64,000 bases of DNA from an uncultured Ruminococcus sp. (GTDB lineage Bacteria > Bacillota > Clostridia > Oscillospirales > Ruminococcaceae): contig CANQJO010000010.1 in the NCBI GenBank assembly GCA_947624255.1, forward strand, positions 1 through 64,000, read 5' to 3'. A model generated the notes under the pieces. It was not told the origin of the DNA and made no database searches. It was given only the letters and a program-made list of their open reading frames with translations. Positions 1 to 64,000 of the stretch are shown here, one piece after another; position 1 is the first letter of the stretch; every line of letters begins with the position of its first letter. A program made the translations under genes and the position numbers.

Positions 1-36
1 GTAATCACGCTTGTAGTTTTTCTCTGCTTTTGTCAT
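1..36 (-). CDS. 5' end of an unknown element gene (partial)
   Basis: An ATG at 36-34 (minus) is preceded by a purine-rich ribosome binding site (GAAAGGAAAG, complement of 41-50) at good spacing. The first 12 codons, beginning Met-Thr-Lys-Ala-Glu-Lys, are open up to the window edge. Lysine-rich starts of this kind are common in small mobilisation or DNA-binding proteins, and the gene begins next to a hairpin-rich region, but twelve residues do not allow a function to be named. Confidence 0.5.
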   Translation of the reverse strand, partial: MTKAEKNYKRDY

Positions 37-56
37 AAATCTTTCCTTTCGTTCTC

Positions 57-78
57 GACCGCATCAGCGGTCTTTTTT
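57..78 (+). terminator. Hairpin with T-run
   Basis: GACCGC (57-62), loop ATCA, GCGGTC (67-72), then six T on the plus strand. It would stop plus-strand transcription entering the minus-strand gene that starts at 36. Read on the minus strand it is a stem in the leader of that gene, just before its ribosome binding site. Confidence 0.6.
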
Positions 79-848
79 ATTTTAGGGGTCTTAGGGGAAT
101 TTTCCCCTGACAAGCATCGTGATAAAGTCCCGTTTCTCCGAAACGTGGCGCATATCACCGTGCTTGCGAACTGAGAGTGCCGATTTTACATCGGCACGGC
201 TTTTACCGCCTTTCGGCGGTTTTCTCGCTTTCATGGCGAGAATTGGAGCGTCAGCGACTTTCTCTCTATTATGCCACCGCTTCGGTCGGCGGTCATATCG
301 TTCACGCTCCGCCGTGATGCCCTCACTATGTTCACGATATTATTGTAATAAAGCTCGGCGCAGTTTCAGCGCAACTTGGGCGGCAGTCTGATGAAAATGT
401 CTCCTCATATATCAATACCAAAATATGAGCCGTATCGTTAAGTATCTGCGCTGAAAATTTCAGAAAGTTTGCGACAGGATATTTGTGCATTACAGAGAAT
501 ATTTCGGCAGCACTTAACGATAGCCTGTTTTTATTGGTAATGATATGTGAGAGGGTGCGACCGACACTTGAAAACACTCTCTACTATACAACCGAGGATT
601 TTGATGATTTGCACCTATTTTTTGCAAAAGTTTACACTTTGTTCATGGCGGTCTCCCTTATGCCTAAATTCAACACCGGATTTCTGTACGTTGTGCCAAT
701 AAATACGATGCTTCTATCACTATAATCTAAATCAAAAATTCTTATTCAAAGCTATTGTGGCTAATGATTAGTAGAGCGGCCAATAAAGTATTCAAAATAC
801 GGTTGACTTTTTAAATGAAAAATTCTATAATATTAGTGTAAAATACAT
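79..848. other. Hairpin-rich non-coding region (candidate oriT or structured RNA)
   Basis: No credible gene. At least seven inverted repeats lie in series: AGGGGAA/TTCCCCT (93-108); a 14-position stem 111-124/153-166 with one mismatch enclosing CGTTTC/GAAACG (131-145); GTGCCGAT/ATCGGCAC (177-197); ACCGCC/GGCGGT (205-220); CTCGC/GCGAG (224-240); CTCATAT/ATATGAG (404-429); and TATCGTTAAGT (433-443) pairing with ACTTAACGATA (512-522). The density far exceeds what terminators need. Lying upstream of a mobile-element gene, it could be a transfer origin, a replication origin or a structured RNA. From 526 to 800 I see nothing definable. Confidence 0.5.
803..831 (+). promoter_or_regulatory. SigA-type promoter for the Cys-His-Asp protein
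   Basis: TTGACT (803-808), 17-bp spacer, TATAAT (826-831). Transcription would begin near 838, only about 11 nt before the first ATG (849), which favours the downstream TTG at 873 as the true start. Confidence 0.75.
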
Positions 849-872
849 ATGGCAAATGAAAGGGTGTGCAAA

Positions 873-1316
873 TTGTTTATGGACTTATATAGTATTGCGC
901 TTTTGTTTCGTAAAGCTATAGAAACTGCAATTGAAGCAGGTGACATAACTTATTCCAATATGCTTCGTTTTCCTGAAGGATGCTGTGGATTTGCAAGTGA
1001 TTTGCTTCAGCGTTATTTATATGAGAATGGGATTATAACTTTTTATGTTTCTGGATCATATGGGTATGGTTGGGATAACTCTGAAAGTCACACATGGTTA
1101 GAAACTGAAAATAAAACGGTGATTGATATTACAGGTGATCAATACCGTAATAAGAAATTGAGATTTACGGAACCTGTGTATGTAGGCACTCGAAATAATG
1201 GATTTCATGATCAATTCAATTTAGATGATCCTGTTCCATATCAAAAATGGGAACCATACGGAATCGGTAAAAAGAAAGAGGAAATGTACTATGCAATTCT
1301 TCGGCATTTAGAATAG
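873..1316 (+). CDS. Small protein with predicted Cys-His-Asp triad (transglutaminase/papain-like fold)
   Basis: The protein has an FPEGCCG motif with Cys near residue 30, a SHTWLE motif with His, and a DITGDQY motif with Asp. This Cys, His, Asp order and spacing are typical of transglutaminase-like or cysteine-peptidase folds, and I recall similar FP-G-CG / SHAWLE / DITADQF hypothetical proteins from many bacteria. The TTG at 873 is chosen because AAAGGG lies 8 nt upstream; the in-frame ATG at 849 has no ribosome binding site and would be almost leaderless. The gene is single, with its own promoter and terminator, and is clearly more A+T-rich than the recombinase genes, so it looks like cargo of the element. 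Substrate unknown. Confidence 0.55.
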   Translation: MFMDLYSIALLFRKAIETAIEAGDITYSNMLRFPEGCCGFASDLLQRYLYENGIITFYVSGSYGYGWDNSESHTWLETENKTVIDITGDQYRNKKLRFTEPVYVGTRNNGFHDQFNLDDPVPYQKWEPYGIGKKKEEMYYAILRHLE

Positions 1317-1341
1317 TGTATATCAATGTATAATAGATTTG

Positions 1342-1370
1342 GAGCAGTCTCAAAAGAGGCTGCTCTAATT
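1342..1370 (+). terminator. Terminator after the Cys-His-Asp gene
   Basis: GAGCAGTCTC (1342-1351), AAAA loop, GAGGCTGCTC (1356-1365): a 10-bp stem with one G-T pair, followed by the T-rich TAATTCTT. Confidence 0.75.
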
Positions 1371-1435
1371 CTTATCCAGACAAATTGCACTGGGGAAAAA
1401 TGAAATTTTACTAAAAGTTCATGCGCAATTGCGGC

Positions 1436-1488
1436 TGGACAAATGGCTGTGTTGCGCGCTATAATTGATGTATGAGGACAAGTCCTCA
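1436..1488 (+). promoter_or_regulatory. Element promoter with palindromic operator candidate
   Basis: TGGACA (1436-1441), 18 bp, then TATAAT (1460-1465) preceded by GCGCGC. The same GCGCGCTATAAT block recurs before the recombinase gene (2225-2235). Immediately after, at the expected transcription start, lies TGAGGAC-AA-GTCCTCA (1473-1488), a 7-bp-arm palindrome well placed for a repressor. Confidence 0.6.
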
Positions 1489-1524
1489 GAACAAGGAGAT
1501 AACTGAACGGAAGGAGGTGGCGGT

Positions 1525-1836
1525 ATGCTTACCTACGAACAGCAGACAAAGAAACTCCTGAGCAAGCGCCAGGCTGTGCTTGACCGTATCGAGATCGACA
1601 AGGCTGAGATTGAGAAGATCAATGCAAAGCTGAACGCTATCCAGCTTGCTAAGATTAGGGACGCACTTGGCTGTGATGAGCAGGGACTTTTTGAGCTTAT
1701 TACCAAGCACCCTGAACAGCTTGCAAAGCTTAGACAGGACGGCATTGCCGAGAGCGATACAGATACAGCTCAGGACGATGATGAGTTTGGTCAGCAGATG
1801 TGCTTTACTGACAAGAAGAATCCTTATGAGGATTGA
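1525..1836 (+). CDS. Coiled-coil accessory protein of the element (unknown function)
   Basis: 103 residues. Residues 1-45 are rich in Lys, Glu, Ala and Ile with heptad-like spacing, so a helical coiled coil is likely. A short middle segment is followed by an acidic Asp/Glu tail. The ATG is preceded by AAGGAGG at 7 nt. It is the first gene of the module ending in the serine recombinase and follows the promoter at 1436-1488. Small coiled-coil proteins of this kind accompany recombinase genes in clostridial elements; I do not recognise a specific family. Confidence 0.65.
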   Translation: MLTYEQQTKKLLSKRQAVLDRIEIDKAEIEKINAKLNAIQLAKIRDALGCDEQGLFELITKHPEQLAKLRQDGIAESDTDTAQDDDEFGQQMCFTDKKNPYED

Positions 1837-1839
1837 GAA

Positions 1840-1894
1840 GTGATAGCTGTGATAATCGGGACGGCAGCAATGCCGTTCCGCACAGCTATATCAC
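1840..1894 (+). other. Long imperfect hairpin between element genes
   Basis: GTGATAGCTGTG (1840-1851) pairs with CACAGCTATATCAC (1881-1894) with one bulge, and inside it GGGACGGCA (1858-1866) pairs with TGCCGTTCC (1871-1879). There is no T-run, so it is more likely an mRNA processing or stability structure, or a partial terminator, than a simple intrinsic terminator. Confidence 0.5.
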
Positions 1895-1978
1895 ACACAA
1901 CATAAAGAGGGGCAGACAGAGAAAGCGATCCCCTCGCTCTAAAGCATAGAGATAGACAAGCTAAAGGAGTAACAAGCT

Positions 1979-2188
1979 ATGAATAATAACAATACTACTG
2001 CCGCTGTGAATGCGGTATCTACAACTATGTCCGAGTACCATATCGGGCATACCATTTACACGGTGACCACCGTGTTCAACCCTGCTTCAAAGGCAAGCCT
2101 TTCGGATATTCTGAAACGGCTCATAATCCGTGAGTGTGAGGATTTTCTCGGTGAATCCGGACAAGAACCCGAGAAGCAGGCTGTGTAA
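1979..2188 (+). CDS. TnpW-like small protein
   Basis: 69 residues; an Asn/Thr-rich start, then a segment reading YHIGHTIYTVTTVFNP followed by a helix (SLSDILKRLIIREC). This short beta-strand plus helix pattern, and the position directly before the large serine recombinase, match the small TnpW family of Tn4451-type transposons, whose role is unknown. AAGGAG precedes the ATG at good distance. The family assignment is from memory of the pattern, not a search. Confidence 0.55.
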   Translation: MNNNNTTAAVNAVSTTMSEYHIGHTIYTVTTVFNPASKASLSDILKRLIIRECEDFLGESGQEPEKQAV

Positions 2189-2206
2189 CTTTGGAATATC
2201 GGCGCA

Positions 2207-2235
2207 TTGTATTTATTTTCGGTGCGCGCTATAAT
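2207..2235 (+). promoter_or_regulatory. Promoter of the serine recombinase gene
   Basis: TTGTAT (2207-2212), 17 bp, TATAAT (2230-2235), with the GCGCGC block directly before the -10 as in the upstream element promoter. Transcription from about 2242 excludes the in-frame TTG at 2247 as a translated start. Confidence 0.65.
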
Positions 2236-2240
2236 GATAA

Positions 2241-3927
<1,687 letters not shown>

Positions 3928-4042
3928 TCATCTAAAAATCTTAAATACTTCTTTATCGGCGCTCCTCTAAAGCAGAGTCCCTTTTGGAAGAGAGATGTAA
4001 TAGTTTGTAAGTGGGAGGTTTTCAGTGTCACATACAAAAAAT

Positions 4043-4666
4043 CTATTTGCTGTGAGTTTCGTTATATTTCAGATAAGCCTGAACGATAAGCTCGGCGCAG
4101 AGCTCGTCACCGAGTTCGGCACTGTTGAGACAGAGGGCATACTGATCCTTATCCTGCCACAGTCTGCCGGTATTGACATTGTAGAATGTCTCTCGCCTTT
4201 TATCGGCTTTTTTCATGGTAGATTCCGCCTTATTCTTGGCAATGCCGTATTCCTCAACGACACGTTTTATGCGCTCTTTGGGATCGGCATAGATATAGAC
4301 GCTGAAACAGCCCTTATCTTCAAGGATATAGCTTCCGCATCTGCCGACGAGAACGAAACTCTCGTCCTTTTCGGCAAGCTCTGTAATGATGCGGCTTTCC
4401 ATGAGGAATACTTTATCCGACAGAGGGAGACTATCCTCCATAGTTCTTGTGGGATTAGCAGACAGGAGCAATGAATAGAGGAAACTCGTGGGGATATTTT
4501 CTTCGGCAGATTCAAGATATTCGGGAGAGATACCGCATTTCTGCGCAGTCATTTCGAGTATTTGTCTGTTGTAGCAGTTGATGCCGAGCTTTTCGGCAGC
4601 CAGCTTGCCGATGACACTGCCGCCGCTGCCATACTGACGTTCAATGGTGATTATATTTTTTTTCAG
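4043..4666 (-). CDS. Cytidylate-kinase-like protein with CTG start
   Basis: 207 residues. The N-terminus reads ITIERQYGSGGSVIG, the P-loop variant of the cytidylate-kinase-like family. Later are FVLVGRCGSYIL and an arginine-rich lid segment (ADPKERIKRVV). Members are P-loop nucleotide kinases; the substrate of this subfamily is not established. No ATG, GTG or TTG precedes the P-loop: the only well-placed start is CTG at 4666-4664, with AGGAGG 7 nt upstream. An ATG at 4552 would delete the P-loop and is rejected. The element's recombinase ends about 130 bp beyond the 3' end. Confidence 0.8.
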   Translation of the reverse strand: MKKNIITIERQYGSGGSVIGKLAAEKLGINCYNRQILEMTAQKCGISPEYLESAEENIPTSFLYSLLLSANPTRTMEDSLPLSDKVFLMESRIITELAEKDESFVLVGRCGSYILEDKGCFSVYIYADPKERIKRVVEEYGIAKNKAESTMKKADKRRETFYNVNTGRLWQDKDQYALCLNSAELGDELCAELIVQAYLKYNETHSK

Positions 4667-4743
4667 AAGAATTCCTCCTAACTCCGGGAGCGCTTAGTAA
4701 ACAACAAGTTTTCTATGTTCACCATAAATCTAACTTTAGAATA

Positions 4744-4771
4744 ATTATACCACATTCTGCACATAATTCAA
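4744..4771 (-). promoter_or_regulatory. Promoter of the cytidylate-kinase-like gene
   Basis: On the minus strand TTGAAT (4771-4766), 16 bp, TATAAT (4749-4744). The leader to the CTG start is about 70 nt. Confidence 0.6.
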
Positions 4772-4853
4772 GAAAAAAACGAAAAATAATTGGAGAAAAA
4801 GTAAAATTCTGCTTTTTTAACAAATCACTTTGATTTTTTTGTATAACATATAC

Positions 4854-4878
4854 AAAAGCACCGCAGCAATAGCGGTGC
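4854..4878 (-). terminator. Terminator after the CNNM/HlyC gene
   Basis: On the minus strand a 7-bp stem GCACCGC/GCGGTGC (4858-4878) with a 7-nt loop, followed by TTTT. It lies 6 bp beyond the stop codon at 4885. Confidence 0.8.
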
Positions 4879-4884
4879 TCTCTA

Positions 4885-6135
4885 TTATTCGGAAGTTTCC
4901 GCAGGCAGGATCTCAATAATGACACGCTCAATGGTCTGGTCGTTGACTTCGGAGGCAGTCAGACGGAAAACGCCTGATTCCACGGTTTCGCCGGATTCGG
5001 GAATATGCTCCATGACATCGGTTACCCAGCCTCCGACAGAGGTATATTCTGTCTGAATAAGATCTTCGTCAAGCCCGAGGATCTCAAGCATATCGTTTAT
5101 ACTCATATCTCCGGCGACCTCGTATTTGTTCTGTGAGAGCATGGTGATATTGGAGATTATTTCATCGTCCTCGTCATAGATCTCACCGACAAGCTCCTCT
5201 ATGATATCCTCCAGCGTGATGATACCTTTTGTTCCGCCGTACTGATCGGTGACAACGGCAAGATGCACCTTAGAGCGCTGCATATCACGCATAGCCTCGC
5301 TTATAAATTTCGTATCTGCAATATGGGGAACATCTTGTAATATGGCACGGATATCACTTTTACCCTCTACAAGCATTTTGAAGAACGCTTTATTTGTTAT
5401 GATGCCGATGATGTTATCGAGGCTTTTCTCATAGACAGGAAGACGTGAGTAAAGCTCACTGCTGAAAAGCTCCTTTATTTCATCAATGGAGGCATTCAGC
5501 TCAACGCCGATGACCTTGACACGGGGAATAAGTATTTCATTCACGGTGATCTCATCAAATTCAAGAGCGCTTTTTACAAGCTCACTTTCCTGTTCTTCAA
5601 TAACTCCCTGTTCTTCGATCTCGTCGATCATATATTTCAGCTCGTCCTCGGTCACGCCGGGAGCCTCCTCCCTGCCCGAGAATGCTGAGGAGAGCTTATT
5701 CAACACCCACACGAAGGGGCGAAGGATCGTCACCAGCACTGAAAGCGGGGCTGCAAAGGCAAGTGCGATCTTTTCGGCATTTTTCTTTGCGTATGATTTC
5801 GGCAGGACTTCGCAGAAAACAAGAACAAGAACGGTTATGACAACAGTCGAGAGCACAGCGCCGTTCTTTCCGATAAGACTGATGAAGATGACTGTGCTGA
5901 CCGAAGAAGTCGCAATATTGACGATATTGTTTCCGATAAGCACAGCGGTGAGTACGTCATCGAAGCGGTTGGCGAGTTTCAGAGCCATTGCAGCTTTTTT
6001 GTTTCCCTGAGCCTCATAATTTTTCAGACGGAGCTTGTTAACGCTGGAATAGGCTGTTTCAGTTCCGGAGAAAAGTGCGGAGAGTACCATCATAAGTAAA
6101 ACAAGAATAATTTTCCATATGTCAGAAGAGTCCAT
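4885..6135 (-). CDS. CNNM/HlyC-CorC family membrane protein
   Basis: 416 residues from the ATG at 6135, with AAGGAAAA upstream; the longer frame to 6210 has no ribosome binding site. Order: a hydrophobic CNNM (DUF21) domain with about four membrane segments (residues 1-180), a paired CBS domain (about 195-330; EILIPRVKVIGV and QYGGTKGIITLEDIIEELVGEI), and a C-terminal CorC_HlyC domain (about 335-415) with the GGWV turn. The family is linked to Mg2+ or Co2+ export and resistance; the older name haemolysin does not describe its role. It has its own promoter with an overlapping palindrome. Confidence 0.92.
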   Translation of the reverse strand: MDSSDIWKIILVLLMMVLSALFSGTETAYSSVNKLRLKNYEAQGNKKAAMALKLANRFDDVLTAVLIGNNIVNIATSSVSTVIFISLIGKNGAVLSTVVITVLVLVFCEVLPKSYAKKNAEKIALAFAAPLSVLVTILRPFVWVLNKLSSAFSGREEAPGVTEDELKYMIDEIEEQGVIEEQESELVKSALEFDEITVNEILIPRVKVIGVELNASIDEIKELFSSELYSRLPVYEKSLDNIIGIITNKAFFKMLVEGKSDIRAILQDVPHIADTKFISEAMRDMQRSKVHLAVVTDQYGGTKGIITLEDIIEELVGEIYDEDDEIISNITMLSQNKYEVAGDMSINDMLEILGLDEDLIQTEYTSVGGWVTDVMEHIPESGETVESGVFRLTASEVNDQTIERVIIEILPAETSE

Positions 6136-6221
6136 ATTTTTCCTTTCATGCTGTCTGAGAGCCTGCTTGCGGCGATCCGGTGAAATATCACGGCATCGCA
6201 CAGAATACACGCTCTGAAATT

Positions 6222-6273
6222 TTCAGACATAATGTCTGAATGATATTATATCACAACGGGGAACGAAATGCAA
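6222..6273 (-). promoter_or_regulatory. Promoter with overlapping inverted repeat, CNNM/HlyC gene
   Basis: On the minus strand TTGCAT (6273-6268), 17 bp, TATAAT (6250-6245). The predicted start near 6238 falls in a perfect inverted repeat TTCAGACA-TAA-TGTCTGAA (6222-6240), a natural operator position. Confidence 0.65.
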
Positions 6274-6537
6274 TAGCTTTTATCTGCTGAATTGTTCGGC
6301 GAGCAGACGATTTTTTAGTCCCCGGAGTGTGTCAAGCTGACTGCGGCAGCAGTCTCCAATCTCACTCTGAGACCCAAGAATCTCTGCGAAGATCCGCACC
6401 TTTTACTGTGTCAAAGTGATTCGGCGTACGTCAACAGCTTCGTCCCTTTTCCATGTAAAAGGCACAGTCTGTTCGCAGATCTTGCACGGCTTTCAGAATG
6501 AGATCAGTATGAAAATACGCTCCCTGCTGTTTGCCGA
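6274..6537. other. Intergenic stretch without recognised content
   Basis: Between the promoter of the CNNM/HlyC gene and the stop of the pduL-like gene. Short imperfect repeats occur (CTTTTACTGTG near 6410 against GTAAAAGGCACAG near 6455), but I see no T-tailed hairpin, riboswitch signature or reading frame worth naming. Confidence 0.4.
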
Positions 6538-7119
6538 TCAGTCAACAGAAACGATCTCGCCGTAAAGCTCACGAGGAGCGGAAACAGCGTTGGATTCATC
6601 AGTGTCGATATGCATTGCACGTGCGAATTTTTCGGATACACGGCAGACAACATCGCCTAAAATTGCGCTTCTTCCATCGGTATCAAGGCGTACCCAAACA
6701 ACGTCCTTGTCCTTTACGCCAAGCTCCTCGGCATCGGCAGGAGTGAGGTGAATGTGACGCTTAGCAACGATAACGCCCTCTGAGATCTCGATCTCGCCGC
6801 ATGGTCCGATTATCTTGCAAGCACCCGAACCTGCAATGTCACCGGATTCTCTTATCGGAGCGGCAATGCCGATAGAACGTGCATCAGTTGCAGAAAGCTC
6901 GACCTGTGTTGCCGGACGTACGGGACCGAGAATAGAAACTCCGGCAAGCTCTTTCTTAGGACCTACAACGGTAACTCTTTCTTCGCAGGCGAACTGACCG
7001 GGCTGGGAGAGATCCTTTTTCTTGGTGAGCTCATAGCCCTTGCCGAAGAGGATCTCAAGGTGCTCCTGAGTAACATGGACATGACGTGCAGAAGTTTCAA
7101 CGATAAATTTTTTTGACAT
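6538..7119 (-). CDS. pduL: PduL-type phosphate acyltransferase
   Basis: 193 residues with two beta-barrel repeats, each opening on a His motif: SARHVHVT near residue 10 and AKRHIHLT near 118. In PduL these His residues bind the two catalytic metal ions. The enzyme exchanges phosphate and CoA on acetyl or propionyl groups. There is no N-terminal microcompartment targeting extension and no shell protein gene nearby, so a cytosolic role in acetate formation is more likely than one in propanediol use. GGAGG lies 9 nt before the ATG. The gene has its own promoter and is not in an operon. Confidence 0.93.
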   Translation of the reverse strand: MSKKFIVETSARHVHVTQEHLEILFGKGYELTKKKDLSQPGQFACEERVTVVGPKKELAGVSILGPVRPATQVELSATDARSIGIAAPIRESGDIAGSGACKIIGPCGEIEISEGVIVAKRHIHLTPADAEELGVKDKDVVWVRLDTDGRSAILGDVVCRVSEKFARAMHIDTDESNAVSAPRELYGEIVSVD

Positions 7120-7217
7120 GGTAAACGACCTCCGTAAGTATGATTAAGCGGAATATTCTCTCCGCAGTCTGCGGTATCGGGAAGATCCCGAAGCTCGGCA
7201 GACCTTGATACAATACT

Positions 7218-7246
7218 ATTTTACACCATTTCATATCAAAGGTCAA
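7218..7246 (-). promoter_or_regulatory. Promoter of the pduL-like gene
   Basis: On the minus strand TTGACC (7246-7241), 17 bp, TAAAAT (7223-7218), giving a leader of about 90 nt. Confidence 0.7.
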
Positions 7247-7293
7247 GTATCTTGAGGAAAAAATTGACACCATACTTTTTTTCTTAAAAACTA

Positions 7294-7322
7294 TTGCAAT
7301 TTTTATCAGAAAATGGTATTAT
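7294..7322 (+). promoter_or_regulatory. Promoter of the GH26-GH9 operon
   Basis: TTGCAA (7294-7299), 17 bp, TATTAT (7317-7322). The start near 7329 leaves a leader of about 25 nt containing GGGAGGG, which fits the CTG start at 7354. Confidence 0.6.
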
Positions 7323-7353
7323 AAATGTAAGTATAATTACGGGAGGGATCACT

Positions 7354-9228
7354 CTGAAAAAATATTTATTGAAATATCCGGCATCGCTGGCAGCCGCTGC
7401 CGTGATGGCGGTGACTGCCGGTATGCCCGCACCTTCTCCGCAGACTGTTTCAGCTTCGGTGCAGGAGCTGAAATATGAGTTTGAAGACGGTGCAACAAGC
7501 GGCGGAAAGATCCACACGGAGGGCTGGATCGGCAACACTCAGGACGACGGATCGGGAGAGGAAATGGATCTTACCGGGTTCTCGGGCAGCGGATTCTCGT
7601 ATCTCGATCAGAAAGGAACTACTGTCAGCGTTGAAGCGGACGTCCCCGAGGACGGTCTGTATGAGCTTACAATATGCTACTGCGAGCCTTATGATGCCAA
7701 CAAAAAGGTGCAGTATCTCAACGTAAACGGGGTGAATCAGGGAGAGGTGAGCTTTACCCACAATCTGAGCTTCTCCGAAACAAAAGCCGGCGTGGTAAAT
7801 CTCAAAAAAGGCAAAAATACTATCGAATTCAAGGCGTATTGGGGATATACTTTCTTTGATTACCTGACGCTCACTCCTGCCGATGAAAGCCTCTCAAACC
7901 TTACCCCTACAAGAACGCTGTCGAATCCGAATGCCTCAGAATCAGCAAAAAGATTGTATAACTACCTCTGCGATCAGTACGGAAAGCATATCATATCAGG
8001 TCAGCAGGAGTATTGCGGTGAGCATAATTACAACCTCTATGCCGATCCGGAAAACTTCATAAAGGACAACGAGGCTGAGTTTGAGTACATCATGGAAAAG
8101 ACCGGCAAGCAGCCTGCCATCAGAGGCATTGATCTTCTTGCCTACCGCTCAAATTCAGACTGGAACGACCACGCTCCCGAAAGAGCTATCCAGTGGACAA
8201 ACGAGTATAAGGGCATTGCAGCATTAACGTGGCACTGGAACGTTCCGTCTGAGGAAAACGGCACTGAGGTGGCGTTCTACGTTGAATCGAGCGGCAACAC
8301 TCCGTTCACCACATTCAGCATTTCAAAGGCTCTTGAGGAGGGCACATGGGAGCACGAGCAGCTCCTTGCGGATATCGAGGAGATAGCCTCTCAGCTCAAA
8401 AAGCTTAAAGATGCGGATGTTCCCGTTCTGTGGAGACCGCTCCATGAGGCAGAGGGAGGCTGGTTCTGGTGGGGAGCAGAGGGCGCTGAACCGTGCAAGA
8501 AACTCTACAGACTGCTTTACGATAAGCTCACCAATGAGTACGGTCTTGATAATCTCATCTGGGTGTGGACGGGTTACACCTATGAGACATCTGCCGACTG
8601 GTATCCCGGTGATGACGTGGTGGATATCATCGGTTATGACAAATATAACGCTGTGGACGGACTTCCCAATCTCAGCTCAATATCCTCTACATTCTACAGT
8701 CTTGTACAGAGTACCGACGGTCGGAAAATGGTCGCCATGGCAGAGAACGATTCGATCCCCTCATTGGAAAATCTCATCAATGACAAGGCTGCATGGCTCT
8801 ATTTCTGTCCGTGGTATATGAATTTCCTCACAAGTGAGCAGAATAATCCTGTGGAAAATCTCACAGAGATCTACAATAGCGATTACTGCATTACTCTTGA
8901 CGAGCTTCCCGACCTTAAAACATATCCTATATCCGGAGAAACCGATCCTCCCGCAGCGAGCGGCGAGGAAAGCTCCTCATCCGGCAATGCGCTCCCCGGA
9001 GACGCAAACTGTGACGGCACAGTTGATCTTGCTGATTCGGTCATCATCATGCAGTACAGCGCAAATCCTGATAAATACGGTCTCGGTGCGGAAGAGGGCA
9101 TCACGGAGCAGGGCAGCATAAACGCAGATGTTGCAGGCGGCGGTGACGGTATCACCAACCTTGACGCTCTCGAAATACAAAAATATAAACTCGGTCTTGT
9201 GACTGAGTTAAAAAATCAGGAGGTCTGA
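7354..9228 (+). CDS. Secreted GH26 mannanase-like enzyme with CBM35-like module and dockerin
   Basis: 624 residues from a CTG start, with GGGAGGG 6 nt upstream. A signal peptide (KKYLLKYP then an Ala-rich core, ending near QTVSA-S) is followed by a beta-sandwich carbohydrate-binding module of CBM35/CBM6 type (about 40-185). The GH26 domain (about 200-510) has the acid/base Glu in WRPLHEAEGGWFWW and the nucleophile Glu in VAMAENDS. A Ser/Glu linker leads to a type I dockerin (about 555-620) with two calcium loops (GDANCDGTVDLADS and NADVAGGGDGITNLDA). GH26 enzymes mostly cleave beta-1,4-mannan. First gene of an operon with the GH9 gene 2 bp downstream. Confidence 0.9.
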   Translation: MKKYLLKYPASLAAAAVMAVTAGMPAPSPQTVSASVQELKYEFEDGATSGGKIHTEGWIGNTQDDGSGEEMDLTGFSGSGFSYLDQKGTTVSVEADVPEDGLYELTICYCEPYDANKKVQYLNVNGVNQGEVSFTHNLSFSETKAGVVNLKKGKNTIEFKAYWGYTFFDYLTLTPADESLSNLTPTRTLSNPNASESAKRLYNYLCDQYGKHIISGQQEYCGEHNYNLYADPENFIKDNEAEFEYIMEKTGKQPAIRGIDLLAYRSNSDWNDHAPERAIQWTNEYKGIAALTWHWNVPSEENGTEVAFYVESSGNTPFTTFSISKALEEGTWEHEQLLADIEEIASQLKKLKDADVPVLWRPLHEAEGGWFWWGAEGAEPCKKLYRLLYDKLTNEYGLDNLIWVWTGYTYETSADWYPGDDVVDIIGYDKYNAVDGLPNLSSISSTFYSLVQSTDGRKMVAMAENDSIPSLENLINDKAAWLYFCPWYMNFLTSEQNNPVENLTEIYNSDYCITLDELPDLKTYPISGETDPPAASGEESSSSGNALPGDANCDGTVDLADSVIIMQYSANPDKYGLGAEEGITEQGSINADVAGGGDGITNLDALEIQKYKLGLVTELKNQEV

Positions 9229-9230
9229 TC

Positions 9231-11687
9231 ATGCATTTATCAAAATTAACAAAAAGACTCGCATCTGCATTGTGTGCAGCAGCGGTCATCGTACAGCTTC
9301 CGGCGATCCCGGCAAGCATGAACGCTGCCGAGGAGCTGAAGGAGTCTCTTGCCAACGATTCCGGTCTGGATTACGATTTTGCGAGAGCCTTGCAGTATTC
9401 CATTTACTTCTATGATGCGAATATGTGCGGCACTGAGGTAAATGAAAATAACCGCTACACATGGCGAGGAGACTGCCACACATACGATGCGCAGGTCCCG
9501 CTGAAGCCTATGGACGAAAAAAGCAACGGAACAAACCTTTCACAGGATTTTATTGACAAGTACAAAGATGTCCTTGATCCCGACGGTGACGGCTGTGTTG
9601 ACGTTGCAGGCGGTTTCCACGATGCCGGAGACCACGTCGAATTCGGTATGCCCGAAAATTATACCGCCGCTACTCTCGGCTGGGGCTATTATGAATTCCG
9701 TGACTCCTACGTAAAGACAGGTCAGGACGACCACATTGAAACGATACTCCGGTACTTCAATGACTATCTTATGAAGTGCACTTTCCGTGATGAGAGCGGT
9801 ACGGTGATCGCTCACTGCTATCAGGTGGGTGACGGAGATATCGACCACGCCTACTGGAACTCTCCCGAGGTCGACAAAATGGCACGTCCGGCATTTTTCC
9901 TCACGGCAGAAAAGCCGCAGACCGATTATGTCGTATCTGCTGCCGCATCTCTTGCGATAAACTATCTGAACTTTAAGGACAGCGATCCCGAATACGCTGA
10001 AAAATCTCTTGATTATGCTCAGGCTCTGTGGGATTTCGCAAATGCAAATCCGCTTGAACTCAGCGACAACGGTGACGGTCCGAAACAGTATTACGCATCG
10101 AGCAAATGGGAAGACGACTACTGCTGGGCAGCTGCATGGCTCTATCTTTGCACAGGCGATACAAAGCCTCTTGAGCTTGCTGCTCCGTACTATGATTACT
10201 ATGCTCCGAGCGGCTGGTGCTACTGCTGGAACGATATGTGGAGCGGTACTGCCTGCGTATGGGCACGCATAAATCAGGAGCACCCCGAAGTTGATCTTGT
10301 TAATATGGTCAGAAAAGCTCAGGGCAAGAACGAATATGTCTTTGATGATTTCTGGGACGAAGTCGCAAAATGCTTCCCTGTATGGCAGGCTCTTGAATCG
10401 CCCGGAGGATACGCTTTCCTGAGTCAGTGGGGCAGCGCACGCTACAACACCGCTATGCAGTTTATCGCAATGATCTACGATAAATACACGAATGACGGCA
10501 AGCCCGGCGAGCAGAGCGAATGGGCTAAAAAAGAAATGGAATACATCATGGGAAATAATCCTCTCGGACGTTCCTATATTGTCGGATATAACGAAAATTC
10601 CGTAAAATATCCCCACCATCGTGCCGCATCGGGTCTTACAAAATGTGAAGATCCCGATGAGCATCGTTATGTACTTTACGGCGCACTTGCCGGAGGTCCT
10701 GACGGCAGCGATAACCACGTTGATATCACATCGGACTATATCTACAACGAAGTTACTATCGACTACAATGCTGCCTTTGTGGGAGCTTGTGCCGGTCTTT
10801 ATGAATACTTCGGAACTGAAGATATGCAGCCGACCAAGAATTTCCCGCCCACTCCCTCCTACAGCAGCGGTGAGGGCGGCGGAAACAGCTACTGGGTAAA
10901 TGCCTGCGGCATTGACGATCTTAACGCTGACGGCTGTGGCGTGACGAAAGTCTCATTCATGGTAATGACCGATTCAATAACTCCTGCTGAAAAAACTTCC
11001 GTCCGCTATTATTTCAGCACAAAGGAGATCTCAGATCCCATGAGCGTAAAGCCGAGCGAGCTCTATGACCAGTCAGCCGTTGAAGCTGCCGAAGAAGGCG
11101 GTGACGGCGTTATAAGCGGTCCGTATAAATATGACAAAATGGACGATGTATACTATGTTGAGATCCTCTGGGACAAATATAATATTGCAAACTCCGGCAA
11201 GAAGTACCAATTTACCGTTGGTATGTACTACGGCGATAAGTGGGATCCCACAAACGATCACAGCTATGACGGTCTGACCATTTATAAGGAGGACGATGCC
11301 TTCTTCGGTACGGGAAATGAGGTCAGAACCGACAACATCTGCGTCTACATTGACGGCAAACACGTGGGAGGTATCGAGCCGGACGGAAGCGGTCCCGAAA
11401 CGGAAGATCCTACCGATCCCACGACTTCCTCAGGATCTGCTTCATCCGGCGATGTAAATTGGGGAGATTCAAACTGCGACGGTCTTGTTGATCTTGCTGA
11501 TGCCGTACTCATTATGCAGTATTCGGCAAATCCCGATGAATACGGTCTTGGCAAGGATAAAGGCATCTCAGAACAGGGAGCTGAAAATGCCGATGTCACC
11601 GGAGGCGGCGACGGCATAACAAATCTGGACGCACTTACTATCCAGAAATATAAGCTGGGATTGATCGATTCACTTCCGCAAATATAA
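9231..11687 (+). CDS. Secreted GH9 cellulase with C-terminal module and dockerin
   Basis: 818 residues. Signal peptide (residues 1-32), then a GH9 (alpha/alpha)6 domain to about 530 with the catalytic Asp pair in GGFHDAGDHVEF and the acid Glu in DYIYNEVTIDYNAA. The next module (about 545-720; SVRYYFSTKEI, YYVEILW) resembles the CBM3c type that makes GH9 enzymes processive; this is a pattern judgement. A Thr/Ser linker and a type I dockerin follow (about 745-815). The dockerin is nearly the same as in the upstream GH26 protein, so both probably dock on the same cohesins. AGGAGG inside the end of the GH26 gene serves this ATG, so the two are co-translated. Confidence 0.93.
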   Translation: MHLSKLTKRLASALCAAAVIVQLPAIPASMNAAEELKESLANDSGLDYDFARALQYSIYFYDANMCGTEVNENNRYTWRGDCHTYDAQVPLKPMDEKSNGTNLSQDFIDKYKDVLDPDGDGCVDVAGGFHDAGDHVEFGMPENYTAATLGWGYYEFRDSYVKTGQDDHIETILRYFNDYLMKCTFRDESGTVIAHCYQVGDGDIDHAYWNSPEVDKMARPAFFLTAEKPQTDYVVSAAASLAINYLNFKDSDPEYAEKSLDYAQALWDFANANPLELSDNGDGPKQYYASSKWEDDYCWAAAWLYLCTGDTKPLELAAPYYDYYAPSGWCYCWNDMWSGTACVWARINQEHPEVDLVNMVRKAQGKNEYVFDDFWDEVAKCFPVWQALESPGGYAFLSQWGSARYNTAMQFIAMIYDKYTNDGKPGEQSEWAKKEMEYIMGNNPLGRSYIVGYNENSVKYPHHRAASGLTKCEDPDEHRYVLYGALAGGPDGSDNHVDITSDYIYNEVTIDYNAAFVGACAGLYEYFGTEDMQPTKNFPPTPSYSSGEGGGNSYWVNACGIDDLNADGCGVTKVSFMVMTDSITPAEKTSVRYYFSTKEISDPMSVKPSELYDQSAVEAAEEGGDGVISGPYKYDKMDDVYYVEILWDKYNIANSGKKYQFTVGMYYGDKWDPTNDHSYDGLTIYKEDDAFFGTGNEVRTDNICVYIDGKHVGGIEPDGSGPETEDPTDPTTSSGSASSGDVNWGDSNCDGLVDLADAVLIMQYSANPDEYGLGKDKGISEQGAENADVTGGGDGITNLDALTIQKYKLGLIDSLPQI

Positions 11688-11697
11688 TGACGGCAAT

Positions 11698-11745
11698 GGC
11701 GGAGAGACGGCTTTTCTTCCACGAGAGAGGCTGCACCTCTCCGCC
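11698..11745 (+). terminator. Stem-loop after the cellulase operon (weak terminator)
   Basis: A perfect 9-bp pair GGCGGAGAG (11698-11706) / CTCTCCGCC (11737-11745) with a 30-nt loop. Only ATTTCTTGT follows, so termination would be weak and read-through into recJ is possible. Confidence 0.45.
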
Positions 11746-11846
11746 GCCGGAATTTCTTGTATACCGCCCTCTGATGCAAACGGCAAAATAGATGATGAGC
11801 AGAAATTTCGTTATATGAGGGTGGTATAAATTTTAAGGAGCTCACT

Positions 11847-13883
11847 ATGAAAAAATGGAAGATCGGCAATTGTCAGAAAGAGATCATTTCCGTGTTGATG
11901 TCAGGCTGCGGAGTTACCTCTCTGACTGCCGCTGCTCTCGCAAACAAAGGCTACTCTTCACCGGAATCGGTATTTCGGGATCTTGATCCTTCAGAGCTTT
12001 CCGATCCGTTTCTCATAACCGATATGCAAAGAGCTGCCGATATAATAAATGAGGCTATCGAAAGCTATCAGCGTATCTGTGTTTACGGCGATTACGATTG
12101 TGACGGGATAATGTCAACTGTCATTCTGTATACATATCTCCTTGAATCGGGGGCTGATGTGACGTACTATATCCCGGAGCGTTCCGATGGCTACGGTCTG
12201 AATAAAAATGCGATCATGGAGCTTTCTCAGCAGGGCACAGAGCTTATCATCACTGTGGATAACGGCATCTCTGCTGTCGAGGAGGCTGAATATATCTATT
12301 CTCTCGGAATGAAGCTGATCGTTACCGATCATCACCGTCAGGGAGAGGTGCTTCCTCGTGCGGAGGCTGTCGTAGATCCTCACAGACACGACTGCCTTTC
12401 TACATTCAAGCATCTTTGCGGCGCAGGAGTTGCCCTCAAACTCGTAGCAGCACTCTGCGGCGGCGACTGCACCTTTGCCCTTGAACAATTCGGTGATCTT
12501 GCGGCTATAGCAACAATAGCCGATGTGGTGAGCCTGACCGGAGAAAACCGCTTTCTTGTTTCATACGGTCTTGAACTCATAAAAAACTCTGACCGTCCGG
12601 CGATCATAGCACTGAAGAACATATGCCTGCCGGATAGCTCTGAGATAGATTCACGCTCTGTGAGCTTCGGGATCGCTCCGATGATAAACTCGTCGGGACG
12701 TTTCGGCTCTCCTAAAAAGGCTGCCGAGCTTTTTCTGTGTGAAGCTCCCGAGAAAGCCTCCGCCGCTGCTGAGGAGCTTCATGAGCTTAACAATATGCGC
12801 CGTCAGGAGGAAAAAAGGATCATGGACGAGATATTCGCCATGATAGAAAATGATCCCATGCTTATCCGGGGAAGAATAATTTTTATCTCAGGAAAAGGCT
12901 GGCATCACGGCGTTATCGGTATCGCTGCCGCACGTATCATGGAGCTTTTCGGTAAACCCTGCTTTATCGCATCTGAGGAAAACGGCGAGCTGAGAGGCTC
13001 GGCACGTTCGTTTGAGGGATTCTCCGTTTTTGAGGCACTTACGTATGCCTCTGATGCTCTTGAAAAATTCGGCGGTCATCCCGGTGCGGGAGGATTTACT
13101 ATAAATCAGGGAATGGCTGACGAATTCCGCAGACTGCTGGAGGAATATGCTCTGAAAAACAATAAGGTCATGCCGGTGATGACGCTCTCAGCGGCGACAG
13201 CCGTCCGTCCGGAGGAGCTTAATGTTAAAAATGTCGGAGGTATCTCACTGCTTGAACCATTCGGCATGGATAACGAGAAACCTCTTTTCAATATTTCAAA
13301 TGCACTTGTTACGGATATCGTCTCCTATTCGGGAGGCAGACACTCGGGTATCATGATGAAGGTCGGGAGCAATTCCTTCCGTGGGGTATATTTCCGGATG
13401 CCTCCACACGAGCTTTCCGCATTCAAGGGAGCAAAATGTGATCTTATGGTCACTCTTGAACTCGATCACTACAGAGATGATGAAAGATTAAGCATTATTG
13501 TCCGTGATATCCGTTACAGCGGATTTGATCAGGACGCAGTTTTTAATGCTCTTTCGGCATTCGAGGCTTTTCTCCGGGGAGAGGAGCTGCCGCCTGCCTA
13601 TTACCGCCGTATGCTGCCAAGCAGAGATGAGGCGGTAAGGATATACAAAAACATTCCGGAGTTCGGTATAAGCGCAGATAATCTCTTCATGCGGCTGAAA
13701 GACAATTCACTTAATTACTGCAAATTCTCTGCCGCAGTTGAAGCTATGAGACAGCTCGGACTTGTGAATGTCTCTGCCGAATCAAAAATAACAAGGATCA
13801 AAAATACTCACAAGACCGATCTTTTTTCTGCTCCTGTGCTTTCTGCTCTTTCGGAAAAGGCAATGGCTGTTCAAAAATCCTGA
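11847..13883 (+). CDS. recJ: Single-stranded-DNA-specific exonuclease RecJ
   Basis: 678 residues. The DHH domain shows VYGDYDCDG (about residue 73), VDNGIS (about 137) and VTDHHR (about 156), which bind the catalytic Mn2+ or Mg2+. DHHA1 follows with HHGVIGIAAARI (about 353) and a GGH-GAGG motif (about 410), then an OB-like domain. RecJ degrades single strands 5' to 3' in recombination and mismatch repair. The C-terminal 100 residues form an extra domain seen in Firmicutes RecJ proteins. AAGGAG precedes the ATG. First gene of recJ-rel-mbl-hemZ-rlmD, with gaps of 21 bp or less or overlaps. Confidence 0.95.
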   Translation: MKKWKIGNCQKEIISVLMSGCGVTSLTAAALANKGYSSPESVFRDLDPSELSDPFLITDMQRAADIINEAIESYQRICVYGDYDCDGIMSTVILYTYLLESGADVTYYIPERSDGYGLNKNAIMELSQQGTELIITVDNGISAVEEAEYIYSLGMKLIVTDHHRQGEVLPRAEAVVDPHRHDCLSTFKHLCGAGVALKLVAALCGGDCTFALEQFGDLAAIATIADVVSLTGENRFLVSYGLELIKNSDRPAIIALKNICLPDSSEIDSRSVSFGIAPMINSSGRFGSPKKAAELFLCEAPEKASAAAEELHELNNMRRQEEKRIMDEIFAMIENDPMLIRGRIIFISGKGWHHGVIGIAAARIMELFGKPCFIASEENGELRGSARSFEGFSVFEALTYASDALEKFGGHPGAGGFTINQGMADEFRRLLEEYALKNNKVMPVMTLSAATAVRPEELNVKNVGGISLLEPFGMDNEKPLFNISNALVTDIVSYSGGRHSGIMMKVGSNSFRGVYFRMPPHELSAFKGAKCDLMVTLELDHYRDDERLSIIVRDIRYSGFDQDAVFNALSAFEAFLRGEELPPAYYRRMLPSRDEAVRIYKNIPEFGISADNLFMRLKDNSLNYCKFSAAVEAMRQLGLVNVSAESKITRIKNTHKTDLFSAPVLSALSEKAMAVQKS

Positions 13884-13904
13884 TTCTTTGCAAAGGAGAT
13901 TTTT

Positions 13905-16199
13905 ATGAGCACTGATATGAATTTATCCGATAACGGCTCCGGAGATCTGATAATTCCGGATACTGCCGTACCTGTAGATCCCGAGGATTACCTTAAGGAT
14001 ATTCCCGACTACGACGATAATTTTACCATTGAGATGCTGATCCAGAAGATCCTCACCGATGATAAGCAATATGACCTCAGCAAGATAATCTCTGCCTATG
14101 AATTTGCGGCAAAGGCTCATGAGGGGCAGAAGCGTTCATCGGGGCAGGCATATATCATACACCCGCTTGCCGTTGCGTATATCCTGTTGGAGCTTGGCAT
14201 GGATACCGATACTATCTGTGCGGCTCTCCTTCATGACGTTGTTGAGGACACTCCCGCAACTTTGGACGATCTGAAAAAACGCTTTGGTCAGGACGTGGCA
14301 ATGCTGGTGGACGGTGTCACAAAGCTGAGCAAGATACCGATATTCACAAAAGAGGAACAGCAGGCTGAAAACATCAGAAAAATACTGCTTGCCATGTCTC
14401 AGGATATCCGTGTCATGATAATAAAGCTCTGCGACAGGCTGCACAATATGCGAACGCTGAAATATCGTCCTCTTGATAAACAGCGCAATACGGCTTTGGA
14501 AACTATGAACATCTATGCTCCCATTGCTCATCGGCTCGGCATCAGAGCTGTCAAGGAGGAGCTGGAGGACCTTGCATTCCACTATCTTGATCCTTTTGCC
14601 TACTCTGAGATAGAACATATCCTTGAAAATAAAAAGGAAAAGCGAGAGGCATTCATCGAGATCATAAAAAGCCGTATCGCTCAGCGCTTCAAGTCGGAAG
14701 AGTTCGCTGAACCGCCGCAGATCGAGGGACGTGTCAAGAGCATTTACGGGATCTATAAGAAGATCTTTCTGCATCACAAGAATATTGACGAGATCTATGA
14801 TAAATACGCTGTCAGGATAATCGTTACCACGATCGCTGAGTGCTATAACGTTCTGGGACTTATACACGATATGTTCCGTCCCCTTCCCAACCGCTTCAAG
14901 GACTACATCTCCACGCCAAAATCAAATATGTATCAGTCTCTTCATACTACTGTTCTGGGACGTGAGGGAATTCCCTTTGAGGTGCAGATACGTACCTGGG
15001 ATATGCACGAAACAGCCGAATACGGCATTGCTGCTCACTGGAAATACAAAGAGGGCATTCAAGGCAAGGATAAAATGGAACAGCGTCTTGCATGGGTGCG
15101 TCAGGTGATCGAGGCACAGCAGACCTCCGATGATGTGGAGGAGATCGTCCGCATAATAAAGACCGATCTTGCTCCGGAGGATATCGTTGTCATGACGCCA
15201 AAGGGAATGTCTGTATGTCTTCCCGTGAATTCTACAGTCATTGATTTTGCATACCGTATCCATACAGAGATAGGTCACAAAACTGTCGGAGCAAAGGTGG
15301 ACGGCAGAATTGTCCCGCTCGACTATAAGCTCCGGACAGGTGAGATATGTGAGATACTCACAAGCAAAGATCCCGATAAAGGACCTAACAGGGCATGGCT
15401 GAACATCGTCCGTACAAATGAGGCTCGCTCAAAGATACGCTCATGGTTCAAAAAAGAACGCCGTGAGGAGAACGTCATAGAGGGAAAGGCAGAGCTTGAA
15501 AGAGAGTTCAAACGGCACAGGATAAATCTTGATGAAAGTGAATATGCAGCATTTCTTGAAGATGATTTCAAGCGCCATAATTGCGAGACTCTTGATGATT
15601 TCTATGCGTCTATCGGCTACGGAGGCGTACTTCTGTCAAAGATGATACCCCGTCTGAAAGACAAATATGAAAAGCTCCACGCTCACGAGAATGACGAGCC
15701 GTCAGTGATACCTCTCATACAGCCGAAATCATCCTCAAAGAGCAGCATCATCCTTGACCGGATAGATGACATAGCCGTCAAGTTTGCTCAGTGCTGCAAT
15801 CCGCTGCCGGGCGATGATATCGTAGGCTTCATCACACGTGGACACGGAATTTCCGTTCACACGACAAGCTGTACAAACTATAAGGCAGTCCTCAGCAGGA
15901 ACGATCCCTCGGAGCTGAACAGATGGTGCGAAATACAGTGGTCGGATAACAGCAATTCACAGCTGCAGACGAGCTTTGAGGTCACAGCAGTTGACAGAGT
16001 CGGTCTTGTGTACGACATCACTGCCGTTCTTCTTGAGGCAAGAGTTCCTATCATTCATTCTGCTTCAAGAGTTATGAAAAACGGCAACGCTATATTTGAG
16101 TGTACTATCCTTATCTCCGGTACGGAGCAGCTGAAGAATCTCTTTGATAAGCTGAGAAAGGTCAGGGGCGTTTTCTCGGTAGACAGATCTGCCATATAG
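13905..16199 (+). CDS. relA: Bifunctional (p)ppGpp synthetase/hydrolase Rel
   Basis: 764 residues. The N-terminal HD hydrolase has the LLHDVVEDT motif (about residue 105) and a conserved HEGQKRSSG segment. The synthetase domain (about 260-380) has GRVKSIYGIYKK and YQSLHTTV. TGS (about 430-490), a zinc-finger/helical region with two adjacent Cys (AQCCNPLPGD) and a C-terminal ACT domain follow. Having both catalytic domains intact is typical of the single Rel of Firmicutes, which makes and removes the stringent-response alarmone. AAAGGAG precedes the ATG; it follows recJ by 21 bp. Confidence 0.96.
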   Translation: MSTDMNLSDNGSGDLIIPDTAVPVDPEDYLKDIPDYDDNFTIEMLIQKILTDDKQYDLSKIISAYEFAAKAHEGQKRSSGQAYIIHPLAVAYILLELGMDTDTICAALLHDVVEDTPATLDDLKKRFGQDVAMLVDGVTKLSKIPIFTKEEQQAENIRKILLAMSQDIRVMIIKLCDRLHNMRTLKYRPLDKQRNTALETMNIYAPIAHRLGIRAVKEELEDLAFHYLDPFAYSEIEHILENKKEKREAFIEIIKSRIAQRFKSEEFAEPPQIEGRVKSIYGIYKKIFLHHKNIDEIYDKYAVRIIVTTIAECYNVLGLIHDMFRPLPNRFKDYISTPKSNMYQSLHTTVLGREGIPFEVQIRTWDMHETAEYGIAAHWKYKEGIQGKDKMEQRLAWVRQVIEAQQTSDDVEEIVRIIKTDLAPEDIVVMTPKGMSVCLPVNSTVIDFAYRIHTEIGHKTVGAKVDGRIVPLDYKLRTGEICEILTSKDPDKGPNRAWLNIVRTNEARSKIRSWFKKERREENVIEGKAELEREFKRHRINLDESEYAAFLEDDFKRHNCETLDDFYASIGYGGVLLSKMIPRLKDKYEKLHAHENDEPSVIPLIQPKSSSKSSIILDRIDDIAVKFAQCCNPLPGDDIVGFITRGHGISVHTTSCTNYKAVLSRNDPSELNRWCEIQWSDNSNSQLQTSFEVTAVDRVGLVYDITAVLLEARVPIIHSASRVMKNGNAIFECTILISGTEQLKNLFDKLRKVRGVFSVDRSAI

Positions 16200-16208
16200 G
16201 AGGTCATT

Positions 16209-16841
16209 ATGCAAATACATCGTCTTGCTCTCGGTGAAATGGGGGCTAACTGCTATATTGTCGAAACAGCTCCGGGGCAGTGCATCGCTGTGGATATCGG
16301 AGGGGACAGTGCTCGCTTTCTGGATTTCATACGAGCGAGATCACTGCGGCTGAATAAGATACTCCTCACCCACGGACACTTCGATCATATCGGCGGTGTG
16401 GAGGAGGTGCGGCTTGCTGTCGGTGCGGAAGTATTTATCCATGCCGATGATGCAAGAATGCTTGACAGTGAGATATACTCTCTCCATGCAGGAATGTCGG
16501 GGAGGAAATTCGTTCCCGTGACGTCCTATACCGCCATATCGGATAATTCACATATAACTGATGGGATCCTCACATTCAGAGCAATTCACACTCCCGGTCA
16601 CTCAATGGGGAGCGTATGCTATATCTGTGAAGATGTAATTTTCTCAGGGGATACGCTTTTCAGGCTCTCTGTCGGCAGAACGGATTTTCCCGGCAGCAGT
16701 CCGTATGATATGGAAAGCTCTCTTCGTGCGCTTTATATGCTTGACGGCGATTTCCGTGTGCTGCCCGGTCACGGCGAGAGTACAACGCTCGGAATGGAAA
16801 GAAAAATGAACCCATACATGAAAGGATCCAAAAATGAATGA
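16209..16841 (+). CDS. Metallo-beta-lactamase-fold hydrolase (glyoxalase II-like)
   Basis: 210 residues with the zinc motif THGHFDHIGG (about residue 57), a later TPGHSMGSVCY His and FSGDTLF Asp, and a C-terminal LPGHGEST His. This is the full ligand set of the glyoxalase-II-like subgroup. The substrate is unknown; a thioester such as S-lactoylglutathione or a related bacterial thiol conjugate is the usual guess. AGGAGG precedes the ATG. The last 8 bases overlap the next gene, so translation is coupled. Confidence 0.9.
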   Translation: MQIHRLALGEMGANCYIVETAPGQCIAVDIGGDSARFLDFIRARSLRLNKILLTHGHFDHIGGVEEVRLAVGAEVFIHADDARMLDSEIYSLHAGMSGRKFVPVTSYTAISDNSHITDGILTFRAIHTPGHSMGSVCYICEDVIFSGDTLFRLSVGRTDFPGSSPYDMESSLRALYMLDGDFRVLPGHGESTTLGMERKMNPYMKGSKNE

Positions 16842-18282
16842 TCATAAAATGCCGGTCATTTTGATCGGCAATTCCTTTAAATATGAAATTGAATCGACGT
16901 TGAAGATCTTTTTCCATACAGACCGATTTTCATTCTCTGACAACATCAGCGATGCCGTGGGAGACTCCTTTGTAGTGGCAGGCTGTGACGGAGCACGCAT
17001 CTATACCGATGTAAAGCTGTCGGGAGTGATATCCTCTGATGAAAAAATTCTGAAAGATCCCGATAATACCGCTGAACTTGAACTATGCCGCCTGATATAC
17101 AGAATACTCAGCAAAAGGACAGGGATTATCCCTCCGTGGGGACTTATGACAGGTATACGCCCTGTGAAAAAGGTCACAGAGCTGATAAAGCAGGGAAAGA
17201 ATAAGGCTGAAATATTCACGATTCTGAAAGAAAAATATGAGATATCGCAAAGCCGCCTTGAACTTGCATGGGAGACTGCGGTAAATCAGCTCCCACTGCT
17301 GCAAAATATGGACAGCAGCACGGTAAGTCTTTATGTTTCGATACCGTTTTGTCCGTCACGGTGCAGCTACTGCTCCTTTGTTTCGCACTCTGTGGAGTCG
17401 GCGGTAAAGCTGATGCCGGAGTATGTGGAGGCTCTCTGCCGTGAATTGAAAATAATCAGCGGTCTTGTAAAGGACTCCGGTGTAAAGATCGACACGATCT
17501 ATTTCGGAGGAGGCACGCCTACTTCACTTTCAGCCGATGATCTCCGCATTATCATGGAGTGCGTTGCTGAAAATTTTGATCTCGACAGCGTAAGAGAATA
17601 CTGCGTTGAGGCAGGACGGCCCGATACCATCACACGGGAGAAACTCCATGTAATAAAGGAACTCGGAGTACAGCGGATATCCGTGAATCCTCAGACACTT
17701 AATGATGATGTTCTGAAAGTCATCCGAAGAAAACACTCCGCAGAAGATGCCGTCAGGAGTTACCGGCTTGCACGGGAAATAGGTTTCCGCACAATAAATA
17801 CCGATCTGATACTCGGACTTCCCTCCGATACTTTGGAGAGCTTTGAACTTACTCTGAAACAGATCGTTGACCTTGCACCTGAGAATATAACTATACATAC
17901 ACTTACTGTCAAACGGGGAGCAAGCTCCTCTGAGGGAAGTCTCTCACTTGCACGCAATGCCTCCGACCTGCCGTATATGGAGCTGCTCCGGCAGAACGGA
18001 TATCTGCCGTATTATCTTTACCGTCAGAAAAATACACTCGATAATCTCGAGAATGTCGGATATTCGTTCAAAGGACACGAATGTCTTTATAATATTTTCA
18101 TTATGGACGAAAGTCAGACGATACTTGGTGCAGGCTGTGCGGCATCGACAAAGCTTGTATATCCTGACGGCAGGATCACCCGTATACATAACTATAAGTA
18201 TCCCTATGAATATATCCGCAGCTTTGACACTCTCATGGAAAAGAAAAAGGAGATATCACAATGCCTGAAAAAAATCAGATAA
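16834..18282 (+). CDS. hemZ: Coproporphyrinogen dehydrogenase HemZ (radical SAM)
   Basis: 482 residues. A HemZ-specific N-terminal domain (about 1-160) precedes a radical SAM core with the cluster motif CPSRCSYCSF (about residue 172) and the glycine-rich FGGGTPT motif (about 228). Members are annotated as oxygen-independent coproporphyrinogen III oxidases; HemZ is distinct from HemN and its exact reaction is less certain. Position between a glyoxalase-II-like gene and rlmD in a rel operon is usual for Clostridia. It overlaps both neighbours (8 and 22 bp). Confidence 0.9.
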   Translation: MNDHKMPVILIGNSFKYEIESTLKIFFHTDRFSFSDNISDAVGDSFVVAGCDGARIYTDVKLSGVISSDEKILKDPDNTAELELCRLIYRILSKRTGIIPPWGLMTGIRPVKKVTELIKQGKNKAEIFTILKEKYEISQSRLELAWETAVNQLPLLQNMDSSTVSLYVSIPFCPSRCSYCSFVSHSVESAVKLMPEYVEALCRELKIISGLVKDSGVKIDTIYFGGGTPTSLSADDLRIIMECVAENFDLDSVREYCVEAGRPDTITREKLHVIKELGVQRISVNPQTLNDDVLKVIRRKHSAEDAVRSYRLAREIGFRTINTDLILGLPSDTLESFELTLKQIVDLAPENITIHTLTVKRGASSSEGSLSLARNASDLPYMELLRQNGYLPYYLYRQKNTLDNLENVGYSFKGHECLYNIFIMDESQTILGAGCAASTKLVYPDGRITRIHNYKYPYEYIRSFDTLMEKKKEISQCLKKIR

Positions 18283-19613
18283 TAAAAGCAGAGATAACAG
18301 GAATGACCTCCGAGGGCAGCGGTGTGTGCCATGTGGAGGGAATGGCTGTTTTTGTGCCCGATACCGCAGTGGGAGATGTTCTCAATGTAAGGATCGTTAA
18401 AGTCTTGAAAAGCTATGCTTACGGCATTGTTGACAGCATTATCTCACCGTCACAAGACAGATGCGAACGCCGCTGCTCCGTTTATAAAAAATGCGGCGGC
18501 TGTGTCTATCGCCATATCTCTTATGAGGCAGAATCTGCAATAAAAGCTGATATCATAGAGAATGCTTTCAAGCGGATCGGCGGTCTTGATCCCGTTTTTG
18601 ATGAATTCATCGCTGCCGAAGATACCGACAGATACCGCAATAAAGCACAGTATCCGCTCGCTGAAATAAATGGCGAAGTCGTGTGCGGCTTTTACGCTCC
18701 AAGAAGTCACAGACTTGTTCCGGTAAGCGATTGTCCTCTTCAGCCGGAAATATTCTCACAGATAAACGAGACTATCCTCAGATTTATCAATAAGAAAAAA
18801 ATCGCCGCCTACTCCGATGAAACTCACACCGGAATAGTAAGACATATTTATATCCGGCGCGGATATTACTCAAAAGAGATAATGGTCTGTCTTGTGGTCA
18901 GGAAAGATATCTCCCGACAGCTTGCTCCGCTGGCTGAAATTGTCTGCGATACGTTTCCTGATGTGAAGAGTTTTGTCATGAATATAAATCCCGAAAAAAC
19001 CAATGTTATTCTCGGGAAAAAATGCGTAACACTGCGTGGAGATGACGTTATCAGAGATACAATGTGCGGAAATACCGTTGAGATCTCACCGCTGTCATTC
19101 TATCAGGTAAATACTCATCAGGCGGAAAAGCTATACGCAAAAGCACTTGAATATGCAGCTCCTACATTAAATGATACAGTTGCAGATCTGTACTGCGGTA
19201 TCGGAACAATAGGTCTTTCAATCGCTCACAGCGCAGGACGTATCATCGGCGTTGAGATCGTTCCGGAGGCTGTTGAAAATGCCGTGAAAAACGCTCGGAT
19301 AAATAATATCAGCAATGCGGAGTATTACTGCGGCTGCGCAGAAATAATATCCGATAAAATAAAAGATACTCCCTTAGCCGTGGCATTGCTCGACCCTCCG
19401 AGAAAAGGCTGCTCCGAGGAGGCATTGAACGCTGTATGCTCGCTGTCACCCGAAAAAATTGTTATGCTCTCCTGTGATCCTGCAACCGCTGCCCGTGATG
19501 CGAAACGGCTTTCACAGCACGGCTATAATGCAGAACGTGTGTGCGGAGCGGATCTGTTCCCGGGGACGAGGCATGTCGAGACTGTGGTGTTGATGTCAAG
19601 GAAAGATAAATAA
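18261..19613 (+). CDS. rlmD: 23S rRNA (uracil-5)-methyltransferase, RlmD/RumA family
   Basis: 450 residues. An N-terminal TRAM domain (about 5-60), a four-Cys Fe-S motif (Cys at 72, 76, 82 and 85 by count: CERRCSVYKKCGGC), and a C-terminal SAM methyltransferase with DLYCGIGTIGLS (about 312), DPPRKGC (about 378) and the catalytic Cys in LSCDPAT (about 404). The enzyme methylates C5 of a specific 23S uridine; which one (1939 or 747) cannot be told from the sequence. AAGGAG lies in the end of hemZ, which it overlaps. Last gene of the operon; I see no clear terminator after it. Confidence 0.92.
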   Translation: MPEKNQIIKAEITGMTSEGSGVCHVEGMAVFVPDTAVGDVLNVRIVKVLKSYAYGIVDSIISPSQDRCERRCSVYKKCGGCVYRHISYEAESAIKADIIENAFKRIGGLDPVFDEFIAAEDTDRYRNKAQYPLAEINGEVVCGFYAPRSHRLVPVSDCPLQPEIFSQINETILRFINKKKIAAYSDETHTGIVRHIYIRRGYYSKEIMVCLVVRKDISRQLAPLAEIVCDTFPDVKSFVMNINPEKTNVILGKKCVTLRGDDVIRDTMCGNTVEISPLSFYQVNTHQAEKLYAKALEYAAPTLNDTVADLYCGIGTIGLSIAHSAGRIIGVEIVPEAVENAVKNARINNISNAEYYCGCAEIISDKIKDTPLAVALLDPPRKGCSEEALNAVCSLSPEKIVMLSCDPATAARDAKRLSQHGYNAERVCGADLFPGTRHVETVVLMSRKDK

Positions 19614-19812
19614 GTGTCAGAAAGTGGCGTATTTCCGGGCTTTTTGAAAGTTGGGATGAGAAGCCTGACTACTGAAAAAGCTCGGTTATTTTATATGGAA
19701 ACATATCTACTGCGAAAATGTGTGTCAGGTTGTGACCTCGGATTAGATAACGCAAATTGAGTGAGTGGATTAGATGTCAGGACTTTGAAGTAACTTTTGA
19801 AAGAGGAAAAAG

Positions 19813-19841
19813 TTGACAACAAATCCGGCAACTCGATAGTA
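19813..19841 (+). promoter_or_regulatory. Possible promoter of the TIR-like gene
   Basis: TTGACA (19813-19818) with a poor -10 (ATAGTA) 17 bp later. The rest of the 270-bp stretch 19614-19885 has no recognisable content apart from imperfect short repeats. Confidence 0.35.
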
Positions 19842-19885
19842 AAGGCATTTTCGGGCAATAGAATAGATGTTAAGGAGGTATTAAT

Positions 19886-21517
19886 GTGAGTGATTCACAG
19901 ATTACTATTTTTTATTCTTGGCAATCTGATTTGCCGGGAAGTGATACTAGAAATATAATTCAAGACAGTATCAAGGATGCAGTTCTTTTATTGCGAGACA
20001 CAGTTGATATTGAAGCTGACCGTGACACAAAGGGAGAATCTGGTTCCCCGGACATAGCACAGACAATTTTTTCAAAGATTGACGATTGTGATATTTTCAT
20101 TGCTGATGTTAGTGCAGTATGTCAATATGAGACAGTCGATAAAGATGGAAATAGTAAGATAAAATATATGCCAAATCCTAATGTAATGCTTGAATTAGGA
20201 TATGCTACGCATGTTTTAGGCTGGGATAAAGTAATATGTGTTTTAAATGCTGATTACGGTGCACCAGAAAACATGCCTTTTGACCTTGCAAGTCGAAGAT
20301 TGACTCCATTCTCATTAAAAGACGGAAAAAGTAAGAGAGAGGTAAGGCGGTATATAAAAGGTGTAATACAAGATACTGTTGAAAATATTTTGGAAAATGG
20401 GAAGCGTGTTAAGGCAGGATTCTCAGACTTACGTCTGGGTTGTTTTGTCGATGGTGCTGTTTCTAATTTGATTTGTCCGATTGAAGTATCAAGCTCAGTA
20501 TCTTTTGTTAAGCATAAAACACAAATTTTAGAAGAGTCTTTGAAATTGGTAGAACAAATTAGGAGTAACAAAATTACAGAACCATCTGAACTCCAAAGCA
20601 AGGACGAGGCAAATGATGAAGACGGGAAAAAAACAAGCGATGCTACTCCTATTATTAGAAATGATGGCTCAATTCTAACTCCAGTTACTAGCTCTTTTAA
20701 ATTAAATCTTTTCAAGTTACAGAAAGTACGCATAAATGATGAGGATAGAGGTTCGATAATAGATTTATGCAAAGAATATCTCGGAATAGATATATCTGAA
20801 GATACAGAATTTTTTAATATAGGAAACTTAGAAAGAAGATATGATTTGATGTCATCATATTCTTATGAAGGGACCAAAGAGGAAGAAGACAAATATGATA
20901 GCATTATGATGCTTGAATATAATCTGCATCGTGTACAAATGATGAATTGGTACGTGACAACTTTTAACGGAATGCTTTTTATCCCACTTGCAATCGAAAA
21001 TGCATCTAAAGTTTACGATGAGGATGTGGATGTGCACATTAAAATAAAAAAAGATGTCGCAGAAGCAATTATTCCATCCAAGGAGCTTATAAATCCAGAT
21101 ATGCAAGGGTTAGAGGGTTTGATTTATGAAGATGATGTTATTAAAGAACTTTTGATGATGCCTGAATCATCAGATATTTCCTATGATACCGATATATCAT
21201 ACACCTTAGCAGATAGCTTGGCAGAAGGTCAGGCAGCAGTGAGAGCCCAGTTCGGTGGTGCTGGAATTAATGGAAATCCTCGATATAATTCGGATGACTA
21301 TGGTAGGGAGATAACAAAATATATTGCAATGCCTAAGGTCAAGGGTAATGATATCGAGTTTGAATTTTCTATAAGCACTCTAAGGGCAAAAGAAATGAAA
21401 TGGCTAGGACCAGCTTTATTACTTAATCCGTTAACAGATAGTTTTAATATTGAATATTCCATAAAATCAAAGCATTCAGATGGAGATTTATCTGGAATAG
21501 TAACATACGCTAAATAG
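19886..21517 (+). CDS. TIR-like nucleotide-binding protein (putative phage-defence effector)
   Basis: 543 residues from a GTG start; the ATG three bases upstream is followed at once by a stop, and AAGGAGG sits 7 nt before the GTG. The N-terminal 150 residues open with IFYSWQSDLPGSDTR and contain a DRDTKGESGSPDI segment, CDIFIADVS and NPNVMLELGYA with its conserved Glu. I associate this pattern with the predicted TIR-like nucleotide-binding domain found in bacterial defence genes. The remaining 390 residues are not recognised and may sense the trigger. The gene is A+T-rich, stands alone with a strong terminator, and lies next to two decayed recombinase ends. Defence is inferred from family and context only. 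Confidence 0.6.
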   Translation: MSDSQITIFYSWQSDLPGSDTRNIIQDSIKDAVLLLRDTVDIEADRDTKGESGSPDIAQTIFSKIDDCDIFIADVSAVCQYETVDKDGNSKIKYMPNPNVMLELGYATHVLGWDKVICVLNADYGAPENMPFDLASRRLTPFSLKDGKSKREVRRYIKGVIQDTVENILENGKRVKAGFSDLRLGCFVDGAVSNLICPIEVSSSVSFVKHKTQILEESLKLVEQIRSNKITEPSELQSKDEANDEDGKKTSDATPIIRNDGSILTPVTSSFKLNLFKLQKVRINDEDRGSIIDLCKEYLGIDISEDTEFFNIGNLERRYDLMSSYSYEGTKEEEDKYDSIMMLEYNLHRVQMMNWYVTTFNGMLFIPLAIENASKVYDEDVDVHIKIKKDVAEAIIPSKELINPDMQGLEGLIYEDDVIKELLMMPESSDISYDTDISYTLADSLAEGQAAVRAQFGGAGINGNPRYNSDDYGREITKYIAMPKVKGNDIEFEFSISTLRAKEMKWLGPALLLNPLTDSFNIEYSIKSKHSDGDLSGIVTYAK

Positions 21518-21518
21518 A

Positions 21519-21565
21519 AAAGGCTCCCCATCACTGGATATATTACAGTGGTGAGGAGCCTTTTT
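21519..21565 (+). terminator. Strong terminator after the TIR-like gene
   Basis: AAGGCTCC and CATCACTG (within 21520-21536) pair with CAGTGGTG and GGAGCCTT (21546-21562), followed by T5. A hairpin of related sequence closes the second recombinase pseudogene (21848-21894). Confidence 0.85.
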
Positions 21566-21578
21566 GAGCCTTAGGACA

Positions 21579-21690
21579 TTATCCTTCAATATCAATTGTT
21601 AGTCCGGATTTTAGCTCCACTGTGAAATGGTCGCCCCAGACGGTTATCTGCCCCAGTCAGCGTTTTACCAAGGTTTCGTCGAAGGATTCA
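21579..21690 (-). pseudogene. Remnant of a serine recombinase C-terminus
   Basis: The minus strand from 21690 to the stop at 21579 reads FDETLVKR, a stop, then LGQITVWGDHFTVE and LKSGLTIDIEG. The recombinase at 21893-23251 ends [34 protein letters not shown]. The match is frame-consistent apart from the internal stop. Nothing of the upstream recombinase is recognisable here, so only about 37 codons survive. Confidence 0.7.
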
Positions 21691-21847
21691 AGACTGGTAC
21701 AATCATATGAAGACATCTCAATTTTAAAGTGCATTATAATTGAAAATCTTCAAGCAAAAAACACATAACATATAGACCACTATTGCAGACCACTTTTCTA
21801 CTATATGAGGTTCCACTCATGATAAAACAGAATGAATGTAAAAGAAT

Positions 21848-21894
21848 AAGGCACCTCACTACCGGCAAATGCGTCGGCGGCGAGGAGCCTTTTT
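21848..21894. terminator. Hairpin at the end of the recombinase pseudogene
   Basis: AAGGC and CCTC (21848-21857) pair with GAGG and GCCTT (21882-21891) with an A-A mismatch, followed by T on the plus strand. It shares GAGGAGCCTTTTT with the terminator at 21546-21565, as if both derive from the end of the same element family. Confidence 0.55.
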
Positions 21895-23251
21895 ATGCTT
21901 CGATGTCGATCGTGATCCCGGACTTGAATTCCACGTTGAAGTGGTCGGCGAAGGCGGTGATCTTCTCGATGAGCCTTCTTACAAGCGCCTCATCAAACTC
22001 CGTGATGGTAGTAGGCCGGCTATTTATGAAGTCTTGCAGGTCGTTTATCTGTTTCATCTGTTCGTCCTTTATAACGCTGTCTACTTCGGCTTGGCGGCGC
22101 ATATCACGAAGCCGAAGTATTTCATTAGCCACGGCATCATAATCGTCTTTCTGATTGGCCTTCTTCAAAAGCTCCTTTTGAAGTTCCCGCAGGCGTGCAT
22201 CAATTGCATCAGGCGAAAGGGTATCTCCCTGCAGAACCACAGTGGCTATGTTTGCCTGAAGTGTTTTCAGAAAATCATCTTTTTCACAAAGTACACGATT
22301 TATCGCATCAAGCGTCACCTGCTCTAAGAGTTTTTCATTGACCGTCCGAGCGCGGCAAACGTGTCCCGTGTTTTCCAAGCGGCTGCAGCACCGCCAAACG
22401 ATAGACTTGCAGCCTCGGTTGTTCCAATGAACACGGCGGTAGAATTCACCACATTCTCCGCAGAAAACTATCCGGGCAAAACAATGTTTGCAGGAGTAAC
22501 AATGTCGTTTGCCGTTATCGCTGGTATGAACGACCCGCCTGCGAACAAGTTCCTCCTGCACTAAAAGAAAAATGTCCTTCGGAATTATTGCCTCGTGGTC
22601 GTCCTCGACATAGTATTGCGGAACGGTGCCGTTGTTTTTGATGCGCTTTTTTGTCAGAAAGTCAGTGGTATAGGTCTTTTGAAGGAGAGCGTCACCCATG
22701 TACTTTTCGTTTCGGAGTATTTTGTTTATGGTACTTGTATGCCATTTTGTATTGCCTGCGCCGGTGAGGATTCCGTCTGCTTCAAGACCTGCGGCAATTT
22801 TGTCCATACTTTGTCCTTGCAGGTATTCTCTGTAGATACGCCGAACGATTTCAGCCTGCTCAGGATCAATGACAAGATTGCCTTCCGCGTCTTTGGTGTA
22901 GCCGAGAAAACGATTGTGGTTTACTTGCACTTTGCCTTGCTGGTAACGGTATTGAATACCAAGTTTCACGTTTTGCGAGAGGCTCTGGCTTTCCTGTTGT
23001 GCAAGTGACGCCATGATGGTCAAGAGGACTTCGCCCTTTGAATCCATTGTGTTTATCGCTTCTTTTTCAAAATAAACGGGGATATTCTTATCTTTCAGTT
23101 GTCGTATGTATTTTAGACAATCCAGCGTATTACGGGCAAATCGGCTTATCGATTTGGTGATGATCATGTCGATGTTTCCCGACATACATTCCTCAATCAT
23201 GCGGTTAAACTCGTCACGCTTTTTGGTGTTAGTACCCGATATGCCGTCGTC
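21893..23251 (-). pseudogene. Serine recombinase lacking its catalytic N-terminus
   Basis: The readable frame starts at [16 protein letters not shown] (23251) and runs through [11 protein letters not shown], the recombinase domain, a zinc ribbon (CGECGEFY, later CRAR), a coiled coil and the intact end. The roughly 60-70 residues that normally precede, including the nucleophilic Ser, are absent: a TAG sits directly before the DDG codons and no matching sequence lies upstream. The ATG at 23200 would give a 435-residue product that cannot cut DNA. The family is the common gut-Firmicutes element recombinase, judged from memory of its motifs. Its likely promoter survives at 23548-23576. Confidence 0.85.
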
Positions 23252-23304
23252 CTACTGCAAGCCCAAATTGATACAAAGTATATGGAGCGAAAATGCACGG
23301 AAAT

Positions 23305-23342
23305 AGGGGCTTTTCCGAGTTTTGGTACTCAAAGAAGCCCCT
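23305..23342 (+). terminator. Hairpin in the leader of the recombinase pseudogene
   Basis: AGGGGCTT (23305-23312) pairs with AAGCCCCT (23335-23342), with a smaller GAGT/ACTC pair inside, then TTTAATT on the plus strand. It lies where the missing N-terminal codons should be, so it marks the rearranged junction. Confidence 0.5.
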
Positions 23343-23547
23343 TTAATTCATATTGATTTGTAACGAAACAATAGTAAAATATGGAAAATGAACACCCCTG
23401 AGAGAAGTTTCTAAGGTATGGATATACTGGCACTCATACACTGCTCGAAGCTATTATGTGAAAGTCTACACCTATAAACAAACGCATAACCACATGTAAC
23501 ATCTAATGTAGCCGTCCAATCAGCCTGTTGTTCATACCACCATACCT

Positions 23548-23576
23548 ATTATACCAGAAGTGGGGGACTTTGTCAA
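23548..23576 (-). promoter_or_regulatory. Consensus promoter upstream of the recombinase pseudogene
   Basis: On the minus strand TTGACA (23576-23571), 17 bp, TATAAT (23553-23548): full consensus. The transcript would run about 300 nt before the recombinase frame; that stretch holds no gene. Confidence 0.75.
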
Positions 23577-23618
23577 GTACCCATGAAAAATTCACCTGCT
23601 CATGAAAATCTCACGCAC

Positions 23619-23900
23619 TCATTTCGTCCAATGCTGCTTTCTGACCCATGCGGCATCATTCTCAAAAATCAGCTCAAAGGGATCCAGTTCGAGAGTAGCA
23701 CAAATAATCAGACCGAGTCTCATATTCACTTTCATGATATTCCGCTGCCCGTATTCAAAAAACTGATAGTGCGCTACAGAAATACCCACTTCCAGAGCAA
23801 CAGCCTCCTGTGTCATATTCAGTTCCTGCCGCCGCTCCCGCAAGATCCTCGCCGCTCTCTTGCTTGCATGATTTTTATCCGTCCGTTCCAATTCTTCCAT
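23619..23900 (-). CDS. XRE-family helix-turn-helix regulator
   Basis: 93 residues. The helix-turn-helix spans about 17-72: AARILRERRQELNMTQEAVA, then a recognition helix in VGISVAHYQFFEYGQR, as in Cro/CI-type repressors. A short Trp/Lys C-terminus follows. AAGGAGAT precedes the ATG. It is transcribed toward the recombinase pseudogene and lies about 40 bp from that gene's promoter, so it may once have repressed the recombinase. DNA target unknown. Confidence 0.8.
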   Translation of the reverse strand: MEELERTDKNHASKRAARILRERRQELNMTQEAVALEVGISVAHYQFFEYGQRNIMKVNMRLGLIICATLELDPFELIFENDAAWVRKQHWTK

Positions 23901-24097
23901 AGAGACATCTCCTTTATATGTGATATCTCTATCATAAAGTATTCGGAACGAAATTGACAGGCGAACTAATGAGCTACTGCCCAGCTGGCTGAATTTACAA
24001 GCAACCTGATTAAAAAATGGAGGGTAGGCAGCATGGAGGCAGTGTTTGATGAATTAACGCTATCTCTCTCAAACGACAGATGTTGATTTGAATTTTA

Positions 24098-24340
24098 TAG
24101 CACCTCATTGCACATCCCCAGAAAATCGGACAGTTCTCTATGATACTGGCGGCAGGAATCACAGAAAAACACTCGTAGAGAGCCGTGTTCTCCCGTCACC
24201 CGGTATATGGACGTGCCGCTGGCATCTTCCGTGCGACTGCATGAGCTTGTTGCATTCAGGACATAGTGCAGATTCTCTGCCGGTGATCTTTCAGATACCG
24301 TTCAAAATCAGCTTGACAAAGCTTGATGTAATTCTCTTGG
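24098..24340 (-). pseudogene. Decayed zinc-ribbon protein (DUF6431-like)
   Basis: Three minus-strand pieces in different frames are reminiscent of one protein: ENYIKLCQADFERYL, then ALCPECNKLMQSHGRCQRHV, then FFCDSCRQYHRELSDFL. The CPEC and CDSC pairs with a HRELSDFL motif resemble DUF6431-type zinc-ribbon proteins associated with transposon debris. Frameshifts separate the pieces. The family name is uncertain. The flanks, 23901-24097 and 24341-24593, show nothing else I can name. Confidence 0.3.
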
Positions 24341-24593
24341 CACAGCCCCCTGTGAGTCTATACTCTTATAGTCATTATACACAAAATCCAGCGAATTGTC
24401 AAACTGCATTTTTCTCATCAGCACCACTCACAGTAGGTGGTATTATGGAGATTTCTGTGCTATAATGAATGTGGTTTTGCAAAACGATTTCACCAATAAC
24501 TGATTATAATGCGTTCCGGAAAGTATCAATTTACTGGAAGGAAATCACTATCCAATTGACAAGTGTGTTCCAAGGTGCGAAATAATCACCGTA

Positions 24594-26525
24594 CTATGAT
24601 TTTGCCAGCTTTATCAAGTATTCCTCTATACTCTGACACCCCTCCTGCCCGATTTTCTGCATGAGTGCATCGTAATGCTCTTTTGTAATGGTCACATTCA
24701 GCTTGACCTTATTTCCACGCAGAGGCATCTTGAATAACTCGTTGATACCGTTCTCTGTGAGAAACGTCATTCGTTCTTCTGAATATATACCTCGGTTGAA
24801 ACAACCACGCTGCTGCAAAAACCATTTTTTCAATTCAAAATATTCTTTCGGCAAATTGATATGACCGTGTTCTTCATAAAACGCTTTTAGTTTCATGCAA
24901 TTCTCCCGCCATTCATTATCCCGTTCTTTTTTTCTGACTTTGCCGCGCATGAGTGAATCATCAATACCGAGCTGTCGGAGCTTTTCTCGCTGATCTTCAT
25001 CGAGCTTACTGTCCTCTGAAAAGTATTCTTTGATCTGGACTTTGAGCCATGCCGAAACATTGGAGATATGCCGCCCTGCAATACGGGACGGAAAGCTCGA
25101 AACCGTGTATTCAGGGTGCTGTTCCAGATATTGCTTTACATCATACCAATGCTTATCCCACAGCATTCTTGCATTGTTTTTCTGTATTTGTTCAGAAGAT
25201 GCGGCAATCTCTGAAAACAGCTTTCCCCTTACCGGACTTAGCTTGTCATCCTCAAATGCTCTGCGATTATGCCGATACCATAAATTGAGCATCGTTCCAG
25301 ATGATGAAACAAGCTCCCTCGGAATAGGTGTATCAGGGTGCGCCTGAATGAATTTTCTGCACTCAACGAAATTATAGAACCACTTTATATCGGAACTATC
25401 CCAAATGATAGACAACTCTTGCAGTCTGCAGTTAAGCTCTGCCGGAAGTGTACCGCTGTTATACCGTGTCCGCGCATTAGTAATCCATTCGCCCAATGGG
25501 AAATCACCGCTGGTGTAGTTTTCAGAAACATTCAAATGATGATAATAGGACGAATACTCTGCTGCACAGGCAAGTCCTGTTTTGTCCTGTTCGGACAAAG
25601 ACTGTGCATTTATAATGTTCCACTTGAAGCCCATACCTTGCAGCTTCTCAAGGATTTCTGACGGAACTCCCTTGCTTCGATAGCGGAATCTAAGGACTTC
25701 CAGCCACTTTCCGAGGGAAAAGCCATCATCGCAGATATGAGCTTCGGGAACATCAATACTCTTGTGTTCGCTGAAATACTGCTCTGTATGAATAAATCCG
25801 TTTCTGTCCTCAAGTTCTGTATGCAGCTTTGACATGACTAAAACACTCGGAGCATCTTTCAGCTTACGCATTACACCGGCTGTTCTCCAATCAAAACCGA
25901 TCTCATCAAGCTTTTTGATCTGCTCCTCGGCAGCCTGATTCCTGTTGCGCCTGTCACGCATCGCCACGCACCATTTGCCGAGATGAAAGCCGTCCTCGCA
26001 GACGAACGAAACGGGCATTTGCAAATCGCCGTATACTCGCAGAAAATCCAATGCATGACGGTATCCGAGGTCAAATGGATTTTCAAGAATAAACATCAGG
26101 TCAGCTTCCATTATCCATGCCAGATACCGCTGTTTCAGTTTACCTGCCTTGTATTTTCTGCGCTGAAACTGCACCCATGCACTCAGATCAATGCCCGTTG
26201 TTTTACCAAAGGTCACGCCCTTTTTGATTTTTCCCTCTTGGTTCTCGTCATAAAAATGCTTTACGTCCATGAGTACATGATAAAACTCATTGTCAAATTT
26301 ATTCCGAAAGTTCTCAATGCCGAAGTCACGGAGAATTGCTCTGCGCTCCTCGGACATAGGGCGGCCTGACCTGCCTAAAAAAGTCATGTACTGCTCTTTT
26401 AGCCAATTCTGCATAGTGATTCCGTTTGAAGTTGTCACATCATACGGAATATCCGAAATCTCGCAGTTATGCTCTTTTATGTAAGCAAAGACATCATCAA
26501 AATTCTGCTGCCAGCGATCACTCAT
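24594..26525 (-). CDS. Helicase-associated (HA) repeat protein without helicase domain
   Basis: 643 residues made of about eight degenerate HA repeats, each a three-helix unit with a W-x-x-x-R pattern (for example GYRHALDFLRVYGDLQMP, then DGFHLGKWCVAMRDRR, then LDEIGFDW at about 155-220). There is no Walker motif. The last 40 residues (VTITKEHYDALMQKIGQEG) look like a ribbon-helix-helix unit. The start ATG overlaps the stop of the upstream small RHH gene (ATGA), so the two are translationally coupled. HA repeats in larger proteins follow Snf2/DEAD-type helicases and are thought to bind nucleic acid. The same architecture with a helicase opens the operon at 54474. Confidence 0.65.
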   Translation of the reverse strand: MSDRWQQNFDDVFAYIKEHNCEISDIPYDVTTSNGITMQNWLKEQYMTFLGRSGRPMSEERRAILRDFGIENFRNKFDNEFYHVLMDVKHFYDENQEGKIKKGVTFGKTTGIDLSAWVQFQRRKYKAGKLKQRYLAWIMEADLMFILENPFDLGYRHALDFLRVYGDLQMPVSFVCEDGFHLGKWCVAMRDRRNRNQAAEEQIKKLDEIGFDWRTAGVMRKLKDAPSVLVMSKLHTELEDRNGFIHTEQYFSEHKSIDVPEAHICDDGFSLGKWLEVLRFRYRSKGVPSEILEKLQGMGFKWNIINAQSLSEQDKTGLACAAEYSSYYHHLNVSENYTSGDFPLGEWITNARTRYNSGTLPAELNCRLQELSIIWDSSDIKWFYNFVECRKFIQAHPDTPIPRELVSSSGTMLNLWYRHNRRAFEDDKLSPVRGKLFSEIAASSEQIQKNNARMLWDKHWYDVKQYLEQHPEYTVSSFPSRIAGRHISNVSAWLKVQIKEYFSEDSKLDEDQREKLRQLGIDDSLMRGKVRKKERDNEWRENCMKLKAFYEEHGHINLPKEYFELKKWFLQQRGCFNRGIYSEERMTFLTENGINELFKMPLRGNKVKLNVTITKEHYDALMQKIGQEGCQSIEEYLIKLAKS

Positions 26526-26708
26526 GATATTGCTTTTTTGCTCGTGGTTTCTTCCGGCTCGTCAGCGATCAGCGAACGGATAAATTCACTCACCGACCGA
26601 TAGCCGTTCTCCTTCGCTCGTCTGATAAATTCCTCATGCTCCGCAGTTGTTACACGCACACGAATCATAAAATCCTTGTTGACACTTTCCGTTTTTTTTC
26701 TTTGCCAT
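26522..26708 (-). pseudogene. Small ribbon-helix-helix protein, frameshifted in an A8 tract
   Basis: ATG (26708-26706) with GGAGG upstream starts MAKKK. After a run of eight A the frame must shift by one to continue into ESVNKDFMIRVRVTTAEH, EEFIRRAKENGY and SVSEFIRSLIADE, a clear ribbon-helix-helix unit. With seven A the gene would be intact. Without the shift translation stops within 25 codons; an internal ATG at 26668 could still start the folded part. The stop overlaps the ATG of the HA-repeat gene. This may be a real mutation, a slippage site, a phase-variable tract or a sequencing error. Confidence 0.65.
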
Positions 26709-26748
26709 TATGTACCTCCAGTAGTGAGTGGGTGGATATTTGTACAAA

Positions 26749-27432
26749 TTATATTGGTAGCATGTACCTATCAAACATACTGTTAGAAACTTCTATAGCA
26801 TCCGATTTCACCTTTTTCTGAAGTAAATCCCAGTTAGGCTTGCGGTCAGATAAATTGTGCGCATCAGAGCCGAATGCAAAGTGCGTATGCTCTGCCATGA
26901 CTTTTTTGGCGAGCCTTTTCTCCTTCCAGCTTGCAAATGCTTCATTGTTGATCTGCAAAATAGATTTACTCGACAGTATCGTTTCAATCTCATCTCTGCT
27001 ATAGTACGGCAGATAGCGGTGGACATGGGCAAGCATGACTTTCAGCTTATATTCAGCCGCTATGTTGTAGATCTCCTCAGACATCCATTTTTCATAGGCT
27101 CTGTATGGCAGTTCAAGCAATATAATGCGCGTGCCTGTGATAGCGAGCTTCTCGATTCCGGGCAGTTCAGAAATACCATGCTCAATGGCAACCTCTGCGC
27201 CGAGATGTACATCTTGAATTGCCATACTGTCCTTGATGGATTCATACGCCGCCTGCCGCTTTTGCAGATAATCAGCTACTGATTTCTCCCTGTGCGCATA
27301 AAAGTGCGGTGTGGCTACGATTCTTTCCACGCCCTGCACTTTCATCATCTCCACCATTTTCAGTGAGGTATCCACACTGTCCGAGCCGTCATCAATTCCG
27401 GGGAGGATATGGCAGTGGTATTCTGTTAGCAT
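26749..27432 (-). CDS. cpsB: CpsB/YwqE-type tyrosine-protein phosphatase (PHP fold)
   Basis: 227 residues with PHP metal-binding motifs: EYHCHILPGIDDG (about 4-16), TPHFY (about 41), GAEVAIEHG (about 98), MLAHVHRY (about 132) and GSDAHN (about 190). Such Mn2+-dependent enzymes dephosphorylate the tyrosine cluster of the partner BY-kinase, here the gene 15 bp upstream, and so tune capsule chain length and export. GAGGAG precedes the ATG. Cytosolic. Confidence 0.92.
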   Translation of the reverse strand: MLTEYHCHILPGIDDGSDSVDTSLKMVEMMKVQGVERIVATPHFYAHREKSVADYLQKRQAAYESIKDSMAIQDVHLGAEVAIEHGISELPGIEKLAITGTRIILLELPYRAYEKWMSEEIYNIAAEYKLKVMLAHVHRYLPYYSRDEIETILSSKSILQINNEAFASWKEKRLAKKVMAEHTHFAFGSDAHNLSDRKPNWDLLQKKVKSDAIEVSNSMFDRYMLPI

Positions 27433-27447
27433 TGTTTATATCACTCC

Positions 27448-29124
27448 TCAGAGTTTGATCTCGTAGTAGTCCTCGCCGTCTGTACTCGGTGCAGCGTCAG
27501 GGGCGGGTTTGGCGGTTTCTACCTTCACGGCTTCAACCTCCTCTTCTACTGCCGGTTTAGCAGCAGGGACTGCTGTTTCTTCTGCAGCCGTATCTTCTTC
27601 AACTGGTGCTGCCGTTTCATCATCTTCAGCATCACCAGTCTCAGGCTTGTTTCCATAGTATCCGTAACCGTACCCATATCCATAGCCCTTCTTATAGTAA
27701 TACTTGCTGCCGTACTTTGATTTTGAGTAGTATCCGCCATGACCCTTCACCTTGATACCATTCAGGATAAAGCCAAGCAAATTCATCTGTGCAAATTCGA
27801 TCTTCTTATATGCAGCAGCCACATCCTCGTCCGTGGTAACAGCATATCGCACGACCATGATGATACCGGAGATGTTCTTTGCAAGCTCCATCGCATCGGT
27901 CACAACGTTGACAGGCGGTGTGTCAATGATGATAACCGCATATTTTTCACTCAGTTCATTCAGAATCGCTGTCATCTGCTCGGAACCCAGCAGTTCAGAC
28001 GGATTCGGCGGAATAGGCCCTGCTGTCATGACATCGAGATTTTCCATGACATTTTTCTGAATGCAATCCTCAAGACTGCTCATCTTGCTGACCGCAGAGG
28101 ACAGTCCCTTCTTGTTTTTGATACCAAAAATCTTATGCTGTACGGATTTACGCATATCAGCATCGATCAGCAGTACCTTGCTTCCGCTTTGTGCCATTGC
28201 AATGGCGATATTTGCGGAAGTTGTGGATTTTCCCTCACCAGGATTCGTAGACGATACCGCAAAGATTTTTTTATCAAATGTGGACAGGGAGAATGTCACA
28301 TTTGTACGAATGGACTTGTAGCTTTCTACGATAAAGAACGGAACGTCTTTATCCGTCAGCTTGGTATGCTCATCCTCGTCTGATGATCTTTTCTTCTTAC
28401 TATCGCCAAACTGCTGAATTTCGCCAATGATCGCTTTCTTATACTTGTTTGCCAAAGCGTCAGAGTCCTTGATCGTGTTATCAAAAAAGTCAATGAGGAA
28501 AATAATGAGTACAATCAGCATGAAACCGGCAGCACCGCCGATCATTGTGTTTTTGGGCGTGTTTGGCGCAACAGGCGTGTTGTACACCTTCGCTGTATCA
28601 ATGGTGTTGATAGAGCCGACACCGACTGCATCCTCCACATACTGCGGAGCAACCTTCGTCAAGTCGTTGCAGAGTGCGGCTGCGACCTCTGCGTTTTTTG
28701 TAGTTGCTGTTACTTTAACAGCGGAGGTGTCGGTCACAGACGAAATTGCAAGGCAGGCACGGATGGATGATGGCGTGAGCTTGCCGGTATCAGACATCTT
28801 GAAATTCTGAGACAAAGTATTCTCATCGAACTGCTTTACAAGCTGCTCTCCGACAGCATTCATCACAGCATCGTCCTTCAACACTTCCATGTAGGTATTG
28901 ACGAGCTGCTTAGAATTGCTGATGTTATTCACATTATCCGCATTTTCGGTTATTCCGGTATAGCTCTGCACATACATGGTGATATGTGAGGAATATTGCA
29001 GCGGCAGTATAAATTTGGACACACAAAAACCGCCGGCTGCACCAAGCACTGCAATTACGAGAATCAGCCAGATGTGATTCAGCATGAGTCGGATGATGTC
29101 TTTGATGGAGTAGCTTTCGTTCAT
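27448..29124 (-). CDS. Wzz/BY-kinase fusion: polysaccharide co-polymerase and tyrosine autokinase
   Basis: 558 residues from the ATG at 29124 (AAGGAAAA upstream). A Wzz domain with a membrane helix (about 22-45), an extracytoplasmic part, a second helix (about 195-215), then a BY-kinase with Walker A GEGKSTT (about 306), Walker A' LLIDADMRKS (about 331) and Walker B VIIIDTPP. The tyrosine cluster is long (YYSKSKYGSKYYYKK then alternating Gly-Tyr). Unusually, an acidic Ala/Glu/Pro tail of about 60 residues follows. The protein sets chain length and is reset by the CpsB phosphatase downstream. One-chain fusion of adaptor and kinase is less usual in Gram-positives, where they are often split. 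Confidence 0.92.
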   Translation of the reverse strand: MNESYSIKDIIRLMLNHIWLILVIAVLGAAGGFCVSKFILPLQYSSHITMYVQSYTGITENADNVNNISNSKQLVNTYMEVLKDDAVMNAVGEQLVKQFDENTLSQNFKMSDTGKLTPSSIRACLAISSVTDTSAVKVTATTKNAEVAAALCNDLTKVAPQYVEDAVGVGSINTIDTAKVYNTPVAPNTPKNTMIGGAAGFMLIVLIIFLIDFFDNTIKDSDALANKYKKAIIGEIQQFGDSKKKRSSDEDEHTKLTDKDVPFFIVESYKSIRTNVTFSLSTFDKKIFAVSSTNPGEGKSTTSANIAIAMAQSGSKVLLIDADMRKSVQHKIFGIKNKKGLSSAVSKMSSLEDCIQKNVMENLDVMTAGPIPPNPSELLGSEQMTAILNELSEKYAVIIIDTPPVNVVTDAMELAKNISGIIMVVRYAVTTDEDVAAAYKKIEFAQMNLLGFILNGIKVKGHGGYYSKSKYGSKYYYKKGYGYGYGYGYYGNKPETGDAEDDETAAPVEEDTAAEETAVPAAKPAVEEEVEAVKVETAKPAPDAAPSTDGEDYYEIKL

Positions 29125-29374
29125 GATTTTATTTTCCTTTCTGCTCTTATGCAGCTGATAATCCCTACCACTGCACTTCGTTAAATTGTTCGGTGAATTT
29201 CTTTTAATTACTCTCATGCAGATGTTAGTAAAACCATTACAAGCACCTGCATCAAAGTAATTCTTCAAGATATATCGGAAATTTTTCCTTTTCTCCTGCC
29301 CCATAGCTGCGTGTGCAGATACACAGTGCTGTAGGGCAAGATAAAGGATCAAAAATAGGAGAATAAGAGTATTT
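29125..29374 (-). other. Leader before the Wzz/BY-kinase gene
   Basis: A 250-nt gap inside the capsule operon. It holds one weak stem (TGCAGATG 29217-29224 with CACCTGCA 29244-29251) and no T-run. No consensus promoter was found; a processing or attenuation role is possible but not shown. Confidence 0.35.
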
Positions 29375-31585
29375 CTACACCGGAATAAACTGCTTATTAA
29401 ATTCCTCCGGCGCAACGAATGTCGGCACCATTTCATGCAGTGCCTGTATCGCCGCTTCATCATTGTTTTCAAGTGAAGCATCGCGGAGCTTTCGCAGCTC
29501 ACGGATAAATTCTTCCGGCTCGATTTCGATCTGCTTGCCGATGAAAATCAGCTTGTTTTTGGTCTTTTGCAGACCTTCCTCGTTCATGAGAAGTTCTTCC
29601 TTGATCTTCTCACCGGGGCGCAGACCTGTGAATTCGATTTTTACATCCTTATACGGCACTTTACCGTACATTCGGATGAGGTTTTCTGCTAATGTCACAA
29701 TCTTGACAGGTTGTCCCATGTCCAGCACAAAGATTTCGCCGCCGTTGGCGATAGCCGCTGCCTCCATAACAAGGCTGACAGCTTCAGGGATCGTCATGAA
29801 ATAGCGGATAATATCAGGGTGCGTGACAGTGACAGGCTTGCCCTCCTCAATTTGCTTTTTGAACCTCGGAATGACAGAGCCGTTTGAACCGAGGACATTG
29901 CCGAAACGGGTGGTGACGAATTCGGTACGCTTGTGTCCGTCTGATTTACCGAACTTTATCTCTTTTATGCGCTGTTCAATAGAGCTGCCACGTTCTCTCG
30001 TTCTCAGCTCATAATCGTTGTGGATAGACGATTCATCAAATGTAGCTGTAGAAGTCTGTGACAGATACTGCACGATCATCTCACAGCACCGCTTTGATGC
30101 ACCCATAACATTGGTCGGGTTTACTGCCTTGTCGGTGCTGATCATGACGAATTTCTCTACCTCATGGAACTGTGCAAGGGTTGCCGTGTTGAAAGTACCC
30201 ATGACATTATTCTTGATCGCTTCCATCGGGCTTTCTTCCATGAGGGGAACGTGCTTGTGCGCCGCCGCATGGAACACGATCTGCGGCTTATAAATTGAGA
30301 AAAGCTGATTCATGCGGTAATAATCACGCACTGATGCGATTCTGACCACAAGATCAAGACTGTCACCGTATTCCATTTTCAGATCCTGCTGAATTTCATA
30401 GGCATAGTTTTCGCAGATATCCACAATGATGATTTGCTTGGGGTTATATTTAGCGATCTGCCGAACAAGCTCCGAGCCGATCGAACCACCGCCGCCCGTC
30501 ACCATGCAGACCTTGTTATTTATGAAGGAGCGTATATCTGCGTTATCAAACTTGATAGGCTCTCTGCCCAGCAAGTCCTCAACTTTAATATCCCGCACCT
30601 GATTCAGCAGTGTTGTGTGCGCATCATCAAACAGCAGATTTCCGAGGAACGGAATCACTTTGATCGGCAGATTTGTGGCAGTGCAGATGTCGAGTATCCG
30701 CTTTCTCTCATCTTCCAGACAGGAGGGAATGCAGAATACGATCTGTTCGATATTCAATTCTTCTACAAATTTGGCAATATCGTTAGTTCCGCCTACTACT
30801 TGTACGTCATAAATGGATTTGCCGAGCTTGGAACTGTCATCGTCGATCAGGCACACGGGATCGAACACAGCAGTCGATTTGTCCTCTTTATACGGTGAAT
30901 TCTGTGCATTGCGTATCTCACTCAGGAGCATCTTGCTGGCTTGTCCTGCACCGATCAGCATGGTGCGCTTGTATTTGCTCTCGCTCCTTCCGGCGGCTGT
31001 CAGATCTATAAAAGTTGTCTTGAAAATAAACCTGAACGCACTGATGCCGAGGATAGAGATAAGACAATGTAATGCTGCGTACCTATATGGCACATGACCA
31101 TTTATTATCAACGTGAAGATGCAGGCAAGCAGTATACCAACCACTACCCCGACTACACAGGATAGGTAATCTTTCTTATTGAAATACCGCCATAGCTTGT
31201 TATATGCGCCTGCCACAGCAAGCGACAGGAAACACAGAGCCATTGACATCACAATGCTGATACCCAGATGCTTCGGCGGTATCGCTGCATGGAGCAATGA
31301 TAGGGCATAATTTGATATGAGCGCGGATATTGCGATGATAAACGCATCCACTACCGCTAAGGCTACCTTGCGATATTTAAAGTTTTGGAGCTTATGTGAG
31401 TGCTGCTGCGAAACCGGCGGTCTACCAGATTTCGGCACGTTCGTATGTTCCTGTTTCAAAGTAATTGCTTCACTTCCAGTCCGTTTTAAACGAATGTTTC
31501 TGCGTATGAGTGAGGGGCGTAAATCAATCCCTTCTGAAAATATCTCTTGTGTAGACCTTGTCAGCCACATCGTCCAGAGATGCAT
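29375..31585 (-). CDS. Membrane NDP-sugar 4,6-dehydratase/epimerase (CapD/PglF/FlaA1 type)
   Basis: Up to 736 residues. After a variable N-terminus come four membrane helices (about 75-205), a CoA-binding-like domain with [13 protein letters not shown], and a short-chain dehydrogenase domain with [15 protein letters not shown] (about 360) and the S-M-K active-site variant ([17 protein letters not shown]). These membrane enzymes convert UDP-GlcNAc to the 4-keto-6-deoxy sugar, feeding an aminotransferase such as that at 49923-51230. The start is unresolved: the gene overlaps ugd by up to 62 bp and no good ribosome binding site points to an ATG, so the N-terminal 40 residues may not be translated. 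Confidence 0.87.
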
Positions 31586-32756
31586 CGTATCTGTTAGCGA
31601 TGATAGCAGCGGACATTGCCTTAAATTTCTCTAAATCGTTCACAACCAGACTTCCAAAGAATGTCTCACCGTCCTTCAGTGTCGGCTCATAGATGATGAC
31701 AGTTGCGCCTTTCGCCTTAATACGCTTCATAACGCCTTGAATTGACGATTGACGGAAGTTGTCGCTGTTTGACTTCATTGTGAGACGATAGACACCTATA
31801 ACAACATTTTTCTCACTTGCAGAATCCCATGTGCTGTTTGCGGAATAATATCCTGCCATTTCAAGCACACGGTCTGCAATGAAATCTTTTCTTGTGCGAT
31901 TGCTCTGCACGATAGCAGTTATCATATCCTGCGGAACGTCAGCATAATTGGCGAGAAGCTGTTTTGTATCTTTTGGCAGACAGTAACCGCCATAGCCGAA
32001 AGATGGATTGTTGTAATGAGTGCCGATACGGGGGTCAAGGCACACGCCGTCAATGATCTGCTGGGTATTCAAGCCTTTCAGTTCGGCATAGGTGTCCAGC
32101 TCATTAAAATAGCTGACACGCAACGCAAGATATGTATTGGCGAACAGCTTGACTGCTTCTGCCTCGGTGAATCCCATAAACAGGGTCGGGATATCTTCCT
32201 TGATCGCACCCTGCTGAAGCAGTTCCGCGAATGTGTGCGCGGCTTTGACAAGGCGCTCGTCTTCCATATCCGTACCGACAATGATACGGCTCGGATAGAG
32301 GTTATCGTACAGTGCCTTAGATTCGCGCAGAAACTCAGGACTGAAAATAATATTCTTGCTGCCTGTCTTTGCTCTTATGGATTCTGTATATCCCACAGGA
32401 ATAGTGGATTTGATAACGATGATCGCATTAGGATTATATTTCATGACAAGCTCAATCACAGCTTCAACAGCACTTGTATCAAAGAAATTCTTCTTGCTGT
32501 CATAGTTGGTCGGTGCTGCGATAATGACGAAATCAGCATCCTTATAGGCAGATTCCGCATCAAGAGTGGCTGTCAGGTCAAGTTCTTTCTCAGCAAGATA
32601 CTTCTCAATGTAATCGTCCTGAATCGGCGAAATATGATGGTTAATCATATCAACCTTTTCTGCTACGATATCCACAGCGGTTACTTCATTGTGCTTCGCA
32701 AGTAGAACCGCTAATGAAAGTTCTACATACCCTGTTCCTGCTACTGCTATCTTCAT
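31524..32756 (-). CDS. ugd: UDP-glucose 6-dehydrogenase
   Basis: 410 residues. Rossmann start [14 protein letters not shown] (the usual Gly after GYV is Glu here), [21 protein letters not shown], and the catalytic Cys in [15 protein letters not shown] (about residue 258). It oxidises UDP-glucose to UDP-glucuronate with two NAD+. The 4-epimerase 3 bp upstream would turn the product into UDP-galacturonate. GGAGGAGAA overlaps the stop of that gene and serves as ribosome binding site. Confidence 0.93.
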
Positions 32757-32759
32757 TTT

Positions 32760-33833
32760 TCATTCTCCTCCATAGTATTCTTTATACCACTCGGCAAATT
32801 TCCTCAGTCCTTCTCTGATACCGATAGTAGGTCTAAAGCCATAATCTTCTTCAAGAGCCTTGCTGTCAGCATACGTCACAGGCACATCACCGGGCTGCAT
32901 CGGCACAAGCTCTCTGTGCACTTCAAAGTCATAATCATCCGGCAACACTCCGGCTCTAACCAATTCTTCCTGCAAAGTGCTTACATAGTCCAGCAGATTC
33001 TCCGGAGTACCACCGCCGATGTTATACACAGCATAGGGAGGTATAGGCAGTCCGTCTTCACCGACTGCTTTCTCTGGTGCGCCCTGCATGACTCTGTAAA
33101 CGCCTTCAACAATATCGTCAACATAGGTGAAGTCACGCTTGCAGTTGCCGTAGTTAAAGATTTGGATTGTTTTTCCAGCGGCGAGCTTTTGAGTTGCTGA
33201 GAAATAGAACATATCCGGTCTGCCTGCCGGTCCGTATACAGTGAAGAACCGCAATCCTGTTGAGGGGATATTATAGAGCTTTGAATATGAGTGGGCAAGA
33301 AGTTCGTTCGATTTTTTGGTAGCAGCGTACAATGATACGGGATTGTCAACCTTATCAGATGTAGCGAACGGCACCTTCTTGTTGCCGCCATAGACAGACG
33401 AGCTGGAAGCATAGACAAGATGCTCGACTGGATAATGTCTGCACGCCTCCAGAATGTTATAAAAACCAATGATATTGCTTTCAATGTACACATCTGGATG
33501 ATCAATGGAATATCTGACTCCAGCCTGCGCCGCAAGGTTGACTACAACTTGTGGGCGATATTCTGTAAACACTTTGCCAATTAGTGTTTTATCCGCAATA
33601 GAACCGCGAATGAAGATGTGTTTTGCAGGGGAGGATACGGAAGCGGCGTTAATCAGATTAAGTCGGTACTCTTTCAGTGCCGGATCGTAGTAGTCATTCA
33701 TGTTATCAAGGCTGATAATTGTTCCGGATGATAGTTCAGATAGTAATCTCAGCACAAGGTTCGCTCCGATAAAACCAGGAGAACCTGTGACGAGGATTGT
33801 CTTGCCGTTTAAGTCGATTTGTGTTTTACTCAT
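32760..33833 (-). CDS. UDP-glucuronate 4-epimerase-like SDR enzyme
   Basis: 357 residues. NAD-binding motif VTGSPGFIGANL (about 15), a SLDNMNDYYD segment typical of UDP-uronate epimerases, and the active site SSSVYG with YAATKKSNE (Tyr about 158, Lys 162). The specific DNMNDYYDP loop favours UDP-glucuronate over UDP-glucose. It would supply UDP-galacturonate to the capsule. It follows a small RHH gene by 19 bp; AGGAG lies upstream of the ATG. Confidence 0.87.
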   Translation of the reverse strand: MSKTQIDLNGKTILVTGSPGFIGANLVLRLLSELSSGTIISLDNMNDYYDPALKEYRLNLINAASVSSPAKHIFIRGSIADKTLIGKVFTEYRPQVVVNLAAQAGVRYSIDHPDVYIESNIIGFYNILEACRHYPVEHLVYASSSSVYGGNKKVPFATSDKVDNPVSLYAATKKSNELLAHSYSKLYNIPSTGLRFFTVYGPAGRPDMFYFSATQKLAAGKTIQIFNYGNCKRDFTYVDDIVEGVYRVMQGAPEKAVGEDGLPIPPYAVYNIGGGTPENLLDYVSTLQEELVRAGVLPDDYDFEVHRELVPMQPGDVPVTYADSKALEEDYGFRPTIGIREGLRKFAEWYKEYYGGE

Positions 33834-33852
33834 TATGGTACCTACGCTCCTA

Positions 33853-34017
33853 TCATTTATGAGAAATTGCTCTCATCCTTATATACTCGCTGATACTTTT
33901 GCAATCTGCGGCGGCAGCATTACTTTTGAAGAGCTGTGCTTCAGCCTCTGTTACTCGGAGGCGGATTACTTGGGATTTAATAGATGCGGGATTGGATTGT
34001 TTATGCCTTGGGGACAT
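33853..34017 (-). CDS. 54-residue ribbon-helix-helix protein in the capsule operon
   Basis: ATG at 34017 with AAGGAG 10 nt upstream; stop at 33853. The protein has a basic start (MSPRHKQSNPASIKSQ), a strand VIRLRVTEAEA and two helices (QLFKSNAAAADC, SISEYIRMRAI). This matches the RHH pattern and is similar to the frameshifted protein at 26522-26708 (MIRVRVTTAEH then SVSEFIRSL). RHH proteins are DNA-binding dimers, often autorepressors or relaxosome parts. It lies between galE and the uronate epimerase gene, so a regulator of this operon or a leftover of a mobile element are both possible. Confidence 0.65.
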   Translation of the reverse strand: MSPRHKQSNPASIKSQVIRLRVTEAEAQLFKSNAAAADCKSISEYIRMRAISHK

Positions 34018-34047
34018 GAGATTGGGTCTCCTTTATGGGGTTCATAT

Positions 34048-35064
34048 TCATTCTGTGTATCCTTCCGGATTCTTATGCTGCCAGTTCCAAGAGTCTCGGC
34101 ACATATCTTCGATGTCGTATTCGGCTTTCCAGCCAAGCTCTGTCCACGCTTTAGTCGGATCAGAGTAGCAGGTGGCAATGTCACCGGGGCGGCGAGAATC
34201 GATAACATACGGAATGTGGACACCATTGACTCTTTCAAACGCTTTCACAATGTCAAGTACAGAATAGCCTTTTCCAGTGCCGAGATTATAAACTGCCACG
34301 CCACAGTTGGAAGATATCGCTTCCAAAGCCTTGACATGCCCCTTCGCCAAATCTACAACATGAATATAGTCTCTCACACCGGTTCCGTCTGGTGTGTCAT
34401 AATCATTGCCGAAGATGTGGAGCTTGTCCCTTTTCCCGACTGCAACCTGTGTAATATAAGGCATTAAATTATTCGGAATCCCGTTCGGATTCTCGCCGAT
34501 CATGCCGGATTCATGCGCTCCTATAGGATTGAAGTAACGGAGAAGGACGATATTGTAAGTAGGATCAGCCGTGTGCAGATCGGTCAACATCTGTTCAATC
34601 ATCCACTTTGTCCAGCCGTAGGGGTTAGTACAGATGCCTTTCGGGCAGTCCTCGGTGATTGGTATCATCTGCGGCTCACCGTACACAGTGGCGGAGGAAC
34701 TGAAGATGATGTTTTTGATGTTATGAGAACGAAGAACATCGATGATGTTCAATGTACCTGTAATGTTGTTATCGTAATACTCGTGCGGTTTAGCAACTGA
34801 TTCTCCCACAGCTTTGAGACCTGCGAAGTGGATGCAAGCATCGATATCATGTTTGTCTAAAACATCATTGAGTGCATCTTTATCCCGGATATCTGCTTCG
34901 TAGAACGGAATGGAAGTACCTGTTATCTTCTCCACACGGTCGATGGCAGTTCTGCTTGAGTTGCAGAGATTATCGACTACAACTACAGAATGGCCGTCAG
35001 ATATTAATTCGATTATTGCATGGGAGCCTATGTAGCCAGCTCCGCCTGTTACTAGAATTGTCAA
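34048..35064 (-). CDS. galE: UDP-glucose 4-epimerase GalE
   Basis: 338 residues. VTGGAGYIGSHA (about residue 6), DNLCNSS, SSSATVYGEP and the active-site Tyr-x-x-x-Lys in NPYGWTKWMIEQ (about 148). It interconverts UDP-glucose and UDP-galactose (and perhaps the N-acetyl forms). The start is TTG (35064) with GAGGTG 8 nt upstream; no ATG lies before the Rossmann motif. The flippase gene lies 12 bp upstream. Confidence 0.95.
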   Translation of the reverse strand: MTILVTGGAGYIGSHAIIELISDGHSVVVVDNLCNSSRTAIDRVEKITGTSIPFYEADIRDKDALNDVLDKHDIDACIHFAGLKAVGESVAKPHEYYDNNITGTLNIIDVLRSHNIKNIIFSSSATVYGEPQMIPITEDCPKGICTNPYGWTKWMIEQMLTDLHTADPTYNIVLLRYFNPIGAHESGMIGENPNGIPNNLMPYITQVAVGKRDKLHIFGNDYDTPDGTGVRDYIHVVDLAKGHVKALEAISSNCGVAVYNLGTGKGYSVLDIVKAFERVNGVHIPYVIDSRRPGDIATCYSDPTKAWTELGWKAEYDIEDMCRDSWNWQHKNPEGYTE

Positions 35065-35076
35065 TAGTTCTTCACC

Positions 35077-36597
35077 TCACACTTTCTTCATTCGTCCTCT
35101 AATCTTTGCAAACGTTACGGACAGCTTGCCCCTATAGAATATCAAATTTATTATTAGTACAATCACACACCAGATAGAGAATACTTCTAGGGCCTGAACA
35201 AACCATGAATAGTAAGAGACAGATTGAAGTGAAATTTTAAATGTAGCCACAAATCCCGTAAGAAATGTTAGGACATCTACGAAAATTTGCTTAACGAAAT
35301 TATTAAATGGCCACTCAATTATATTTTTTGAATCATACCATGCCATCCAAATAGTTTGATAACCCATGGCAACAAGGGTTCCTATTGAAACGCCAACCAA
35401 ACCAAATGTTTTAACAGTGGCAACAGAAATAACAATGTTTAGAATAGTTGAAATAATATAGTTTCCTTGAGTTTCCTTATAATGCCCGGCGGCTTTAATT
35501 AGAATATGATAAGGCAATCTTAAACAATGCAATGCATATGCAAGACTGATTAATACAGAGAAAACTGGCTGGTAGTAATTTGCATCGTTGACTCCATTAG
35601 TATAAACTTGAATAAATGAAAGCATCAATATACTCGTACATCCAAACACTAAAGTTACGCCGGTATGAAACATCCACTCCATTAACGAAAAAAACGTCGA
35701 CAACGTCTTCTTTTCTTTTTTGGCAATCATATCCCCTAACAAGGATTGAAATCCATTTGTAATTGAATAAAAAGTATTGTTTATTCCGGATATTACGAGA
35801 TGATAAACAGAGTATATTGAAACATTGGAAAGTGTAGAGAAAAGAGTTAATATTACATTATCAGTACCTAATATCAAGAATGCAGCAAAATGCTGGGCCA
35901 TACCATTCCATTTTTGCTGTATTGGTTCCCCTGAATAATGTATCCTTTTATCAATCGCATACTTTTTTTTAACATACCACATTAAATATGCTGGTCTTGC
36001 AAGGTATATTATAGAAGTGGTCAATTTCACCATTTGAATCGAACCACCTGCAAGTATCAAAATGGAACAAACAATAGTATTTAGTATTAAAGATATTATC
36101 TGCGCTATGTATTGATGATAGCCCTTTTGATCAGCTGATAACAACAGGCTATTTACTATGCCAAAATAATACTGTGCAAAAGAACTAATGCTTATTGCTA
36201 AAATTAGTGTTGCAGTATATATATAGTCGAATTTATTATTAATTAGAACTGGAAAGAAGAAAGTTAGTAAAACAACATACCCCATTAATATAAGGGCAAG
36301 CTTTTTGAAAAATTTACTTGCTGAAACATATATTTTGCTTATAGAGCTGTAATCATTCTCTGCCAAAGGCTTATATAGTGCTGATTGAACAACTGCACCA
36401 ACGCCTAAATCTAATAAGGATATAATACTTAAAAACTGAGCAATGCTATTAACTAAGCCGTTAACTTCTGAACCATAAGCCCCTAAAATCAATCTGGGTA
36501 GAATAAATCCGCAAATTATTGTAGTAAACTGTAACAAAAGCGACGTTATTGTATTAAGCGTTAACTTTTTCCTTCTAGAATCACTCAAATTAATCAC
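35077..36597 (-). CDS. wzx: Wzx-type lipid-linked oligosaccharide flippase
   Basis: 506 residues, almost wholly hydrophobic with about 12-14 membrane helices and the N-terminal pattern LILGAYGSEVNGLVNSIAQFLSI common to polysaccharide exporters of the MATE/MVF group. It would flip the undecaprenyl-linked repeat unit across the membrane. GTG start overlaps the stop of the acyltransferase gene (GTGA). The region from here to about 40.7 kb is noticeably richer in A+T than the sugar-nucleotide genes, as is usual for the serotype-specific core of such loci. Confidence 0.9.
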   Translation of the reverse strand: MINLSDSRRKKLTLNTITSLLLQFTTIICGFILPRLILGAYGSEVNGLVNSIAQFLSIISLLDLGVGAVVQSALYKPLAENDYSSISKIYVSASKFFKKLALILMGYVVLLTFFFPVLINNKFDYIYTATLILAISISSFAQYYFGIVNSLLLSADQKGYHQYIAQIISLILNTIVCSILILAGGSIQMVKLTTSIIYLARPAYLMWYVKKKYAIDKRIHYSGEPIQQKWNGMAQHFAAFLILGTDNVILTLFSTLSNVSIYSVYHLVISGINNTFYSITNGFQSLLGDMIAKKEKKTLSTFFSLMEWMFHTGVTLVFGCTSILMLSFIQVYTNGVNDANYYQPVFSVLISLAYALHCLRLPYHILIKAAGHYKETQGNYIISTILNIVISVATVKTFGLVGVSIGTLVAMGYQTIWMAWYDSKNIIEWPFNNFVKQIFVDVLTFLTGFVATFKISLQSVSYYSWFVQALEVFSIWCVIVLIINLIFYRGKLSVTFAKIRGRMKKV

Positions 36598-37115
36598 CCA
36601 TTATATTTTTTTGTTAAATAGTCTTTTTTTTCTTCAGCACTCAAATGTTTTGTGTAGTCAAAATTTTCTCGGTGTTTATTATAATACTCAGACACACTTT
36701 CAATTACCCTAGCAGGTACACCAACAGCAATTGAATTATCAGGAATATCCTTTGTGACAACTGCACAGCAACCAATAATTACATTATCTCCAATTGTTAC
36801 ACCAGGCATGATAAATGCATTAGTACCGATGTGAACGTTATTTCCTATTTTAATTTTACCAAATAAATCAAGTTGATTAGAATTAGGAATTGAGGTCTCA
36901 TTCCTAAGTACCCAACATCCCCCATCATGTGTTACAAAAGTAACCCCACTATTAATTCTCACATGACTGCCAATTGTAATTAAATAGGGTTCACTTCCCA
37001 ATTCAACTTTTGGATTAATTGAGCAATCCTTGCCGATTTTCAGTCCACGCCTTTTCCAATACTCAATTGTTCTTTTTTTTCTAAGATATCTATCTCTTAT
37101 AATATCGATAAACAT
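36594..37115 (-). CDS. Left-handed beta-helix acetyltransferase
   Basis: 173 residues with hexapeptide repeats (IKIGNNVHIGTNAFIMPGVTIG onwards) and a C-terminal GVPARVI segment. Such trimeric acyltransferases O- or N-acetylate sugars; substrate unknown. The variant THDGGCWV with His fits the active-site His of the family. It overlaps wzx by 4 bp and follows wzy by 8 bp. AGGTGG precedes the ATG. Confidence 0.85.
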   Translation of the reverse strand: MFIDIIRDRYLRKKRTIEYWKRRGLKIGKDCSINPKVELGSEPYLITIGSHVRINSGVTFVTHDGGCWVLRNETSIPNSNQLDLFGKIKIGNNVHIGTNAFIMPGVTIGDNVIIGCCAVVTKDIPDNSIAVGVPARVIESVSEYYNKHRENFDYTKHLSAEEKKDYLTKKYNG

Positions 37116-37123
37116 ATTACCAC

Positions 37124-38338
37124 CTATATTTTCTCTTCTTTTTCATCATGATTTTTTAGATATCCAGCCATTACACCTATTAAAATCACATTAATTTGCG
37201 AGTAGTAGGATACAGTTGTAATATCAATTACTAAAGTAGATACAATTATTGCTGTAAGATAAATTGCTTCTTTATTGCTTAATATATATTTTCTCAATTT
37301 AATTAAAGATAATATATATCTTAAATAATAGATTACAGTCAATACAATACCACCTGAAACCATTAACTCTATATAATTATTATGGGAATATTTATAATTT
37401 CCACTCCAAGCGCCATATGATTGATAGAATGAATTGAATCCATGCCCAAACCAAGGATGTTGAGATATCATTTTTTTCCCATACTCTATCATAACATATC
37501 GTGTATACGTTGAATCTGCAACTCGCTCACCATTCAAAACAGCAAATAAAGAATCGATTCTTCTTCCTAAAATGTTATATAAAATAGGCATATTCATTAT
37601 AAAAAAATAAAAAGTACACGAGATAAAAAAAGTAATTGACAACCGCTTTATTACCTTTACATTTGAATTTGAACTTAGCAGATAGACTGAGCCTAATCCT
37701 ACAAGAAAGAATATTATAGACTTTCGAGAACCTGTAAGAAGAAGAAAAACGGCACATATTATTGCGGAATATAAATACTTCTTTTGCTTTTTATCTATTA
37801 CATACAAATAAATTGATACAATTAAACTATATCCAAAGCACATTCCCATCTCATTCGACTGTAATCCGACACGGGACATTATTAAACTAGCATGTTCGGT
37901 ATGCAAGCCACGAATAATATTTGTTCTTAAAACAGCCACTGAGTAGAATGCTAGAATCACTCCAGCTCTTGAGATATATTTCAATAATTGACAACGTCCT
38001 ACACCATTATCAGTATTCATGGAAATAACCAAATATAGCAAAGTTGAAAGAAAAATAGTAATGGCAGTTTGTATATTGATGCCTAGTATTACTGACCATT
38101 GACCTAATAAACATTCTTTTACAAAAAAAGAATAAATACAAAATAGCAAGACTACTATATCAATTGAATTGACATTAACTGATTTAGCCTTTATCTGAAA
38201 CAAAAAATGTAAGAATACTAATAACAATAAAATAACATTTAATAATCTACCTATATATGGAGCGTTATTAAAGCAATATAAGCCAATAATATACACTTCC
38301 GTAAGTCTTGAAATAATACCCGTTGAATTCTTGCTCAT
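37124..38338 (-). CDS. wzy: Wzy-type O-antigen/capsule polymerase
   Basis: 404 residues with about 10-12 membrane helices and one large loop (about 250-310) containing HPWFGHGFNSFYQ, a motif close to the conserved GxGxNxF segment of O-antigen ligases/polymerases. Wzy joins flipped repeat units outside the membrane. Sequence is low in G+C. Low sequence conservation in this family makes the call rest on topology, the loop motif and the neighbours wzx and glycosyltransferases. Confidence 0.85.
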   Translation of the reverse strand: MSKNSTGIISRLTEVYIIGLYCFNNAPYIGRLLNVILLLLVFLHFLFQIKAKSVNVNSIDIVVLLFCIYSFFVKECLLGQWSVILGINIQTAITIFLSTLLYLVISMNTDNGVGRCQLLKYISRAGVILAFYSVAVLRTNIIRGLHTEHASLIMSRVGLQSNEMGMCFGYSLIVSIYLYVIDKKQKKYLYSAIICAVFLLLTGSRKSIIFFLVGLGSVYLLSSNSNVKVIKRLSITFFISCTFYFFIMNMPILYNILGRRIDSLFAVLNGERVADSTYTRYVMIEYGKKMISQHPWFGHGFNSFYQSYGAWSGNYKYSHNNYIELMVSGGIVLTVIYYLRYILSLIKLRKYILSNKEAIYLTAIIVSTLVIDITTVSYYSQINVILIGVMAGYLKNHDEKEEKI

Positions 38339-38354
38339 TTTAATGTCCGCCTTA

Positions 38355-39425
38355 TTAAGCTTGAATAAAGTTAATCCATTGGTCTATGATTCTTTTGGTA
38401 TTCACTTTTTTTTCAATTTGTCTTGCATTTATTCCACAATGATTACGGATTTGACTATTACTCATGAATGAATCTAAGGCCTCTGAAAACTCTTCCATAT
38501 CCCCAACTCTCACTAATATCCCGTTTTCATTATTATGGATTAATTCTCTAGCAGCATATGCCGGAGAATCCGTGGAAATGCAGGAGCAACCACAACACAT
38601 AGCTTCTATTAGCGCATTAGACATCCCCTCGTAATCAGATGCGAGAGCAAATATCTCTGATGTCGATAGAATCTCCAGCGAGTTTTTTGTACTTCCCCTT
38701 AAAAAGCATTTTTCACTTATACCTAACCTCTGAATTAAGACCTGCAGTTCTTTCCTTAGTTCCCCCTCGCCGTATATCTCTAAAATATATTCTGGATACT
38801 TGTCAGACACACTTGCAAACGCATTAATTAATAGTGGCAGATTTTTTTGTGAATTTAGTCTACATATAGATACAATTCTCTTTTTTCTATGTGCATTTAA
38901 ATCCACATTATATAAGTCACTGCTTATAGGGTTATAAATCACTACAGATTTGTTTTGGATTTTTTTTGAGAAACATGATTTTGCGAAATGCGTTTGAAAA
39001 ACAATTCCTTTTGCAAGAGGATAAACAATATTACGAACCAAACGTGTAATTTTACTTTTGGGATCAACTTGAGGATTGTTTCTTTCGGATACAAATATTG
39101 GTATATTTAACCCAATACCAGCAATGATCGTACAGATATTTGTTCTGGTAATAAATGATATAATAATATCAGGTGCTTCTTTTTTGAACATTTTTCTCAT
39201 TTTTTGAATGCTTTTCATCCTACGAGAAATAATATTTGTCCCCCTATTCATTGATAAATCAATGATCTTAATAGCTTTATCTAGGCTATAGGCGCTATCC
39301 TCGCCATTTTCAGTTAACATAATCATCACTTGATGACCTCGCTTAGCAAATTCGTTGCTCAGAACAGAAACAACTCTTTCCGCTCCACCACTCTGTAAAC
39401 CTTGTATTACAAATATAATCTTCAT
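38355..39425 (-). CDS. GT4-family glycosyltransferase
   Basis: 356 residues. N-terminal glycine motif GLQSGGAERVVSVLS (about 9) and C-terminal EGMSNALIEAMCCGCSCIST (about 265), the E-x7-E motif of GT4 retaining transferases. It is a cytosolic or membrane-associated enzyme adding one sugar to the lipid-linked unit; donor and linkage unknown. Between wzy and another GT gene, 13-16 bp apart. Confidence 0.9.
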   Translation of the reverse strand: MKIIFVIQGLQSGGAERVVSVLSNEFAKRGHQVMIMLTENGEDSAYSLDKAIKIIDLSMNRGTNIISRRMKSIQKMRKMFKKEAPDIIISFITRTNICTIIAGIGLNIPIFVSERNNPQVDPKSKITRLVRNIVYPLAKGIVFQTHFAKSCFSKKIQNKSVVIYNPISSDLYNVDLNAHRKKRIVSICRLNSQKNLPLLINAFASVSDKYPEYILEIYGEGELRKELQVLIQRLGISEKCFLRGSTKNSLEILSTSEIFALASDYEGMSNALIEAMCCGCSCISTDSPAYAARELIHNNENGILVRVGDMEEFSEALDSFMSNSQIRNHCGINARQIEKKVNTKRIIDQWINFIQA

Positions 39426-39438
39426 TCGTAATCCTCAT

Positions 39439-40722
39439 CTAAAAATTTTCATGAACAAAATCGGAATAATTTCGATCTGCAAAAAAATTATTTTCCCAAT
39501 GTTTCCTAGCATTGAGCCTCATTTTTCTAGATTCTTCTTCATCCATATCAACAAAAAGCCGTAGTACAGAATAAAACTCATCAGAATCAAAATTTTGTGA
39601 AAGAAGCCTACCGTTTACTCCATCAATCACCGCTTCTGAGGTTCCTCCTACATTAGTTGCAATTATTGGTGTGCCAAAAGATAGTGCTTCCATTATTGAT
39701 ACAGGTAATCCTTCACTTTCACTTACATTAACAAAAACGTCAAAACAATTACTCTTATAATAATCCATTATTTCTGAATTTTGCATCTGTCCTTTAAATA
39801 AATAATCAATATTGGTTTTATTTCTTAGCCTAGAATAAGCATATTTTTTTGTTTGCTCAAAATCCTCTCCAGCACCAATGTGAACCCAAGACAGTTTTAT
39901 GTCATCTATCATGCTTAAACAATCAATAAGTATATTTACCCTTTTTACTGGGATAAGTGAAGAACAGCTTAAAATTCTAAACGAATTACTCCTGCTATAT
40001 AAACATATCCCATAATTCCTAGTTCCTAATCTGCTTAATTTAAATTTGACGGAAATATCATTAAATTGTTTCATCAAATACTGCTGTCCCTCTGCTGAAA
40101 TAGCTGAAACCACATCAGAAGCATCTATGGTCTGTTTTTTTAAAGGAATGTATAATGCAGATCTCCGCTTTTCATATAAATCATATCCATGTGCTCTTGC
40201 TATAATTTTTACAGGCCTATGTTGGGGAAGAAGTTTGTCTATGGTCAAAAGCATAGGGTTTAGCCAATAAGAGTAGACATAAATTGCATCGTTCTCTGTT
40301 ATATGATTTGATAGTTTATTACGAAAATGATAGACGTTTCGTTCTATTGGTGCAACAGTTCTAATTAATGCCTTGAGTTTACTATAATTAAAACTATTTG
40401 AGGATATCAAATCGCATATTTCGCTCCAAAAAAGCTTTGAAACTAAACTTTTTAAAGTCCATGGAAGGATATTCTTTATGGACCATGTAATCCTTTTCCA
40501 TTTACTGGGCCTACCACCATAATATAAATCGTCCTTATTCGCTGGAGGTAATACTAAAAAATTATCAGGAACCTTTCTTGGATTTATGGGATTAACGCAT
40601 AATGCCGAGGGAAGAATTATAACTCTGTCAAATCGTTTTGACAAAAACTCAACCTCATTCTCAATAAATGCTTCAGATATACCATAAGGATAACGATCTG
40701 TAATAAATAACAATGTTTCCAT
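39439..40722 (-). CDS. GT4-like glycosyltransferase
   Basis: 427 residues. The C-terminal half holds SCSSLIPVKRVNILIDCLS, an HIGAGED segment and SEGLPVSIMEALSFGTPIIATNVGGTSE (E-x7-E motif, about 350). The N-terminal half is longer than average. AGAGGGGG precedes the ATG. There is a 105-bp gap to the upstream wbpA-like gene without a clear promoter. Donor unknown. Confidence 0.88.
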   Translation of the reverse strand: METLLFITDRYPYGISEAFIENEVEFLSKRFDRVIILPSALCVNPINPRKVPDNFLVLPPANKDDLYYGGRPSKWKRITWSIKNILPWTLKSLVSKLFWSEICDLISSNSFNYSKLKALIRTVAPIERNVYHFRNKLSNHITENDAIYVYSYWLNPMLLTIDKLLPQHRPVKIIARAHGYDLYEKRRSALYIPLKKQTIDASDVVSAISAEGQQYLMKQFNDISVKFKLSRLGTRNYGICLYSRSNSFRILSCSSLIPVKRVNILIDCLSMIDDIKLSWVHIGAGEDFEQTKKYAYSRLRNKTNIDYLFKGQMQNSEIMDYYKSNCFDVFVNVSESEGLPVSIMEALSFGTPIIATNVGGTSEAVIDGVNGRLLSQNFDSDEFYSVLRLFVDMDEEESRKMRLNARKHWENNFFADRNYSDFVHENF

Positions 40723-40827
40723 AAATCATCCCCCTCTATTGCGAGTATATCTTCTCTCAAAATCGGACTGCGTAATATTTACTCTAATATCATCTAAATT
40801 CCATCACACTATTATCGCAAATGAGAC

Positions 40828-42156
40828 TTATAGTCTCCAGAATCTCATTCCGCTAGCTTTTAGTTCATCCATACGATAAAGGCTCTTTACATCTATCAAA
40901 ACTTTCTCTTCATCGGCAATGTCGTTCTTAAACAAAGCCTTCAGTTGCATCATAGACATCGAACGGAACTCGTTATGACCAACAGCAACAATAACACAGT
41001 CGGCATTTGGAATCTCCTCAAAAGGAATCACATCAACACCGTATTCCTGCTTTGCTACTGCTACATCAGCCCATGCATCGGTAACAATAGGCTCAATCTC
41101 ATACTCCTTAAGGCGATTGATTATGTCAACTACCTTGCTGTTTCTTGTATCAGGGCAGTTCTCCTTGAATGTAATACCGAGAATCACAACTGTCGCCTTC
41201 TTAGGTGCCATACCGGCTTCAATCATCTGCTTGATAGCGGCATCTGCTACAAATGCGCCCATGCTATCATTCACCTGTCTGCCGTTCAGGATTATCTGGC
41301 TGTGATAACCAAGCTTCTCAGCGGCATTTGTCAGATAATAGGGATCAACACCGATGCAGTGGCCACCAACAAGACCGGGCTTAAAGCCAAGAGCATTCCA
41401 CTTTGTGTTCATGCCCGCAAGAACTTCTGCCGTATCTATCTTCAATCTATCGCAGATAATAGCAATCTCGTTCATAAAAGCAATATTGATATCTCTCTGG
41501 CTATTCTCAACGACCTTAACTGCTTCAGCAGTCTTAATGTCAGAAACCATAAAGGTGCCCGCTTTGATAACAATATCGTAAACCTTTTGAATTTCAGTTG
41601 CAGACTCAGCGTCCATACCAGATACAACCTTGCGAATAGAGGTCAAGGTATGTACTCTGTCACCAGGATTGATTCTCTCAGGGCTGTATCCAATCTTCCA
41701 ATCTACGCCGCACTTGAGTCCAGACTCTTTCTCGATAATCGGAATACAAATGTCCTCTGTAACTCCAGGGTAAACCGTAGACTCAAAAACAACAATTGTA
41801 CCCGGAGTCAGATTCTGTCCAACAGTTCTTGATGCCCCCTCAACAGGTGCAAGATCTGGGCTATTGTCCTCTTTCACAGGGGTCGGGACAGCAACAATAA
41901 TAAATCTCGCCTCTCTCAGACGGGTTGGATCAGCAGTGAAGTCAACCGTAGTCTTTTTGATTGCTTCGCCGACCTCATTTGTGGAATCGATACCGTTTCT
42001 ATATTCATTTACACGCTTTTCATTGATATCAAAACCAATAACATTGATGTGCTTTGCGAATTCAACAGCAATTGGCATACCCACATAACCGAGTCCGACA
42101 AGGGCGAGTTTTTCCTTGCCAGAGATAAGCCCAGAATAGATTGTATCAAACTTCAT
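40828..42156 (-). CDS. wbpA: UDP-N-acetylglucosamine 6-dehydrogenase (WbpA-type)
   Basis: 442 residues from the ATG at 42156, with AGGAGG 6 nt upstream. LALVGLGYVGMPIAVEFAK (about 17), FESTVYPGVTED, YSPERINPGDR and the catalytic Cys in GLVGGHCIGVDPYYL (about 270). The HCIGVDPYYL form is that of UDP-HexNAc 6-dehydrogenases rather than UDP-glucose dehydrogenase. The product UDP-GlcNAcA would be acted on by the three genes upstream, so the cassette wbpB-D-E-A is complete. Confidence 0.87.
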   Translation of the reverse strand: MKFDTIYSGLISGKEKLALVGLGYVGMPIAVEFAKHINVIGFDINEKRVNEYRNGIDSTNEVGEAIKKTTVDFTADPTRLREARFIIVAVPTPVKEDNSPDLAPVEGASRTVGQNLTPGTIVVFESTVYPGVTEDICIPIIEKESGLKCGVDWKIGYSPERINPGDRVHTLTSIRKVVSGMDAESATEIQKVYDIVIKAGTFMVSDIKTAEAVKVVENSQRDINIAFMNEIAIICDRLKIDTAEVLAGMNTKWNALGFKPGLVGGHCIGVDPYYLTNAAEKLGYHSQIILNGRQVNDSMGAFVADAAIKQMIEAGMAPKKATVVILGITFKENCPDTRNSKVVDIINRLKEYEIEPIVTDAWADVAVAKQEYGVDVIPFEEIPNADCVIVAVGHNEFRSMSMMQLKALFKNDIADEEKVLIDVKSLYRMDELKASGMRFWRL

Positions 42157-42172
42157 TTTAGTCCTCCTATTA

Positions 42173-43294
42173 TTAGTCGATGATATTCTTCGTGATGAGA
42201 TCAACGTCAGCCTTTGTCATATATGGATGCATGGGCAAGCTGAGGCAACGATTAGTAGCATCAATTGTGCAAGGATACATTTCATCAGAAAGTCCCATGC
42301 TTCTATATGCTTCCTGCTGATGCAGACCACGCGGATAGTAGATCATCGAAGGAATGCCCTGTCCCTTGAGTTTCGCTTGCATGGCATCACGTTCATCACG
42401 ATTGGTAAGAAGAATCGTGTACTGCGCCCAGCTTGAATAGAAACCGTCCAACACAGTAGGAGTTTTATACTTAAAGCTCAAACGCTCTGTATACCAGTCC
42501 GCAACCTGATTTACCGCAGATAGTTCGAATTCAACAAACGCCTTGAACTTCGGAAGCAGAATCGCCGCCTGAAGCGTATCTAAGCGACTGTTCATGCCAA
42601 TTTCTCTGTTGTCATACTTGTCCATCGGACTCTTGCCTTGCGCACGCAGGGAGCGAAGTCGAGCGTCCACCTCATCATCATCGGTGAATACCGCACCACC
42701 ATCACCATAGCAGCCAAGAGGCTTTGCCGGGAAGAATGACGTCGTTGAAATATCGCCAAAGGAACACGCCATTTTACCACGAATATTTCCGCCGAATCCC
42801 TGTGCACCATCTTCCAATACTTTCAAGCCATACTTTTCAGCAATGGGAAGAATCTTATCATAATTTGCAGGCTGGCCAAACAAATCAACGGGAATAATCA
42901 CTTTAGGTGTCAGCTTTCCTTCTGCCAGTACTCTTTTTATCTGCGCTTCAAGGGCTTCCGGACTCATGTTAAAGGTGTCAAGATCAATGTCTACAAGAAT
43001 TGGAGTAGCGCCAAGAATAGAGCTTGTCCCTGCCGATGCGAAGTATGTGAAATCAGATGTAAATACAGCATCACCGGAACCGATTCCCCAAATCATCAAT
43101 GCAAGCTGCAAAGCATCTGTTCCATTGCCACAAGCAACGCAATGCTTTCTTCCTACATATTCGGCAAGTTTTCCTTCAAGCTCTGTCACCGATTTTCCAA
43201 GAATGAAAGCAGAACTATCGATAACTGCTTGGATACCTGCATCGATTTCGGGTTTCAGTGCTTGATACTGTGCCTTTAAGTCTCTAAACTGCAT
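42173..43294 (-). CDS. wbpE: DegT/DnrJ aminotransferase (WbpE-type)
   Basis: 373 residues. PLP lysine in TSFFPAKPLGCYGDGGAVF (about 185), ACGNGTDALQLAL (about 56) and EDGAQGFGG. The motifs fit WbpE, which adds the 3-amino group from glutamate to the 3-keto-uronate made by WbpB. It abuts the acetyltransferase gene by one base, as expected for a channelled pathway. Confidence 0.88.
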   Translation of the reverse strand: MQFRDLKAQYQALKPEIDAGIQAVIDSSAFILGKSVTELEGKLAEYVGRKHCVACGNGTDALQLALMIWGIGSGDAVFTSDFTYFASAGTSSILGATPILVDIDLDTFNMSPEALEAQIKRVLAEGKLTPKVIIPVDLFGQPANYDKILPIAEKYGLKVLEDGAQGFGGNIRGKMACSFGDISTTSFFPAKPLGCYGDGGAVFTDDDEVDARLRSLRAQGKSPMDKYDNREIGMNSRLDTLQAAILLPKFKAFVEFELSAVNQVADWYTERLSFKYKTPTVLDGFYSSWAQYTILLTNRDERDAMQAKLKGQGIPSMIYYPRGLHQQEAYRSMGLSDEMYPCTIDATNRCLSLPMHPYMTKADVDLITKNIID

Positions 43295-43861
43295 TTACTT
43301 GTCCTCCTCTAGTCCTTCAGACATCTCTTTATACTTACGTCCACATTTATCACAAACTAAAGTTTGTGGCAACAATTCACCGCACTCACAAGCCCATCCT
43401 TTTCTTCTTGCCGGAACGCCGAGCATAAGAGCATGGGCAGGAACATTTGATGTAACAACTGCCCCCGCACCGATCAATGCCCATTTACCGATTGTATGTC
43501 CGCATACAACAGTGGCATTTGCACCGATGGAAGCACCTTCCTGAACTACAGTTTTCTTATAACCGGCATGTCCCTTCGGATACTTTGCACGCGGCGTTAA
43601 GTCATTTGTAAAGACACAGGAAGGACCACAGAAAACATAGTCTTCTAACTCAACACCTTCATACAGTGAAACATTGTTCTGAACTTTACAGCCATTACCG
43701 ATCTTAACATTATTTGAAATATTGACATTCTGACCGAAAGAACAGCTTTTTCCGATTCTTGCGCCGGACTGCACATGGCAGAAATGCCAAATTTTTGTGC
43801 CTTCACCGATTACTACATCATCATCAACAATACTTGTTGGATGGACAAAAAACTCACTCAT
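43295..43861 (-). CDS. wbpD: UDP-3-amino-sugar N-acetyltransferase (WbpD-type)
   Basis: 188 residues. Left-handed beta-helix (GEGTKIWHFCHVQSGARIG, then NVNISNNVKIGNGC) with the catalytic His region, ending in GVPARRKG and a four-Cys zinc ribbon (CECGELL, CDKCGRKY). WbpD acetylates the 3-amino group to give UDP-2,3-diacetamido-2,3-dideoxy-glucuronate. The zinc ribbon is common in this branch. AAGGAG precedes the ATG; 3 bp from the oxidoreductase gene. Confidence 0.88.
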   Translation of the reverse strand: MSEFFVHPTSIVDDDVVIGEGTKIWHFCHVQSGARIGKSCSFGQNVNISNNVKIGNGCKVQNNVSLYEGVELEDYVFCGPSCVFTNDLTPRAKYPKGHAGYKKTVVQEGASIGANATVVCGHTIGKWALIGAGAVVTSNVPAHALMLGVPARRKGWACECGELLPQTLVCDKCGRKYKEMSEGLEEDK

Positions 43862-43864
43862 TGT

Positions 43865-44941
43865 TTACTCCTTATTGAATCTACCTACGAAGTCCATTGT
43901 TGAGCAACTTTCCAGCGGTAGCTTAACTGGTCTGTGTTCTGCGGCAGATTTGTAAATTGCAAGAACCAATTCTAATGCTCTCTTTCCAGCTTCACCGTCT
44001 ACATAAGGCTGACGCCCTGTCTTAATTGCATCGATTACGTCAGCGTAGAGAGGAGTATGTCCATAACCGTAAACATTAGGCGGATTTTCACCATAAGTAG
44101 CTTTTACAAACTCCGGATCGTCCAAACCATCAGCAAAATTCCACTCTTCAATGATGTTATCAGAAGTTCCTGCCGCTTTCGCTGTACCGGTCTGACCGAA
44201 AATATAAAGGGTTTCCTCAAGATTCTTCGGGTATACATTTGTAGTGCCCTCAATCAAGCCATAGGAGCCGTTGGAAAACTTTACAAGAGCCATGCCCAAG
44301 TCTTCGGCTTCAAGGTAAGGATGCTCAAGCTGATCAGTGTATGCCATCACTTCTTCTATCTCGTCGCCCATCATCCAACGAAGAAGATCAATATTGTGAA
44401 TACACTGATTCATCAGGCAACCACCGTCCTGTGCCCAGGTGCCGCGCCAAGGAGCTTGTTCATAATACCCTTTACCGCGATTCCAGCGGATATGAGCTGC
44501 ACCGTGAGATAAGCGACCAAAGCGCCCATCCTCAAGAGCTTTTCTAATGTACTGCACAGACTTGTTAAAACGATTCTGATGATTCGCACAAACCAGAACG
44601 CCCTTTTCCTTTCCGGCTCTGATGATTGCATCTGCATCGGCAATGGAAAGTGCAATCGGCTTCTCGATAATCACATTGCATCCAGCAGCAATACAGTCAA
44701 GAGCAATGTCAGCGTGTTTACCAGATTCTGTGGCAATCGCAACAAGTTCAGGTTTTTCATTTTCAAGCAGTTCCTTGTAATCAGTGTACTTTCGAACATG
44801 ATCCAGTCCAAATTTCTCTGATTTTTCTGCCATAATCTCTGGGACAATATCACACATTGCCACAAACTTAAGATTGTTATTCTTTGCGGCTTCGATGTGA
44901 TTAGGCGAGATTCTTCCACAACCTATTAATGCGTATTTCAT
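43865..44941 (-). CDS. wbpB: Gfo/Idh/MocA oxidoreductase (WbpB-type)
   Basis: 358 residues. Rossmann start ALIGCGRISPNHIEA, EKPIALSIADADA with the catalytic Lys (about 95), and QNRFNKSVQ. The family oxidises C3 of UDP-GlcNAcA with NAD+. Next to WbpD, WbpE and WbpA homologues, this identity is likely rather than proven. No WbpI-type 2-epimerase is seen in the window, so the gluco form is the predicted product. Confidence 0.85.
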   Translation of the reverse strand: MKYALIGCGRISPNHIEAAKNNNLKFVAMCDIVPEIMAEKSEKFGLDHVRKYTDYKELLENEKPELVAIATESGKHADIALDCIAAGCNVIIEKPIALSIADADAIIRAGKEKGVLVCANHQNRFNKSVQYIRKALEDGRFGRLSHGAAHIRWNRGKGYYEQAPWRGTWAQDGGCLMNQCIHNIDLLRWMMGDEIEEVMAYTDQLEHPYLEAEDLGMALVKFSNGSYGLIEGTTNVYPKNLEETLYIFGQTGTAKAAGTSDNIIEEWNFADGLDDPEFVKATYGENPPNVYGYGHTPLYADVIDAIKTGRQPYVDGEAGKRALELVLAIYKSAAEHRPVKLPLESCSTMDFVGRFNKE

Positions 44942-44992
44942 TATTTTTTCTCCTTATTATCTACTAATAGCTTAAATTAGTTCAGCAATGAA

Positions 44993-46126
44993 TTAAGATA
45001 AGCAGTTAAACACCTTATCCATTTCAGTCTTCCAGCTATAATGCTGTTTAGCATAATAGTTCATTTGTTTTGGAATTTCCTTGTTACCTCTTAAATCAAA
45101 TGCGAATTTAATAACTCTATCAATATCAATAGCATTCTCATTTTCGTCAAATACAAGAACATAAGCTAAATCATTAACCAGTGCACTCTTAGATGCAGCA
45201 GTAATGAATGGTAGACCTACAGAAAAATACTCCTTAGTCTTTAAACATATCCCTTGATGATAGTTTATTCTATGACCTGCCATCAAACCGATTCCAAGAT
45301 CAGCTAACGAATAATACTCATTTAATTCTTCACCGCTTCGTTTCCCTACAAAACGAACAGATTTTTCAAGTTTGTAGTCAGATACCATTTTTTTAGTTGT
45401 TTCACTATATTCTCCTATAAGATACAATATGACATTTACATCTCCATTATAAATAGCCATCCCTTTAATAACTCGATCAATCCCATGAGGCGGCGTCTCA
45501 TTAGCAACGCAAAGTAAATTTACCAATGAATTATCATGCACTTTGATTGTTCTAACTTCGTAGCTATCTGTGTTAATACCATTTTCAATACGGATGGTTT
45601 TACACCCCCAAATATTAACATCAATGTCAGATACGGCCGCAACTAAATCCACATATTTTTTTACTTTTCTAGAGAACAAGTCATCAAGTAGATACATAAC
45701 TTTATAAAACTTACTTGATGGCTTTTGACTTTTATAAGGATAACTATGCGCTTCTACAATTATTTTACACCTTGGATTATTTTTCTTAATTGTCTTTATA
45801 AAGCCAAGTGTGTATACATCCCAAAAGTGAAATCTCATGTATACTAAGTCAACTGGATTCTTAATTAAAAACTTTTTCGCGCATTCTATATTATCCATTC
45901 TTCTTATCCAATGCCCCAGTCCACCGTCATATACTTTGCACTTGTGATGATATAGTTCCTTTCCTTCATTATTAAATATAGAAATCCCCTTTTTACAATA
46001 TGCTGAATAGAATGTGATGTATCCTCGCCTTTGAAATTCCTCTAATTCGGCATGAACTTTTTTTGAAATCCCTATAGACATATCATCCTCTCGATGATTA
46101 GAATAAAAGAACAGCTTTTTTTGCAT
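44993..46126 (-). CDS. Glycosyltransferase (GT4-like)
   Basis: 377 residues. N-terminus KLFFYSNHREDDMSIGISKKV, middle IIVEAHSYPY and DLVAAVSDID, C-terminal VCNETPPHG-like donor-side motif (LLCVANETPPHGIDRVIKG), and CLKTKEYFSVGLPFIT where a GT4 E-x7-E would sit. Fold assignment is fair, donor unknown. The sequence is A+T-rich like the wzx-wzy core. Confidence 0.8.
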   Translation of the reverse strand: MQKKLFFYSNHREDDMSIGISKKVHAELEEFQRRGYITFYSAYCKKGISIFNNEGKELYHHKCKVYDGGLGHWIRRMDNIECAKKFLIKNPVDLVYMRFHFWDVYTLGFIKTIKKNNPRCKIIVEAHSYPYKSQKPSSKFYKVMYLLDDLFSRKVKKYVDLVAAVSDIDVNIWGCKTIRIENGINTDSYEVRTIKVHDNSLVNLLCVANETPPHGIDRVIKGMAIYNGDVNVILYLIGEYSETTKKMVSDYKLEKSVRFVGKRSGEELNEYYSLADLGIGLMAGHRINYHQGICLKTKEYFSVGLPFITAASKSALVNDLAYVLVFDENENAIDIDRVIKFAFDLRGNKEIPKQMNYYAKQHYSWKTEMDKVFNCLS

Positions 46127-46143
46127 CTTTACTCAGCCTTTCT

Positions 46144-46710
46144 TTATCGCATTTTTATAACTTTTGCAGGACTCCCTACGGCTATGCTATTTCGATCAAT
46201 ATTCTTACTGACTGTTGAATTTGCTCCAATTACACATCCTTGCATTATTCTTACACCCGCTAATACCACTGATCCACAACCTATCCAAACATTATCCTCA
46301 ATAACAGTCTTGTTAAGTTTCATTTCTTGATATTTAATGGGAATATCCTTCCTATCATAGCCATGATTGCTGGATAGAACCGTTGATCTATGTGCTATTG
46401 AAACATTATCTCCAATTTCAATCTCTCCCTCTGCATCTATATAGCACATCTGGTGAATACTTACGTTATCACCTATTGACAGCTTGTCAATATTCAGAAA
46501 ATACACATCCGGAAAAACTGCTACATTATGTCCACAGTTCTTGCAAAGTTTTTTTAGCAAAAGATATCGCCACAACATTGCTACTCTTCCATCTTTGTAT
46601 CGCAATCCAACGAGCATATGCTTTCTTAGTGTTTTAGGGAGTAAGCCAATTAATTCAGCAAACAGAGATATTACAAATGAATAGCGTTTAAATAAAGTTC
46701 TGCCATTCAT
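46144..46710 (-). CDS. Left-handed beta-helix acetyltransferase
   Basis: 188 residues; hydrophobic start, then hexapeptide repeats (IGDNVSIHQMCYIDAEGEIEIG, VWIGCGSVVLAGVRI) and the terminal GSPAKVI. A typical capsule O-acetyltransferase; target sugar unknown. Its ATG overlaps the stop of the TupA-like gene (ATGA), so expression depends on how that gene ends (see the C8 tract there). Confidence 0.85.
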   Translation of the reverse strand: MNGRTLFKRYSFVISLFAELIGLLPKTLRKHMLVGLRYKDGRVAMLWRYLLLKKLCKNCGHNVAVFPDVYFLNIDKLSIGDNVSIHQMCYIDAEGEIEIGDNVSIAHRSTVLSSNHGYDRKDIPIKYQEMKLNKTVIEDNVWIGCGSVVLAGVRIMQGCVIGANSTVSKNIDRNSIAVGSPAKVIKMR

Positions 46711-47675
46711 AATACTTGACCTCTTGTGGTAAGTATTGATTCGAATTGAGTAAAACTATAGCATATTACAAGAACATTTGTTTCAGGGGGGGGTAAAACG
46801 AACCTTTTCCCTAAGTAATAGTCAAAACTATCAGGCGTAAACTGAACGTACCCACTCCAAGGATAAAATGTCAATTCACCAAAAATTATTTTACCCTTAA
46901 TATTATAAAGATCAACTCTGACTGCTGGAAAATCTTCTGAAAGCTTTCGTGCTATAGATATCATCTCGTCAAGTTTCAGCGGTCTCGGTATGTCTCTTTC
47001 AATTTGAGGACAATCACTACTTATGTTCATTTTCTTCCAGTGAGGAGTGTAAAAGTTCCTTTTATGCCCCGAAAACCTATCACAATCATAAACGATACAA
47101 ACAGGTTCTCCATTAAAGCATAAAAACTTATAATCCGCAATGCTTCCATCAGGATTAGAATCATCTTCCATAAATCGTTCTGCAATTACTAATTTAGATG
47201 CTCCATCATAAGCCCATTCTCTACCTGCAGATGAATCTGCCATCGATAGGAACTCAGACAGTTTCTTTTTCGTTTCAAGTATATTCAGTTTTGATTTATC
47301 TTTGACAAAAATATTAGTCTCACTTCCATTTGTTGTTTTCAACGCGAATTTCTTTGGTAAAGAATCAAAATCAAGACTTTCAACATCCTCTACCGCCTGG
47401 TACAATTCATTTAGTATGCTACCTAATCCTTTGCTCACAACATATTCCCGCACATGGTATTTATCCACGCATTTCATCATAATTGGATTTCTATAATAAA
47501 GCTTGTACCATTGTATTTTTTCAGTATATCTTAGAGGATTGTCAAGGTTTAATCTTCTTCCAAGCTTAATCCTATACTGGAGTATCAACATCGTCTTATC
47601 AGGAACGAACCTTAGCATTTTTAATATTGCAAACCTCATCCTTTGACTTCGTATTATTCTCTTGTAGCCATTCAT
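46707..47675 (-). CDS. TupA-like ATP-grasp protein with C8 tract
   Basis: 322 residues from the ATG at 47675 (GGAGG 8 nt upstream; the ATG at 47690 lies in that site). The pattern DNPLRYTEKIQWYKLYYRNP, CVDKYHVREYV, KTTNGSETNIF, DYKFLCFNGEP and VRVDLYNIKGKIIFGELTFYP matches the ATP-grasp TupA family, named for teichuronopeptide synthesis and common in capsule loci. The C-terminus passes through eight C (G8 at 46786-46793 on plus). The protein would normally be expected to end near FVLP; here 22 unusual residues follow and stop exactly at the next ATG. Nine C would give a stop right after the Pro run. Confidence 0.82.
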   Translation of the reverse strand: MNGYKRIIRSQRMRFAILKMLRFVPDKTMLILQYRIKLGRRLNLDNPLRYTEKIQWYKLYYRNPIMMKCVDKYHVREYVVSKGLGSILNELYQAVEDVESLDFDSLPKKFALKTTNGSETNIFVKDKSKLNILETKKKLSEFLSMADSSAGREWAYDGASKLVIAERFMEDDSNPDGSIADYKFLCFNGEPVCIVYDCDRFSGHKRNFYTPHWKKMNISSDCPQIERDIPRPLKLDEMISIARKLSEDFPAVRVDLYNIKGKIIFGELTFYPWSGYVQFTPDSFDYYLGKRFVLPPPETNVLVICYSFTQFESILTTRGQVL

Positions 47676-47698
47676 GTTAATATCCTCCATACTACTAT

Positions 47699-48853
47699 TT
47701 AGATAATCATATTCTCCTTAATCTTTTCCAGATAAGCCTTTATAACAACTTCTCGGCTGAACTCCTGCTCAACCTTTTGCCGTCCTTTCAAGCCCATCTG
47801 CTTTCTCTTATCATTCTCCATTGCCACAAATTTCTCAATAGTTCTTACCAGAGCATCAACATCTCCACCTTTATAGATGAATCCGCTTACTCCATTATCA
47901 ACTGTTTCCTGACAGCCAGGATTGTTTGTGGTTATTATCGGTCTACCAGAACTTGCGTTCTCAAGGAGAACATTGCTCATGCCCTCGCCATATGTACTTG
48001 GGTGAATGATAGCATGCGCTCTTTTGATCCAGGGCTTAACATCTTTCTGTGATCCTCTGTAATGAACGATATCCTGCTTGCCAAGTTCTTCAAGCTCTGC
48101 CTCATAATGCCCCTCTGTCGGCTCAATGAAACCGAGCATATTGAATTCTGTGTTCGGATACTTTTTCTTGATGATCTTTGCGGCAGCGATGAAGTCATCT
48201 ACGCCTTTATCATGAAGAATTCTGCCAATGTAGTTGAAGATTACCGGTTCGCCGTCAATACCATTGCCACCATCAGGATATTCCTGAACAGGGTAGCGGT
48301 CAAGAGCTACACCGGAACCGGGAATTAACTTGCTTGCACCTTTTAGCCAACCGAGCTTCTTAGCCAGCTTCATGTTTGTGCTGTTCTGGAACATAATGCA
48401 GGCAGAATCACGATATGCGGTCTTGAACAGCCACATAATGAACTTCTGCTTGATACCGCTTTCATTCACAACAGAACCTAATCCGGTAACATTATTAATT
48501 ACCGGGATATGAAGCTGATGCGCAACAAGGCTTGCATAAACATTCGGTTTTGCTGTATAAGTCAAAACGACTGCCGGCTTATAGCGCTTGAATAGCTTGC
48601 GATAGTGCATCATCAGCTTTCCATCATTGATCACACTTGTTCCACGGCGGTCAATATCGGGATTATCGTAAATGAAGCTCTTATCCCTCTTTAAATGATA
48701 CTCTTCTTCCATAACCTCGAACTTAGGTCCGTCCGGGCAGGAGATAAGCATCCTATATCCAGCTTTCATAATAGCTTGAATCAACTCAAGTCGAAAGCAG
48801 TATACATCATCATCGTTATTTGTTAGCAAAGCTATAATCGGTTTCTTTGACAT
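47699..48853 (-). CDS. GT4-family glycosyltransferase
   Basis: 384 residues. N-terminal IIALLTNNDDDVYCFRLELIQAI, a conserved NVTGLGSV segment, and EGMSNVLLENASSGRPIITTNNPG (E-x7-E, about 292). The N-terminal half is that of capsule GT4 enzymes that add the second sugar, often N-acetylgalactosaminyl- or fucosyl-type; the donor is not readable. 27 bp from the priming transferase gene. Confidence 0.88.
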   Translation of the reverse strand: MSKKPIIALLTNNDDDVYCFRLELIQAIMKAGYRMLISCPDGPKFEVMEEEYHLKRDKSFIYDNPDIDRRGTSVINDGKLMMHYRKLFKRYKPAVVLTYTAKPNVYASLVAHQLHIPVINNVTGLGSVVNESGIKQKFIMWLFKTAYRDSACIMFQNSTNMKLAKKLGWLKGASKLIPGSGVALDRYPVQEYPDGGNGIDGEPVIFNYIGRILHDKGVDDFIAAAKIIKKKYPNTEFNMLGFIEPTEGHYEAELEELGKQDIVHYRGSQKDVKPWIKRAHAIIHPSTYGEGMSNVLLENASSGRPIITTNNPGCQETVDNGVSGFIYKGGDVDALVRTIEKFVAMENDKRKQMGLKGRQKVEQEFSREVVIKAYLEKIKENMII

Positions 48854-48880
48854 TTATACACCCTATTAATCCTTAATATG

Positions 48881-49930
48881 TTAGTTATAATCCTTACCAA
48901 GTACCGCAGCTACAGTACGGAACATTGTAAGTATCTCTCGAAGAAAACGGAATCTTCTCACAGATTCTAAATTCCACACCATTTTTGCAGGCAGTACCTG
49001 TTCTATGTAAACTTTATCTACATCATCCGCTGCATCAATCAATTTACTCTCATCTTTATACCTGATACTTGCCTCTGATGTAATTCCCGCCGGCATAAGC
49101 AGAGTGGCATAAAACTCCGGCTGATAAGCCTTTACATACTTGACAACCTCTGGTCTCGTTCCCACAAAAGACATTGTGCCTTCAATCACGTCAAACACCT
49201 GCGGAAGCTCGTCAAGACGAAGGTGACGGAGTCTTTTGCCAATCTTCGTGATTCGGCTATCCCCGCCAACAGTTACAGCTGTACCGATCTTATCAGCATT
49301 AGAAACCATTGTACGGAATTTGTGAATGCGAAAACGCTTACCGTACGTTGTGACTCGTTCTTGTCGGTAGAACACTGGTCCCTGTGAGTCAAGCTTTATC
49401 ATTACAGCAATAACTGCCATAGGGATCGCTGTGACTATCAGAACCATGATTGCAACTACAAGATCAAACGCTCTTTTCAATCCAAGCTGCCAACGCTTTT
49501 TATATAATTTTTCCCAATATGGTCGAACCTCTGGTGTCCTCATAAATTCCGGTAATTCTTCCCAACGTCTTAATGCCACACTATTTACTCCTATAAAAAA
49601 TCTTAAACCTACACCAACCACTACTCCGATTGTGTTATTCACCACATCATCCATTTCACAATATCCGAGGCAGAAGAAATATTGCAACACTTCAATGCAG
49701 CAGGATAATAGCAGACCTAATAAAATACCTTTGCGACCGCCGATAGTGGCTCCAAGTGGAACGAAAAGCAATATATTTAGCCCTATATCCTTCCACATAT
49801 GATTTCGCATTTCCCAGAAAAGCGGCTTGAAGATGTGTTGTTCTCCGGGCTGCCTACTAAAAATGGTGATGTAAAGAATGAATAATACTACAATTGCAGT
49901 GCAGATGAATCTGCGTGCTTTATTACGCAC
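48881..49930 (-). CDS. VanZ-like domain fused to priming sugar transferase
   Basis: 349 residues from a GTG start overlapping the aminotransferase stop by 8 bp (GAGG upstream). Residues 1-120 form a VanZ-like membrane domain (three or four helices; LNILLFVPLGATIGG). Residues about 150-345 are a bacterial sugar transferase: KRAFDLVVAIMVLIV helix, DSQGPVFYRQERV, FRIHKFRTM and LRLDELPQVFDVIEG, SFVGTRPE. It would load the first sugar phosphate on undecaprenyl phosphate. The VanZ half has no known function in this setting; the fusion is unusual. Confidence 0.9.
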   Translation of the reverse strand: MRNKARRFICTAIVVLFILYITIFSRQPGEQHIFKPLFWEMRNHMWKDIGLNILLFVPLGATIGGRKGILLGLLLSCCIEVLQYFFCLGYCEMDDVVNNTIGVVVGVGLRFFIGVNSVALRRWEELPEFMRTPEVRPYWEKLYKKRWQLGLKRAFDLVVAIMVLIVTAIPMAVIAVMIKLDSQGPVFYRQERVTTYGKRFRIHKFRTMVSNADKIGTAVTVGGDSRITKIGKRLRHLRLDELPQVFDVIEGTMSFVGTRPEVVKYVKAYQPEFYATLLMPAGITSEASIRYKDESKLIDAADDVDKVYIEQVLPAKMVWNLESVRRFRFLREILTMFRTVAAVLGKDYN

Positions 49931-51230
49931 TCAAAACCTCACTTAATACTGTTTTCATCACTTCACACACATACTCCACATCCTCGTCTGTCAGTAACGT
50001 GTGAAGGGGCAATGTAATCAAACTACTATAGTAATCAACACTGTTCTGATAATCATCGCAACTATCTTTATACGCCGTCATTAAGGGCAACGGCTTATAA
50101 TGTACATTAGTGGCAACACCAGCTTCTGCGAATCTTTCAATCAACTCATTCCGCTGTGCCTCGGTAATGCCCGATACCCTAATAAGATACAAATGATTAG
50201 AACTGTCCATATCATCCGTGTGGTGAACGAGATGGCTGATACCCAGCTCGTCACAAGTTTCATCGTACTTCTTGATGATTTCTGTTCTTCGAGCCAAAAG
50301 CTCCTTATATCTATCAAGCTGTCTCAGACCGATAGCAGCCATAATATCTGTCATATTGCATTTATACCATGCACCGATGATGTCATACTCCCACGCACCA
50401 ATCTGTGTTTTCGCAAGAGCATCCTTGTTCTGTCCGTGGAGGGAGAGAAGCTGGTAGAACTTATAGATCTCAGCATTGTCAATATCGGGGATGGTTCTCC
50501 AAGTCGCAGCCCCGCCTTCAGCGGTTGTAAAATTTTTTACAGCATGGAACGAAAAAGACGAAAAGTCTGCGATTGCTCCGCAGTATCGTTTCTGACCTCC
50601 GACAACTCTGCTTGCACCGAGGCTGTGAGCGCAGTCAGCCACAACAGCAACACGGCCGAGTGCAGATTGGATTCGATGATTCAGATCTCCGAGCGGCGAT
50701 CCGTCAGATTCAACGGCTTTGAATAGGCCTTTTTTCCTCTCAACGATCTCGAAAATCTTATCATAGTCACAGACGATACCGCCGAGGTCAACCGGAATGA
50801 TAGCTTTGGTATTCTCCGTGACAGCGGCTTCGAGCTGGTCATAGTCCATCTCCGGAGCGTGAGTTGTACTGTCTCCGCCCTTCTGGATGTCCACAAATCT
50901 CACTGTCGCACCGCAATGAACAGCGGCAGAAGCAGTCGCAGTATATGTATATGCCGGAACGATGACTTCATCTCCGGGCTTGATACCGAGAATTCTCAGG
51001 TTCAGTTCTTCTGCTGCTGTAGCCGAATTCAGGCAAACCACACGGTTGGAATAATAGTCCTTATTTGCTTCTGTATCAACGGCGGTGTCGCCGGTCTCAA
51101 TGTATGCTGCGAGTCTACGCTCCAACAGCTTTACTCTCGGTCCAGTTGTTATCCAGCCTGAACGAAGGGCTTCTGTAACCTCTTTTATTTCCTCATCTGT
51201 AATATCCGGTGGTGAAAAAGGTATCTTCAT
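49923..51230 (-). CDS. DegT/DnrJ/EryC1 sugar aminotransferase (PglE/ArnB-like)
   Basis: 435 residues from the ATG at 51230, with GGAAG 8 nt upstream; the frame extends to 51275 without support. MKIPFSPPDITDEEIKEV start, NSATAAEELNLRIL, DCAHSLGA and PLP lysine in FHAVKNFTTAEGGA (about 235). The IPFSPPDI start and HAVKN loop fit the 4-aminotransferases acting on UDP-4-keto-6-deoxy sugars, so it probably works with the membrane dehydratase at 29375-31585 to make a UDP-4-amino sugar used by the priming transferase next door. Confidence 0.88.
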   Translation of the reverse strand: MKIPFSPPDITDEEIKEVTEALRSGWITTGPRVKLLERRLAAYIETGDTAVDTEANKDYYSNRVVCLNSATAAEELNLRILGIKPGDEVIVPAYTYTATASAAVHCGATVRFVDIQKGGDSTTHAPEMDYDQLEAAVTENTKAIIPVDLGGIVCDYDKIFEIVERKKGLFKAVESDGSPLGDLNHRIQSALGRVAVVADCAHSLGASRVVGGQKRYCGAIADFSSFSFHAVKNFTTAEGGAATWRTIPDIDNAEIYKFYQLLSLHGQNKDALAKTQIGAWEYDIIGAWYKCNMTDIMAAIGLRQLDRYKELLARRTEIIKKYDETCDELGISHLVHHTDDMDSSNHLYLIRVSGITEAQRNELIERFAEAGVATNVHYKPLPLMTAYKDSCDDYQNSVDYYSSLITLPLHTLLTDEDVEYVCEVMKTVLSEVLSA

Positions 51231-51540
51231 CCGTGTTACTTCCTTCCATTCCTTCAATTCTTTGGTTAGCTCCAAAACCCTTCATAATTGTCATTAACTC
51301 AAAAAACGTATCTTCATAATACGGATTATCATTATCAGGTTTATTATTTGATACTAGTTCAATTACAATTGCTCCATCTTCTGGATAGATATTATGAATT
51401 ACATATCCCTGGTAGCCCATTCTAAAATACGCCTCTTGTCCATCTTCAAATTCAAAACGCTGTTTTGCGGCAATAACCACAACAGGTGATGAAATTTTTA
51501 TAATGGCTTCAGGGAAACTTGGCATAGCCATCTTGGTCAT
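51193..51540 (-). CDS. Small hypothetical protein at the start of the capsule operon
   Basis: 115 residues, acidic, no signal or membrane segment; strands dominate (IKISSPVVVIAAKQRFEFE, GYVIHNIYPEDGAIVIEL). The ATG at 51540 has GGGAGGAT immediately upstream and a second ATG follows at 51531. It overlaps the aminotransferase start and follows the helicase by 36 bp. I do not recognise the family. Confidence 0.55.
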   Translation of the reverse strand: MTKMAMPSFPEAIIKISSPVVVIAAKQRFEFEDGQEAYFRMGYQGYVIHNIYPEDGAIVIELVSNNKPDNDNPYYEDTFFELMTIMKGFGANQRIEGMEGSNTDEDTFFTTGYYR

Positions 51541-51576
51541 ATCCTCCCTTGTTGTTTACGATAAGGTTTTCAGCAA

Positions 51577-54474
51577 TTATCTATGTTCAAAACCGCAGTT
51601 TGCATGACTCTCCATAAAACCGATTTTCATTAGCAATTCTAATCTGTCATTCTTCATACGTCCGGCTTTATATTCCTTCCTTTGATGTACAAGCCACTGT
51701 CCGAGCCGATACCCATCATCGCAAACATAATCTTTGCCGGTTTTCAGACTACCATGCTCCTGATAGTATTTTTCAGCGTGTGCATACCCTCGAAGCCATA
51801 ACTGCTGGATGGGATCCCATATAACGCCGATGACTTCAAGCTGTTCGATTTTCTCCGCACTCAGCTTACCGTTTCGGTAATTCTTACGGACTGTTCCCAG
51901 CCATGTACCAAGATTATATCCGTCAGGGGATACATATTTCTGCGGGACAGCAAGGTCGCCGAATTCCTCAAAGTATGCTTTTGCGTGCATGATTCCATTT
52001 TCCCAGCGTAATTCTTCCGGAGACCAGATCATACCGATAGACTCTAATTTTTCGATTCTGTCATTGCTCAATTTTCCGGTTCTGTATTTTGTGCGCTGAT
52101 TCCGAAGCCATGTATCAAGCTTGAATCCGTCGGCACATTCATAGTGGCGGGGAACAAGCAGATCACCGTGTTTCAGATAATACTCTTGTGCATACTGGAA
52201 ATTCCTATGCCAGAAAGGCTCGTATACTTCCCATTGCAGCCCCAATTTTGTGAGCTTTTTAACTCTGTCTGCGGTCAGTTTGCCTTTCTTCTTCCTGTCA
52301 CGCTGCGACCTGATCCATCGTGTCAGATTAAAACCGTCGATCAGATAGTCCTCCGGCAAGCTGTTAATGTCTCCGCCGCTGGCCACAAACTTTTCAGCAT
52401 AGCGAAAGCTGTCCTCCCACCGGGAATCATCTCGGTTCCAGACCATGCCGATCTTTTCGAGCATTTCTATCTGCTCATCTGACAGGACACCTTTCAGATA
52501 ATGGCTACGCTGTGTCGAGATCCATGTGCCAAGCCTTGTTCCGTCAGGGGCAATGTATTTCACCTTGATGTTCAGATCTCCGTGTTCCTCAAAGTACTCC
52601 TTGGCAAGTCTGTATTTATCAAACCAGTTCCGCATGATCTGGGAATCCCATTTCATGCCGATGTCCTCTAATAGTTTCTTTTTCTTCTCGGACAGCGTTC
52701 CTTCCCGATGCATATTCCGCATCGTTCTGAACCATCGACCAAGCTTCAAGCCGTCCTCTGTAACATATCCGACCTGAATGTCAAGATGTCCGTTTTGTTC
52801 GTAGAAACGCTTCGCCGCTTCATAGAACTGCTCCCATGTGTCAAAGCTCCAGATCATACCCACGGTTTCCAGAAGCTGTATCTTATCAGTCGAAAGTGTG
52901 CCTTCCTTATATTTTTTTCGCTGAAAAACAAGCCATGCTGCAAGATGTGGATCAGCAGTCCTTATGCCTTCAAGAGAACCATTCTGTGCAAAATATGACT
53001 TGCATTTTTGATAGGATTCATTCCAGAAGCGCTCATCGGCAGTCTGCCAGTCCATGCCGATGGCTTCCAATCTGCGGATCCTTGATTCCGATAGAAACTG
53101 CTTTTTACGGTAATTGACACGCTGTACTGCGACCCATTGTCCGACACGATAGCCGTTATCGTTGATATATGCCTGGGGAACGAGCAGATCACCGTTCTCC
53201 TCATAGTAACGCTTGGCTTCGAGATACATCATATCCCACGAAGCGGTCAGTGTTTCTTCCAGCTCATTGAACAGTTCTACGCACTCTCTGACCTCGTCGA
53301 TCACATCGAAATTATCATTGACGATATCATAGTCCCGATCGTATTCCCGGAAATACTGAATCGCAATTTGCATTTCTTCCTTGATCGAGTCAATACTATA
53401 AAGGTTCTCGATGTTATTAACGATATCAAAAATAACAGGAACGGTCGTTTTTGACGCTGACAATGCTCGTCCGATCTGCTGTTTGTAGATGATCGGGGAG
53501 ATCGTCGGGCGGAGCAGTATCACACCTGCGACATTTTCTACGTGTATACCCTCATTCAAAGCGTCAATGCAGAACAGGAGACGCAGATGCGAAGAGTTAT
53601 CCGCGCGGAAATCGTCAAAAGATTTATTGGATAAACTATCTAAGGAATACACGGAATAGATGTGAGGGGATTTATCAATTCTGCTGAACCACTCTTCGAC
53701 TTTCCCCATTGCATCAAGCATAGCATCGTAGTTTGCACAGAAAATGATATACTTGCCTGTGCGGTCAGTCATGTGTTTATCGAAAATCACATCCAGACCG
53801 TCCGCCTTATCTAAAGCTCGTCGCAGGGCTTCCAGATATTTCTCCGCTTTATCCTTGACCGCCTTATTCTGTGCTTTTTTCACCCGCATCTCATACTTGA
53901 CAAGAGAATCCTGATAAGAAAAGATCGACAATACATATTTCGGCGGATTCAGAATGCCGCGAACAATAGCCTCACCGAGTGTCATCTCTGAAGCGATATT
54001 GCCGTCAAACAGTTCATCCGCCATATTGCGCTGGTTGTCGAGATAGCGGATCGCAGTGGCGGATAAGCCAAGGAGACGAGCTTGCGGATATGCTGATAAT
54101 AGTTTCTGCACGCCAGCTCCCCAATACTCTGCACCAGCCCGATGAAACTCATCGAGTACGATGTAATCCGGGGCGATTTCAGCGATCTCCTCATCTGTCA
54201 TATTCATCAAACGGGCATAAGTGAAATACTTCACATTGTTTAATACTGTGTCCGGAGATGCTTCGGACAGATTTTCAAGCTGTGTCCGGAAGATGTAGTC
54301 AGAGGGCGAAAGCCAGCAGACAGAGCTGTTTGGATTATCCTCACACAGCTTAAAGCCGATGAAGGCTTTTCCAGTGCCGGTTGGGTGAACGACAGCGGCT
54401 TTTCCTGTTTTAGCGAGCATTGTGGTAACAGAGCTGTAAGCAAATCGGTTATGCTCAAATAAATTCATCGCCAC
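51577..54474 (-). CDS. DEAD/DEAH helicase with eight HA repeats, first gene of the capsule operon
   Basis: 965 residues from GTG at 54474, with GGGGAGG 8 nt upstream; the ATG at 54552 lies across the inverted-repeat arm and lacks a site. The SF2 helicase core (about 1-400) has HPTGTGKAF (motif I), DEFHRAG (II), GLSATAIR (III) and QQIGRALS (VI). From about 405 to 960 there are eight HA repeats of about 68 residues, each ending in a GM-x-W turn (IGMDW, VGMIW, IGMKW, IGMVW and so on). Such helicases are common in gut Clostridia but no role is known. It lies directly behind the putative switch promoter and is the first product to change if the switch flips. Confidence 0.9.
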   Translation of the reverse strand: MAMNLFEHNRFAYSSVTTMLAKTGKAAVVHPTGTGKAFIGFKLCEDNPNSSVCWLSPSDYIFRTQLENLSEASPDTVLNNVKYFTYARLMNMTDEEIAEIAPDYIVLDEFHRAGAEYWGAGVQKLLSAYPQARLLGLSATAIRYLDNQRNMADELFDGNIASEMTLGEAIVRGILNPPKYVLSIFSYQDSLVKYEMRVKKAQNKAVKDKAEKYLEALRRALDKADGLDVIFDKHMTDRTGKYIIFCANYDAMLDAMGKVEEWFSRIDKSPHIYSVYSLDSLSNKSFDDFRADNSSHLRLLFCIDALNEGIHVENVAGVILLRPTISPIIYKQQIGRALSASKTTVPVIFDIVNNIENLYSIDSIKEEMQIAIQYFREYDRDYDIVNDNFDVIDEVRECVELFNELEETLTASWDMMYLEAKRYYEENGDLLVPQAYINDNGYRVGQWVAVQRVNYRKKQFLSESRIRRLEAIGMDWQTADERFWNESYQKCKSYFAQNGSLEGIRTADPHLAAWLVFQRKKYKEGTLSTDKIQLLETVGMIWSFDTWEQFYEAAKRFYEQNGHLDIQVGYVTEDGLKLGRWFRTMRNMHREGTLSEKKKKLLEDIGMKWDSQIMRNWFDKYRLAKEYFEEHGDLNIKVKYIAPDGTRLGTWISTQRSHYLKGVLSDEQIEMLEKIGMVWNRDDSRWEDSFRYAEKFVASGGDINSLPEDYLIDGFNLTRWIRSQRDRKKKGKLTADRVKKLTKLGLQWEVYEPFWHRNFQYAQEYYLKHGDLLVPRHYECADGFKLDTWLRNQRTKYRTGKLSNDRIEKLESIGMIWSPEELRWENGIMHAKAYFEEFGDLAVPQKYVSPDGYNLGTWLGTVRKNYRNGKLSAEKIEQLEVIGVIWDPIQQLWLRGYAHAEKYYQEHGSLKTGKDYVCDDGYRLGQWLVHQRKEYKAGRMKNDRLELLMKIGFMESHANCGFEHR

Positions 54475-54505
54475 TTTGTTCGCCTCCCCGACTACGATAC
54501 CATCA

Positions 54506-54526
54506 AATTCCTTGTTTTGCGAAAAA
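54506..54526 (-). repeat. Left arm of the 21-bp inverted repeat
   Basis: AATTCCTTGTTTTGC then GAAAAA on the plus strand, identical to the reverse complement of 55942-55962. Both arms also share a CTGCC block four bases further inward (54531-54535 here), so the motif is bipartite. It lies in the leader of the helicase gene. Confidence 0.9.
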
Positions 54527-54597
54527 CACACTGCCAAAAAAAACAGTATCATATGATCCCGACTTCAAAACCGCTTCAAAAGCAGTTATAATTGATA

Positions 54598-54626
54598 TTG
54601 ACAGCTGTGTTTCAAGTAAATATATG
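54598..54626 (+). promoter_or_regulatory. Rightward promoter of the tyrosine recombinase gene
   Basis: TTGACA (54598-54603), 17 bp, TATATG (54621-54626). A second -10-like TATAAT lies at 54753-54758 without a good -35. Confidence 0.5.
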
Positions 54627-54692
54627 GTCGAGCGACGGTTGTAACAAGCTGCAGCAAACAACTCCAAACTTCATATCGCTCATATAAGACAT

Positions 54693-54721
54693 ATTATATC
54701 ATATAATACGCCGTTTGTCAA
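54693..54721 (-). promoter_or_regulatory. Full-consensus leftward promoter inside the inverted repeat
   Basis: On the minus strand TTGACA (54721-54716), 17 bp, TATAAT (54698-54693). The transcript starts near 54686, crosses the left repeat arm and reaches the helicase GTG after about 210 nt. It is the best promoter I found for the whole leftward capsule locus. Confidence 0.85.
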
Positions 54722-54819
54722 TATGTAGCGACAAGCGTTGAGCAACTACCGGTATAATTTCGTCACATTAACGGAGAAATGCAGCTATGTATATTTTATA
54801 TTTGGAGGATATTACAAAG

Positions 54820-55896
54820 ATGATTAAAAACGTTTACAAGAGACAGGACGGACGCTTTGAAGGACGCATCACTTTGGGCTATCAGGACGGAAAACGGAAG
54901 TACAAAGCCTTTTTCGGCGCAGAGGAGAGCGTGGTTGCCGAGAAAATGACGGAGTTTCGGAGAGAAATCAATCCACTGTCCAATGTAAGCCTGACATTCG
55001 GTGCAGCCTTTGATGAGTGGTTTGAGTCCAATTCTATCCGTACCAAAGAGTCCACACAGGCAAATTATCGTCTAAAAGCTCAAAAGCATATACTTCCTGT
55101 ATTTGCCGATGAAAATATTACAGCGATAACACAAAAATTTATCTATCAGTTCATCAAGGACAAGCAGGCAAGCGGTCTGTCAAACCGCTATATCACGGAT
55201 ATTCTGGTTTTGATGAAGTCTGTGTTCAAATATGCTTCCCGTACATACCGTATTTTTAACCCGATGGATGGGCTTGTGATGCCGAAAAAGGAGAAAACGG
55301 AAGTGCTGCTGCTCACACCGGAACAGGAAAAGGAGCTGATGCGGATACTTATGGCAAATCCGACTCTCACAAATGCTGGGATTATTCTCGCAAGAATGAC
55401 TGGACTTCGGATTGGCGAGCTTTGTGCGCTCCAGTGGAAGGACATCGACCTCGAAAAACGGATTCTGACCGTCAGCAAGACGATCCAGCGGATTCAGGTG
55501 AAGGGTGGAAATAAGAAGACAAAGCTCGTGATTACCGAGCCGAAGAGCGAAACTTCTAAGCGCACGATCCCGATTCCGGAGTGCATCATTGATCTGCTTC
55601 GACAGTTTCAGGGAGAAGCAGAGCAGTATCTCCTCTCCGGTACGGAAAAGCCGGTAGAGCCGAGAACGATTCAGTACCGCTTTGCTGCGATTCTGAAAAA
55701 CGGAAATCTGCCGTCAGTGCATTTCCACGCTCTCAGGCACATGTTTGCGACTTCCTGCGTAAAACTCGGATTTGATATTAAAACGCTCTCAGAGATATTA
55801 GGACATAGCGGCGTGGAGATCACGCTGAATCGCTATGTCCATTCTTCTTTTGAGCAGAAAACCGAGTATATGGATCGGCTGAAAGTGGCGATTTGA
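54820..55896 (+). CDS. Tyrosine recombinase inside the candidate invertible segment
   Basis: 358 residues from the ATG at 54820 (GGAGG upstream; the related protein at 56547 begins equivalently). An N-terminal arm-binding-like strand region (NVYKRQDGRFEGRITLGY), a SAM-like core-binding domain (about 60-150) and a catalytic domain with Arg in TGLRIGELCALQW (about 201), the HALRH box (about 308), LGHSGVEIT and the nucleophile Tyr in LNRYVHSS (about 342). All five catalytic positions are present. The gene is divergent from the promoter at 54693-54721, and its stop lies 46 bp before the right repeat arm. It may invert the segment that contains it. Confidence 0.92.
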   Translation: MIKNVYKRQDGRFEGRITLGYQDGKRKYKAFFGAEESVVAEKMTEFRREINPLSNVSLTFGAAFDEWFESNSIRTKESTQANYRLKAQKHILPVFADENITAITQKFIYQFIKDKQASGLSNRYITDILVLMKSVFKYASRTYRIFNPMDGLVMPKKEKTEVLLLTPEQEKELMRILMANPTLTNAGIILARMTGLRIGELCALQWKDIDLEKRILTVSKTIQRIQVKGGNKKTKLVITEPKSETSKRTIPIPECIIDLLRQFQGEAEQYLLSGTEKPVEPRTIQYRFAAILKNGNLPSVHFHALRHMFATSCVKLGFDIKTLSEILGHSGVEITLNRYVHSSFEQKTEYMDRLKVAI

Positions 55897-55941
55897 CGAG
55901 AAAATTGAAGCATCTTGAAAATTGAATATGCTGGCAGGGCA

Positions 55942-55962
55942 TTTTTCGCAAAACAAGGAATT
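55942..55962 (+). repeat. Right arm of the 21-bp inverted repeat
   Basis: TTTTTCGCAAAACAAGG then AATT; the exact inverse of 54506-54526, with GGCAG four bases further inward (55933-55937). It sits between the recombinase stop and a terminator. Confidence 0.9.
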
Positions 55963-55976
55963 CTGTGATAATCCTC

Positions 55977-56004
55977 GCCCTGCCTTTATCAGCAGGGCTT
56001 TTTT
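55977..56004 (+). terminator. Strong terminator just outside the right repeat arm
   Basis: GCCCTGC (55977-55983), 8-nt loop, GCAGGGC (55992-55998), T6. It ends recombinase transcription now and would stop the consensus promoter in the inverted orientation. Confidence 0.92.
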
Positions 56005-56086
56005 GCGTCATATCAACGGCGCTTTCGTCTGATCTCATGCAGCTATAGTATCATATATTACCCTATATTCCGATATATTTCAAGAT

Positions 56087-56132
56087 AAAAAAACACCAGA
56101 TATCAGACCATTTTTCAGCCTGATATCTGGTG
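56087..56132 (-). terminator. Strong leftward terminator insulating the switch
   Basis: Perfect 13-bp stem CACCAGATATCAG (56094-56106) / CTGATATCTGGTG (56120-56132), with T7 on the minus strand (56093-56087). It blocks leftward transcription from entering the invertible segment. Confidence 0.92.
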
Positions 56133-56546
56133 ATAGTAGTAGATATTCTGTTGTGTTCTTTTCTGAGGGAATCTGTGTATCAGCGAGCTGCTTTTTAACG
56201 GAAAACTGCCGTCACCCCTTACACTACTGTTCCGCAGCAAAGCATTACAAGATAAAAAACAGTGGCATAAGATGCGCCATAATCCGCCCAGTTTCGTAGC
56301 TACATACAGACTTAATCTTCGGGCAGTATATAACTTGATAAATCCTCCGATAGGCGGTAACATGGTAGCTGGAAACAGCGTAGTTTAGCGATTTTTACCC
56401 ACAGCCCCTATCCTCAACTACCGCTGTTCAGAACCATACAGCGATCTGATGATAGCTAATGATAGCTCGACCGTGTGTCCATCTAATTTGTTATCGCTGT
56501 AAATCGTTAAAGTGTTCGTGATGCACAAGCACAGGAGGAAATTATC
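56133..56546. other. Spacer before the second tyrosine recombinase
   Basis: No gene seen. It holds a short direct repeat (GATGATAGCTAATGATAGCT, 56451-56470). No consensus promoter for the recombinase was found. Confidence 0.4.
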
Positions 56547-57791
56547 ATGAATGAAAGACTGAACGTATACCAGAGAAAAGACGGACGTTACGAGGGCAGA
56601 CTCTCCCTCGGCTTCACCGAAGGCAAGCGCAGCTACAAGGCATTCTACGGCAAGACCGCTGAGGAGGTCACAGAGAAAATGCTCGAATTCCGCCGTACAG
56701 GTAATGTAAACGGTGTCCCTGCGGCAGCCCTTCCGCTGGCAAATCCTATCGCCAATCCTGCCACCCCTGCGACCCCTACTTCACCGGCACAGGCGGTAGT
56801 TCATAACGGCGAAAACAGCATGACCTTCGGCACTGTCTACGCTGAATGGTTCTATTCCGTCACCTACCGCGTAAAGGAGTCCACCGCAGCCAACTACACA
56901 AATAAGGCAGACAAGCACGTCCTCCCCACATTCCGTGACACCCCTATCTCAGAGATTACCCAGTATTCAATCTACCAGTTTATCAAGTCTCTGCAAGACA
57001 GCGGCTTATCGAACCGCTACATCTGCGATATTCTCGTCCTTGTGCAGTCGGTGTTCAGATACGCAGCCCGGACATACCGCATCTTCAACCCGATGGACGG
57101 ACTCATCAAGCCGAGAACGCCGAAGCCTGAGCTGAATCTCCTGACTCCGGAGGAAGATGCAAAGCTGCTGAAAATCGTTGTTAAAAATCCCGATCTTACG
57201 ATGTTAGGCATTGCATTGGCAAGATTCACCGGGCTTAGAGTTGGTGAGGTCTGCGCCCTCCAGTGGAGCGATATTGATTTTAACAGACAGACACTACGGG
57301 TAAGTAAAACGGTGCAGCATGTGAGAATCACCGAAGGCGGCAGTTGGAGATCCTATAATGAGTGGCTTGCTGGCGCTGATGAGAATCAGAATGCTGTCCG
57401 CAAGACAAAGCTGATCCTGACCGATCCTAAGAGTGAAACTTCCAAGAGAGTGATCCCGATTCCACGCACACTTCTCGACTACATTAAAAAATTCTACACT
57501 GAGGAAACTGACGATGATACCTTTGTACTGTCGGGAACTTCTAAACCTCTCGAACCCCGCACAATGCAGTCGCGCTTTGCAAGGGTGCTGGAGAATGCAA
57601 ATCTGCCCTCGGTGCATTTTCACAGCCTGAGACATTATTTCGCAAGCCTCTGCATTAAGCTCGGATTCGATGTCAAGGCGCTGAGCGAGATCCTCGGGCA
57701 CAGCTCCGTAGAGATCACGCTGAACCGCTATGTGCATACTTCCTTTGATATGAAGGTGGAGTATATGAACAGGCTGAAAATGAAGGGATAA
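56547..57791 (+). CDS. Second tyrosine recombinase, related to the first
   Basis: 414 residues; GGAGG 8 nt before the ATG. It aligns with the protein at 54820-55896 over its length (RLNVYQRKDGRYEGRLSLGF; SGLSNRYICDILVL; RTYRIFNPMDGL). Catalytic residues are Arg in TGLRVGEVCALQW, HSLRH, LGHSSVEIT and Tyr in LNRYVHTS. Two insertions distinguish it: an Ala/Pro/Thr-rich linker (about 55-95) between the N-terminal and core-binding domains, and about 20 residues after TVQHVRI. I see no inverted repeat around it, so its substrate may be the first segment, another site, or an element that has been lost. Confidence 0.92.
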   Translation: MNERLNVYQRKDGRYEGRLSLGFTEGKRSYKAFYGKTAEEVTEKMLEFRRTGNVNGVPAAALPLANPIANPATPATPTSPAQAVVHNGENSMTFGTVYAEWFYSVTYRVKESTAANYTNKADKHVLPTFRDTPISEITQYSIYQFIKSLQDSGLSNRYICDILVLVQSVFRYAARTYRIFNPMDGLIKPRTPKPELNLLTPEEDAKLLKIVVKNPDLTMLGIALARFTGLRVGEVCALQWSDIDFNRQTLRVSKTVQHVRITEGGSWRSYNEWLAGADENQNAVRKTKLILTDPKSETSKRVIPIPRTLLDYIKKFYTEETDDDTFVLSGTSKPLEPRTMQSRFARVLENANLPSVHFHSLRHYFASLCIKLGFDVKALSEILGHSSVEITLNRYVHTSFDMKVEYMNRLKMKG

Positions 57792-57957
57792 TTGACAACT
57801 TGCACACGTTCTCGCCCGCTACAGCTTGACTGCTGCCCCATGTGGTCATTGCACAAGTTCCGCACCTGCTCCGTATCTGTTGCCGATCACGTTTATCGTA
57901 GTCAAGTTGAGATTTAGTATTGAATATTGAAGTGTGGTGGGCAGGATCGTTGAAAGT

Positions 57958-58024
57958 GACGAGTATTGGCACCAAAACAAATCAGCGGCTGTGAGCAATA
58001 ACTCCACAACCGCCAAGACTCGTC
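57958..58024. repeat. Large imperfect hairpin downstream of the second recombinase
   Basis: GACGAGTATTGGC (57958-57970) pairs with GCCAAGACTCGTC (58012-58024) with one mismatch; an overlapping inner pair is GCGGCTGTG (57985-57993) / CACAACCGC (58005-58013). No T-run on either strand. It lies between convergent genes and could be a bidirectional pause site or a recombination site. The rest of 57792-58047 is unremarkable. Confidence 0.5.
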
Positions 58025-58047
58025 AAAACGGAAATTGTCCGTCAGGT

Positions 58048-59169
58048 CTATTCAACATTATAATCACCTAATTGCCTATCGATCCATTCCATCAGCACAT
58101 CGACAATGTAACTCTGTTCATCCTGATCCAGCACCTTTCCGGCAGGGATATGATGCCATTTTTCCAGACAGCTCCGGCAGCAGCAACCGGTAGCGTGCTG
58201 TGCAAGAAAGACGGGATGCCCCTTCATCGGTGTCTGCTTGCCATCGTGGTCGGGATTCTCCGCAGACAGCCGCTTGGCTACAAAGTCTATCGCGTGACGG
58301 CGTATCGTGTCCAAGCCTTTCTCGGCGATATACACCTTATCCTGGTCTGACAGATGGAAACGGCTCCTGAACTCTGATCTGCTCAAACGTTCAAGCAAAA
58401 CTGCTCGATTCGGGAGCTGATACCGGATCGCATCTGCTGAACCTGTGCTGGGAATATAGCTGTATCCGGATCTTCTCGCTTGCTGCATCTGGATCTTCCG
58501 GTCGATGTGATAGACTTTTCCATCCTTCAGAAAAACAGCTCCGGTCTGCTTGAAGGTGAACGGCACGCCATTTCGGATACATTCACGCCGGACCTCCTGG
58601 ATCCAGCGAAAGTCGCAGAGCCTTGCGTTCTCCCCGGACTCACCGCCGCAGGTGACATGCTCGATCTTACCCGATGCAAGGTATTGTTCCATGTGTATTT
58701 CTTCGAGCATCGGCTCACAGATCACCTCACGGTGCTTGATTGGGAGTTCGAGCAAGATCGAGAGCCTGTAGTCGGTTCGGTCCTGATTCTCACAGGTGCT
58801 GCAAATCGTCACATGCTCCCATCCGTCGCCCCAGTCCGGAGGGATACACTGCATGAATCGGTCAATCCGCTTGGTGATGATATGAAATTGCAGATCCTGT
58901 CGCTGCCGGATCATATCCCAGCATTCCTGCCGCCATTCATCCGCAGTATCCAGAAAGAAATCTGATGTCATGCAGGCAAACACGATTCCGTCAGCCGCAG
59001 TCAGTTTATACTCTCCTTGACGGTTCTTTTTCAGCGGAAGAGTAAAGTCGCCGGTCCTGGATACGACCGAAGCATCTTTGCCGATGCTTTCATCACGTCT
59101 GTAAACATAGCAGTTTGCGCACCCCGGACTGATTTTATGGCAGCCGTGCCACGGGTTCCAGATCTGCAT
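58048..59169 (-). CDS. DUF5131-DUF4186 fusion protein
   Basis: 373 residues. The N-terminal part (about 1-240) has WNPWHGCHKISPGCANCY, the Cys pattern of the DUF5131 (phage Gp37/Gp68) family, FACMTSDFFL, FHIITKRIDRF and CGGESGENAR; the family is radical-SAM-like with an unknown reaction. The C-terminal part (about 275-370) fits DUF4186: RRHAIDFVAKRL, HPVFLAQHATGCCC, CLEKWHHIPAG. The two are usually separate genes. GGAGG precedes the ATG. Nothing in the neighbourhood names a substrate. Confidence 0.8.
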   Translation of the reverse strand: MQIWNPWHGCHKISPGCANCYVYRRDESIGKDASVVSRTGDFTLPLKKNRQGEYKLTAADGIVFACMTSDFFLDTADEWRQECWDMIRQRQDLQFHIITKRIDRFMQCIPPDWGDGWEHVTICSTCENQDRTDYRLSILLELPIKHREVICEPMLEEIHMEQYLASGKIEHVTCGGESGENARLCDFRWIQEVRRECIRNGVPFTFKQTGAVFLKDGKVYHIDRKIQMQQARRSGYSYIPSTGSADAIRYQLPNRAVLLERLSRSEFRSRFHLSDQDKVYIAEKGLDTIRRHAIDFVAKRLSAENPDHDGKQTPMKGHPVFLAQHATGCCCRSCLEKWHHIPAGKVLDQDEQSYIVDVLMEWIDRQLGDYNVE

Positions 59170-59214
59170 TTGTTCCTCCTTTCTGTTATTTTACGGAGTA
59201 TCGTGATTCTAAGG

Positions 59215-59985
59215 CTACATGGTTCTTTTTAGTATTCCTATTGTCTTTTCATCTTCTGCTCCACGACAAAACTTATCAAGCACCTTCTGAAACACCGGCT
59301 GTTCCGGTGCTGCGTGTTTGAATAATGTCATGCAGGAACGTAACTTGAAAGCATCGGGATAGCCGAAAACACACATCGGGTCATCCGATTCGATATTCAG
59401 CAGCACCTCACATATCTCGATCAGCCTTGTGCCAAGAATGGGGTGATCGTAGTAGTCTTTAGCTTCGGCTAAATCGTGAATCGAAAAGAACGCCGTTGTT
59501 CCGCTGCATCCTAGCCCTTGAATCTGCGGAAACACATACCAGATCCAGTGCGTGACCTTGCATCCCTGCTTCATCTCGGACAAGGCTGTTGCATATGTCT
59601 CACCGAAACTGTATCCGTTATCCTGTGCGTCAATGAACTTCTGAAGGTCGGTACAGTACAACTCAATACCAAGCACACCGTACTTTTCCTGATCTTCCCG
59701 GCTGTAGTATTCATCCATGTGATTGGGGTCGGGAGTATCTGCATGGCTGTAACCGAGCTTTTCCTTCGGCAGCGAATTATAAAGCTCTGCAAAAGAACTG
59801 TACCGATGCAAGGCAGTTACTCTTGTCTGTATCTTCTGCGTTGCATCATCAAGGCAGGTAAATTCGATAAAATCACCGATTTTCACCTTCTGGCGCTTTT
59901 CATCGTATAAGCGCAATTCTATCGTTTTACTGCCGTTCTTGATTTTCTCGAACGGAGATAGCTTTAGTTTCATTTGATGTAACAA
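59215..59985 (-). CDS. ASCH-DUF1810 fusion protein
   Basis: 256 residues from a TTG start (an ATG at 59973 is the alternative). Residues 1-110 are ASCH-like (MKLKLSPFEKIKNGSKTIELRL, IGDFIEFTC): a PUA-related RNA-binding fold. Residues about 112-256 match DUF1810 (DLQKFIDAQD, GCKVTHWIWYVFPQIQGLG, VFGYPDAFKLRSCMTLF). Either half alone is widespread; together they suggest RNA or nucleotide metabolism, but no function is established. It lies 7 bp downstream of the HhH gene. Confidence 0.8.
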   Translation of the reverse strand: MLHQMKLKLSPFEKIKNGSKTIELRLYDEKRQKVKIGDFIEFTCLDDATQKIQTRVTALHRYSSFAELYNSLPKEKLGYSHADTPDPNHMDEYYSREDQEKYGVLGIELYCTDLQKFIDAQDNGYSFGETYATALSEMKQGCKVTHWIWYVFPQIQGLGCSGTTAFFSIHDLAEAKDYYDHPILGTRLIEICEVLLNIESDDPMCVFGYPDAFKLRSCMTLFKHAAPEQPVFQKVLDKFCRGAEDEKTIGILKRTM

Positions 59986-59991
59986 TTCTGC

Positions 59992-60213
59992 TCACACTCC
60001 TAAGTGTTTCTCTATGATCTGCATGATCTCCTCGGCTCTTTTCTCTCCGATACCTTTCACACCCTTGATATCCTTCTCCAGCTCTCTCAGGTCAAGTGTA
60101 GGTGCATCCTCTCTTAAACTGTCAGCATACCGCATGAGAAAGGCTTGCAGCTCCTCACGGGACATTTTCTTTATGGTGCGATAAGTATCGCGGTCTATCA
60201 TGGGTTGGCTCAT
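59992..60213 (-). CDS. Small helix-hairpin-helix protein
   Basis: 73 residues: a helical start, then IKGVKGIGEKRAEEIMQII, a canonical helix-hairpin-helix, the motif by which nucleic-acid enzymes grip backbones. No catalytic domain. AAGGAG lies upstream. Function unknown; co-transcribed with the ASCH-DUF1810 gene. Confidence 0.65.
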   Translation of the reverse strand: MSQPMIDRDTYRTIKKMSREELQAFLMRYADSLREDAPTLDLRELEKDIKGVKGIGEKRAEEIMQIIEKHLGV

Positions 60214-60276
60214 ATGGTTATCATACTCCTTATAGTTTAAAACCCTGTTGAAAAGCTGTTTATAAATGTGGAAAGC

Positions 60277-60687
60277 CTATTCCTCATATTCAATCTCATT
60301 CTCTTTGCACCACTCCATAGCCTTCTGTTTATACGCCTCATCCTGAAAAGCATACCATTGCTCTGTAATTCCTAAGTAATGCACAGTGTCCTTGAATCGC
60401 CGAAATGCACCACGACCGTTGAGTGCATTGGCTAACTTTTCCCGTACTGCTCCAGTGAGCGTATCTGCAAATTCATCCATGATGTCATAGTCACGGATCT
60501 CGTACTGTGTCGGCAGACGGTAAAATCCGTGTGCATCGAGGCGGTCATATACCGCCTGCTGCTCTGATTCGGTCATAGCCATATCGCTGACCCATTCTAT
60601 CGAGCCGGTTTTCTTATCAAGGAAATACTCGGAGTCCTGATTCGCTGACATGAGAACATCAATGATATCTGATAGTTTTACTTTCAT
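60277..60687 (-). CDS. UPF0158-family protein
   Basis: 136 residues from the ATG at 60687 (GGAAGG upstream; frame open to 60702). YFLDKKTGSIEWVSD, a YRLPTQYEIRDYDIMDEF segment and LNGRGAFRRFKDTVH are family marks I recognise. Cytosolic, function unknown. Confidence 0.75.
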   Translation of the reverse strand: MKVKLSDIIDVLMSANQDSEYFLDKKTGSIEWVSDMAMTESEQQAVYDRLDAHGFYRLPTQYEIRDYDIMDEFADTLTGAVREKLANALNGRGAFRRFKDTVHYLGITEQWYAFQDEAYKQKAMEWCKENEIEYEE

Positions 60688-60714
60688 CTTGTAACCTTCC
60701 ACTTTCCTCTATTT

Positions 60715-61227
60715 TTATTTGCTAAAAAGTCCATCGAGAAAATCAAATGCATTGCATGGAAATTCTGGGGTAATATACTCGTATGTGTCAGTAACTTCGT
60801 ACCTATGCTTGTATGCATTCCTTTTCCAGTCAATTCGGATATGCCTATCATATCCAGAATATACCGTTCCATCTGAGCCTGTGATCGTACAGTTATCATG
60901 TATATAAGTACACGCACCTACGCCATAAGAGAGCGTATGAACAGATTTGATGCCCCAGTCCCAGTGACATTGCTCCGGTACGTCCTCCCAGATGCCGCTG
61001 CTCCCGGCTGCAATTGTATGATAATCATCTTCTGAAAGAATGCTGCCATATCCCATATTCAGACTGAAATACTCATATCCACCAGGCGCAGATGCTGTTT
61101 CATAGATGCTTTCTGTAATGCACTCCGTATTATTTGAGATCCGAGCATTACACAGCGACCAAATGATGATCAGCACCAATAGCAGAACAACGCTGATGAT
61201 ACGGATGATTTTCTTCCTTTTCGTCAT
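60715..61227 (-). CDS. Membrane-anchored hypothetical protein
   Basis: 170 residues from the ATG at 61227 (AAGGTG upstream). Lys-rich start then one helix (about 8-27, IIRIISVVLLLVLIIIW) and an exterior part rich in Tyr and Asp with no recognised domain. It follows the dockerin protein gene by 34 bp, so it may be translated from the same message. Confidence 0.65.
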   Translation of the reverse strand: MTKRKKIIRIISVVLLLVLIIIWSLCNARISNNTECITESIYETASAPGGYEYFSLNMGYGSILSEDDYHTIAAGSSGIWEDVPEQCHWDWGIKSVHTLSYGVGACTYIHDNCTITGSDGTVYSGYDRHIRIDWKRNAYKHRYEVTDTYEYITPEFPCNAFDFLDGLFSK

Positions 61228-61261
61228 GATAGTCACCTTGATGGTATGAGATGATAGCATT

Positions 61262-63208
61262 TTACCCATTTTGATTGTTTGCATTATTCAGAAGCTCTCG
61301 CTTCATAAGGCAGAGATCAAACACATCGAGCCTGTCATCATCACAGAAATTACCGGCTTTCCAATCAGGAAGATGTGTGTCCGGTACGGCAAGCAGCCAC
61401 TTTTGGAGCAGTACGACATCTGAAACGTTTAACTCCCCATCAGCGTTGATATCGCCCTTGACAAGTTCCTTCGGGTCTGCCTCAGAAATAGCTTTAAATG
61501 CATCTTCCGCAAATGAGTAGCACCAGATCGTATTATCAAGCTTCAGATAATAAACATTCGGAAGATCTGTGGCGGTATCCATGTCATAGGTAAGATATTG
61601 AGCCGCATCATTTGTGAGTTTGCGAACGCCATTATACTCCATGCACAGATTGTTCTTGCTGTCGATATGGTATTTACCGGATCCGTTTCCTGCCAATGCA
61701 TAGTCACCGCCGCCCACGCTATAGGTGAACGTCCCCGATGCAAGATAGGGCTTCGCATTTTCTGACTCATCGTCCAGAATCAGTTTCCTTTTTCCGCTTA
61801 GTGAATATGCGGTTCCGTCAGATGTGATGTAGACACCGCAGGCACCTGCACCGCCGCCGTAGCTTCTGAATCCAACCCATATGACATCTTCAGCAGTTTT
61901 TCTGATAGTCGGTTCACTGCCAACATTCCGGTCAACTTCCCATAAGATATGGTCTGCATCTATAAAGTAGTCTCCGTATGAGCCGGTGATGTTCATGATG
62001 CCTGTGGGAAATGCTTGACGAGTCGTTGCTTTCCCAGTCTGCTTCTTTAATTCGAGCAGCACGACCTCCCCTGTATCAGAAATGATGTACATAAGGTCAT
62101 TCTCCGGAAATCCGCTGAATCCGTTGTACACTTTGTCAAGTACTAGTTTTCCATTCTCGCCGTATGTGCAGTAAACATCGCCGGATTCCGAAATTGCATA
62201 TGAGCCGTGAACCTGTGAGAATACAACTCCGTCTGCTCCGACCGGAGTCTGTTCGTTTATCTCAAGCGTACCGTCCTGATAAAGGACAAGATCAGCCGAG
62301 ACCGAAAGGACAGAACCAGAATCATCGTAGAATGAGCCGTCCGAGAATCCTTTGACATTCTTTCTCAGAATGGAATATGAGCCGTTCTCAAAAGCACATA
62401 AGTTTCCGTCATGAAGAACGATTGTATTACCGGGTCTGAGCACTCTGGAAGTATAGATTCCCGGCAATTCCTGATTTGCTTTTGAAGGCGTTACATATTC
62501 TGTCACTGTACCGATATTGATAGTTCCTGTGTGAATGACCTCACCCTTAAAAGAGAAAGAATATGTAGTTGATCCGTTTGCTATGCCATAAATCTCCGCA
62601 GCGGACTGCTGAAGAGGATTTACTCCGGCACGGTCAAAACAGGCAATATCCGTGTTCTCAATTGCAAGTGAGATATCGGAATATACAAAAAGTCCCTGCG
62701 GCAGTGCGCCTATCATATTTGAGAATCCAACTGCTCCGTTTTCAGCGTCCTGAAAGCGAAGAAGCTCTAACCGCTGCTCATCGGTGATCTGATCCATACC
62801 GGACAGATAGCACTTGTCCAGATTCATGTCCTTGATGAATGATACATCTGTCACCTGCGGCATATTACTGAGCTGCAATGTTGAAAGCGAAGTAAATCCC
62901 TTCAAAAAAGAAAAGTCAGAAAAGCTTCCGTTACGCAGATATAAAGATCTTAATCCCGGCAATTCATTCAAGAAGTCCAAAGATGTAATATCTGCCAGAT
63001 CGAGGTTCAGATAATTGATCTGCTTGAATTCATCCTCCGAAATGATGCCATCTTCATTTGTGTCGTATGTTCCGTTTCCTATCAGCTGATCGTATAGTGC
63101 AGCTTCGATATTCACAGGAGTATCGTCTGCGAAAGCTGTCATTGTGCTGCAAGAGAGCAGCATGGATAAAGCCAGTGTAAATGATGTGATCTTTTTCATA
63201 GTTTTCAT
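61262..63208 (-). CDS. Secreted dockerin protein with EF-hand and leucine-rich repeats
   Basis: 648 residues from the ATG at 63208 (GAAGGG upstream). Signal peptide (MKTMKKITSFTLALSMLLSC, cleavage near AFA-DD; a Cys is present but the lipobox is poor). A DTNEDGIISEDEF EF-hand loop (about 50), four or five LRRs (about 70-150), a long beta-rich region with repeated short sheets (about 180-570) and a C-terminal dockerin (GDINADGELNVSDVVLLQKW then DDDRLDVFDLCLMKREL). This dockerin differs from the GH26/GH9 pair and matches the next gene. No catalytic residues identified; a binding or structural cellulosome part is likely. Confidence 0.87.
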   Translation of the reverse strand: MKTMKKITSFTLALSMLLSCSTMTAFADDTPVNIEAALYDQLIGNGTYDTNEDGIISEDEFKQINYLNLDLADITSLDFLNELPGLRSLYLRNGSFSDFSFLKGFTSLSTLQLSNMPQVTDVSFIKDMNLDKCYLSGMDQITDEQRLELLRFQDAENGAVGFSNMIGALPQGLFVYSDISLAIENTDIACFDRAGVNPLQQSAAEIYGIANGSTTYSFSFKGEVIHTGTINIGTVTEYVTPSKANQELPGIYTSRVLRPGNTIVLHDGNLCAFENGSYSILRKNVKGFSDGSFYDDSGSVLSVSADLVLYQDGTLEINEQTPVGADGVVFSQVHGSYAISESGDVYCTYGENGKLVLDKVYNGFSGFPENDLMYIISDTGEVVLLELKKQTGKATTRQAFPTGIMNITGSYGDYFIDADHILWEVDRNVGSEPTIRKTAEDVIWVGFRSYGGGAGACGVYITSDGTAYSLSGKRKLILDDESENAKPYLASGTFTYSVGGGDYALAGNGSGKYHIDSKNNLCMEYNGVRKLTNDAAQYLTYDMDTATDLPNVYYLKLDNTIWCYSFAEDAFKAISEADPKELVKGDINADGELNVSDVVLLQKWLLAVPDTHLPDWKAGNFCDDDRLDVFDLCLMKRELLNNANNQNG

Positions 63209-63236
63209 TCCCATCCCTTCATATATCTTTACCAAT

Positions 63237-64000
63237 TCAGTGCTGCTCAACGTCATTCAGAATCACGCGGATATCATCGGACAGTACCGAAGATTTATCG
63301 ATTTCTATCAGCAGATGCCATGCTGCCATATCAGCTGTATACGTTTCTGGAATTAATCGATCAATGATGACAGAATCTGCGTTCAATTCTGTGATCTCAT
63401 GCCGGAAAGAACCGCTCGGTTCCTCAAGTACAACGATCAAAAGCTGATTATCTGCAAACCACTCATCTGTATATTTCCCAACTGCATCTACAAAGCCGAC
63501 AGTTGTATCTGAGTAGACAACATCTCTGGACGAAAAGTCGTAAATACTGCGGTTTTCAGAGATGTAATCATCCAACGCAGAGCGGTCTGAAATGGGCAAT
63601 GTATAAGGATACTGCTTATCAGGTATACTGCCGTTGGTCCTGATATACTGCGCTGAAAAGCTATAACTTTTGTTTTCAGAAGAACTCTTACCGGACAGCA
63701 GCTCTCGTTTCATAAGACAGAGATCGAATACATCAAGCCTATTATCCTCGCAGAGATCGGCAGCTTTCCAGTCAGCGAGGTGTGTGTCCGGTATCGCGAG
63801 AAGCCACTTCTGAAGCAAAACGACATCGGAGATGTTCAGTTCGCCGTCGGCGTTCACATCTCCTGATGGCTTTATCCTTTCAAATTTTCTGTTGTACTTC
63901 TCTGCATATTCCTGTGCAGTAGAGCCGCTGTAACCATGAATAACAATATCTCCTTCGACCTCAGTTTCCGCAGTCAAAAACGAATCACTGCTCTGCTCCT
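63237..64000 (-). CDS. BspA-like LRR protein with internal dockerin (5' end outside the window)
   Basis: The frame is open to the window edge, so the N-terminus is missing; a TTG at 63977 is not a real start because the reading continues upstream. Readable order: the end of a BspA-type LRR (HGYSGSTAQEYAEKYNRKF), a dockerin (GDVNADGELNISDVVLLQKW; EDNRLDVFDLCLMKREL), and a C-terminal domain of about 140 residues (EWFADNQLLIVVLEEPSGSF; YTADMAAWHLLIEI) resembling PrcB-type domains. The dockerin being internal, not terminal, is unusual. The dockerin is near-identical to that of the protein downstream. Confidence 0.82.
   Translation of the reverse strand, partial: EQSSDSFLTAETEVEGDIVIHGYSGSTAQEYAEKYNRKFERIKPSGDVNADGELNISDVVLLQKWLLAIPDTHLADWKAADLCEDNRLDVFDLCLMKRELLSGKSSSENKSYSFSAQYIRTNGSIPDKQYPYTLPISDRSALDDYISENRSIYDFSSRDVVYSDTTVGFVDAVGKYTDEWFADNQLLIVVLEEPSGSFRHEITELNADSVIIDRLIPETYTADMAAWHLLIEIDKSSVLSDDIRVILNDVEQH

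Follow-up and report, generated by a model that had tools for sequence, protein, structure and literature searches.

Whether a 27-kb polysaccharide (capsule) locus of Ruminococcus is switched by a DNA segment that can flip itself is the question raised by the 64-kb stretch of DNA analysed here (the window, meaning the whole stretch). A 1.46-kb segment (54506–55962), in which inverted repeats enclose a promoter and a recombinase gene, lies just upstream of a helicase gene and this locus. The segment is very probably a self-contained invertible promoter cassette that would switch the capsule operon and that lies in the ON orientation in the window. The features of the region are as follows.

54506–54536, no strand assigned: left recombination site, 31 nt, inner half-site TTTTGCGAAA at 54515–54524
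55932–55962, no strand assigned: right recombination site, the inverted copy, inner half-site TTTCGCAAAA at 55944–55953
54693–54721, minus strand: outward promoter TTGACA-N17-TATAAT, 12 of 12 consensus positions, TG before the −10 element, firing left toward the helicase/capsule operon
54820–55896, plus strand: tyrosine recombinase (probable invertase), 358 aa from the ATG at 54820, with GGAGG upstream
55912–55928, plus strand: conserved motif ATCTTGAAAATTGAATA, between the recombinase stop and the right site
55977–55998, plus strand: terminator-like hairpin just outside the right site (pattern match only)
56094–56132, minus strand: terminator-like hairpin of 17 pairs followed by T7, facing left (pattern match only)
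56547–57791, plus strand: second tyrosine recombinase, intact, outside the segment and adjoining the cassette
51577–54468, minus strand: helicase with eight helicase-associated (HA) repeats, first gene of the supposed target operon
24594–51540, minus strand: polysaccharide (capsule) locus on the strand of the helicase, with a 115-aa ORF among its genes and a protein with four HA repeats at its end

The sequence-only reading that first drew attention to the segment had described a perfect 21-bp inverted repeat extended by a shared block. The pair is indeed perfect (AATTCCTTGTTTTGCGAAAAA at 54506–54526, with its copy at 55942–55962), and inclusion of the shared CTGCCA block lengthens the arms (54506–54536 and 55932–55962) to 31 nt at 90% complementarity, the longest among 14 inverted pairs detected in 52500–58500. 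The typical site of related cassettes is a dyad, TTTCGYAAAA and TTTTRCGAAA separated by a spacer of about 8 nt that is identical in both copies (45 pairs); distant family members deviate from this core. In the window sites, the inner half-sites match this core exactly, and the outer ones are degenerate. Exact half-sites occur three times in the window, once in each arm and once as a stray at 38979.

The same reading had reported a full-consensus promoter firing left and an intact tyrosine recombinase gene between the repeats, and both are borne out. The promoter (54721–54693, minus strand) points out of the segment and is the sole 12/12 match within 53900–58100; the window thus has the arrangement of an inverton, a promoter between inverted repeats with a target gene downstream. 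The recombinase ORF is intact and open from 54787 (369 aa, ending at 55896), and ATG 54820 is more likely than 54787 to be its true start because GGAGG precedes it. Its product has a phage-integrase family domain (PF00589) and an N-terminal SAM-like domain, and carries all of the catalytic residues of a tyrosine recombinase (Arg208, Lys253, His314, Arg317, His340, and Tyr350 in the 369-aa numbering). In an alignment of 64 cassette recombinases, each of these residues is conserved in 63 or 64. Among proteins of solved structure, the window recombinase comes closest in sequence to the Int entries 6en0, 6emy, and 6emz, which we take to be Tn1549 Int, a transposon integrase. The window also encodes two large serine recombinases with Resolvase, Recombinase, and zinc-ribbon domains, at 2247–3908 (plus strand) and 21893–23200 (minus strand); the latter looks short at its N-terminus (the profile match begins at position 55). 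The window has no tRNA or Rfam match at gathering score. The named relatives nearest to it are Ruminococcus MAGs.

Enclosure by inverted repeats is a recurrent property of the recombinase family. Each recombinase ORF was given a repeat score, the highest for any ungapped inverted pairing of the 400 nt to its left with the 400 nt to its right, at +1 per match and −2 per mismatch. Related recombinase ORFs numbered 94, of which four lie too near contig ends, and flanking repeats scoring at least 14 were found for 72 of the 90 measurable ones, whereas 270 non-recombinase ORFs of 700–1500 nt from the same loci score at most 13 (0/270 at the threshold). Direct repeats in the recombinase flanks, the second control, reach 14 in 4/90 (18, 18, 15, and 14). 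When loci with a repeated recombinase sequence are dropped, 85 distinct genes (81 measurable) are left, and 64 of the 81 are flanked by repeats scoring at least 14, 17 having no scoring repeat. Loss of the arms where the recombinase is conserved had been named as an outcome that would speak against inversion, and the arms are kept in these 64. By identity to a window recombinase, the qualifying share is 9/11 at 60% or more, 27/30 at 50–59%, 25/34 at 40–49%, and 3/6 below. Wider family and class searches add 45/52 fetched loci (48/55 before removal of three already counted), and 4/55 reach the threshold in the direct-repeat control. In L177, L205, and L215, the long repeats stem from homologous sequence on both sides, and their scores overstate the site alone. 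The arms of L010 (5559–5624 and 6965–7030) are 66 nt and perfect, each with two direct site copies around a small hairpin. Several qualifying cassettes can occur in one genome: among those fetched, five in G005, four in G082, three in G081, and three in the genome of the window. Because the cassettes are mutually related, these counts, like the pair counts below, are not independent.

The promoter is conserved in the outward direction. Among the 64 cassettes scoring at least 14, to which the tallies of promoters, neighbor orientation, 3′ motifs, and catalytic residues are confined, an outward match of 11–12/12 lies between the left arm and the recombinase start in 38, vs. 1.1% of sequences shuffled in two-base blocks. 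An inward promoter of the same strength, as the recombinase itself might use, is not conserved in these cassettes (1/64, vs. 0.9% of shuffles), and the conserved feature is therefore the outward promoter, not a recombinase promoter.

Related loci carry the segment in both orientations. When the flanks of all cassettes were compared with one another in translation, 119 pairs showed some similarity; 17 of these match on both flanks (11 in the same and six in opposite orientation) and the others on a single flank (71 same, 31 opposite). Given the relatedness of the cassettes and the weakness of some flank matches, these tallies are not rates. DNA alignment confirms a reversed segment in six pairs, namely L129/L135, L011/L012, L095/L097, L009/L010, window/L010, and L098/L112. 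In L129/L135, flanks of 92.8% and 85.9% identity surround a 1,389-nt segment that is 92.9% identical and inverted, with breakpoints exactly at the arms, where those of L095/L097 also fall. L011 and L012 are two contigs of one MAG (UBA7013), with identities of 93.8% and 95.8% in the flanks and 94.3% in the inverted segment. The window locus has the same orientation as L009 (helicase flank 92.7%). L010 shares the helicase start (82.7%) and the right flank (70.6%) with the window, but its segment is turned round between them. Both L009 and L010 come from one MAG (RUG10798) and are divergent enough to be paralogous or different-strain loci. Comparison of orientation between related assemblies, proposed earlier as a check, therefore supports the inversion, by comparative genomics of related loci and of two contigs of one MAG rather than by reads. 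The contig end of L131 (1–139) carries an inverted copy of the helicase 5′ region (99.3% over 139 nt), and the inverted repeat of 136 nt, which copies the helicase start, reaches the contig end; this is suggestive only, and is perhaps an assembly trace of both orientations or a duplicated gene. L109 and L110, considered as a further pair of orientations, proved to be variants of about 93% identity in the same orientation.

The left site lies in the 5′ untranslated region of the helicase gene, just upstream of its probable start codon. The helicase ORF is open from 54552 and runs across the left arm, and ATG 54468 is more likely than 54552 to be the start because of GGAGG at 54483–54487 and the start of the homologue in L171. 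With this start, flipping would change transcription and leave the protein unchanged. The capsule locus that follows encodes DegT aminotransferases, a sugar transferase, glycosyltransferases, TupA, a Wzy_C protein, UDP-sugar dehydrogenases, a Wzz/kinase, and CpsB/CapC. Most gaps in the gene run from the helicase to 24594 are shorter than about 50 nt (exceptions 105, 214, and 223 nt). Past 50583, a few weak terminator-like sites and promoter-like matches appear, in numbers that are close to, or no more than about two standard deviations from, those in shuffled sequence. The locus is bracketed by HA-repeat proteins, one with a helicase motor (51577–54468) and one without a detected motor (24594–26525). 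HA helicase relatives are uncommon, with hits in 7/125 genomes of the genus at E ≤ 1e-60. In the genome of the window, L171 (G000 contig C26, 1–175) breaks off inside a cassette, within the end of another such recombinase; downstream come the 3′ motif and a dyad site, then an HA helicase at the head of a second polysaccharide locus. L131 has a similar order of cassette, helicase, small ORF, and DegT.

In the proposed mechanism, the enclosed tyrosine recombinase would recognize the two inverted sites of about 26–31 nt that bound the cassette, and would flip the DNA that they enclose, its own gene and the strong outward promoter included. In the ON orientation seen in the window, a transcript begun at about 54686 would run into the helicase gene and then, by read-through, into the 27-kb capsule locus. 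In the flipped (OFF) orientation, the promoter would face the hairpin at 55977–55998, which would stop its transcript, and the operon would lose the cassette promoter. The OFF state may be leaky because the flipped recombinase gene would read toward the helicase. The left-facing hairpin (56132–56094) could shield the cassette against outside transcription. We infer that the enclosed recombinase is the flipper, that flipping occurs within a population at the window locus, and that the capsule is switched as a result.

Three other explanations bear on this model. The orientation differences could in principle come from independent insertions, and the 11 same-orientation pairs also count against a cassette that inverts. 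The segment would then be a minimal mobile element, a recombinase with its ends, that inserts either way round. In keeping with this, the closest solved relatives of the recombinase are the Int entries, cassettes occupy many unrelated places (up to five in one genome), and helicase relatives without a cassette on the 5′ side exist (L170 and L172). The explanation is nevertheless highly improbable: the same asymmetric spacer at both ends, inverted, is the geometry of inversion and not of excision and integration, the outward promoter is retained across cassettes, and L129/L135, L011/L012, and L095/L097 have the same flanks in both orientations with breakpoints at the arms, which repeated insertion at the exact spot would not readily produce. 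It is distinctly improbable, too, that the recombinase at 56547–57791 drives inversion in place of the enclosed one, or that both act with opposite biases, as the FimB/FimE pair does. The gene is intact and adjoins the cassette, its product is 59–66% identical to the enclosed recombinase in aligned pieces, and such neighboring pairs recur in L090 and L096. However, a related recombinase is among the three nearest ORFs on either side in only 4 of the 64 cassettes (both of the L090 pair counted), which marks the enclosed gene as the general feature. No scoring inverted repeat of its own flanks the gene at 56547–57791 (best score 8, threshold 14).

The segment might also invert and control the helicase only, perhaps in defense or DNA processing, while the capsule genes use promoters of their own. 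We judge this rather unlikely. It draws on weak PADLOC and NCBIfam matches of the helicase motor region to restriction-type proteins, on a cassette elsewhere that adjoins a BREX operon, and on promoter-like matches inside the operon of 10/12 (51079–51051) and 11/12 (40644–40616). Against it, no terminator-like site was found on the minus strand between 54800 and 50583 and the gaps are mostly short, the same helicase type heads the second polysaccharide locus with a cassette end just upstream (L171), and cassettes elsewhere directly abut polysaccharide genes, CpsB/CapC in L035 and divergent, outward-facing sugar transferases on both sides in L205. The operon layout and this repeated association of cassettes with polysaccharide genes thus point to a putative control of the capsule by the self-flipping cassette.

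A further element of the cassettes follows the recombinase gene: the motif ATCTTGAAAAYTGAATA, at 55912–55928 in the window, occurs ahead of the right site in 32/61 measured cassettes vs. 0.08% of shuffles. In the leader of the outward transcript, the motif was found in 0/63 regions at three or fewer mismatches, a set that leaves out L131 and regions too short for the test. The motif resembles the boxA antitermination element of rrn operons. Across 60 genomes of the genus, the 15-nt core of the motif was counted 63 times and the reversed pattern once. The motif was rejected as cassette-specific: across these genomes, the core follows a recombinase of the cassette family closely in only 7 of 32 fetched loci, and most occurrences are therefore elsewhere. 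One of 20 loci scanned with Rfam places it in the 16S–23S spacer of a relative, between tRNAs and the 23S rRNA (L234, 1501–1515), and several genomes have it in repeated leader-like contexts, with shared following sequence in L237, L238, L241, L242, and L246. In the genome of the window, it is found at three places (one with a mismatch), all of them cassettes. ATCTTGAAAAYTGAATA is possibly a boxA-type antitermination element.

The genes beside other cassettes are diverse. In L089 (8225–12893), a cassette lies directly upstream of BREX genes, BrxA and then BrxC, and is a candidate for invertible control of BREX phage defense. Outward-facing neighbors include a HerA-type ATPase (L113), LytTR response regulators (L094 and L095), LRR or dockerin proteins (L108, L127, and, in the genome of the window, L125), SPFH proteins (L087 and, in the genome of the window, L124), a WYL protein (L130), and a glycosyltransferase of family 8 (L025). 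A chosen part of the neighbors was scanned with Pfam, several of them without a match, and six of ten proteins submitted to PADLOC had none. Genes were called crudely, as longest ORFs of at least 110 aa within 1.5 kb, and 46 cassettes had a usable one on both sides: both face out in 18, only the right in 22, only the left in six, and both face in at none. Right-only cassettes thus outnumber left-only ones; if these gene calls hold, the promoter would point away from a lone target in the larger share of assemblies. L215 has two homologous outward genes, of which the one scanned is NTP_transf_5, and, with homologous sequence on both sides, L205, L215, and L177 look like either/or selectors.

It is possible, and we suggest it tentatively, that self-flipping promoter cassettes consisting of recombinase, sites, and promoter have spread across Clostridia as plug-in modules for phase variation. 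Just as tentatively, their targets would be capsule, surface-protein, regulator, and anti-phage (BREX) operons, with an either/or selector where homologous genes lie on both sides. If so, the surface and defense state of each cell would be combinatorial where a genome has several cassettes. Ruminococcus and other Clostridia would then own a modular, self-sufficient phase-variation device that can be detected from sequence alone, as a recombinase with flanking inverted sites and an outward promoter. The model would also predict phase-variable capsules, dockerin-bearing surface proteins, and phage defense in rumen and gut bacteria, and would offer a compact one-gene inversion switch.

The Hin invertible segment, like the cassette, also carries an outward promoter, and the invertible promoters of the Mpi system sit in front of polysaccharide (capsule) operons. 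The latter had been put forward as the known case of such a geometry, but is the wrong analogue: in the part of PMC5903667 that concerns Bacteroides fragilis, Mpi is one serine-type master recombinase acting on at least thirteen scattered regions. The enclosed recombinase is of the tyrosine type, and repeats of their own surround 64 of the 81 measurable distinct recombinases, which is not the plan of one master invertase serving many distant sites. Switches of Clostridioides difficile that depend on RecV are alike in tyrosine recombinase, short inverted repeats, and Clostridia host, but their segments, as listed in the relevant section of PMC5903667, are 154–230 bp and intergenic (except one with a 75-aa ORF), with the recombinase outside. 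Clostridia inverton group 139 and tyrosine invertase group 35 of hCom2 likewise link invertons to nearby tyrosine-type recombinases; by the description in the relevant part of PMC11892184, two examples of group 139 have about 0.2 kb between repeats, too short for a recombinase. Integrases of the Tn916/Tn1549 type provide the nearest solved structures (6en0, 6emy, and 6emz), whereas the window sites are inverted and bound only a promoter and one recombinase gene.

Invertible promoters in general, and a recombinase inside its own segment, are already known. The open-access literature yielded no description of a tyrosine-type, self-enclosed, multi-target family of promoter cassettes, an absence that is weak evidence of novelty. 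Recombinases occasionally lie inside their own invertible segment, and the passage of PMC5903667 on this point gives as example the flagellar switch Hin/hix of Salmonella, with a segment of 966 bp. As far as PMC3798978 describes it in the section concerned, Hin is a serine recombinase that uses an enhancer and Fis, whereas the recombinase here is of the tyrosine type and has different sites; here, moreover, many cassettes adjoin unrelated genes. The window cassette has the layout of Hin, with recombinase and promoter inside the segment, and its recombinase (PF00589, without a resolvase domain) would work like Hin without belonging to that family. Hin is therefore a better analogue than Mpi, and a Hin-like but tyrosine-type, self-enclosed invertible promoter is the best explanation of the segment.
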